Shown here piece after piece: positions 1 through 32,597 of a DNA stretch of 32,597 nt (its first letter is position 1; each line of letters begins with the position of its first letter). The notes beneath the pieces were generated by a model, which saw only the letters and a program-made list of their open reading frames with translations, did not search any database and was not told the origin of the DNA. A program made the position numbers and the translations under genes. This DNA comes from Haloparvum sedimenti (GTDB lineage Archaea; Halobacteriota; Halobacteria; Halobacteriales; Haloferacaceae), in the NCBI RefSeq assembly GCF_001462205.1, contig NZ_LKIR01000127.1:105551-138147 (forward strand), read 5' to 3'.

Positions 1-50
1 ACAGCACCGCAACGCGACCGCAACCGCACCGCACTCCCCCAGACGTTTTT
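1..50 (+). repeat. Tail of a third copy of the intergenic hairpin element
   Basis: The first bases read acagcaccgc, identical to the tail of element B at 27732-27741. They continue with the degenerate aaccgcaccgca motif seen in the loops and tails of elements A and B. A run of five T follows at 46-50, as T-runs follow the other two copies. The hairpin part would lie left of the window, so this is only a partial copy. The identification rests on short, low-complexity similarity. Confidence 0.45.
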
Positions 51-125
51 CAGGAATAACGAGCGACTCCCGCCGTGAGTGCAGCCGGAGGTGCTGATGG
101 AGATGAATCGGGCGAGGGCTCTCGG

Positions 126-2414
126 TTAGCGCCGGCTGGTCTCCACCGTCTCGACCGCCCGTTCAAAGTGGTCCTCGCGGATGCGCACCGCGTCGGCGTG
201 CTCGTTGGCCGCCTCGCCGTGCTCGTCGGTCACGTCCTGGATCGCCAGCAGGGCGGCCTCCCGGACGACCGCGGTCAACTCGGCGCCCGAGTAGCCCTCC
301 GTCTCGGCGGCTAACCGGTCGAGGTCCACGTTCTCGGCGAGGGGCTTCTCCCGCGTGTGAACGTCGAGGATCTTCCGGCGCGCCTCGCGGTCCGGGTTCG
401 GCACCTCGACGTGGGTCTCGAGGCGGCCGGGTCTGGTCAGCGCCGGGTCGAGTGCGTCGCGGCGATTCGTCGCCGCCAGCACGACGACGTTCGGGTTGTC
501 GGCGGCGCGGTCGAGCTCCGTCAACAGCTGCGAGACGACGCGCTCGCCAACGCCGGAGTCGCCGCCGCGGTCGCGGTCGGTCGCGACGGCGTCGATCTCG
601 TCGAAGAAGAGGATCGTCGGCGCGGCCTGTCGGGCGCGCTCGAACACCTCGCGAACTGCCTTCTCTGACTCGCCGACGTAGCGGTCCAGCAGTTCGGGTC
701 CGGCGACCTGTACGAAGTTGACGCCCGACTCGCCCGCGATGGCGCGCGCGAGGAGCGTCTTGCCGGTCCCGGGCGGTCCGTACAGCAGGATCCCCGTCGG
801 CGGCGCGGCGTTCGCGGCCTCGAACAGCGGGCCGTACGAGAGCGGCCACGTCACCGCGCGCTGGAGCTTGTGCTTGGCCTCGGCGAGCCCGCCCACGTCC
901 GAGAAGTCCGTCTCCGGCGTCTCCGCGACGTGCTCGCGCATCGCGCTCGGCTCGACCGCCGCGTGGGCCGACTCGAAGTCCGCGCGCGTCACCTCGATGC
1001 CCGCCAGGTCCGCCTGCGCGTCTTTCTGTCGAACGCGCCTGAGCGCGGTCAACGCGGCCTCCTGTGCGAGGCTCTCCAGGTCGGCGCCGACGAAGCCGTG
1101 GGTGCGGGCCGCGAGCCGGTCGAGGTCCACGTCCTCCGCCAACGGCATCCGACGCGTGTGCACGTCGAGGATCTGCCGGCGGCCGGCCTCGCCGGGGACG
1201 CCGATCTCGATCTCGCGGTCGAAGCGCCCGCCTCTCCGCAGCGCGGGGTCGAGGCTGTCGACGCGGTTGGTCGCGCCGATGACGATCACGTCCTCGCGGG
1301 CGTCCAGCCCGTCCATCAGCGAGAGCAGCTGGCCGACGACCCGGTTCTCCAGGTCGCCGGCGTCGTCGCGCTTGCCGGCGATCGAGTCGATCTCGTCGAA
1401 GAAGACGATCGCGGGCGCGCTCTCGGCCGCGCGGTCGAACACCTCGCGGAGGCGCTCCTCGCTTTCGCCCTTGTACTTGCTGGTGATCTCCGGCCCGTCG
1501 ACGGTGAAGAACGCGGCGTCGACCTCGTTGGCGACCGCGCGCGCGATGAGCGTCTTGCCGGTCCCCGGCGGCCCGTGCAGCAGGACGCCCTTCGGCGGGT
1601 CGATGCCGAGCCGGGCGAACACCTCCGGCTCCGAGAGCGGCAGTTCGATGGTCTCGCGGACGAGCTCCAGCTCCTCGTCGAGCCCGCCGATGTCCTCGTA
1701 GGTGGCGCCGACGCGCTCCTCGTCCGTGCGGTCGCCGGACCCGGCCGACCCGGCCGACCCGGTCGCGGGCTCGGACGGACCGGTCGCCGCGCCGCCGCCC
1801 CCGCCGCGACCGTCCGCCGTCCCTCCGTCCGGCGGAGATCCGGGACGGTCGGCTCCCGTCGCGGGCGGCGAGGACGCGCTCGGTTCGCCGTCGCCCGTGC
1901 CGCCGCGCTCCGCACCGACGACGCGCACGTCGGTCCTGTCGGTCACCCGAACCGTCCCCTCGGGGCTGGTGTCCGCGACGGAGAACCGGAGGCCTCCGAG
2001 TCGCTCGACGTGGACCGACTCGCCCTCGCGGAGCGGGCGGTCGCGGAGATCGCGCGCGAGCACCTCCTCGACGCGGTCGCGGCTCACGTCGACGGTCGCG
2101 AGCGCGTCGGGCGCGCGGAGGGTGACGGCGGTCGCGTCGTTCACCTCGACGGCGGTGACGCGGACGGTGTCGCCGACCTTCACGCCGGCGTTCGCGCGCG
2201 TGTCGGCGTCCACGAGGACGCCCCCCTCGTCGGCGGACGCGCCGCCGGGCCAGACCTTCGCCACGGTGGCGCGGTCGCCCTCGATGCGGACGGTGTCGCC
2301 GCTCAGGACGCCGAGGCGCTGCCGGGCCGCGTCCGGGAGGCGGGCGATCCCCCGCCCGGCGTCGCGCTTCTCGGCCGCGCGGACCGTGAGTTCGATGCCC
2401 TCTGTGTCGCTCAT
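126..2414 (-). CDS. cdc48: Cdc48/VCP-family AAA+ ATPase
   Basis: A 762-residue protein with the N-D1-D2 plan of Cdc48/p97: an N-terminal double-psi-barrel-like substrate domain (about 5-170), a Gly/Ser/Pro-rich linker (about 172-232), and two AAA domains. D1 has Walker A GPPGTGKT at 281-288 and Walker B FFDEID at 338-343. D2 has the same motifs at 546-553 and 603-608, and both keep the arginine-finger GR segment (GGRFDRE, RPGRLE). The family unfolds or extracts proteins as a hexamer, usually feeding the proteasome. Haloarchaea carry several paralogues; the unusually long low-complexity linker suggests one of the divergent copies, so orthology to a particular one is not claimed. The start is supported by a TATA-like box 27 nt upstream. 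Confidence 0.93.
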   Translation of the reverse strand: MSDTEGIELTVRAAEKRDAGRGIARLPDAARQRLGVLSGDTVRIEGDRATVAKVWPGGASADEGGVLVDADTRANAGVKVGDTVRVTAVEVNDATAVTLRAPDALATVDVSRDRVEEVLARDLRDRPLREGESVHVERLGGLRFSVADTSPEGTVRVTDRTDVRVVGAERGGTGDGEPSASSPPATGADRPGSPPDGGTADGRGGGGGAATGPSEPATGSAGSAGSGDRTDEERVGATYEDIGGLDEELELVRETIELPLSEPEVFARLGIDPPKGVLLHGPPGTGKTLIARAVANEVDAAFFTVDGPEITSKYKGESEERLREVFDRAAESAPAIVFFDEIDSIAGKRDDAGDLENRVVGQLLSLMDGLDAREDVIVIGATNRVDSLDPALRRGGRFDREIEIGVPGEAGRRQILDVHTRRMPLAEDVDLDRLAARTHGFVGADLESLAQEAALTALRRVRQKDAQADLAGIEVTRADFESAHAAVEPSAMREHVAETPETDFSDVGGLAEAKHKLQRAVTWPLSYGPLFEAANAAPPTGILLYGPPGTGKTLLARAIAGESGVNFVQVAGPELLDRYVGESEKAVREVFERARQAAPTILFFDEIDAVATDRDRGGDSGVGERVVSQLLTELDRAADNPNVVVLAATNRRDALDPALTRPGRLETHVEVPNPDREARRKILDVHTREKPLAENVDLDRLAAETEGYSGAELTAVVREAALLAIQDVTDEHGEAANEHADAVRIREDHFERAVETVETSRR

Positions 2415-2437
2415 GCCCTTCGGTTCCCTCGGACGGG

Positions 2438-2445
2438 ACTTTACG
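2438..2445 (-). promoter_or_regulatory. TATA-like box of the Cdc48 gene
   Basis: Reads cgtaaagt on the minus strand, centred about 27 nt before the ATG at 2414. This is the spacing of a leaderless haloarchaeal transcript. Confidence 0.55.
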
Positions 2446-2521
2446 CTTGCCCGGTCTCCGTGCCGGATCGGCCGCCGTGACGTGGGATAGGCTCAAGGCC
2501 ACTGAGGGCGCAGCATGATCC

Positions 2522-2656
2522 ATGGTCACAACCACCAAGAGAAATGGTTCGACGTGGTACGCCTGCGAGGGCTGCGGCATGCTGTTCGGGGAGCGACAGG
2601 ACGCCGCGGACCACGAGCAGGCCTGCGACGGCGAGGATCCCGACTACCTGCAGTAA
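2522..2656 (+). CDS. Small zinc-finger protein, DUF7128-like
   Basis: A 44-residue protein beginning MVTTTKRNGSTWYACEGCGM and ending DPDYLQ. It has one C2HC-type zinc site: C15 and C18 in CEGC, then H31 and C35 in HEQAC. The layout and the acidic tail match the widespread haloarchaeal family of one-finger micro-proteins that I know as DUF7128; the function is unknown. It sits divergently from the Cdc48 gene with a 107-nt gap. A weak TATA-like gataggc lies about 33 nt upstream. The two in-frame cysteine pairs and family resemblance make it convincing despite its size. Confidence 0.8.
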   Translation: MVTTTKRNGSTWYACEGCGMLFGERQDAADHEQACDGEDPDYLQ

Positions 2657-2682
2657 GCGCTCGCGGGCGACCGCCGGGGGCG

Positions 2683-3111
2683 TCACTCCGGAACCGATTC
2701 TTCCGGCGGCGCCGCGTCGACGACGGTCAGGTCCAGTTCTTCTCCCGCGCGGTCGTAGGCCGTCACGTCCTCCGGCCTCCACGGTGGGACGGCGACGAGT
2801 ACGACCGCAGCGAGGTCGTCCGCCTCGGTCAGCGTCGCGTCGCCGTCGGGGTGCGAGACGAACCGCGCGCCGCCCCCGTCCGCGGGCGTGCCGATCTCCA
2901 CGCCGAAGATGGAGGAGACGGTGTTTCCGGCGGCCGCGAGCCGAAAGTGCGTGAGAACGGGCGTCGAGGGGTCGAGGTCCGCGACTTCGGGCTGGGCGGC
3001 GTCGAACTCCCCCGCGGGCGTCGGCGTGAGCCGGATGCTGACGGAGCCGGGGGCGGCATCGGCGGCGTCCTCCAGCAGGACCGCGAGCAGGTCCGCGGTG
3101 ACGTGGACCAC
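2683..3111 (-). CDS. Uncharacterised haloarchaeal protein (142 aa)
   Basis: I do not recognise a named family. The reading frame is open much further upstream, but that part is Arg/Pro-rich and lies antisense within the neighbouring gene. The acidic haloarchaeal composition begins at the GTG at 3111, one base after the stop codon of the upstream gene, so I place the start there (MVHVTADLLAVLLEDAADA). The product is a compact, soluble-looking alpha/beta protein with alternating hydrophobic strands (SVSIRLTPT, PVLTHFRLAAAGNTVSS) and no membrane helix. Tight coupling to the 3113-3817 gene suggests the two work together. Confidence 0.75.
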   Translation of the reverse strand: MVHVTADLLAVLLEDAADAAPGSVSIRLTPTPAGEFDAAQPEVADLDPSTPVLTHFRLAAAGNTVSSIFGVEIGTPADGGGARFVSHPDGDATLTEADDLAAVVLVAVPPWRPEDVTAYDRAGEELDLTVVDAAPPEESVPE

Positions 3112-3112
3112 C

Positions 3113-3817
3113 TCAGACCCCCAGGAGCGACCGCACGGTCTTCGCGTACAGCCGCGGGGCGGACCGGCGGGAGCCGGAGAGGGCCTCCCGGAGCGCCTCG
3201 GCAGCGTTCTCGTGAATCCCCTCGCCGTGGCCGACGAGAATGCGATCGGGGTCAAGTCCGCCGAGGACCGTCCGCGGCGGGACGACGCGCAACATCGGGT
3301 GGACGCCCAGTCGCTCTCCCTCGACCCGGAAGAACGAGGCGGTGCCGACCGCCTCGGGAACGATCAGCGTCTCGCCGTCGAAGAAGGCCGCCTCCTGCCA
3401 CGGCGGGATCGACGAGTTGCGGACTTGGAGGGTTCGGAACCCGGTGTCCGCGAGGCGGCCGCCGAACTGCTCGACCGGCGCGTCGAGGTCCGCCTGAACG
3501 CCGGTCATCCACTCGGGGATGTGGACGGCGACATCGTGTCTCCGTGCGACCGCCGCGGCGTCTCGCTTGTGTCTGTCGAGCCCGAGCACGACGCCCGCGA
3601 CGGTTCCCAACTCCGCGAGTAGGTCGTCGACGCCCTCGCCGTCGACGGGATCGAACACCCACACGTCGGGCTCGCCCGTGTCGGACTCCTCGTTGTGTAC
3701 CGCGACGGCGTGGCTGGCGCGTTCCATCTCCTCGTCCGGATACGCGATCCAGCCGACCCCGCCCTCGTAACGGTCGATCGGTTGCACGGCCGTCGTGCCG
3801 GAGCCCTTGAAACTCAT
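3113..3817 (-). CDS. Metallo-beta-lactamase-like fold protein with degenerate metal site
   Basis: A 234-residue soluble protein. Its outline recalls short metallo-beta-lactamase-fold proteins: N-terminal strands (VGWIAYPDEE, DVWVFDPVDGEGV), a region LGLDRHKRDAAAVARRH where the HxHxDH motif would sit, FDGETLIVPEAVG where the product-site Asp loop would be, and VGHGEGI near the C-terminus, like the final His motif. The canonical HxHxDH is absent, so it may be catalytically altered or only structurally related. It is the first gene of a two-gene unit with 2683-3111. A TATA-like box 27-28 nt before the ATG supports the start. Fold assignment is inference from motif order; the function is unknown. 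Confidence 0.75.
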   Translation of the reverse strand: MSFKGSGTTAVQPIDRYEGGVGWIAYPDEEMERASHAVAVHNEESDTGEPDVWVFDPVDGEGVDDLLAELGTVAGVVLGLDRHKRDAAAVARRHDVAVHIPEWMTGVQADLDAPVEQFGGRLADTGFRTLQVRNSSIPPWQEAAFFDGETLIVPEAVGTASFFRVEGERLGVHPMLRVVPPRTVLGGLDPDRILVGHGEGIHENAAEALREALSGSRRSAPRLYAKTVRSLLGV

Positions 3818-3840
3818 TGCCGAAAGTTGGGGTCGCTCCC

Positions 3841-3848
3841 GGATAAAC
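3841..3848 (-). promoter_or_regulatory. TATA-like box of the two-gene unit 3817-2683
   Basis: Minus strand gtttatcc, centred about 27 nt before the ATG at 3817. Confidence 0.6.
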
Positions 3849-3878
3849 CCCGGCCGGTGGACGCAGCCGGCGCCCCGA

Positions 3879-4166
3879 TCAGAGCCGGTCGCTGTCGATG
3901 TCGACCGATGGCGGCGTCACGACCAGAAAGCCACGGAAGTGCATCAGCTCGCCGCCCATGTCGCGTATCTGGCGGGCGAACCCGGCCGCGAGCTCGTTGA
4001 GGTCGCCCTCGATGGAGAGCACGAGCACGTTGCCGTACTCGACGTTGCGGACCCACTCCTCGGGGTCGGTGCTGCCGTCGAGCACGCCGAGGACGACGCT
4101 GCCCGACCCTCCGGCCTCCTCCAGCTGGTCCTCCGCGTGACGCAGGTCGAGGTCCCACTCGCTCAT
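3879..4166 (-). CDS. DUF5779-like small haloarchaeal protein (95 aa)
   Basis: A 95-residue acidic protein starting MSEWDLDLRHAEDQL. A hydrophobic strand VVLGVLDG (24-31) is followed by DPEEWVRNVEYGNVLVLSIE, an NELA helix, and HFRGFLVVTPPSVDID at the C-terminus. I associate this pattern with the conserved haloarchaeal family DUF5779, whose function is not known. The frame runs open upstream, but that stretch is Arg-rich and antisense to nothing expected. The ATG at 4166 has a TATA-like box 27 nt upstream, so I use it. It is separately promoted between two other minus-strand genes. Confidence 0.8.
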   Translation of the reverse strand: MSEWDLDLRHAEDQLEEAGGSGSVVLGVLDGSTDPEEWVRNVEYGNVLVLSIEGDLNELAAGFARQIRDMGGELMHFRGFLVVTPPSVDIDSDRL

Positions 4167-4187
4167 ACCCGAGCGTCCGCGGGAGGC

Positions 4188-4197
4188 GAGAAAAGGG
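4188..4197 (-). promoter_or_regulatory. TATA-like box of the DUF5779-like gene
   Basis: Minus strand cccttttctc, centred about 27 nt before the ATG at 4166. Confidence 0.55.
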
Positions 4198-4231
4198 TTC
4201 CCCCACGCGGCGGTTCTCGGCACGGACCGGA

Positions 4232-5065
4232 CTAGAGGTCGACCCGGTCGCCGATCTCCGCGATCTCCAGCCTCCGCGGGTGCTCGAAGCTCGCGGCGTG
4301 GCTGTGGAGCGCGGTCGGGTCCGCGGTGAGCCCCTTCCACATGTCCCAGTGAGTCGGGAGCAGGCGGTCGAGTTCGAGGTCGCTGGCCGCCTCGACGATC
4401 TCGTTCTCGTCGCTGTACCACTTCGTCCTGACCGGCTCGCCGGTCTCCTTGTCGGGGACGTTCCCGACGGTGCCGAACGCGAGGATGCCCAGGTCGATGT
4501 CGTACGACTCGGCCAGTCCCGCGAACGACGGCGAGGGCTTCGTGTCCCCGCCGTGGAAGATCGTGCCGGACTCGTGTTCGATGACGTAGCCGACCGGGTG
4601 CGCGGCGTCCGCGTCCTGCGTCTCCACCACGTCGATCGAGAACTCGCCGACGCGGAGGCTGTCGCCCTCGGTCACCTCGAGGAACTGCTCGTCGCTCACG
4701 TCCCACTCGTCGGTCCAGTGTTCCTCCTGGCGCGCGACCGCGAGCGAGTCGTCGGGCGCGATCAGGTCGCAGTCGGTGTTCGCGAGGATTGGCGCCTGCG
4801 AGGGGCCGTGGACGTGGTCGGTGTGCTCGTGGGTCGCCAGCACCGCGTCCGCGGTCTCCACGTCCTCGGGGTCGAACGGGACCGGGATCATCCGGACCGT
4901 CCGCGGCGGATCGCCGAGGCCGACGTAGGGGTCGATCCAGAGGACGGTCCCCTCCGAGCCCTTGATAGCGAAGCCGTTGCAGCCGAGGTACCACAGCGCG
5001 ACGGTGTCGGGGTCGGCCTCCGCGACGGCGCGCGGCAGCCAGTCGCCCCAGTCTGAAGCGGGCAT
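4232..5065 (-). CDS. UlaG-like metallo-beta-lactamase-fold hydrolase
   Basis: A 277-residue soluble protein with a complete metallo-beta-lactamase metal site. It has HEHTDH at 79-84, His156 in AAHPVG, Asp174 in FHGGDTK and a C-terminal His239 in LLPTHWD. WYLGCNGFAIKG near the N-terminus and the short, capless domain are typical of the UlaG/L-ascorbate-6-phosphate lactonase-like group (COG2220). The real substrate in haloarchaea is not established, so I call only a metal-dependent hydrolase. Divergent from tfs across 225 nt, with its own TATA-like box 28 nt upstream. Confidence 0.88.
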   Translation of the reverse strand: MPASDWGDWLPRAVAEADPDTVALWYLGCNGFAIKGSEGTVLWIDPYVGLGDPPRTVRMIPVPFDPEDVETADAVLATHEHTDHVHGPSQAPILANTDCDLIAPDDSLAVARQEEHWTDEWDVSDEQFLEVTEGDSLRVGEFSIDVVETQDADAAHPVGYVIEHESGTIFHGGDTKPSPSFAGLAESYDIDLGILAFGTVGNVPDKETGEPVRTKWYSDENEIVEAASDLELDRLLPTHWDMWKGLTADPTALHSHAASFEHPRRLEIAEIGDRVDL

Positions 5066-5089
5066 GTCCGTATCTGGACGCGGCGGTCC

Positions 5090-5096
5090 CCTAACC
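5090..5096 (-). promoter_or_regulatory. TATA-like box of the UlaG-like hydrolase
   Basis: Minus strand ggttagg, centred about 28 nt before the ATG at 5065. Confidence 0.45.
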
Positions 5097-5110
5097 GTTG
5101 CGGAGTCGGC

Positions 5111-5206
5111 GACGAAGCGCGACCGAGAGGCGCTACGACCCCGGCTACGCGACGTGGCGATAGGGCGTTAGACCCCGGCAGCGCGACGTGACGAAGACGA
5201 CCGAGA
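5111..5206. repeat. Nested imperfect direct repeats upstream of tfs
   Basis: Two 24-nt blocks beginning gaccccggc at 5137-5160 and 5171-5194 match at 21 of 24 positions, 34 nt apart. A second pair (gacgaag...cgaccgaga) lies at 5111-5128 and 5190-5206. They fill the divergent control region between the UlaG-like hydrolase and tfs. They could be a local duplication or paired regulator sites; nothing in the sequence decides this. Confidence 0.55.
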
Positions 5207-5258
5207 CCGCCACACGGAACCGCACCGTCGAGGGCTCTCGCGGCGGTTCGGATCCCGA

Positions 5259-5268
5259 CTCTTAAGTA
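5259..5268 (+). promoter_or_regulatory. TATA-like box of tfs
   Basis: Reads ctcttaagta, centred 27 nt before the tfs ATG at 5291; implies a leaderless transcript. Confidence 0.65.
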
Positions 5269-5290
5269 CGAAACCCCGGTTAGGTCGGAC

Positions 5291-5617
5291 ATGGAATTCT
5301 GCGACGAGTGCGGATCGATGATGAAGGCCGGAGAGGGCGAAGACCACTGGGTCTGCGATTCCTGCGGCTACGAGAAGGGCCGCGACCCGGAGGCGGAGGA
5401 AGCGATGGAGACGACCCAGGGACAGGAGGCCTCGGAGATAATCGACACCAGCGACGTCGAGGACAAGGGCCTCCCGACGACGACCGCCCACTGCCCGGAG
5501 TGCGGTAACGACCGCGCCTACTGGTACATGCAGCAGATCCGATCGGCCGACGAGTCCGAGACGCGGTTCTTCGTCTGCACCGAGTGCGAGCACAAGTGGC
5601 GCGAGGACGACCACTGA
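5291..5617 (+). CDS. tfs: Transcription elongation factor TFS (TFIIS/RPB9-like)
   Basis: A 108-residue two-zinc-ribbon protein of the usual TFS length. The N-terminal ribbon uses C4, C7, C22 and C25; the C-terminal ribbon uses C68, C71, C96 and C99. The acidic dipeptide Asp87-Glu88 lies in the loop of the second ribbon (QIRSADESETRFF). In TFS and TFIIS this loop enters the RNA polymerase active centre and stimulates cleavage of backtracked RNA, so the protein should be an active cleavage factor and not only a subunit-like paralogue. Single-gene unit with a clear TATA box and a T-run 38 nt after the stop. Confidence 0.96.
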   Translation: MEFCDECGSMMKAGEGEDHWVCDSCGYEKGRDPEAEEAMETTQGQEASEIIDTSDVEDKGLPTTTAHCPECGNDRAYWYMQQIRSADESETRFFVCTECEHKWREDDH

Positions 5618-5655
5618 ATCAGGAGATCGGACGGCCCCATCCCACGTCCGCACCG

Positions 5656-5660
5656 TTTTT
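5656..5660 (+). terminator. Oligo(dT) terminator candidate of tfs
   Basis: Five T (gtttttc) 38 nt after the tfs stop codon. Archaeal RNA polymerase often terminates on such runs without a hairpin. Confidence 0.4.
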
Positions 5661-5711
5661 CTCCGGATTCCGTCTCGCGTTCTCACCGCTCCGAACTCCG
5701 TCTCCGCGCTC

Positions 5712-6596
5712 TCACCGTCGCCAGACCGGGGTTCGGCCGGACTCCGCGTCACCGGTCCCGCCGTCGCCCACAGCCCCGCGGTCGTCGTCCGCGAGCCGTT
5801 CCGAGAGCGTCTCCACCAGCTCCGCCGGCGCGCAGTCGGCGAGCGCCGCGTCGGCGACGCGCAGCCGCGAGTGTGGGTGCCCCCGGCCGCCGGGGACTTT
5901 GATCGTCTTCACGATCCCTCGGTCGACGAGCGCGTCCCGCGGTGCGATGAACTGTTCGCGGGCGACGATCCCCGCGCGCTCGGCCCACTCGCGCACGTCC
6001 GCGAACAGGTGGTCGGTGCGCGCGCCCACCGCCAGCGACAGCGTCAGGACGTTCGCGTCCGTTCCGCGATCAAGTCGATCAGCGCCCCGAAGCGCCGCGT
6101 CGAACTCCGCAGCGAACGCGGCGGAGAGGTCCTCACGGGCGCTCTCTCGGAGCGTCCTTCGGGACGGTCCGAGCCTCTCGAACGGTTCGGCGGCGTCGAC
6201 CCGCTCCAGCGCCGCCTCGCGCAGCGGCGCCGCTGGCTCGCCGTCGGACAGCAGCGTCGGCTCCGCGGTCGGGCCGGCGACCGCAAACGCCGTGCCTGCG
6301 GTCGAGAAGACGGCGGGATCGGTCGCCGCGCCGACGCGAAGGTCGAGCGCTCCCGCGTCCCGAAGCCCCTGAAGTCGGGTCGACAGGACGAACTCGTCGG
6401 CGACGCCCCCGGCGGCGGCCGGACGCAGGGCGACGCGCCAGGGAGCCTCGCCCGGCCCCCCGACTCCGTTCGCGTCCGCGTCGCCGTCGTCGGGGATCGC
6501 TCCGACGACCGCCCGGAGCAGTCGCTCGTCGATGCCCGTCGCTACGACCGCGTGCCGGCCCCGGAGCGCGGCCACGATGCCCTCGGGAACGGTCAT
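5712..6596 (-). CDS. TbsP/DUF5821-like winged-helix transcriptional regulator
   Basis: A 294-residue haloarchaeal protein. The N-terminal half (VPEGIVAALRGRHAVVATG onwards, to about 195) is an alpha/beta domain. The C-terminal part reads NVLTLSLAVGARTDHLFADV, then REWAERAGIVAREQF and DRGIVKTIKVPGGRGHPHSRL, which looks like a winged helix-turn-helix with a Gly/Pro-rich wing. This arrangement matches the family I know as DUF5821, which includes TbsP, a Haloferax regulator acting with TrmB on gluconeogenic genes. Orthology to TbsP itself is not shown. A GTG at 6611 would add five residues, but the TATA-like box at 6621-6629 places a leaderless start at the ATG at 6596. Confidence 0.75.
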   Translation of the reverse strand: MTVPEGIVAALRGRHAVVATGIDERLLRAVVGAIPDDGDADANGVGGPGEAPWRVALRPAAAGGVADEFVLSTRLQGLRDAGALDLRVGAATDPAVFSTAGTAFAVAGPTAEPTLLSDGEPAAPLREAALERVDAAEPFERLGPSRRTLRESAREDLSAAFAAEFDAALRGADRLDRGTDANVLTLSLAVGARTDHLFADVREWAERAGIVAREQFIAPRDALVDRGIVKTIKVPGGRGHPHSRLRVADAALADCAPAELVETLSERLADDDRGAVGDGGTGDAESGRTPVWRR

Positions 6597-6619
6597 GGGC
6601 GTTCCTGTCACGGAGCGAA

Positions 6620-6628
6620 GATAATCTT
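6620..6628 (-). promoter_or_regulatory. TATA-like box of the TbsP-like gene
   Basis: Minus strand aagattatc, centred about 28 nt before the ATG at 6596. It decides between that ATG and the GTG at 6611. Confidence 0.55.
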
Positions 6629-6685
6629 TCCCCCCACCGCGGCACCGACGGAGCGCAGCCGAGCCGTTCCGGACCGCCCGGCGGG

Positions 6686-7426
6686 TCAGGGACGGCGGGC
6701 GAAAAGCAGGTAGCCCGTGTGCCCCACGCCGGCCGTCGAGGGACGGGAGCCGCGGTCGGAGAAGTCCATCTCGCGCTGGATCGTCTCCAGCGTCTCGACG
6801 CCCTCGAGGTCCGCCTCCCGGGCCGCGAGGGCAGCGTCGCGCGTCCCCTCGACGAACGGCGAGTAGACGGCGAGAAAGCCGCCGGGGACGAGTAGGTCGG
6901 CCGCGCGCTCCACGACCGCGGGCGCGTCCGCGGTGTCGAGCGTCAGGAGGTCGAACCCCTCGCCCTCGGCCAGCGCGTCGACCTCCTCCGCGAGGTCGCC
7001 GGTCCGCACGTCGACGCGGTCCTCGACGCCGGCGATCCGCATGTTCTCGCGGGCAACGTCCGCGAAGTCGGGGTCCTTCTCGTAGGTAGTCACGTCGGCG
7101 CCGATGCGCCCGAGGTGCGCCGAGAGGATGCCGGTGCCGGTGCCGGCGTCGAGCACGCGGTCGCCCGCCGAGGCGCCGGTGTGCCCGATCAGTAGGCCGA
7201 TGTCGCGCGGCATCATCGGCGCCCCGGTGCGTTCGAGGTGGTCGAACAGATCGGGGCCGCGAAGCTCGCGGACCTCGAACGTCTCGCCCAGGTGCGTCTC
7301 GACGGTGTCGCCCGCCTCCACGTCCTCGGGGACCTCGAGCACGCCGAGGTCGGTGCCGAACTCCTCGCCCGGCTCCAGCAGGTACTCCCGGTCCGCGTGG
7401 ACCAGCAGATAGGCGGCGTCGGTCAC
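6686..7426 (-). CDS. trmI: tRNA (adenine-N1)-methyltransferase, TrmI type
   Basis: A 246-residue SAM-dependent methyltransferase of the archaeal/bacterial TrmI (COG2519) family, which makes m1A at position 57/58 in the tRNA T-loop as a tetramer. Before the Rossmann domain is a small beta-domain ([15 protein letters not shown]) and the family block [17 protein letters not shown]. Motif I is DAGTGTGIL at 93-101, the acidic motif II is YEKDPDF, and the LDTADAP segment follows. The frame continues upstream, but the GTG at 7426 overlaps the stop of the NAC gene (GTGA) and starts the expected N-terminus ([15 protein letters not shown]), so I place the start there. It is the second gene of an operon with NAC. 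Confidence 0.92.
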
Positions 7427-7830
7427 TCCAGTCGCGCGATGGCTGCCGCGAGGTCGCCCTCTTCGGCCTCCAGCGCCTCGATGGCGTCCTCCTCGGAGAC
7501 GCCCGCTCGCTCCGCGACGATGTGGACGTCGTCGTCGGGGATCTCCAGGCCGCTCTCCTCGTCGTCCGTCCCGTCGCCGCCCTCGATGGCGGACTGGCCG
7601 CCGCTCCCGGAGCCGCCGGTGCCGGCCTCGACGCTCTCGGGTTCGCCGACGATCTGGTAGGTCATCTGCCCCTGCGCGTCCATGCGCGTCACCTGCGGGG
7701 CGTCGAAGACGAGGTCCTCCTCGTCCGTGCGGACGACGACCTCCTCGGCATCGATCTCGGTCACGTCGATGCCCATCTGCTTCATCATCTGCTTCATCTT
7801 GCGCGGGTTCATCCCGCCGCCTCCGAACAT
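7423..7830 (-). CDS. nac: Archaeal nascent polypeptide-associated complex protein (NAC)
   Basis: A 135-residue homologue of alpha-NAC, the ribosome-associated homodimeric chaperone that contacts emerging chains. It starts with the characteristic [20 protein letters not shown] and continues into the NAC beta-barrel ([29 protein letters not shown]). After an acidic Gly/Ser linker it ends in a UBA-like helix bundle ([20 protein letters not shown]). The open frame extends 32 residues upstream, but these are Arg/Pro-rich. The ATG at 7830 has a TATA-like box 27 nt upstream. Its stop overlaps the trmI start by four bases. Confidence 0.96.
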
Positions 7831-7852
7831 ACGCGTCCGTTCGTCCGCACGG

Positions 7853-7862
7853 TACAAAAAGG
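7853..7862 (-). promoter_or_regulatory. TATA-like box of the nac-trmI operon
   Basis: Minus strand cctttttgta, centred 27 nt before the ATG at 7830. Confidence 0.6.
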
Positions 7863-7927
7863 GTGACGAAGGGCGCTGCCGAGGGGGCAGCGCCCCGTGC
7901 CGGCCGCGGTCGGAGAACCGCGACAAC

Positions 7928-7934
7928 GCTTAAC
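7928..7934 (+). promoter_or_regulatory. TATA-like box of the membrane spermidine-synthase-like gene
   Basis: Reads gcttaac, centred about 28 nt before the ATG at 7959. Confidence 0.55.
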
Positions 7935-7958
7935 ACCGTCGGGCCGTCACCTCCGACG

Positions 7959-9596
7959 ATGACACCCTCGGGGTCCTCCGCCTACCGGAACGTCAGCAAG
8001 CCCGAGGTCGCGGTGTTCGTCTCCGGCGTCGCGAGCATGGGCCTGGAGATCCTCGCGGGCCGCGTCGTCGCCCCCCAGTTCGGAAGCAGCATCTACACGT
8101 GGGGGACGATCATCGGCGTGTTCCTCGCGGCGCTGGCGGCGGGTTACCACCGCGGCGGCCGGCTCGCGGCGCGGGAGGCGAGCGCGGCCGGACTGGCTCG
8201 GCTCCTGCTCGGGACGGCCCTCTGGGTCGCCCTGCTGGTGTTCGCGGGCGACCTGCTCGTTCGCTCGACGGTCCCGCTCCCGCTGCCGAGCCGCGCGGCG
8301 TCGCTGCCCGCGGTCGTGCTGCTGTTCGGTCCGCCGACGTACCTGCTCGGGTTCATCAGCCCCTACGGCGCCGAGCTGATCGACAAGGAGGGGATCGGCG
8401 AGGCCTCGGGCCACGTCTACGCGCTCGGCACCGTGGGCAGCATCGTCGGCGCGTTCGGGACGACGTACTTCCTGATACCCGCGCTCGGCGTCGACGCCAT
8501 CGGCTTCGCGTTCGGCGCCCTCCTCGTCGCGACCGCGGCCCTGCTGGTGGTCCCCGCGCCGTCTCGAGACTCCGTGCTGTCCGTCGCCGGCGCGCTGGTG
8601 ATTCTGCTGGCCGCGCTCGGAAGCGGATCGGTCGGCGTCTCTCCCGCCGGGCAGGTGATCCACGATGAGGAGACCGCCTACCAGGAACTGCAGGTCGTCG
8701 ACGGCGCCGAGACGCGGACGCTGTACCTCGACGGCGAGCGCCACAGCGCGATGGACCGCTCGGACCCGACGCGACACGTCTTCGACTACACCCGCTACTT
8801 CCATCTGCCGTACCTGTTCGCGGACGACCCCGACGACATCGACCGCGTGCTGTTCGTCGGCGGCGGGGGGTTCTCCGGCCCCAAGCGGTTCGCCGCGGAG
8901 TACGACGCAACCGTCGACGTGGTCGAGATCGACCCGGCCGTCGTCGACGTGGCGAAGGAGTACTTCGCGGTCGAGGAGTCCGAGGACCTCCGGATCCACG
9001 AGGGCGACGGCCGGGAGTTCCTCCGCGAGACGAACCACACCTACGACCTGATCGTCCTCGACGCCTACAAGAAGGACAAGGTGCCGTTCCACCTCACCAC
9101 GCGGGAGTTCATGGCCCTGACGAGCGACCGACTCTCCGAGGACGGAATCCTGGTCGCGAACCTGATCTCCGCGCCGAGCGGTCCCGCCTCGCGGTTTTAC
9201 CGCGCCGAGTACGCGACCATGAACGAGGTGTTCCCGCAGGTGTACGCCTTCCCGACCGCCGGTCCCGGCGTGGTCCAGAACATCGAACTCGTCGCGACGA
9301 AGGACGGTGACCGCGTGAGCCAGGCGGCCCTCCGCGAGCGCAACGAGCGCCGGGAGATCGGTCTCGATCTCTCCGAGGAGATCAGCAACTACCGCGCCGA
9401 GGAGGACCCCGGCGACGTGCCGGTGTTGACCGACGAGTACGCCCCCGTGGACGCGCTGCTGGAGCCGATGGCCGGCCAGCGATACGTGATCGAGGAACGC
9501 GAAGCCGACGACGAGGACGACCAGTCGACACCGCGACCGCGGGTCGCCGACCGGGCTTCCCTCGCCCCGGTCGCCGTTGCCGACGGGCGTTTCTGA
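7959..9596 (+). CDS. Membrane-anchored spermidine-synthase-like protein
   Basis: A 545-residue protein in two parts. Residues 15-225 hold about six hydrophobic segments (for example VAVFVSGVASMGLEILAGRV, IIGVFLAALAAGY, LVILLAALGSG), forming the transmembrane domain common to the large spermidine-synthase-like family. Residues about 235-520 form a Rossmann aminopropyl/methyltransferase-type domain: LFVGGGGFSGPKR around 298-310, VEIDPAVVDVAKEYF from 322 and LDAYKKDKVPFHL from 366. The catalytic Asp of true spermidine synthases is replaced here by LDAYKKDK. True polyamine synthesis is therefore doubtful; transfer of another SAM-derived group at the membrane is possible. The ATG at 7959 is chosen over an earlier in-frame one because of the TATA-like box and the NVSKPEVAVFV start. 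Confidence 0.88.
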   Translation: MTPSGSSAYRNVSKPEVAVFVSGVASMGLEILAGRVVAPQFGSSIYTWGTIIGVFLAALAAGYHRGGRLAAREASAAGLARLLLGTALWVALLVFAGDLLVRSTVPLPLPSRAASLPAVVLLFGPPTYLLGFISPYGAELIDKEGIGEASGHVYALGTVGSIVGAFGTTYFLIPALGVDAIGFAFGALLVATAALLVVPAPSRDSVLSVAGALVILLAALGSGSVGVSPAGQVIHDEETAYQELQVVDGAETRTLYLDGERHSAMDRSDPTRHVFDYTRYFHLPYLFADDPDDIDRVLFVGGGGFSGPKRFAAEYDATVDVVEIDPAVVDVAKEYFAVEESEDLRIHEGDGREFLRETNHTYDLIVLDAYKKDKVPFHLTTREFMALTSDRLSEDGILVANLISAPSGPASRFYRAEYATMNEVFPQVYAFPTAGPGVVQNIELVATKDGDRVSQAALRERNERREIGLDLSEEISNYRAEEDPGDVPVLTDEYAPVDALLEPMAGQRYVIEEREADDEDDQSTPRPRVADRASLAPVAVADGRF

Positions 9597-9677
9597 ACCC
9601 GCGGTCGGTTCCGCTTCCATTTCTGAACCCGCGGTCGGTCCCGGCGCCATTTCTGAACCGGGGGCGGGACCCCGCGG
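9590..9677. repeat. Three 30-bp tandem repeats across the stop codon at 9596
   Basis: Units begin at 9590, 9620 and 9650, exactly 30 nt apart. The first two open with tttctgaacccgcggtcggt; the third is diverged after tttctgaacc. The first unit contains the last codons and TGA of the preceding gene, and each later unit repeats TTC TGA in the same frame. A slippage duplication anchored at the stop is the simplest reading. Confidence 0.85.
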
Positions 9678-9707
9678 TTTCAACACCCGGCGCGTCGAGG
9701 TGGCGAT

Positions 9708-10508
9708 ATGTACCTCGCAGATCGGACGTGGCCCGAACTCGGCTCGTACGTCGCCGAGGAGTCGGTCGCGGTCGTTCCGCTCGGCTCGACCGAACAGCAC
9801 GGTCCGCACCTGCCGCTGGCCACCGACCATCTGATCGCGGAGGCGCTCGCGGCGGCCGCGGCCGACCGGACGGGCTTCCTCCGGACGCCGACGATAAATA
9901 TCGGCGTCAGCCCGCACCACCGACAGTTCCACGGGACGATGTGGGTCGACCCGCCCGAGTTCCGCGACTACGTCGAGAGCTTCACGCGCAACCTCGCGTA
10001 CCACGGGGTCGACCGCGTCGTCTACGTCAACGCCCACGGCGGCAACGTCGAGCACCTCCGCGAGGTCGGCCGCCGGCTCTACAAGGACGGCGAGGTGTAC
10101 GCGGTCGAGTGGATGTGGGACGAGTCGATCCCGGGCCTCGTGAACGACCTCTTCGAGCGCAACGGCCCCCACGCCGGCCCGAAGGAGACCGCGATGATCA
10201 CTCACATCGCGCCGGAACTCGTCCGGGAGGAGAAACTCGAGGAAGCGCGCGACGAGGGGCTCGTGAACCTGCGGGACGCCGAGACGGTCGTCCACGGCGC
10301 ACGCACCTACTACGACGCGGCCGACAACTCGCGAAACGGCGCGTTCGGCGACCCGACCGACGTGACCCCGGAGAAGGCCGCGGAGCTGTTCGAGGCCGCG
10401 GCGGACCAGCTGGTGCAGCTGCTGGAGTGGCTCGACGCGCAGCGGATCGAGGACCTGCTCCCGGAACCGCACGTCGACCCGCAACCGGGGAGCCGCCGGG
10501 AGCGGTAG
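9708..10508 (+). CDS. arfB: Creatininase-family amidohydrolase, probable FAPy deformylase ArfB
   Basis: A 266-residue creatininase-fold metal-dependent amidohydrolase. The family metal ligands are present: Glu29 and His31 (GSTEQHGPHLPL), Asp40 (ATDH), His110 (VYVNAHGGN) and Glu160 (HAGPKETAM). In archaea this family includes ArfB, which removes the formyl group from the product of GTP cyclohydrolase III in riboflavin and F420 biosynthesis. The next enzyme, ArfC, is encoded at 19871-20539, and creatinine breakdown is not otherwise indicated. ArfB is therefore the likeliest role, though a different amidase cannot be excluded. A gaggtg Shine-Dalgarno-like sequence lies just before the ATG. Confidence 0.85.
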   Translation: MYLADRTWPELGSYVAEESVAVVPLGSTEQHGPHLPLATDHLIAEALAAAAADRTGFLRTPTINIGVSPHHRQFHGTMWVDPPEFRDYVESFTRNLAYHGVDRVVYVNAHGGNVEHLREVGRRLYKDGEVYAVEWMWDESIPGLVNDLFERNGPHAGPKETAMITHIAPELVREEKLEEARDEGLVNLRDAETVVHGARTYYDAADNSRNGAFGDPTDVTPEKAAELFEAAADQLVQLLEWLDAQRIEDLLPEPHVDPQPGSRRER

Positions 10509-10544
10509 GTCGGCTCCGCAGCTCACGGATCGAAAAGGACCGCT

Positions 10545-11204
10545 TCAGCCGACGTGCGTGGAGACGGCGATGCCCGATCCCACCGGCAACAGCACCGTCT
10601 CGAAGGCGTCGTCCGCGCGGACGGTATCGATGTACTCGGCGATCCCCCGCGTCTCCTTGTCTCCCGGCGGGAGCGCCACGCCCTCTTCGACGTACGCCAA
10701 CAGGTCGCCGAGGTCGATGGGCCCTTCCATCATGTTGTCGGCGACGACGACGCCACCGTCCGCGAGCCGGGGTTTCGTCGCCTCGAACGCCTCGACGTAG
10801 CGGTGTTTCTCGTTGTCGATCAGGACGGCGTCGAAGGGGCCGTCGTAGTCCGCGACGGTCTCCAGCGCGTCGCCGACCGCGAACGTCACGCGGTCGTCCC
10901 ACCCGGCCTCGACCATGAAGTTCGCGCCCGTCTCAGCCTCGTCGGCGTCGAACTCGGTGCAGACGACGCGGTCGGCGCCGCCGCGGACGAACCAGGAGGC
11001 GGAGTAGCCGAAGCCCGAACCGAACTCGAAGACGGTCGCCGCGTCGGTCAGTCGCGCGAGCGTGCGGAGGACCCCGCCCGCGGCCGGCCCGATGATCGGG
11101 AACCCCTGATCGGCCGCCAGATCGGCCATCTCGGCCTGCACGTCCGTGTGCGACTGCGCGGTCGCCGCGAGAAAGCGTTCGGTGTGGTCGGGGAGCACGT
11201 CCAT
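10545..11204 (-). CDS. O-methyltransferase, caffeoyl-CoA/COMT-like family
   Basis: A 219-residue SAM-dependent methyltransferase of the COG4122 type. Motif I is FEFGSGFGYSA around 59-69, followed by CTEFDADEAETGANF (motif II), DDRVTFAVGDALE, and the metal-binding region FDAVLIDNEKHRYVEAF around 124-140 with VVVADNMMEG after it. These proteins methylate catechol-like or other hydroxyl groups; the haloarchaeal substrate is unknown. A longer open frame exists upstream, but it is Ser/Arg-rich and antisense to the SBDS gene. The ATG at 11204 has a good TATA-like box. Confidence 0.9.
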   Translation of the reverse strand: MDVLPDHTERFLAATAQSHTDVQAEMADLAADQGFPIIGPAAGGVLRTLARLTDAATVFEFGSGFGYSASWFVRGGADRVVCTEFDADEAETGANFMVEAGWDDRVTFAVGDALETVADYDGPFDAVLIDNEKHRYVEAFEATKPRLADGGVVVADNMMEGPIDLGDLLAYVEEGVALPPGDKETRGIAEYIDTVRADDAFETVLLPVGSGIAVSTHVG

Positions 11205-11228
11205 GGGTCGCGCTCCGGCGCCGGCGCT

Positions 11229-11236
11229 GTTAAAGG
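11229..11236 (-). promoter_or_regulatory. TATA-like box of the O-methyltransferase gene
   Basis: Minus strand cctttaac, centred about 28 nt before the ATG at 11204. Confidence 0.6.
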
Positions 11237-11296
11237 TGACCGCCGGAGTGCGCCCGCGGCCGGGATCAGCCGTCCGTCGCGGCGCGCTCGCGGTGG

Positions 11297-11306
11297 ACTT
11301 TTTAAG
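11297..11306 (+). promoter_or_regulatory. TATA-like box of the SBDS gene
   Basis: Reads gactttttaa, centred 27 nt before the ATG at 11329. An aggaggt Shine-Dalgarno sequence also lies at 11322-11328, unusual for a start that could be leaderless. Confidence 0.6.
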
Positions 11307-11328
11307 TCCGCGGGCGGTAGCAGGAGGT

Positions 11329-12054
11329 ATGATCTCACTCGACGAGGCCGTTACCGCCCGGCTCGAGTCGCACGGCGAGCGCTTCGAGGTCCTGATCGAC
11401 CCCGACGCGGCGCTGGCGATGAAACGCGGCGAGTTCGACGGTGACCTAGAGGACGTGATCGCGGCCGAGGACGTCTTCGAAAACGCCTCGCGCGGCGACC
11501 GACCGGCCGAGGAGGACTTGGAGGAGGTGTTCGGGACGACCGACCCGATGGAGATAATCCCGCGAGTGGTCCAGGACGGCGAGATCCAGATAACGTCCGA
11601 GCAGCGCGAGGAGATGCAGGAGCAGAAGCGGAAAAAGCTCATCAACACCATCGCGCGGAACGCGGTGAACCCCCAGATGGACAACTCGCCGCACCCGCCC
11701 GAGCGCATCGAGCGCGCGCTCGAGGAGGCCGGCTTCACCGTCGACCCGATGGAGCCGGTCGAGAACCAGATCGACGACGCGCTCGACGCGCTCCGTCCCG
11801 TCATCCCCATCCGCTTCGAGGAGGTGACGATGGCGGTGCGGCTTCCGCCGGAGTACGCCGGGTCCGGTCAGGCGCAGATCCGATCGTTCGGCGACCTGGA
11901 GCGTGAGGAGTGGCAGAACGACGGCTCGTGGGTGGGCGTCCTCACGTTCCCCGCCGGGCTCCAGAACGACCTCTACGACAAGGTCAACGAGCTCACCTCC
12001 GGCGAGGGCGACGCGCGCGTCGTCAAGGACAAAGACGAGCTCAGCACGCGGTGA
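11329..12054 (+). CDS. sbds: Ribosome maturation protein SBDS (Sdo1)
   Basis: A 241-residue member of the SBDS family, which helps release the anti-association factor aIF6 from the large ribosomal subunit. The N-terminal FYSH domain contains RFEVLIDPDAALAMKRGE, the middle domain has the signature SEQREEMQEQKRKKLINTIA followed by NPQMDNSPHPPERIERALEE, and the C-terminal ferredoxin-like domain contains IPIRFEEVTMAVRLP and GSWVGVLTFPAGLQ. Length is normal for archaea. The start is fixed by the aggaggt sequence and the MISLDEAVTARLE N-terminus. It precedes DUF2209 and hflX on the same strand, with a 100-nt gap. Confidence 0.97.
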   Translation: MISLDEAVTARLESHGERFEVLIDPDAALAMKRGEFDGDLEDVIAAEDVFENASRGDRPAEEDLEEVFGTTDPMEIIPRVVQDGEIQITSEQREEMQEQKRKKLINTIARNAVNPQMDNSPHPPERIERALEEAGFTVDPMEPVENQIDDALDALRPVIPIRFEEVTMAVRLPPEYAGSGQAQIRSFGDLEREEWQNDGSWVGVLTFPAGLQNDLYDKVNELTSGEGDARVVKDKDELSTR

Positions 12055-12173
12055 TCCCGTGTCCGGCCACGACCGCGATATCGCACGCGCCGCCGGCCGC
12101 TCGCGCGACGAGCCGCTCGGCGGGTCAGCGCGCGCCAACGGGGTGACGCCGACCCATTCCTGAAGTCGTCGGC

Positions 12174-12530
12174 GTGGACATCAGCGGCCGTCACGAGGAG
12201 AACGGGGAGTACCTGATGGTCGCGGCCGCGGTCCACGCACGGATCGACAGCACGCGGATCCGCTCCGTCGAGGGGATGGGCTTCGCCACCGTCCGCGAGG
12301 GGCCGACGCTGGAGGCGACGCTCGCGCTCGTCGCGGAGGCGGTCGGCGACCTCCCCGAACCGCCCGAGGGCCCCGTCGTCTCCGAGCGCGGCGAGTTCTA
12401 CGAGGAACCGGCCGACGTGGTCGGGCTGAGCTTCCAGCCTGAGTTTAAATACGTCGAGAGCATAGGTGAGCGTGAAACAGTGCAGGCAGCCCACCACGCC
12501 GCGTACGCCGTTCGCGACCTCCTGCTATGA
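12174..12530 (+). CDS. DUF2209 family protein
   Basis: A short archaeal protein of the DUF2209 family, 118 residues from this GTG. Conserved features are VDISGRHEENGEYLMVAAAV at the N-terminus and an acidic C-terminal half ending in HHAAYAVRDLLL. The Asp in the first strand and the following hairpin resemble RNase H-like folds, but no activity is known. The annotated GTG cuts into the first predicted strand: in frame upstream lie codons for IPEVVG. The only plausible earlier start is ATT at 12156, preceded nine bases earlier by a Shine-Dalgarno-like ggggtga. The stop overlaps the hflX start (ATGA), so the two are translationally coupled. Confidence 0.8.
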   Translation: MDISGRHEENGEYLMVAAAVHARIDSTRIRSVEGMGFATVREGPTLEATLALVAEAVGDLPEPPEGPVVSERGEFYEEPADVVGLSFQPEFKYVESIGERETVQAAHHAAYAVRDLLL

Positions 12531-13840
12531 CGGGGGAGCGTGCAGTCGTCGCCAAGCGCGTCGACGCGGGGACCGCGGATCTATCGGAGATCGAGCAGCT
12601 CGCCGGCGCCGCCGGCTACGAGGTCGTCGGCCGCCTCTCGCAGACCCGCGAGGAGGACGCCGCCTACATGTTCGGCGAGGGGAAAGTCGACGAACTCGCC
12701 GCCCTCGTCGAGGAGACGGACGCCGCAGTCGTCATCGTCGACAACGACGTCGGCCCCTACCAGACGTTCAACATCGGCGGCGAACTCCCCGAGGACGCGG
12801 AGGTCGTCGACCGGTTCACCCTCATCCTCGAGATATTCGGCCAGCGCGCGCAGACCCGGAAGGCGCAGCTACAGGTCGAGCTTGCGGAACTCCGCTACGA
12901 ACTCCCGCGCGCCGAGGCGAAGGCCTCCCTCGCGAAGCGGGACGAGCGCCCCGGGTTCATGGGACTCGGCGAGTACGACGAGAGCGTCGAGCGCGACATC
13001 AAGCGACAGATCTCGGAGATCCGCGACGAACTCGCCTCCATCGCGGAGAAGGAACAGCAGCGCCGCGAGCAGCGCCGGGCGTCCGGCTTCGACCTCGTGG
13101 CGCTCGCCGGCTACACGTACGCCGGGAAGTCCACCTTGATGCGCCAGCTCGCGGCCGAACTCGACGTGGACGAGAACGTCGACCGCCACCCTGACCTGGA
13201 GACGACCGCGGAGTCCGAGGACGACCTGTTCACCACCCTCGGAACGACCACGCGCCGCGCGGAGATGGACCGCCGCGACGTGCTCCTGACGGACACGGTC
13301 GGGTTCATCTCGGACCTCCCCCACTGGCTGGTGGAGTCGTTCGAGTCGACGCTCGACTCGGTGTACCGCGCCGACCTCGTCCTGCTCGTGGTCGACGCCA
13401 GCGAGCCGGTCGAGGAGATGCGCGAGAAGCTCGTGACGTGCCACGACACGCTCTACGAGCGCAACGAGGCGCCCGTCGTGACGGTGTTCAACAAGGTCGA
13501 CCGCCTGACCGACGAGGAACTCGACGAGAAGCGCGCCGCCCTCTCGGCGCTGGCACCGAACCCGGAAGCGGTCTCCGCCAAGACCGGCGAGGGCGTCGCC
13601 GCCCTCCGCGACCGCGTCGAGGCCGAGCTGCCGGAGTGGCGGACCGAGCGGCTCGTCCTCCCGCTTTCCGACGACGCGATGAGCGTCGTCTCGTGGATCC
13701 ACGACCACGGCCACGTCGAGGAGGAGGCGTACGCCGGCGACCAGGTGACTGTCACCTTCGACGCGCGGCCGACGGTCGTCTCGCGGGCCCGCTCGAAGGC
13801 GGCGGAGTTGGACGCCGCGGAGCCGGCCGAGTCCGCCTGA
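12527..13840 (+). CDS. hflX: GTPase HflX
   Basis: A 437-residue translational GTPase of the HflX family, which binds the 50S subunit and rescues or splits stalled ribosomes in bacteria. The N-terminal HflX domain (about 1-130) is followed by the helical linker with the typical FGQRAQTRKAQLQVELAELR and the PGFMGLGE segment. The G domain has G1 GYTYAGKS at 195-202, DLFTTLGTTTR as switch I, G3 DTVG at 256-259 and G4 NKVD at 322-325. GYTYAGKS differs slightly from the common GYTNAGKS. Translationally coupled to DUF2209 and close to SBDS, giving a ribosome-linked cluster. Confidence 0.96.
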   Translation: MTGERAVVAKRVDAGTADLSEIEQLAGAAGYEVVGRLSQTREEDAAYMFGEGKVDELAALVEETDAAVVIVDNDVGPYQTFNIGGELPEDAEVVDRFTLILEIFGQRAQTRKAQLQVELAELRYELPRAEAKASLAKRDERPGFMGLGEYDESVERDIKRQISEIRDELASIAEKEQQRREQRRASGFDLVALAGYTYAGKSTLMRQLAAELDVDENVDRHPDLETTAESEDDLFTTLGTTTRRAEMDRRDVLLTDTVGFISDLPHWLVESFESTLDSVYRADLVLLVVDASEPVEEMREKLVTCHDTLYERNEAPVVTVFNKVDRLTDEELDEKRAALSALAPNPEAVSAKTGEGVAALRDRVEAELPEWRTERLVLPLSDDAMSVVSWIHDHGHVEEEAYAGDQVTVTFDARPTVVSRARSKAAELDAAEPAESA

Positions 13841-13883
13841 GGCCGCCGGAACCACGTCCCCACTCCGGTCGGCCTAACTCCGC

Positions 13884-14429
13884 CTACTCCAACTCGTGCT
13901 TCTCCTTCGCGACCACTTCCACGTCCGCGATCCGGGTGTCCGGGTAGTTCCCGCTCGCGTCCTTCTCGGCCGCCTTCACCATGTCCCAGACGACGTTGAG
14001 CCCCGTGGTGACGCCCTCCAGCGCCTCCATCTCGCAGCCGGTCTTGCCGGTCGTCTCGACCGCGACCTCCAGGGTGACGCGGTCGGCGCGCACGTCGAAA
14101 TCGGTGTCGACGTTCGTGATCGGGATCTGATGGCACATCGGGATCGTCTCCCAGGTGTGTTTGACCGCCTGCACGGCGCCCACGCGGGCGGTCGCCAGCA
14201 CGTCGCCCTTCTCCACCGCGTCGGCCCGGATGGCCTCGACCGTCGACGCCGTCAGACGGATCTCGCCGCGCGCGACCGCCCGGCGCGCGGCGTCCGGCTT
14301 CTCGCCCACGTCGACCATCTGCACGTCGCCCTCGGCGGTCGTGTGGGTCAGGTCGTCGCCGGCGTCGCCGCCGGAACCGTCGGCGCGTCCGTCGTCTCTC
14401 CCGGAGTCGCCCGCGGGCTCGTCACTCAT
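13884..14429 (-). CDS. moaC: Cyclic pyranopterin monophosphate synthase MoaC
   Basis: A 181-residue protein that converts the MoaA product into cyclic pyranopterin monophosphate in molybdenum cofactor synthesis. MVDVGEK at 38-44, the substrate-site KHTWETIPMCHQIP around 90-103, GKTGCEMEAL at 128-137 and WDMVKAAEK from 148 are all family signatures. A Gly/Asp-rich extension (1-28) precedes the conserved domain; it may be a haloarchaeal tail, or the start may be internal. Its ATG lies inside the end of the NAD(P)HX repair gene (eight-base overlap), so the two are coupled. No other molybdopterin genes are in the window. Confidence 0.95.
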   Translation of the reverse strand: MSDEPAGDSGRDDGRADGSGGDAGDDLTHTTAEGDVQMVDVGEKPDAARRAVARGEIRLTASTVEAIRADAVEKGDVLATARVGAVQAVKHTWETIPMCHQIPITNVDTDFDVRADRVTLEVAVETTGKTGCEMEALEGVTTGLNVVWDMVKAAEKDASGNYPDTRIADVEVVAKEKHELE

Positions 14430-15879
14430 TACGGAGTGCCTGCGGGAGCCGGTCGATTAAGTCCGTCGCCACGAGCCCGTACCCCCGTTCCTCGACCGCG
14501 GCGTCGCCCGCGCGGCCGTTGGCGTACGCGCCGACCGCGGCCGCGTCGAGCGGGTCCTGCGTCGCCGCCAGCGCGCCCACGGCGCCCGCGAGCACGTCGC
14601 CGGTCCCCCCGACGGTCATGCCGGGGTTTCCCGTCCGGTTGACGCGCAGGTCGTCGCCGTCCGCGATCACGTCGTAGGCGCCCTTCACGAGGAGCGTGTG
14701 CCCGAGCTCCGCGGCGAACTCCCTGACTAGGTCCGCGCGCTCGCGCCAGTCCTCGGCGCTCGGCCCGCCCATCTTCCTGAGTTCGCCCTGATGCGGGGTA
14801 CAGACGAGCGTCGCGTCGGTGTCGACCTCCGGGACGACCTGCAGGGCGTCCGCGTCGACGACCGCCCGGCCCTCGTAGGCGCCGAGGAAGCGCTCGACGA
14901 ACGAGAGGGTGGCGTCCGCGTCGCCGAGTCCGGGGCCGAAGACGACCGCGTCCTGTCCGGCTGCCAGATCCGCGATCCGGTCGAGGTGCGGCGGCGCGAG
15001 CGTCTCGCCCGGGAAGCCGTGGACGATCAGGTTCTCGGAGAACCCCTGCACCTCTCGGGCGACGGACTCGGGGCAGGCGACGCGGACGAGGTCCGCCCCC
15101 GCGCGCAGCGCCGCCCGCGCCGCGAGCGTGGGCGCGCCGGTGTAGGGGCCGCCGCCGACCACCAGCACCTTCCCGTGGTCGCCCTTGTGGCTCTGCGGGT
15201 CGCGGTCGAGCCCGATCAGGTCGCCCGGGCCGGTGAACAGCTCCGCGGCCTCGGGGATGCCGATGTCCGCGACCGTGACGGGGATGCCGAGCTCCGGGAG
15301 GCCGGGCTTGGCGTCGTGGAACGTCACCACGCGGTCGGCGTGGACGGCGACGCGCTCGCCCGCCTCGTTGGCGGCCACGTCGCCCGTGTCCGCGTCGACG
15401 CCCGAGGGCACGTCGACCGCGACGACCGTGGCGCCCGCGTCGCCGAGGTCGGTGACCCGCCGGGCTGCGGTTCGCTCGGGCTCGCGGAGCGCGCCGGTCA
15501 CACCGGTTCCGAGCATCGCGTCGACGATCACGTCCGGATCGCCGAGGTCGAGGTCCGCGGCGTCCGCGACGCTTCGGGCGTCGATCTCCGCTTCCAGAAG
15601 GGCGTCCCAGTTCTCGCGGGCGATGTTCGTCGCGATCGACTCAGGGCGACCGAGCAGGTGGACGGTCACCTCGTACTCGGACAGAAATCGAGCCGCGACG
15701 AAGGCGTCGCCGCCGTTGTTGCCGCGGCCGCAGACGAGCGCCACGGACGCGCCCGGCTCGGCGTGTGCGCGCACCTCGCGCGCGACGGCGTTTCCCGACG
15801 ACTCCATCAACTGCTTGCGCGGCACCCCGAGCGCGGCCGCGTTGGCGTCGACCGCGGCCATCCGGTCTGCGGTGATCAT
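14422..15879 (-). CDS. nnr: Bifunctional NAD(P)H-hydrate epimerase / ADP-dependent dehydratase
   Basis: A 485-residue metabolite-repair enzyme that restores NAD(P)H from its damaged hydrated forms. The N-terminal YjeF_N (NnrE, about 1-215) domain has GRGNNGGD at 51-58, DAMLGTGVTGAL from 120 and VDVPSGVDADTG. The C-terminal ribokinase-like NnrD domain has SHKGDHGKVLVVGG from 230, FGPGLG, TPHQGEL at 361-367 and GGTGDVLAG at 424-432. Both active sites look intact. An upstream in-frame ATG at 15936 is rejected because a TATA-like box at 15903-15910 sits 27 nt before the ATG at 15879. First gene of a unit with moaC. Confidence 0.95.
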   Translation of the reverse strand: MITADRMAAVDANAAALGVPRKQLMESSGNAVAREVRAHAEPGASVALVCGRGNNGGDAFVAARFLSEYEVTVHLLGRPESIATNIARENWDALLEAEIDARSVADAADLDLGDPDVIVDAMLGTGVTGALREPERTAARRVTDLGDAGATVVAVDVPSGVDADTGDVAANEAGERVAVHADRVVTFHDAKPGLPELGIPVTVADIGIPEAAELFTGPGDLIGLDRDPQSHKGDHGKVLVVGGGPYTGAPTLAARAALRAGADLVRVACPESVAREVQGFSENLIVHGFPGETLAPPHLDRIADLAAGQDAVVFGPGLGDADATLSFVERFLGAYEGRAVVDADALQVVPEVDTDATLVCTPHQGELRKMGGPSAEDWRERADLVREFAAELGHTLLVKGAYDVIADGDDLRVNRTGNPGMTVGGTGDVLAGAVGALAATQDPLDAAAVGAYANGRAGDAAVEERGYGLVATDLIDRLPQALRNE

Positions 15880-15902
15880 GTAAAACTCTTCGCCGGCATC
15901 GG

Positions 15903-15910
15903 GATTAAGC
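15903..15910 (-). promoter_or_regulatory. TATA-like box of the nnr-moaC unit
   Basis: Minus strand gcttaatc, centred about 27 nt before the ATG at 15879, and inside the longer alternative frame. It therefore fixes the start. Confidence 0.65.
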
Positions 15911-15981
15911 GTGGGGGCGGCGGTGGATCCCTTCACCGCTTCCGCGACCCCGTCGTCCTGTGCGCCGTGGGCCGCCGTCCG

Positions 15982-16497
15982 CTACGCGCTGTGGACCGCC
16001 TTCCGGAGCGCGCCCTCGGTCTGTGCCCCCGTAAGGCGCTCGGCGGGCTCGCCGTTTTTGAACACCAGCATCGTGGGAAGCCCCTGGACGCCGAACTGCC
16101 GACAGACGCCCTGATGGCGGTCGGCGTCGACCTTTATGACCGCGGCGTCGGTGTTCGCGGCGAGCCGCTCCAGCGGCTCCTCCATCATCCGACAGGGACC
16201 GCACCAGTCGGCGTAGAAGTCGACCAAGGCGACCTCGTACCGGCCCGCGACCGCCGCGAGCGAGCCGCCGGTGAACGCGACCGGCTCAGCGGGCGTGCCG
16301 GCTCGGTCGTCGACGTTCTGACCACCCTCTCCGGCGTCCTCGCCGAGTTCACCCATTTCGGCCTTCTCGCGGAGCTCCCGTAGCTTCCGCTCGCGGATCG
16401 CCTCGATGTCGTCGCTCGCGTCGCCGGCGGTCGCGTCGCCGGCGTTTCCGTCTCCGCCGGTTCCGTCTCCGCCGCTCGCGTCGCTCCGTTCGCTCAT
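15982..16497 (-). CDS. trx: Thioredoxin with acidic N-terminal extension
   Basis: A 171-residue protein. Residues 70-171 form a thioredoxin domain with the redox motif WCGPC at 98-102 and the cis-proline at Pro141 (VQGLPTML). The first 65 residues are a Gly/Asp/Ala-rich segment followed by a charged helix (DDIEAIRERKLRELREKAEM), which resembles the helix at the front of other haloarchaeal proteins. It probably reduces protein disulfides in the cytoplasm. No signal peptide or membrane helix is visible. The open frame continues upstream, but the ATG at 16497 has a TATA-like box 28 nt upstream. Confidence 0.93.
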   Translation of the reverse strand: MSERSDASGGDGTGGDGNAGDATAGDASDDIEAIRERKLRELREKAEMGELGEDAGEGGQNVDDRAGTPAEPVAFTGGSLAAVAGRYEVALVDFYADWCGPCRMMEEPLERLAANTDAAVIKVDADRHQGVCRQFGVQGLPTMLVFKNGEPAERLTGAQTEGALRKAVHSA

Positions 16498-16521
16498 GGA
16501 CCGGGGTACGCGCCTCGGCGA

Positions 16522-16529
16522 CATAAGGG
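16522..16529 (-). promoter_or_regulatory. TATA-like box of the thioredoxin gene
   Basis: Minus strand cccttatg, centred about 28 nt before the ATG at 16497. Confidence 0.55.
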
Positions 16530-16587
16530 TTCGACGCGCGTGCGCGGTCGGCGCAACGCCTTCGGGGGAGGGACGCGTGGGTCGACC

Positions 16588-16974
16588 ATGAGCCGCGACG
16601 ACCGCGACTTGGACGCCTGGATCGAGGCCTACTGGGGGTGGGCCGGGGTCGCGGCGTTCCTGCTTTTGTCGGTCGACCTGCTCACGTCGCTCGGCGCGGC
16701 CGCGGTCGTCGGGGTCGAACACGAGTCGAACCCCCTGATGGCGTGGCTTCTGGTCCAGCCGACCGCGGTGCTGGCCGGGGTCCACCTCGCGGCGGCGGGA
16801 CTCATCGTCGTCCTGCTCTACGGACTGCAGGAACTCGTCAAGGAGGCCCCCAGTCCCCAACAGCGCTTCCTGATGATCGCCGCGGAGGCGTTTCTGGGGC
16901 TCCTCGTCGCCGCGGGACTGTTCCTGCTCGCGAACAACCTCTCCGTCATCGTGCTCGGCGAGAGCCTGCTGTGA
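16588..16974 (+). CDS. DUF5658-like small membrane protein
   Basis: A 128-residue protein with three hydrophobic segments: GVAAFLLLSVDLLTSLGAAA (about 20-39), TAVLAGVHLAAAGLIVVLLY (about 55-74) and FLGLLVAAGLFLLANNLSVI (about 98-117). The Asp in the first helix followed by EHESNPLMAWLL is the pattern I associate with DUF5658 membrane proteins; the function is unknown. An upstream in-frame ATG at 16540 would add a Gly/Arg-rich segment without membrane character, so I use the ATG at 16588. It is divergent from thioredoxin; no clear TATA box is visible. Confidence 0.8.
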   Translation: MSRDDRDLDAWIEAYWGWAGVAAFLLLSVDLLTSLGAAAVVGVEHESNPLMAWLLVQPTAVLAGVHLAAAGLIVVLLYGLQELVKEAPSPQQRFLMIAAEAFLGLLVAAGLFLLANNLSVIVLGESLL

Positions 16975-17017
16975 GGGGTCGCGGTCCCGGGCGGCCGCGA
17001 CCGCCCCGGTCTGAAGA

Positions 17018-17025
17018 GTTTAAAC
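17018..17025 (+). promoter_or_regulatory. TATA-like box of the XPD-like helicase
   Basis: Reads gtttaaac. It is centred 28 nt before the GTG at 17050 but only 7-8 nt before the in-frame ATG at 17029, so it favours the GTG as the leaderless start. Confidence 0.6.
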
Positions 17026-17049
17026 CCGATGGGGCGCAACCCCGGAGCA

Positions 17050-19380
17050 GTGACTGACGCCCCGCCGTGGACCGACGTGTTCGGCCACCCCGAACCGTAC
17101 GCCGAGCAGGCCGACGGCATCGACGCCGCCATCGACGCCGCCGACGAGGGCGGCTTCCTGGCGCTCGAGGGCGCCTGCGGCACCGGCAAGACGATGCTCG
17201 CGCTCACGGCGGGCATCGACCGCGTCCGCGACCCCGACTCGCCCTTCGAGCGCGTCTTCGTCCTCACGAGCGTCAAACAGCAGCTCAGGCAGTTCGAGAC
17301 GGACCTGGAGACGATAAACGGGAACCTCCCGGACGACTACCGGCCGGTCTCGGGACTCACGCTCGTCGGGAAGGCGGACGTCTGCCCGTACGCGCGCGAG
17401 AACCGCGGCGGCGTCGACCGCGAGAACGTCTACGAGCGCTGCGAGGGGCTCCGCGAGCGCACCCGGAACCTCGTCGGAGAGGGCGGCCCGACAACGACCG
17501 GGAACCTGGTCTCGGAGGCGACGGCTCAGCAAGTCGGACTCGCGGACTCCGGCAGCGCGGGCGGCGGCGCGGAGTACCTCTCCGTCGACGGCGAGCCGAC
17601 GCCGTACCGCCCGGACACCGAGGAGTACGGCGACACCGAGTTCTGCCCCTTCTACGCCGGCTTCCTCGACGACCTGCCGGAGGACGGCGAGCAGGCGGAG
17701 GCCGTGCCGTTCGACCCGACGGAGAAGGGCCACATCGACGCCGACGAACTCGTGAAGCTCGCGGCCGGCCACGGCTCCTGTCCCCACTCCGTGATGGGCG
17801 CGCTCGTGCCGGAGGTCGAGGTCGTCATCGGCAACTACTACCACGCGTTCGACCCGACGACGACGGAGACGTTCACGGGCGCGCTGCTGGACGAGTCGAC
17901 GTTCGTCGTCTGCGACGAGGCGCACATGCTCGAGCCGCGCGTGCGCGACCTCGTGAGCGACCGCGTCGCGGACGCGAGCCTGCGCGACGCCGAGAACGAG
18001 CTCACGCGCGTCATCCAGCCCGTCAAGTTCGACGACGAGGGGAGCTACACCGACGACGCCGACCTCGTCCGCGGGGAGTTGGCCGACAGCGACGTGACGG
18101 TCTCGGAGATCGAGCGCGTCCGCGAGTTCTACCGCGACCTCCGCGAGGAGCTCGACCGGCGCGTGGTCGAGCACCTCGACCGCGAGTCCCCCAGCTGGCG
18201 CGCGCACCTCGCGGACCTCGAGGACGCCGAACTCCCGCTCCGGGACCCCGAGACACCCGGGCAGGACGAGATCACGGCGTGGGCGAACCGGGAGGGGTAC
18301 GAGGACCGCGTCTGGGCCCGCTGCGGCGCGGTCGGCGCGGTCGTCTCCCGCGTGCTCGACGAGTTGGAAGGCGAGGACAAACAGCGCGCCGCGCCGGGGG
18401 TCGGGCGGACGCTGAACGCGTGGTACCGCGAGGACCACGAGACGTTCTTCCGCGCGATCGAGCTGGAGCGGACGTGGGACGAGACGGAGCCGCCCGAGAG
18501 CTGGCGGCGCGCGTTCAACGGTCGCCTCGCGCTGTACAACTGCCTGCCGAGCCGCGCCATCGGCGAGCGCCTCGGGGAGTTCGGCGGCGGCGTCCTGATG
18601 AGCGCGACGCTGGAGCCGCTCGACGTGTTCCGCGAGGTCTCCGGGCTGGACCACCTCGCGGAGGCGGGCCGCCCCATCGTCGAGCGCACCTACGGGCTGA
18701 CGTTCCCCGAGGAGAACCGCGCGAGCTTCGCGGTCGACGCCCCGAAGTTCACCCACGATAACCGCGGCGCGCCGGGCGAGGCGAACTCGACGCGGACCGC
18801 CTACGTGGACTCGACCGCCGAGGTCGCGAAGCGCGAGGGGAACGTCCTCGTCGGGATGCCCAACTACCGCGAGGCGAAGTGGATGGCCGGCGAGCTGGAC
18901 GAGCGCCTTGACAAGCCGGTGCTGTTCGACGAGTCCTCCGGCGACCGCGCCACGGAGTCGCTGAAGGACGACTTCTTCGCCGGCGGCGAGAAGGTGCTGG
19001 TGACAAGCCTGCGGGGGACCCTCACCGAGGGCGTCGACTACCGCGGCGACCGGCTCGAGGCTGCGGTCGTCTGCGGCGTCCCCATCATCAACACCGCCCG
19101 ACCGCGGACGCGCGCCGTGGTGGCTGCCTACGACCGCCGGTTCGGCGACGGCTTCGAGACCGCGCTCACGGTTCCGGCGGTCAGAAAGGCCCGGCAGGCC
19201 GTGGGGCGCGTGATCCGGGGCCCGGAGGAGCGCGGCGTCCGCGTCCTGCTGGATGCCCGCTACGCGCGGAACTCGTGGAACGCGGTCCGCGAGTACCTCC
19301 CGCCCCACGAGCGCGAGGAGTTCCAGCCGGTGAGCCCGGACATGCTCTCGTTCGCGCTTGATCGGTTCGAGGACGACTGA
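17050..19380 (+). CDS. XPD/Rad3-like DNA helicase (DinG superfamily)
   Basis: A 776-residue superfamily 2 helicase. Walker A is GACGTGKT at 41-48 and the DEAH box is at 289-292 (VVCDEAHML). Four cysteines lie between them, at about 112 (DVCPYAREN), 131 (ERCEGLRE), 199 (FCPFYAGF) and 244 (GSCPHSVMG), as in the iron-sulfur domain of XPD, which is needed for 5'-3' unwinding. C-terminal motifs include SATLEPLDVF, LRGTLTEGVDYRG and the motif VI region KARQAVGRVIRGPEE. Role is probably DNA repair or genome maintenance. The in-frame ATG at 17029 lies too close to the TATA box, so the GTG is preferred. Confidence 0.92.
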   Translation: MTDAPPWTDVFGHPEPYAEQADGIDAAIDAADEGGFLALEGACGTGKTMLALTAGIDRVRDPDSPFERVFVLTSVKQQLRQFETDLETINGNLPDDYRPVSGLTLVGKADVCPYARENRGGVDRENVYERCEGLRERTRNLVGEGGPTTTGNLVSEATAQQVGLADSGSAGGGAEYLSVDGEPTPYRPDTEEYGDTEFCPFYAGFLDDLPEDGEQAEAVPFDPTEKGHIDADELVKLAAGHGSCPHSVMGALVPEVEVVIGNYYHAFDPTTTETFTGALLDESTFVVCDEAHMLEPRVRDLVSDRVADASLRDAENELTRVIQPVKFDDEGSYTDDADLVRGELADSDVTVSEIERVREFYRDLREELDRRVVEHLDRESPSWRAHLADLEDAELPLRDPETPGQDEITAWANREGYEDRVWARCGAVGAVVSRVLDELEGEDKQRAAPGVGRTLNAWYREDHETFFRAIELERTWDETEPPESWRRAFNGRLALYNCLPSRAIGERLGEFGGGVLMSATLEPLDVFREVSGLDHLAEAGRPIVERTYGLTFPEENRASFAVDAPKFTHDNRGAPGEANSTRTAYVDSTAEVAKREGNVLVGMPNYREAKWMAGELDERLDKPVLFDESSGDRATESLKDDFFAGGEKVLVTSLRGTLTEGVDYRGDRLEAAVVCGVPIINTARPRTRAVVAAYDRRFGDGFETALTVPAVRKARQAVGRVIRGPEERGVRVLLDARYARNSWNAVREYLPPHEREEFQPVSPDMLSFALDRFEDD

Positions 19381-19401
19381 GACGGTGGTTGTGTGACCTG
19401 G

Positions 19402-19631
19402 CGTGGTGCCGGCTCAGAAGTTTCTGCCGGCACTCCCACATTCAGAAACAGTTCTGTTGCAGATCCTGCTGATCGGGACAGCAACACTTCGAAAGCCCCA
19501 GCCGGCTCGACCCGCCGGGCCTCGCTGCGCGCTCGCGCCTCTCAGCACCGCCCGGCGCGAGTGCTTGCGTCGTCCGGGCGGGATCGAGCCGACTGCCCCT
19601 TTCAGTCCCACCCATCGCTCCGCACAGCGCC
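19402..19631 (+). other. Hairpin-rich upstream half of element A
   Basis: Non-coding, between the helicase stop and the core of element A. It contains a perfect 8-bp stem gtgccggc/gccggcac (19406-19413 with 19426-19433). A larger imperfect hairpin follows, with an outer stem 19503-19516/19577-19591 of 14 pairs (one bulge) and an inner stem 19532-19539/19554-19561 of 8 pairs. Its loop is tctcagcaccgccc. The gcaccgc in that loop recurs in the core loops. Element B has only traces of this half (ggtgccggct, ttcagt). No convincing protein is encoded. Confidence 0.6.
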
Positions 19632-19800
19632 GCAACCGCACAGCAGCCTCGCACCTCCCCAGCCTCGGCGGCCGCGTGACCGCGAAACCGCACCGCAAGG
19701 CGGCCACGCGGCCGCCTCCCTCGCGCGGTCGCGGCGACACAAGGTCGCCGCGGCGCGCGCCGACAGCATCGCTCAGCACAGTACCAGCACCGCAACCGCT
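19632..19800 (+). repeat. Core of intergenic hairpin element, copy A
   Basis: Order of parts: gcacagca box; cctccccagcctcggc (19654-19669); hairpin I with 17 base positions and one A-C mismatch (19667-19683/19700-19716) closing the loop gaaaccgcaccgcaag; linker tccctcgcgcg; hairpin II (about 19722-19738/19744-19759) with loop acaag; then ccgacagcatc and a tail with cagcaccgcaaccgc. Copy B at 27578-27742 has the same order with different but still paired stems. A T-run follows at 19831-19835. It could be a non-coding RNA gene or a structured repeat. The strand is inferred from the T-run. Confidence 0.75.
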
Positions 19801-19830
19801 TTGGGACCCGCCCTAGCGCAGCGCGGCCGG

Positions 19831-19835
19831 TTTTT
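19831..19835 (+). terminator. T-run after element A
   Basis: Five T (ggtttttc) 31 nt after the element A tail and just before the convergent arfC stop. It could end a plus-strand transcript from the helicase or the element. Confidence 0.3.
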
Positions 19836-19870
19836 CAATCCTCAAAAGCGCCGGAGTGGCCTTCGCCGAC

Positions 19871-20539
19871 TCACTCCGCTCGAACGTCGTACGAGAGCAC
19901 CACGCCGTCGTCGAGTCGCTCCACGTCCGTCAGGTCCAGCCGCGGGAATTCCTCGGTGAACCCCTCGCCGTCCGCGAGCGTCGGCGCGTCGCGACCGCCG
20001 ACGATCATCGAGCCGACGTAGACGGAGAGCTCGTCCACCAGCCCCGCCTCGAACAGCGAGAAGATGACCTCGCCGCCGCCCTCCACCATCAGGCGGTCGA
20101 CGCCGCGGTCGGCGAGCTTATCGAGGCCGGCCGCGAGGTCCACGCGGTCCTCGCCGGCCGGGATCACCTCCGCGCCGGCGTCGGCCAGGTCCTCGCGGCG
20201 CGCAGGGGTGGTCGCCTCGCTCACGAGCAAGTAGGTCGTGGCGGCGCCGTCCAGGACTCTGGCGTCCGGTGGCGTTCGCCCCGAGGAGTCGACGACGACG
20301 CGGGCCGGGTGCGGCGGGCGGCCCGTCTCGCCACGCTCGGCGCGGAGGTCCGCGTCGTCCAGCGTCAGGTGCGGGTCGTCCGCGAGGACCGTCCCGACGC
20401 CGACCATGACGGCGTCCGAGCGCGCCCGGACGCGGTCGACGCGCGCGAAGTCCTCCTCGCCGGAGATGCGGAGCTGCTCGCGGCGGCGCGTGGCGAGCTT
20501 CCCGTCCACGCTTTCGGCGGCGTTGACCACGACGTGCAT
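19871..20539 (-). CDS. arfC: 2,5-diamino-6-ribosylamino-pyrimidinone 5'-phosphate reductase ArfC
   Basis: A 222-residue RibD C-terminal/dihydrofolate-reductase-like enzyme of the usual archaeal length. In archaea and fungi it reduces the ribosyl side chain of the pyrimidine intermediate with NAD(P)H, before deamination in riboflavin synthesis. Signatures are AESVDGKLAT around 8-17, DAVMVGVGTVLADDPHLTL at 42-60 and LMVEGGGEVIFSLFEAGLVDEL around 150-171. The open frame extends far upstream antisense to the RPA gene. The ATG at 20539 gives the canonical MHVVVNAAESVDGK start. It is divergent from the RPA operon, as I recall it also being close to rpa1 in Haloferax. Confidence 0.93.
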   Translation of the reverse strand: MHVVVNAAESVDGKLATRRREQLRISGEEDFARVDRVRARSDAVMVGVGTVLADDPHLTLDDADLRAERGETGRPPHPARVVVDSSGRTPPDARVLDGAATTYLLVSEATTPARREDLADAGAEVIPAGEDRVDLAAGLDKLADRGVDRLMVEGGGEVIFSLFEAGLVDELSVYVGSMIVGGRDAPTLADGEGFTEEFPRLDLTDVERLDDGVVLSYDVRAE

Positions 20540-20650
20540 GCCGCCCTCTGGTCCGGCCGCGGGGATGGTCGTTTCGGTGGGCGGCGGGGCGAGCGCGTCC
20601 GGGAACGCGCGGCGCGTCCGGCGCGTTCCACGTTCGCTCCGCCCAGCGAA

Positions 20651-20660
20651 CCCTTTTGTG
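20651..20660 (+). promoter_or_regulatory. TATA-like box of the RPA operon
   Basis: Reads cccttttgtg, centred about 28 nt before the rpa1 ATG at 20684. Confidence 0.55.
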
Positions 20661-20683
20661 CAAGTACGCCGAACCGTGGGCCG

Positions 20684-22066
20684 ATGGATGTCGACAACCA
20701 TGCCGAGGATCTCGCCTCCGATCTCGGCGTAGACAAAGAGGAGGTCAAAGCGGACCTGGAGAATCTGCTGGAGTACAGCGTGCCCATCGACGAGGCCAAA
20801 CAGAGCGTCCGCCGGAAGCACGGCGGGGGCTCGGGCGGCTCCTCGCCGACTCCCGACTCGGTCGACCTCGGGGAGATCACGACCGACCATGACAGCGTCA
20901 CCGTGACCGCTGTCGTGCTGACGGTCGGTACCCGAACGATCCGGTACCAGGGTGACGACATCACGATCCGCGAGGGCGAACTCGCGGACGAGACGGGGAC
21001 GATCTCCTACACCGCGTGGACCGACTTCGGTTTCGAGCCCGGAGACGCCGTCACGATCGGCAACGCCGGCGTCCGCGAGTGGGACGGGAAGCCCGAACTC
21101 AACCTCAACGACTCCTCGACGGTCGCGATGGCCGACGAGACGCCGGACGTGGACACCGAGGTCGGCGGCGACCGCTCGCTGGTCGAGCTCGAACCCGGGG
21201 ACCGCGGCCGGAACGTCGAGGTGCGCGTGCTGGAGGTGGAGTCGAAGACCATCTCCGGGCGCGACGGCGAGACCGACATCCGCGAGGGGATCGTCGGCGA
21301 CGAGACCGGTCGGCTCCCGTTCACGGACTGGGACCCTCGCGAGGAGGTCGCGGAGGGCTCCGACCTGCGGATCGAGGACGTGTACGTCCGCGAGTTCCGC
21401 GGCGTCCCGTCGATCAACCTCACCGAGTTCTCGCAGGTGACGCCGCTCTCGGATCCGGTGACCGTCAAGGAGGACGCGCCGCGACTCTCGGTCGCAGAGG
21501 CCGTCGACACCGGCGGGATGTTCGACGTGGAGGTCGTCGGTAACGTGCTCGAGGTCCGTGACGGCTCCGGGCTGATCGAGCGCTGTCCCGACTGCGGGCG
21601 CGTGATTCAGGGCGGACAGTGTCGGAGCCACGGCGCCGTCGAGGGCGAGGACGACCTGCGCGTGAAGGCCATCCTCGACGACGGCACGGACACGCTGACG
21701 GTCGTGCTCGACGACGATCTGACCGCCGAGGTGTACGGCGGCGGGCTGGACGACGCGCTCGCGGCCGCACAGGAGGCGATGGACAAGGACGTGGTCGCGG
21801 CGGACATCCGCGACGAACTCGTCGGGCGCGCGTTCCGCGTCCGCGGGAACCTCTCCGTGGACGACTACGGCGCGAACCTCGACGCCGAGACGTTCGAACC
21901 CGCGAGCGACGATCCGGCCGACGCGGCCGAGGCCGTCCTCGAAACGCTCGGGGGGTCCGGGGACGCCGGTGGGGAGGCGGCGACCGACGGCGGCGCCCCC
22001 GCCGACGCTGACGCCGACGCTGACACCGACCCCGACGCCGCCGCGGACGCGGAGGTGGACCGATGA
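20684..22066 (+). CDS. rpa1: Replication protein A, large OB-fold subunit (Rpa1 type)
   Basis: A 460-residue single-stranded DNA-binding protein with an N-terminal helical region (1-45) and at least three OB folds: about 60-150, 165-270 and 275-400. The strand pattern DETGTISYTAWTDFGFEPGD in the first recurs as DETGRLPFTDWDPREEVAEG in the second. A zinc site C301, C304, C313, H316 (CPDCG...QCRSHG) lies in the third. The C-terminus is an acidic Ala/Asp repeat tail, typical of SSB proteins. Gene order RPA-RPA-associated protein-phosphoesterase identifies the haloarchaeal rpa1 operon. The stop overlaps the next start (ATGA). Confidence 0.94.
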   Translation: MDVDNHAEDLASDLGVDKEEVKADLENLLEYSVPIDEAKQSVRRKHGGGSGGSSPTPDSVDLGEITTDHDSVTVTAVVLTVGTRTIRYQGDDITIREGELADETGTISYTAWTDFGFEPGDAVTIGNAGVREWDGKPELNLNDSSTVAMADETPDVDTEVGGDRSLVELEPGDRGRNVEVRVLEVESKTISGRDGETDIREGIVGDETGRLPFTDWDPREEVAEGSDLRIEDVYVREFRGVPSINLTEFSQVTPLSDPVTVKEDAPRLSVAEAVDTGGMFDVEVVGNVLEVRDGSGLIERCPDCGRVIQGGQCRSHGAVEGEDDLRVKAILDDGTDTLTVVLDDDLTAEVYGGGLDDALAAAQEAMDKDVVAADIRDELVGRAFRVRGNLSVDDYGANLDAETFEPASDDPADAAEAVLETLGGSGDAGGEAATDGGAPADADADADTDPDAAADAEVDR

Positions 22067-23649
22067 GCGACGACGACGGGCCGGGCGCCCGCGAGGTCGC
22101 CTACCGGCTCTTCGCCGCGGAGTTCGACGACGCCTCGCTCTCCTACTCCGAGAGCGACGAGGAGCGCGCGCCGAACTACGTCGTCACCCCGACCGGCGCG
22201 CGCGTCAACCGCCTGTTCGCGGCCGGCGTGCTCACCGAGGTCGAGCACATCAACGACGACACCCGCCGCGGGCGCGTGGTCGACCCGACCGGCGCGTTCG
22301 TCACCTACGCCGGCCAGTACCAGCCCGACGCGCAGACGTTCCTCGAGCGTGCCGACCCGCCGAGCTTCGTGGCGCTGACGGGGAAGGCCCGGACCTTCGA
22401 GCCGGAGGACTCGGACCGCGTGTTCACCTCCGTCCGGCCGGAGAGCATCAACCACGTCGACGCGGATGTCCGCGACCGGTGGATCGTCACCGCCGCGGAG
22501 ACGACGCTCGACCGCCTCGCGGTCCTCGAGAAGGCCCTCGCCGCGGACCTCCGCGGGGAGGACCTCCGCCGCGCGCTGGAGGCCGGCGGCGCGCCCGCGT
22601 CGCTCGCGGCCGGGATCCCGCGCGCCCTGGAGCACTACCGCACCTCGCCCGCCTACGTCGAGGCCGTGCGGCTGATGGCGGTCGATGCGCTGGAGCTGGT
22701 CGCCGGCGACCGCGACGAGGTCCGCGCGCCCGACGTGGCCCCGGATGAGGGCGGTCACGCGGAGATCGGTCCGCTCCCGGAAACGGACGTGAGCGTCGAG
22801 CCCGCGGCCGTGACCGGCGAGGCGGCTTCATCGGCGGCGGAGACCGAGACGGAACCCGAAGCGGACGTCGAGGCAACCGCCGAGTCGGACCCGACAGAGA
22901 CCGCGGAGACGGAACCGGAACCGACGGCGGAGGCCGAACCGGAGGCGGAGATTGAGTCGGAGGCTGAGGCAGAGGCAGAGACCGAACCGGAGACGACGAC
23001 TGAGACGGAGACGGAACCGGCGGAACCGGAGACGGCCGAACCCGCGACGGCGGGAGGCGCCGACGAGACCACGGCCGAGGAGCCGCTCGGTGACTTCGAC
23101 GAGTCGCTCGGGGACTCCGACGCCGACGCGAGCGCCGCCGGGAGTTCAGCCGACAGTGGGGTCGCAGACACGTCCGACGCCGCCGACACGGAGGCCGCAG
23201 GCGGCGAGATGTACGAACTCGACGACGAGGAACGTGAGGAGATCGAGTCGGAGTACGGGACCGAGTTCGAGACCGGCGGCGAGGTCGAGGAGGCGGGTAT
23301 CGACGTCCCCGACGCCGACGACCTCGCCGAAGAGCTCGAAGAACAGGACGCGGAGCCCGACGAGACGGCGACGGAGGCCGAGACGGACTCGGGTGCCGAC
23401 GCCGAGAGCGAAGCCGAGGCGGATGGCGAGGAAGCGGCGGAGGACGCGGAGGACGTCGACCTCACTGCCGCCGCCGTCGAGACGATGCGCGAGTTGGACG
23501 ACGGCGACGGTGCGGACCGCGAGGCTGTGGCCGCGGCGGTCGTCGACGAGTACGGCGCCGACCCCGAGGACGTCGACGACGCCATCGAGGACGCCCTGAT
23601 GGGCGGCCAGTGCTACGAGCCGACCGAGGGGACGCTGAAAGCGATCTGA
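22063..23649 (+). CDS. rpap1: RPA-associated protein (Rpap1 type, COG3390)
   Basis: A 528-residue partner of Rpa1; in Haloferax the two co-purify and are encoded together. Residues about 8-235 form the conserved OB-fold-containing COG3390 domain (REVAYRLFAAEFDDASLSY, VFVTYAGQYQPDAQTFLERA is its strand region in part). A very long acidic low-complexity linker of Glu/Thr/Ala/Pro runs from about 245 to 460. The last 65 residues form a winged-helix-like domain (TAAAVETMRELDDGDGADRE) resembling the RPA32 C-terminal protein-binding domain. The linker is longer than I would expect for the family. Overlaps rpa1 by four bases and the rpe start by a TGATG junction. Confidence 0.92.
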   Translation: MSDDDGPGAREVAYRLFAAEFDDASLSYSESDEERAPNYVVTPTGARVNRLFAAGVLTEVEHINDDTRRGRVVDPTGAFVTYAGQYQPDAQTFLERADPPSFVALTGKARTFEPEDSDRVFTSVRPESINHVDADVRDRWIVTAAETTLDRLAVLEKALAADLRGEDLRRALEAGGAPASLAAGIPRALEHYRTSPAYVEAVRLMAVDALELVAGDRDEVRAPDVAPDEGGHAEIGPLPETDVSVEPAAVTGEAASSAAETETEPEADVEATAESDPTETAETEPEPTAEAEPEAEIESEAEAEAETEPETTTETETEPAEPETAEPATAGGADETTAEEPLGDFDESLGDSDADASAAGSSADSGVADTSDAADTEAAGGEMYELDDEEREEIESEYGTEFETGGEVEEAGIDVPDADDLAEELEEQDAEPDETATEAETDSGADAESEAEADGEEAAEDAEDVDLTAAAVETMRELDDGDGADREAVAAAVVDEYGADPEDVDDAIEDALMGGQCYEPTEGTLKAI

Positions 23650-24416
23650 TGGCGGTCGTCGAGCCGGTGCCGGACGCGCCGGCCGCGGTCGCCGAACTCC
23701 CGGACGAGCGCGCGCTCGTCGTCGCCGACTACCACGCCGGCATCGAGGTCGGACTGCGCTACCAGCGCGGCGTCGAACTCGACAGCGCCGCACCCGAGCG
23801 CCGCGAGCGCCTGCTCGCGCTGCTGGACCGCACCAACGCCGACCGCGTCGTGGTGCTGGGGGACCTCGCGCACCGCATCGCCGCACCGGAGGGCGAGGAG
23901 CGCGAGGAGATCGCGGCGCTGATCGACGCGGTCACCGAGCGCGTCCCGCTGACGCTGGTCGTCGGGAATCACGACCCCGGCGTCGCGGAGGCGTTCGCGG
24001 CCGACCTCGACGTGATCCCGGCCGGCGGCGAACGCCGCGGCGACGTGGCGTTCGTCCACGGGCACACGTGGCCCGACCCGGCGGTGTTCGGCGCGGAGAC
24101 GGTCTGCATGGGCCACGAACACCCGCAGGTCAGACTGGAGGACGCGGTCGGCGGGAGCCGGACCGAGCGCGCGTGGCTCCGCGGTGCGCTCCGGCGGGAA
24201 CCCTTCGAGGCCGAAGCCGAATCGGGCGAGGCAGTCGCGGCGGTCTGGAACGACCCGGAGCTCGTCGTCTTCCCGGCGTTCAACGAGCGGTCCGGCGGGA
24301 CGTGGATCAACGTCGACGGTCAGCAGTTCCTGGCCCCGTTTCTGCCCGAGGGACTGGTCGACGGGCAGGCGTACCTGCTCGACGGGACGCGACTCGGCGC
24401 GTATCGGTCGGTCTGA
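23649..24416 (+). CDS. rpe: Calcineurin-like phosphoesterase of the rpa1 operon (Rpe)
   Basis: A 255-residue metallophosphoesterase. All family metal motifs are visible: Asp27 and His29 (VVADYHAG), GDLAH at 71-75, GNHD at 106-109, HGH at 137-139 and GHEH at 155-158. It is the third gene of the RPA operon and starts within the stop codon of rpap1 (TGATG), which rules out the earlier in-frame ATG. Homologues are annotated as ICC-like or DNA-repair-associated phosphoesterases. A nuclease or phosphatase role alongside RPA is inferred from operon conservation and has not been demonstrated here. Confidence 0.92.
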   Translation: MAVVEPVPDAPAAVAELPDERALVVADYHAGIEVGLRYQRGVELDSAAPERRERLLALLDRTNADRVVVLGDLAHRIAAPEGEEREEIAALIDAVTERVPLTLVVGNHDPGVAEAFAADLDVIPAGGERRGDVAFVHGHTWPDPAVFGAETVCMGHEHPQVRLEDAVGGSRTERAWLRGALRREPFEAEAESGEAVAAVWNDPELVVFPAFNERSGGTWINVDGQQFLAPFLPEGLVDGQAYLLDGTRLGAYRSV

Positions 24417-24456
24417 GCGTGTGCCAGTGCGCCAGCGACCGCCCCCGCGGCGACGC

Positions 24457-24464
24457 GCTTAATC
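24457..24464 (+). promoter_or_regulatory. TATA-like box of lhr
   Basis: Reads gcttaatc, centred 28 nt before the lhr ATG at 24489. Confidence 0.6.
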
Positions 24465-24488
24465 GCCTGAGGACCGAACCTCGGAGCG

Positions 24489-27400
24489 ATGCCAGAGGGG
24501 AGCGCCGGCGGGGCCGCTGACGGGCAGCAGGCCGCCGAGACGGAGGCCGAAGCTCGCTCGGAGACCGCCGGTGCGGAGGACGGACTGGACGCGTTCACGC
24601 ACCTCGGGCCGACGGTCCGGGAGGCGCTCTCGGAGCGCGGCTTCGCGACGCCCACGGAGCCGCAGCGCCGGGCGATCCCCCCGATAGCGGCGGGTCGGAA
24701 CGCGCTCGTGCTGGCGCCGACCGGGACCGGAAAGACCGAGACGGCGATGCTGCCGGTGTTCGACGCGCTCGTGAGGGCTCGCGAGACGCCCACGGGCGCG
24801 CCGCGGGAGGGGATCTCCGCGCTGTACATCACTCCGCTCCGCGCGCTCAATCGTGACATGATGGACCGGCTGGAGTGGTGGGGCGACTACCTCGACCTCG
24901 AGGTGGCGGTCAGACACGGCGACACGACGCAGTACGAGCGGTCGAAGCAGGCCGACGACCCGCCGGACGTGCTGATCACCACGCCCGAGAGCCTGCAGGC
25001 GATCCTCACCGGATCGAAGATGCGGCAGGCGCTCGCGGACGTGGCGCATCTCGTCGTCGACGAGGTCCACGAACTCGCCTCCGCGAAGCGGGGGGCACAG
25101 CTGACCGTCGGCATGGAGCGCCTCCGCGAGGTCGCGGGCCCCTACCAGCGGATCGGCCTCTCCGCGACGGTGGGGTCGCCCGAGGAAGTCGGGCGATTTC
25201 TGGTTGGCTGCGGGAAGCGGGACCCCTCGCGTGAGGGCGACCGCCAGTTCGAGATCGTGGAGGTCGCGGCCGGCACGCGCGTCGACTTCTCGGTGGTCGA
25301 ACCCGAGATCACCGACGCCGACGACCGGCTCGCGGGCGAGTTGGCGACGACCGAGGAGATCGCCAGCCACGTCCGCGCGATCAGGGAGATCGTCGCGGCC
25401 CACGAGTCGACGCTGATCTTCGTCAACACGCGACAGACCGCGGAGGCGCTCGGCTCGCGGTTCAAGACGCTCGCGGAGGGGGGAAGCGGCAGGTCCGGCG
25501 TCGGTGACGACGGCGAACCCGTCGACATCGGCATCCACCACGGCTCGCTCTCCACCGAGGCGCGCGTCGACGTGGAGGACCGCTTCAAGAGCGGCGACCT
25601 CGACGGACTGGTCTGTACCTCCTCGATGGAACTCGGGATCGACGTGGGACGCGTCGACCACGTCGTCCAGTACGGGAGCCCGCGCGAGGTCGCCCGGCTG
25701 CTCCAGCGGGTCGGACGTGCGGGCCACCGCCGCGACCTCGTCTCGGAGGGGACCGTGGTCGCGAGCGGCGACGACGACGTGCTGGAGTCGCTGGCCATCG
25801 CCCGGCGCGCTGAGGAGGGTCTGGTGGAGCCGGCCAGCATCCACCACGGGAGCCTCGACACGGTCGCGAACCAGGTCGTCGGCGTCGTGATGGACTTCAG
25901 CGAGGTCCACGCGCGGAAGGCCTACGAGGTCGTGACGAACGCCTACCCCTTCCGGGACCTCTCTGAGCCGGCGTTCCAGGAGGTCGTCCGGGAGCTGTCG
26001 AGCAATCGCCTGCTGTGGCTCGACGAGGAGACGGACACCTTGGAGAAGTCCGGCGGGACGTGGCAGTACTTCTACGCCAACCTCTCGATGATCCCCGACG
26101 AGTCGACCTACGACGTTCACGACCTCTCCTCGCGGTCGCGGATCGGGACGCTCGACGAACGGTTCGTCCTCAACTTCGCCGGCCCGGGCGAGACGTTCGT
26201 CCAGCGCGGCGAGATGTGGCGGATCAACGACATCGACGAGGAGGAGGAGCGCGTCAACGTCTCGCCGGTGGAGGACCCCGCCGGCGAGGTGCCCTCGTGG
26301 ACCGGCTCGGAGATCCCCGTCCCGAAGCCCGTCGCGGCCGAGGTCGGCCGGCTACGAGGGGAGGTCGCGGAGCGCCTCGCGGACGGGACCCCCCGGTCGG
26401 CGGTCGCGCGCGGGTTGACCGAGCGCTACCCGACGGACGCAGGGACGGCGGCGGCCGCGCTGGAGTCCGTCGAGGACCACGCCGCCGCGGGCCACCCCGT
26501 GCCGACGGACGAGCGCATCGTCGTCGAGTCGCTCGGGCGCTCGCTCGTGGTCAACGCCGCGTTCGGCCACGAGGTGAACGAGACGCTCGCGCGCTTGCTG
26601 TCGGCGCTGATCGGTCAGCGCACCGGCTCCTCCGTGGGGATGGACGTGGACCCCTATCGGATCGAGCTGGAGGTCCCGCCGGACGTGGGTCCCGGCGTCG
26701 TCATGGAGGTGCTGGAGGAGACGGAGCCGGCGCACCTGGAGTCGTACCTCGAACTCGCGGTGAAGAAGTCGGACGCGCTGAAGTTCACGCTCGCGCAGGT
26801 GGCCGCGAAGTTCGGCGCGCTCAAGCGCTACCGCGAGGGGCAGGGTCGATTCGGCGGCGACCGCCTACTCGCGGCGCTGGAGGACACCCCCGTCTACGAG
26901 GAGGCGGTCCGCGAGACGTTCCACACGGACCTCGCGGTCGACGCGACCGCAGCGGTTCTGGAGGCGGTCCAGTCCGGGGACATCGACCTCGTGGCCGCCC
27001 GCGAGCGGACGCCGCTCGGCTCGGCGGGCACCTCCTCCGGCCGCGAGTTCCTCGTGCCGGAGAACGCGGACGCCAGCGTCATCGAGGCCGTTCGCGAGCG
27101 CATCCGCGAGGACCGCGTGATCCTCTTCTGTCTCCACTGTCGGGACTGGACGCGGAAGACGAAGGTGCGCCGCGTCCGCGACCAGCCGGAGTGCCCGGAG
27201 TGCGGGTCGACCCGCATCGCGGCGCTCAACCCGTGGGACGAGGAGGCGGTGAAGGCGGTCAGGGCCGAGGAGAAGGACGAGGACCAGGAGAAGCTCACGA
27301 AGCGCGCGTTCCGCTCCGCGAGTCTGGTGCAGACCCACGGCAAGCGTGCGGTGATCGCGCTCGCGGCCCGCGGCGTCGGTCCGGAAAACGCCGCCCGAAT

Positions 27401-27494
27401 TATCAACAACCTCCGCGAGGACGAGGAGGAGTTCTACCGCGACATCCTCGGCCGCGAGCGGGAGTACGCGCGGACGCAGGCCTTCTGGGACTGA
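24489..27494 (+). CDS. lhr: Large helicase-related protein Lhr
   Basis: A 1001-residue superfamily 2 helicase. An acidic N-terminal tail (1-32) precedes the Q-motif-like FATPTEPQRRAIPPI. Walker A is APTGTGKT at 76-83, the DEVH box is at 191-194, and motif III is LSATVG. The second RecA domain has LIFVNTRQTAEAL, then VCTSSMELGIDVGRVDHVV and LLQRVGRAGHRRD (motif VI). The C-terminal Lhr winged-helix and beta-barrel region carries a four-cysteine zinc site, C881/C884 (CLHC) and C902/C905 (CPEC). Lhr enzymes unwind DNA and DNA:RNA forks in repair. It has its own TATA-like box, so it is probably independent of the RPA operon 72 nt upstream. Confidence 0.95.
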   Translation: MPEGSAGGAADGQQAAETEAEARSETAGAEDGLDAFTHLGPTVREALSERGFATPTEPQRRAIPPIAAGRNALVLAPTGTGKTETAMLPVFDALVRARETPTGAPREGISALYITPLRALNRDMMDRLEWWGDYLDLEVAVRHGDTTQYERSKQADDPPDVLITTPESLQAILTGSKMRQALADVAHLVVDEVHELASAKRGAQLTVGMERLREVAGPYQRIGLSATVGSPEEVGRFLVGCGKRDPSREGDRQFEIVEVAAGTRVDFSVVEPEITDADDRLAGELATTEEIASHVRAIREIVAAHESTLIFVNTRQTAEALGSRFKTLAEGGSGRSGVGDDGEPVDIGIHHGSLSTEARVDVEDRFKSGDLDGLVCTSSMELGIDVGRVDHVVQYGSPREVARLLQRVGRAGHRRDLVSEGTVVASGDDDVLESLAIARRAEEGLVEPASIHHGSLDTVANQVVGVVMDFSEVHARKAYEVVTNAYPFRDLSEPAFQEVVRELSSNRLLWLDEETDTLEKSGGTWQYFYANLSMIPDESTYDVHDLSSRSRIGTLDERFVLNFAGPGETFVQRGEMWRINDIDEEEERVNVSPVEDPAGEVPSWTGSEIPVPKPVAAEVGRLRGEVAERLADGTPRSAVARGLTERYPTDAGTAAAALESVEDHAAAGHPVPTDERIVVESLGRSLVVNAAFGHEVNETLARLLSALIGQRTGSSVGMDVDPYRIELEVPPDVGPGVVMEVLEETEPAHLESYLELAVKKSDALKFTLAQVAAKFGALKRYREGQGRFGGDRLLAALEDTPVYEEAVRETFHTDLAVDATAAVLEAVQSGDIDLVAARERTPLGSAGTSSGREFLVPENADASVIEAVRERIREDRVILFCLHCRDWTRKTKVRRVRDQPECPECGSTRIAALNPWDEEAVKAVRAEEKDEDQEKLTKRAFRSASLVQTHGKRAVIALAARGVGPENAARIINNLREDEEEFYRDILGREREYARTQAFWD

Positions 27495-27501
27495 GGAGGC
27501 G

Positions 27502-27515
27502 ATTGCGGCGGCAAT
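27502..27515 (+). terminator. Small hairpin just after lhr
   Basis: Perfect 5-bp stem attgc/gcaat with loop ggcg, beginning 8 nt after the lhr stop. No T-run follows directly, so a role in termination or 3' end stability is a guess. Confidence 0.25.
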
Positions 27516-27577
27516 TCGTCCGGATCGGGGTGCCGGCTACCCCGTTCAGTGCGGCGCCGCAGTGCCGACCCGCTCGG

Positions 27578-27742
27578 CGACCGCACAGCACTGCATGCCT
27601 CATCCCTCCCCAGCCTCGGCCGCGAGCCGGGCGCGGAACCGCACCGCATCGCGCCCGGGCGCGGCCTCCCTCGCGCGCGAGAAACGCGCGCGCCGACCGC
27701 ATCAGTACCGCACTACTGCACCGATACCGCCACAGCACCGCT
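27578..27742 (+). repeat. Core of intergenic hairpin element, copy B
   Basis: Parts in the same order as copy A: ccgcacagca; cctccccagcctcggc (27605-27620, identical to A); hairpin I with inner stem ccgggcgcg/cgcgcccgg (27627-27635/27650-27658) and outer stem ggccgc/gcggcc (27618-27623/27661-27666) around the loop gaaccgcaccgcat; linker tccctcgcgcg; hairpin II cgcgcgcg/cgcgcgcg (27672-27679/27685-27692) with loop agaaa; then ccgaccgcatc and a tail with cacagcaccgc. It fills most of the 342-nt gap between lhr and the stress-protein gene, where no protein is evident. Confidence 0.75.
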
Positions 27743-27804
27743 CTGGACAACCGGGGGGTCAGGGAGTGGTCGGGACTCCGAACCGATACATCACGATCCC
27801 ACAC

Positions 27805-27811
27805 GTTTTTA
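27805..27811 (+). promoter_or_regulatory. TATA-like box of the universal stress protein gene
   Basis: Reads gttttta, centred about 29 nt before the ATG at 27837. The same T-run could also end a transcript from element B. Confidence 0.5.
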
Positions 27812-27836
27812 CAGTCCGTGGGAAATTGCGCGCCAT

Positions 27837-28283
27837 ATGGATCACGCACTCGCGGTCGTCGGCCCCACGGAGAAGTCGAAGGAACTCGTGCGCGAGGCGG
27901 GAGAACTCGCCGCGGGCGTCGACGCGAAGCTGACGCTGCTGTACGGGACCACCGAGGAGGAGTACAACGACCAGCGCGTCGAACTCGAGGAGATCTCCAA
28001 CTACGAGGCCTCCTACAGCGTGACGCAGGCGATGCAGGGCGCGAAGAACTACGCCGCGGACGTGGGCCGCGAGGTGCTCGACGACCTCGACGTGGAGTGG
28101 GAGGCCCACGGCGCCATCGGCGACATGGGGGAGACGGTGCTGACCGAGGCCGACCGCTACGGCTGCGACCACGTCTTCGTCACCGGACAGAAGCGCTCAC
28201 CGACGGGGAAGGCCATCTTCGGCGACGAGACGCAGCGGATCGTCCTCGACTTCGACGGCCCCGTGACGGTCCTGACAGTCTGA
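27837..28283 (+). CDS. Universal stress protein (UspA family)
   Basis: A 148-residue UspA-fold protein. It has the N-terminal strand DHALAVVGPTEKSKELVREA, a central helix (SVTQAMQGAKNYAADVGREV) and the C-terminal nucleotide-loop region CDHVFVTGQKRSPTGKAIFG followed by DETQRIVLDFDGPVTVLTV. The GxxxSxxGKxxxG loop keeps the spacing used to bind ATP, so it may be an ATP-binding member. Haloarchaea have many such paralogues; no specific stress role can be assigned. The open frame runs back into element B, but composition and the TATA box fix the start at 27837. Confidence 0.92.
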   Translation: MDHALAVVGPTEKSKELVREAGELAAGVDAKLTLLYGTTEEEYNDQRVELEEISNYEASYSVTQAMQGAKNYAADVGREVLDDLDVEWEAHGAIGDMGETVLTEADRYGCDHVFVTGQKRSPTGKAIFGDETQRIVLDFDGPVTVLTV

Positions 28284-28314
28284 TCCGGTTATCACCGCGG
28301 AGGATCGGCCCGTG

Positions 28315-28323
28315 TAATTTAAG
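28315..28323 (+). promoter_or_regulatory. TATA-like box of the coiled-coil protein gene
   Basis: Reads taatttaag, centred about 28 nt before the ATG at 28348. Confidence 0.65.
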
Positions 28324-28347
28324 TTAGTCGTCGCGAACCGGTGGTCC

Positions 28348-30009
28348 ATGAGCGACCCGACGACCGACGACGCGGCCGTGTCCGTCGAGGACGGGGACAT
28401 CAGGGTCTCGAAGTCCTTCTCGAACGACGAGTTCCCGGTCCCTGCAGTGGTGTTCGAGATAGCTTCGGACCGCGAGGACCCCGCCCGGCTCCGGATCGTG
28501 GACGACATTCCGGAGTCGTTCCCGATGGACCGCGTTGGGTTCCACCCCGACTACGAGAGCGAGGACTGGACCGCCTACAACGATCACCGCGTCGAGTTCG
28601 AGCGCGTGTTCGAACCGGGCGAGACGCTGACGACGGTGTACGGAATCCGGGACGACGACCCGGACACCGACGCGTTCCTCGGCGTTCCCACCGTGGAGAC
28701 GGCGCGCGAGGGCGAGGAGATGGACGACGTGCTCGGCGCGGACGGCGCGGAAGTCGTCCGCGACGTGCTCGGCGGCGAGCGGTCCTCGCTCCCGGGCATG
28801 GACGAACCCGAACAGGAACCCGACACCGGCGGGGCCGCCGAGGACACCGGCGGAACCGGTGCGTCACAGGACGCCGTGGCGGCGGCCGCGGACCCCGCGG
28901 AGGCGGCCGACCCGCTAGACGGGCTCGACGCTCCGGATCCGGACGAGTCCGCCGAACCCGCCGAGTCCGCCGAACCCGCCGAGTCCGCCGAACCCGCCGA
29001 GTCCGCCGAACCCGCCGAGTCCGCCGAACCCGCTGAACCGGTCGTGACGGGCGCGGACGGGGAGCCGGACGGGACGGAACCGGCCGACTCCGTCGCCCCG
29101 GACATCGGCGTCGACGAACTGCGGTCCGCCGAGCCGCAGACCGACGAGACCGAGTCCGCCGACCCTCGTCCCGTCCCGGACGAGGCGACCGCGGCGGTCA
29201 CCCCGCACGACACCCGGGTCGAGAAACCGCAGCCCGGCGAGTCCGGAGGCGCGGAAGCCGACGACGCGGCGTCGGAGCCGGATGCTGAAGACGCGACAGG
29301 CGACGCGACGGACGACCGGCCGGACGCGGCGGGCGACGAGGGCGATGGGGACGACACGGCCCCGGTGACGGAAACCGGGGGAGTCGCGGCGGCGCTGGCC
29401 GCGGAGATCCGCTCCGGCGAGGTCGACGAGGAAGATCTCGACGTGTTACAGAAGGAACTCGACCTCGGCACGCCGAACAGCGTCGATGTCCGGATCAGCC
29501 GGGTACAGTCCCGGCTCGGCGACCTCGCGGCGTACGTGGAGGCGCTCCAGACGTTCATCGACGAGGAGGGGACCGCCGACGGCGTCCTCGCGGAGATCCA
29601 AGCCGAGATCGACGACCTCGACGACGCGGTCGGGGACCTCAGCGTCCGGGCCGAGCGGGCCGACTCCGAGCGGGAGGGGCTCGCGGACGACGTGGCTGAC
29701 GTCGAGGAGTTCGTCGAGAGCGTGCGCGATGAGGTGTCCGCGCTCGCCGACGACCTCGAGACGACCGACGACCGCGTCGACGCGGTCCAGGACCACGCGG
29801 AGACGATCGACGACGAACTCGGCGACGTGTGGGACGACATCGCCGAAGTTGACGCCCGGCTCGTCGAGGTCGAGGAGGCCGTCGAGGACACCGTGGGCGA
29901 CAGCGAGGTGTCTCTCGAGGAACTGGAGGGGGAGATAGCCCGCATCGACGAGGAGCTCGAGGAGCTCGAGGAGTTCCGCGAGCGACTCAGCGACGCGTTC
30001 GGCGCCTGA
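28348..30009 (+). CDS. Uncharacterised three-part protein with C-terminal coiled coil
   Basis: A 553-residue acidic protein that I do not recognise. Residues about 10-105 form a beta-rich domain (VSKSFSNDEFPVPAVVFEIA, FERVFEPGETLTTVYGI) that looks immunoglobulin-like. Residues 125-355 are low-complexity Asp/Glu/Pro/Ala linker including five tandem ESAEPA units at 200-229. Residues about 365-550 are a long heptad-rich coiled coil (VRISRVQSRLGDLAAYVEAL, EELEELEEFRERLSDAF). There is no signal peptide or membrane helix. The layout suggests a scaffold or oligomeric adaptor. The HisG-like gene follows 74 nt downstream under its own promoter. Confidence 0.85.
   Translation: MSDPTTDDAAVSVEDGDIRVSKSFSNDEFPVPAVVFEIASDREDPARLRIVDDIPESFPMDRVGFHPDYESEDWTAYNDHRVEFERVFEPGETLTTVYGIRDDDPDTDAFLGVPTVETAREGEEMDDVLGADGAEVVRDVLGGERSSLPGMDEPEQEPDTGGAAEDTGGTGASQDAVAAAADPAEAADPLDGLDAPDPDESAEPAESAEPAESAEPAESAEPAESAEPAEPVVTGADGEPDGTEPADSVAPDIGVDELRSAEPQTDETESADPRPVPDEATAAVTPHDTRVEKPQPGESGGAEADDAASEPDAEDATGDATDDRPDAAGDEGDGDDTAPVTETGGVAAALAAEIRSGEVDEEDLDVLQKELDLGTPNSVDVRISRVQSRLGDLAAYVEALQTFIDEEGTADGVLAEIQAEIDDLDDAVGDLSVRAERADSEREGLADDVADVEEFVESVRDEVSALADDLETTDDRVDAVQDHAETIDDELGDVWDDIAEVDARLVEVEEAVEDTVGDSEVSLEELEGEIARIDEELEELEEFRERLSDAFGA
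28945..29034 (+). repeat. Five tandem 18-bp repeats within the coiled-coil gene
   Basis: Five units of gagtccgccgaacccgcc starting at 28945, 28963, 28981, 28999 and 29017; only the last base of the last unit differs. Each encodes ESAEPA. The near identity at the DNA level indicates recent expansion by slippage or recombination. Confidence 0.95.
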
Positions 30010-30054
30010 ACCTCACGACCCGGTCTGCTCGGTAGCACGCCGGAAACGCAACCC

Positions 30055-30062
30055 GTTTTACC
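30055..30062 (+). promoter_or_regulatory. TATA-like box of the HisG-like gene
   Basis: Reads gttttacc, centred about 26 nt before the ATG at 30084. Confidence 0.55.
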
Positions 30063-30083
30063 CGCGCTCCCTGAACGTCGCCA

Positions 30084-30980
30084 ATGACTACGCCGGTTCC
30101 GGTCGCCGTCCCGCGCAAGGGCCGACCGCTCGAAGCTGTGCTCGAGCGTCTCGCGCACGTCGGTGACGCGGGGCCGCTCGCCGACGACGTGAGCAGCACG
30201 CTCCGCTACGAAAAGGCCGTCACGAAGGACGACCTGGATGCGGACCGCGGTCCCTACGAGCGGCTCGCGGACTACTCTGACCACGAAGCCCCTGCCGCGC
30301 CCGAGTACACCCTACTGCGAGACGACCGCGACGGCAAGCCGCGCCGGATCGTCTTCGACGCCGCGACAGTCGAGATCGGCGACGTGCCGGTGAAACTCGT
30401 CGGTCGCGAGGAGCCGTTCCGCGCGCTCAGGACCCACGAGTTCGCGCTCGGGTTCGACTCCGCGGACCTGGTCCTCGAGGAGGTCGTCGGTATCGAACGG
30501 GAGGGAATTGCCGAGCTCGCCGACATCAACCGCCGGATAGACCCCCGAGACACGGACGTTCGAGTCGTCACGGGCCTCGGCGACACCGTCTACCACACGC
30601 TGATGGCCACTCCGAACGTGCTCCCGTCCGGGACCGACCTCGACCGCGCGTTCGTCGCCGACTACGAGGGTCCGCTCTGTATCTCTCCCCGGTACGAGCG
30701 GTTGGTGACGGCCGTCCTCGGAACCGACGCGCTCGCGGACGTCGACTTCACGTACCCCGACCCCGACCAGGAGGAGGAGGCAGCCATCGCGGAGACGGGC
30801 CTCGGCGTCTACCTCACCGTGACGGGCTCGACCGCGCGCGACCACGGCCTCGTCCTCGGTGAGCACCTGTTCCCGAGCGAAACGGTGCTCATGGAGAACC
30901 GCGCCGAAGCCGATCCGTCGGTCGAGCGCGTCCGCGAACTACTCGTCGGCCCCGACCTCGAGTCGGCGCTTACGGTCTGA
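30084..30980 (+). CDS. Divergent HisG-like (ATP phosphoribosyltransferase-fold) protein
   Basis: A 298-residue soluble protein whose landmarks follow the HisG catalytic domain. The N-terminal PVAVPRKGRPLEAVLERL (KGR at 12-14) matches the opening strand and loop. ALGFDSADLVLEEVVGI around 121-137 corresponds to the DlGItG-type hinge region. LCISPRYERLVTAVLG recalls the ATKYPNL-type segment. VYLTVTGSTARDHGLVLGEH and FPSETVLMENR (242-272) match the PRPP-loop region, with TGSTA in place of TGTTL. It is too diverged to be the histidine enzyme and carries a large middle insertion (about 30-100). A paralogue of unknown substrate, or a ligand-binding protein, is possible. Confidence 0.8.
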   Translation: MTTPVPVAVPRKGRPLEAVLERLAHVGDAGPLADDVSSTLRYEKAVTKDDLDADRGPYERLADYSDHEAPAAPEYTLLRDDRDGKPRRIVFDAATVEIGDVPVKLVGREEPFRALRTHEFALGFDSADLVLEEVVGIEREGIAELADINRRIDPRDTDVRVVTGLGDTVYHTLMATPNVLPSGTDLDRAFVADYEGPLCISPRYERLVTAVLGTDALADVDFTYPDPDQEEEAAIAETGLGVYLTVTGSTARDHGLVLGEHLFPSETVLMENRAEADPSVERVRELLVGPDLESALTV

Positions 30981-31370
30981 GTCCCCGACATTCGACTGCG
31001 GACGCGGTGTGCGGTTCTGACGCCTGTTCTCGAGATCGGTCGCCGTCTCCTGTGGGACTTGTCGATCCGCCCGGCGATCCTGGCTCGAACACGGCGACCG
31101 ATACGAATGAATTAGGTATAGCGAGATGTGATTTATGTGTTCGCTGCTGGCCATTCCCGTCCTCGGAGAAGAAACGGAAAGACGGGAGAAATTTCGCCAT
31201 ATCGGTAATGGGTTTGTCCGGAATCGTCTCCAACGGGGGCTACCTCGGACCGGCTTCGAGGCCTTGCGAAGCCTGATCGCCGACCGACGCCGACTCGAGG
31301 CGCTGCCTGAACGCATCCAGTTCTCACGACCGCGTGCAGCTCCGAGACGGAACGGTTTCGAGTGTGTACC

Positions 31371-31450
31371 CTTCTCGGCGGAAGACGCCGAGAAGCGCGT
31401 TCACGCGCTCTCCTGCGGTTCTGTGTCGGGGTGAGGAGGGATTGCTCACC
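31371..31450. other. Cluster of three inverted repeats
   Basis: A perfect 10-bp stem cttctcggcg/cgccgagaag (31371-31380/31386-31395) with loop gaaga. It is followed at once by gcgcg/cgcgc (31395-31399/31404-31408) with loop ttca, and by ggtgag/ctcacc (31430-31435/31445-31450). They lie in apparently non-coding DNA and could be part of a structured RNA or a mobile-element remnant. Confidence 0.6.
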
Positions 31451-32120
31451 GGGGATACGTCCATCCGGCGTCAAAACCGCGTACGATCCGGATGCTTCCG
31501 CGGTCGTCTCACCGCTCGGCCGCGGTATCGGCTGCATCCGGGACCACGGGCCCGTCAGCCGTCGCCGGGTGCAGGGAATTCGTCGCTCGGGCTGGCGCGG
31601 CTCCGCGGCCGGCGCCGCGGCGACTCGCGGTCGCCGATCCGGCCGCCTCCTGTTCGAGACACCTGCATACCGCCGGAGTCGGAGTCCCGGAAGCCGTCGC
31701 TGCCGGGACGGTTCGTCGTCCGCCCGAACGGCCGTCCCGGCTCCGCGGTCGACATGGTCGGCCGGAGCTCACGTCGCAGCGCCGCCCGTGACTCTCGCGG
31801 GGAGGAGTCCGGTCGGATCTGCCAGGCGCCTGCCCGAGCCGCGGCCGTGTTCCACGCGAGTCGAGTCAGCGAACGACGGAGGTAAAGTGTAGGAAAGCAG
31901 ATAAATATGCCGAACGGGAAACACTCTTCGAGCGAGCGGCGGGACGAACCGGCGGCCGACAGCGAAATTTTTGACCGTTCTCTAAGAACGAAATCCACTT
32001 CGGCCATCGATTTATTATCCGATATTTTGGGACTATTTTGGCCGTTTGATGAGCATATTTTTCTAGATATGCGTAGTATAGCGGCTCTATTGTAGCGCTG
32101 GATATTTTGATAAAGTCTCT

Positions 32121-32140
32121 TATCCACTAGTGTGGGGATA
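32121..32140. promoter_or_regulatory. Imperfect palindrome upstream of the DUF5805 gene
   Basis: Reads tatccactagtgtggggata, with ccac/gtgg arms around tagt and tatcc/ggata at the ends. It lies 37 nt before the start of a ribbon-helix-helix protein and is a possible autoregulatory operator. A weak TATA-like gattagcg follows at 32145-32152. Confidence 0.4.
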
Positions 32141-32176
32141 GATTGATTAGCGGGGCGGTCAACCCTCGAATCACGA

Positions 32177-32578
32177 ATGTCGTCGGAACCGAACACCGAT
32201 AGAACGGCGGTGAAGACGTACGTACCGTCCTACCAAAAATCCGAGTGGAAACGGCACGCCGACGATCTCGACATGAGCCAGAGCGAGTTCGTGAGAACGA
32301 TGGTACAGGCCGGGAGACGGGGGTTCACGACGGGGGGCGAGAGTAACCCCGAGGAGGGCGACGAGGAAGGGTCGAACCCCGGGGGTAACGGCCTCGAAAG
32401 CCGGGTCGAATCCGTGTTATCTCGGAAGGGGCCGCTCTCGTGGGAGGATCTGCTCGACGCCCTCTCGGGTGACCTCGAGGAGCGACTGGAGAACGCGCTC
32501 GACGACCTCCAGTCCGAGGACCGCGTTCGGTACAGCGGCCGCGAGGGGGGATACGTCCTGACGGACGGTGAACGATGA
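32177..32578 (+). CDS. DUF5805-like ribbon-helix-helix DNA-binding protein
   Basis: A 133-residue protein. Residues about 10-48 fit a ribbon-helix-helix (CopG/Arc-type) domain: strand AVKTYVPSYQKSEWKRHADD with helix A, then MSQSEFVRTMVQAGRRGF as helix B. An acidic linker (50-75) leads to a winged-helix-like C-terminal part (PLSWEDLLDALSGDLEERLE, then DRVRYSGREGGYVLTDGE). In haloarchaea I know this as DUF5805, commonly encoded just upstream of a tyrosine recombinase in integrated elements. The ATGA overlap with the next gene agrees with that. It may control excision or transcription of the element. Confidence 0.85.
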   Translation: MSSEPNTDRTAVKTYVPSYQKSEWKRHADDLDMSQSEFVRTMVQAGRRGFTTGGESNPEEGDEEGSNPGGNGLESRVESVLSRKGPLSWEDLLDALSGDLEERLENALDDLQSEDRVRYSGREGGYVLTDGER

Positions 32579-32597
32579 GCGGGCGGGCCGGTGGCCC
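32575..32597 (+). CDS. Start of an overlapping gene, probably a tyrosine recombinase (partial)
   Basis: Seven codons (MSGRAGG) remain before the window ends. The ATG overlaps the DUF5805 stop in ATGA, so a coupled downstream gene is likely. The recombinase call comes only from the usual neighbour of DUF5805 in haloarchaea; nothing in these few codons shows it. Confidence 0.4.

Follow-up and report, generated by a model that had tools for sequence, protein, structure and literature searches.

Two elements of Haloparvum sedimenti belong to a large haloarchaeal family of structured intergenic repeats whose hairpins appear to be exchanged whole

Paired changes in the two arms of a stem are commonly taken as proof of selection on an RNA. 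Within a 32,597-nucleotide stretch of the Haloparvum sedimenti genome (contig NZ_LKIR01000127.1, positions 105,551 to 138,147; hereafter the window), two elements, A and B, share loops and linkers while their stems are unlike in sequence and yet paired, which an earlier note on this DNA had read as selection on RNA structure, in either a non-coding RNA or a structured repeat. Does such pairing require an RNA, or can it be kept at the level of DNA? The family to which A and B belong offers a natural test of that problem.

Both copies were confirmed at their positions in the window, and both are intergenic. Copy A lies between a + strand gene, presumably for a Rad3/XPD-like helicase, and a - strand gene that we take to encode a RibD-like reductase; copy B is flanked by what is presumably an Lhr-like helicase gene (+) and by the + gene that follows it, all three names being read from translations. 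The sequences reported as common to both, namely CCTCCCCAGCCTCGGC, the loop GAA(A)CCGCACCGCA, the linker TCCCTCGCGCG and the downstream CCGAC, were all recovered. The placement of A at 19632–19800 was right, but its true extent is larger, with conserved sequence from approximately 19454; likewise, the unlike stems do pair in both copies, but the exact pair counts did not hold, as folding gives slightly different helices.

On the + strand, A starts with CTGTTGC-AGATCCTGCTGATCGGGA-CAGCAACACTTC (19454–19490), which is the half of the ~75-bp tandem unit lying before GAAAG; several such units are present in other copies. The 5' arm of a long-range outer stem follows, GAAAGCCCCAGCCGGCTCGA (19491–19510), whose 3' arm is TCGAGCCGACTGCCCCTTTC (19584–19603); the homologous Halorubrum stem covaries. 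A degenerate array of CCGCA/CAGCA pentamers ending in GCCTCGCA (19613–19653) leads to a conserved anchor, CCTCCCCAGCCTC (19654–19666), and to hairpin I (19667–19716, loop GAAACCGCACCGCA), which rests on folding and covariation and has 12+4 pairs flanking one mismatch. The conserved linker CTCCCTCGCGCG (19716–19727) is followed by a hairpin II of the long type, folded with a 1-nt bulge and a 5-nt loop (19722–19761), and by a 3' tail of degenerate CAGCA/CCGCA (19762–19790).

Copy B, also on the + strand, is without the 5' module, that is, without both the ~75-bp unit, of which A has one, and the outer stem; only a short remnant of the 5' array is present (27578–27604). The same anchor, CCTCCCCAGCCTC (27605–27617), precedes a hairpin I of a stem class unlike that of A (27618–27666, loop GAACCGCACCGCA), in which folding places 7+10 pairs around a small internal loop rather than the 9+6 proposed earlier. 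After the linker CTCCCTCGCGCG (27666–27677) comes a hairpin II of the short type (27672–27694), with 8 bp and a 5-nt loop, AGAAA, which on the opposite strand reads as TTTCT, the commonest loop; the 3' tail consists of CCGACCGCATCAGTACCGC and an array (27693–27742). A further copy of the family, at G000:C32:105454-105538, ends ~13 bases before window position 1, and its tail may reach into the start of the window.

Further copies proved to be numerous. A covariance model built from 25 copies detected at least 103 dispersed copies (E<=0.001) in the 3.24-Mb H. sedimenti genome, and DNA searches of this genome returned 40 scored loci of 335 candidates with A, and ~40 loci, a largely different set, with B. 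The pattern of anchor, gap and linker was present in all 53 genomes of the Halorubrum group, with 6 to ~120 exact matches each, and the reversed pattern gave no match in the same 53 genomes. Among named genomes, matches were nearly confined to Halorubrum species, with the addition of Halobellus captivus and one archaeal MAG; class-wide, 56 of 392 genomes and 5 of 86 genera carry the pattern. The family is rare on plasmids (five plasmid records per query, all marked non-mobilizable), one copy, on pHAR01 of Halorubrum salinarum, being unannotated and situated between convergent genes. Thus, A and B are members of a large haloarchaeal family of structured intergenic repeats.

The full copy in H. 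sedimenti begins with 1–5 tandem units of ~75 bp each (GAAAGCCCCAGCCGGCTC...GATCCTGCTG...CAGCAACACCCA), followed by the long-range outer stem, GAAAG-CCCC-AGCCGGCTCGA / TCGAGCCGGCT-GCCC-CTTTC, which encloses a variable branch. After it come AGTCCCACCC and the array of CCGCA/CAGCA pentamers, which recur in the loop of hairpin I, then the anchor, hairpin I, the linker joining it to a hairpin II of long or short type, and finally CCGAC with another array. The core measures 90–118 bp and its hairpin foot is CCTCG...CTCCC. Upstream of the first unit conservation fades at ~45 nt, and downstream of hairpin II at ~25 nt, so that the ends are not sharp; whole elements range from ~110 to 450 bp.

Several variations on this plan were observed. 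Upstream of some copies in H. sedimenti (loci L015, L024 and L035, for example), one to five tandem repeats with a period of 75–84 bp carry the outer stem's 5' arm, providing several alternative partners for a single 3' arm; the Halorubrum version of this repeat is ~55 bp long and has a TATA-like core. The loops of hairpin I in Halorubrum are often exactly self-complementary AT-rich palindromes (GCTTATAAGC; e.g. L105, L110, L172 and L199), so that some hairpins have no true loop and form a perfect palindrome. At G148:C1:29946-30009, hairpin I has a homopolymer stem in which C16 pairs with G12 and flanks, reflecting either extreme freedom of stem sequence or an assembly error. A second, related type of element has the anchor followed by A, a stem GCCCGCGGCC, a loop TCCGCGTTGCTCC and a linker TTCCCTCGCGCG; it stands inverted close to several copies of the family, and a shared stretch, ACTCCCGCCGTGAGTGCA, lies between the two (L011:1362-1427, L021:1347-1412 and L038:1339-1418 on the - strand; L013:758-823 on the + strand). 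Lastly, a short twin-hairpin insert of the GCGTGCAGTAGCGCGC type is nested in the linker, loop or outer branch of some copies (L037:1096-1150, L278 around 2123, L083:7785-7800, L024:947-962), and occupies the identical place in L037 and L278 beside different classes of hairpin I.

The pairing of the stems was examined in several ways. In an alignment of 66 distinct copies, which was made to the covariance model and hence leans towards it, 20 of 26 pairs had changed on both sides, a level reached by none of 500 shuffles; 94.7% of the cells pair, and this falls to 29–55% when partners are slid by 1–3 columns. The 25-copy set gave 92.4% paired cells versus 81.6% after shuffling, with changes on both sides in 13 of 18 pairs of hairpin I. 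Without any alignment, eight or more outer pairs can be formed in 55 of 61 H. sedimenti inter-anchor segments, versus 0.7% of shuffles, and in 68 of 94 distinct Halorubrum segments (less than 1% of shuffles). For the Halorubrum outer stem, 87% of the cells pair versus 67% when arms are re-dealt among copies. All three stems (outer, I and II) are therefore kept complementary and covary; the structural part of the earlier proposal, conserved single-stranded parts with varying but paired stems, was correct by both covariation and shuffle controls, and its reading as a structured repeat is supported by the dispersed copies and the pairing kept in them.

The mismatches have a direction. On the described strand, C.A off-pairs exceed G.T (22:4 in H. 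sedimenti, 10:5 in Halorubrum and 18:6 in the outer stem), in counts that are not phylogenetically independent and are inflated by changes inherited within sub-families. An excess of C.A is the opposite of the trace that selection would leave if it acted on an RNA of the described strand, and argues against such selection. Because inherited changes inflate these counts, the wobble asymmetry was not used to prove which strand is transcribed.

In five Halorubrum genomes, an element lies just upstream of valS, a site where it is absent from most of the genomes inspected; these carriers have the outer stem, the array, hairpin II and the 3' flank in common, and display four different hairpin I sequences. 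The empty sites are too diverged for their junctions to be aligned. Over 11 groups of orthologous sites, hairpin I identity was 0.67 between orthologs versus 0.64 between random pairs (p=0.18; 15 pairs, with limited power), whereas identity of the 3' flank was 0.73 versus 0.59 (p=0.0001). Hairpin I is clearly different in 9 of the 11 groups, the exceptions being L118/L154, which are 97% alike, and L166/L185, which are identical. In H. sedimenti, each of the two main hairpin I classes is found with both types of hairpin II, as in free recombination. In-place inversion of a loop, where an identical stem carries the reverse-complemented loop within one genome, is also seen, and the AGAAA loop of hairpin II in B is inverted in this manner relative to the usual TTTCT.

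Whole hairpins thus appear, from these comparisons, to have been exchanged at orthologous sites, and such data are better accounted for by conversion between copies or template switching than by point changes made pair after pair. With hairpins apparently swapped whole, some loops inverted and off-pairs leaning to C.A, the co-variation of the stems, which had been offered as a sign of RNA selection, is insufficient for that conclusion by itself; whole hairpins that are apparently swapped or flipped would yield perfect covariation without any RNA. Renewal of the hairpin at the DNA level explains the exchange, the inverted loops and the off-pairs as well as or better than RNA selection does.

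We consider it somewhat probable that A and B are long, multi-hairpin extragenic repeats of the REP/BIME-like kind, in which recombination among copies renews the hairpins as DNA, and we infer that the palindromes are maintained as DNA. On DNA that is single-stranded or supercoiled, the palindromes would be extruded as hairpins; guided by the fixed anchors, template switching or conversion among ~100 copies could then replace or invert a whole hairpin, so that both arms would change together. Copies may have arisen by mobilisation in trans or by duplication, and would persist where promoters are undisturbed, in places where one transcription unit may be set off from the next by a copy. Counting against this explanation, the analysis revealed neither target-site duplications nor terminal repeats nor an enzyme that would mobilise the copies, and just one of nine TnpB loci and one of four TnpA loci have a copy; the hints of a transcription-related role given below also count against it.

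The placement of the copies speaks for this explanation and also bears on a second one. Gene calls and strands were taken not from annotation but from a codon model trained on the H. sedimenti genome with dynamic programming. In H. sedimenti, 27 of 61 copies are situated between convergent genes, versus 29 of 159 other gaps (p=1e-4), and in Halorubrum 44 of 89 copies versus 19 of 198 (p=4e-13); divergent gaps are depleted of copies in Halorubrum (p=4e-5), and no copy lies clearly inside a called ORF in the H. sedimenti genome or the Halorubrum loci. Such figures, with half of the copies in convergent gaps, speak for a cis-acting 3'-end or boundary element, a hairpin block that stabilises mRNA ends or separates convergent units and in which sequence is free and pairing required. 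This reading is consistent with the 3' ends of Halorubrum copies, typically 5–60 nt from the stop of the convergent gene, and with a weak bias in co-directional gaps, where the described strand matches that of the genes in 39 cases against 19 (p=0.012). However, the T-rich tracts to which transcription termination in archaea is usually attributed are absent from the copies; approximately one quarter of the copies lie downstream of a gene start on their 5' side, and the fixed anchors are left unexplained. We regard it as an unlikely account of the whole family.

A structured non-coding RNA gene family, each copy being transcribed and folded, and acting in trans or together with a protein that recognises the single-stranded anchors, would be in line with the strong covariation, the conserved unpaired stretches and a TATA-like motif that 58 of 96 Halorubrum copies have ~35–40 nt ahead of the outer stem, from which an RNA of the described strand could start. 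This motif is not kept in the H. sedimenti copies, though, and a second TATA-like motif, 10–20 nt after hairpin II in Halorubrum copies, would start an RNA of the opposite strand within hairpin II. Approximately 100 copies with freely swapped stems and flipped loops would also be unusual for RNA genes, and the excess of C.A, within the limits of its non-independent events, points the other way; we hold this reading to be rather unlikely. The second motif is unlikely to be the promoter of the next gene, because many of the next genes are convergent. TATA-like motifs at fixed distances, together with the same-strand bias, hint at a role related to transcription, and a transcribed RNA or a boundary role at 3' ends is possible.

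It is quite improbable that the copies are PATEs or MITEs moved by an IS200/IS605-type enzyme and devoid of a host role: copy number, lack of coding capacity, subterminal palindromes, presence or absence among species at the valS site, tandem copies at L010 and the abundance of PATEs and SMRs in Haloquadratum (PMC3119063) speak for it, but there is neither a terminal repeat nor a sharp end, the IS605-type genes of H. sedimenti do not have these hairpins as ends, the viral contigs and phage records searched with the family pattern gave no match, plasmid copies are few and the convergent bias is strong. Improbable too, in our estimate, is a dedicated and still active process by which a single hairpin, at a fixed and anchored position within each copy, is swapped or flipped, a programmed exchange of a hypervariable self-complementary cassette as opposed to slow compensatory mutation or passive gene conversion.

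Comparison with known systems agrees with the earlier statement that no named family is known to have this layout. A search of Rfam covariance models at the gathering score returned no match in the window, and only two tRNAs in 12 related loci; no description of the family was found in the open-access papers searched. The family is genus-wide, with structured elements in ~100 copies in a well-sampled archaeal genus, and has neither an Rfam entry nor a match in the literature searched.

The PATEs and SMRs of Haloquadratum are numerous, non-coding and palindromic, and may have a smaller palindromic element nested inside (PMC3119063). Our family resembles them in being haloarchaeal, non-coding and numerous, and in having palindromes with smaller palindromic inserts: the GCGTGCAGTAGCGCGC twin-hairpin insert, a separate, shorter element distinct from the family described here, is found within certain copies, in a hairpin or a linker, much like HqIRS SMR-A type insertions in PATE palindromes (PMC3119063). 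PATEs are too short to encode a transposase and have near-terminal palindromes; the family is non-coding with palindromes, but its termini are not sharp, its ends are not common to the IS605-type genes of H. sedimenti, and its convergent placement is strong. At the four TnpA (PF01797) and nine TnpB loci of this genome, no IS605-type or REP transposase with these hairpins as ends was found: one PF01797 match has a single copy nearby, beyond tnpB, eight TnpB loci are without any copy, and the ninth has one copy after the transposon end. The copies are not PATEs derived from an IS605-type element of this genome. A PATE of the virus HRTV-DL1 is reported to be expressed in Halorubrum lacusprofundi (PMC10544981); the phage search indicates no relation to it, provided that the HRTV-DL1 record is in the collection.

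REP/BIME systems with RAYT consist of GTAG- and CGTC-tagged repeats with units of 20–40 bp (PMC3733652, PMC2817692), and bacterial REPs are placed between convergent or co-directional genes and form sub-families with paired stems (PMC3733652, PMC1525189). In contrast to these 20–40 bp units, the family measures ~110 to 450 bp, with three stems and fixed anchors; it is archaeal, whole hairpins differ at orthologous sites, no GTAG or CGTC foot was observed (the foot being CCTCG...CTCCC), and none of the four PF01797 matches in the H. sedimenti genome is a rayt (Y1_Tnp) gene flanked by two inverted copies. By foot, size and rayt, it is not a REP in the strict sense. It shares with REP/BIME the high copy number, the intergenic position, palindromic stem sub-families with alternative complementary residues, and the convergent or co-directional placement. 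Copy number, palindromes and placement make the family REP/BIME-like; at convergent gene ends, where its positional signal is strong, it offers an archaeal equivalent of the REP elements.
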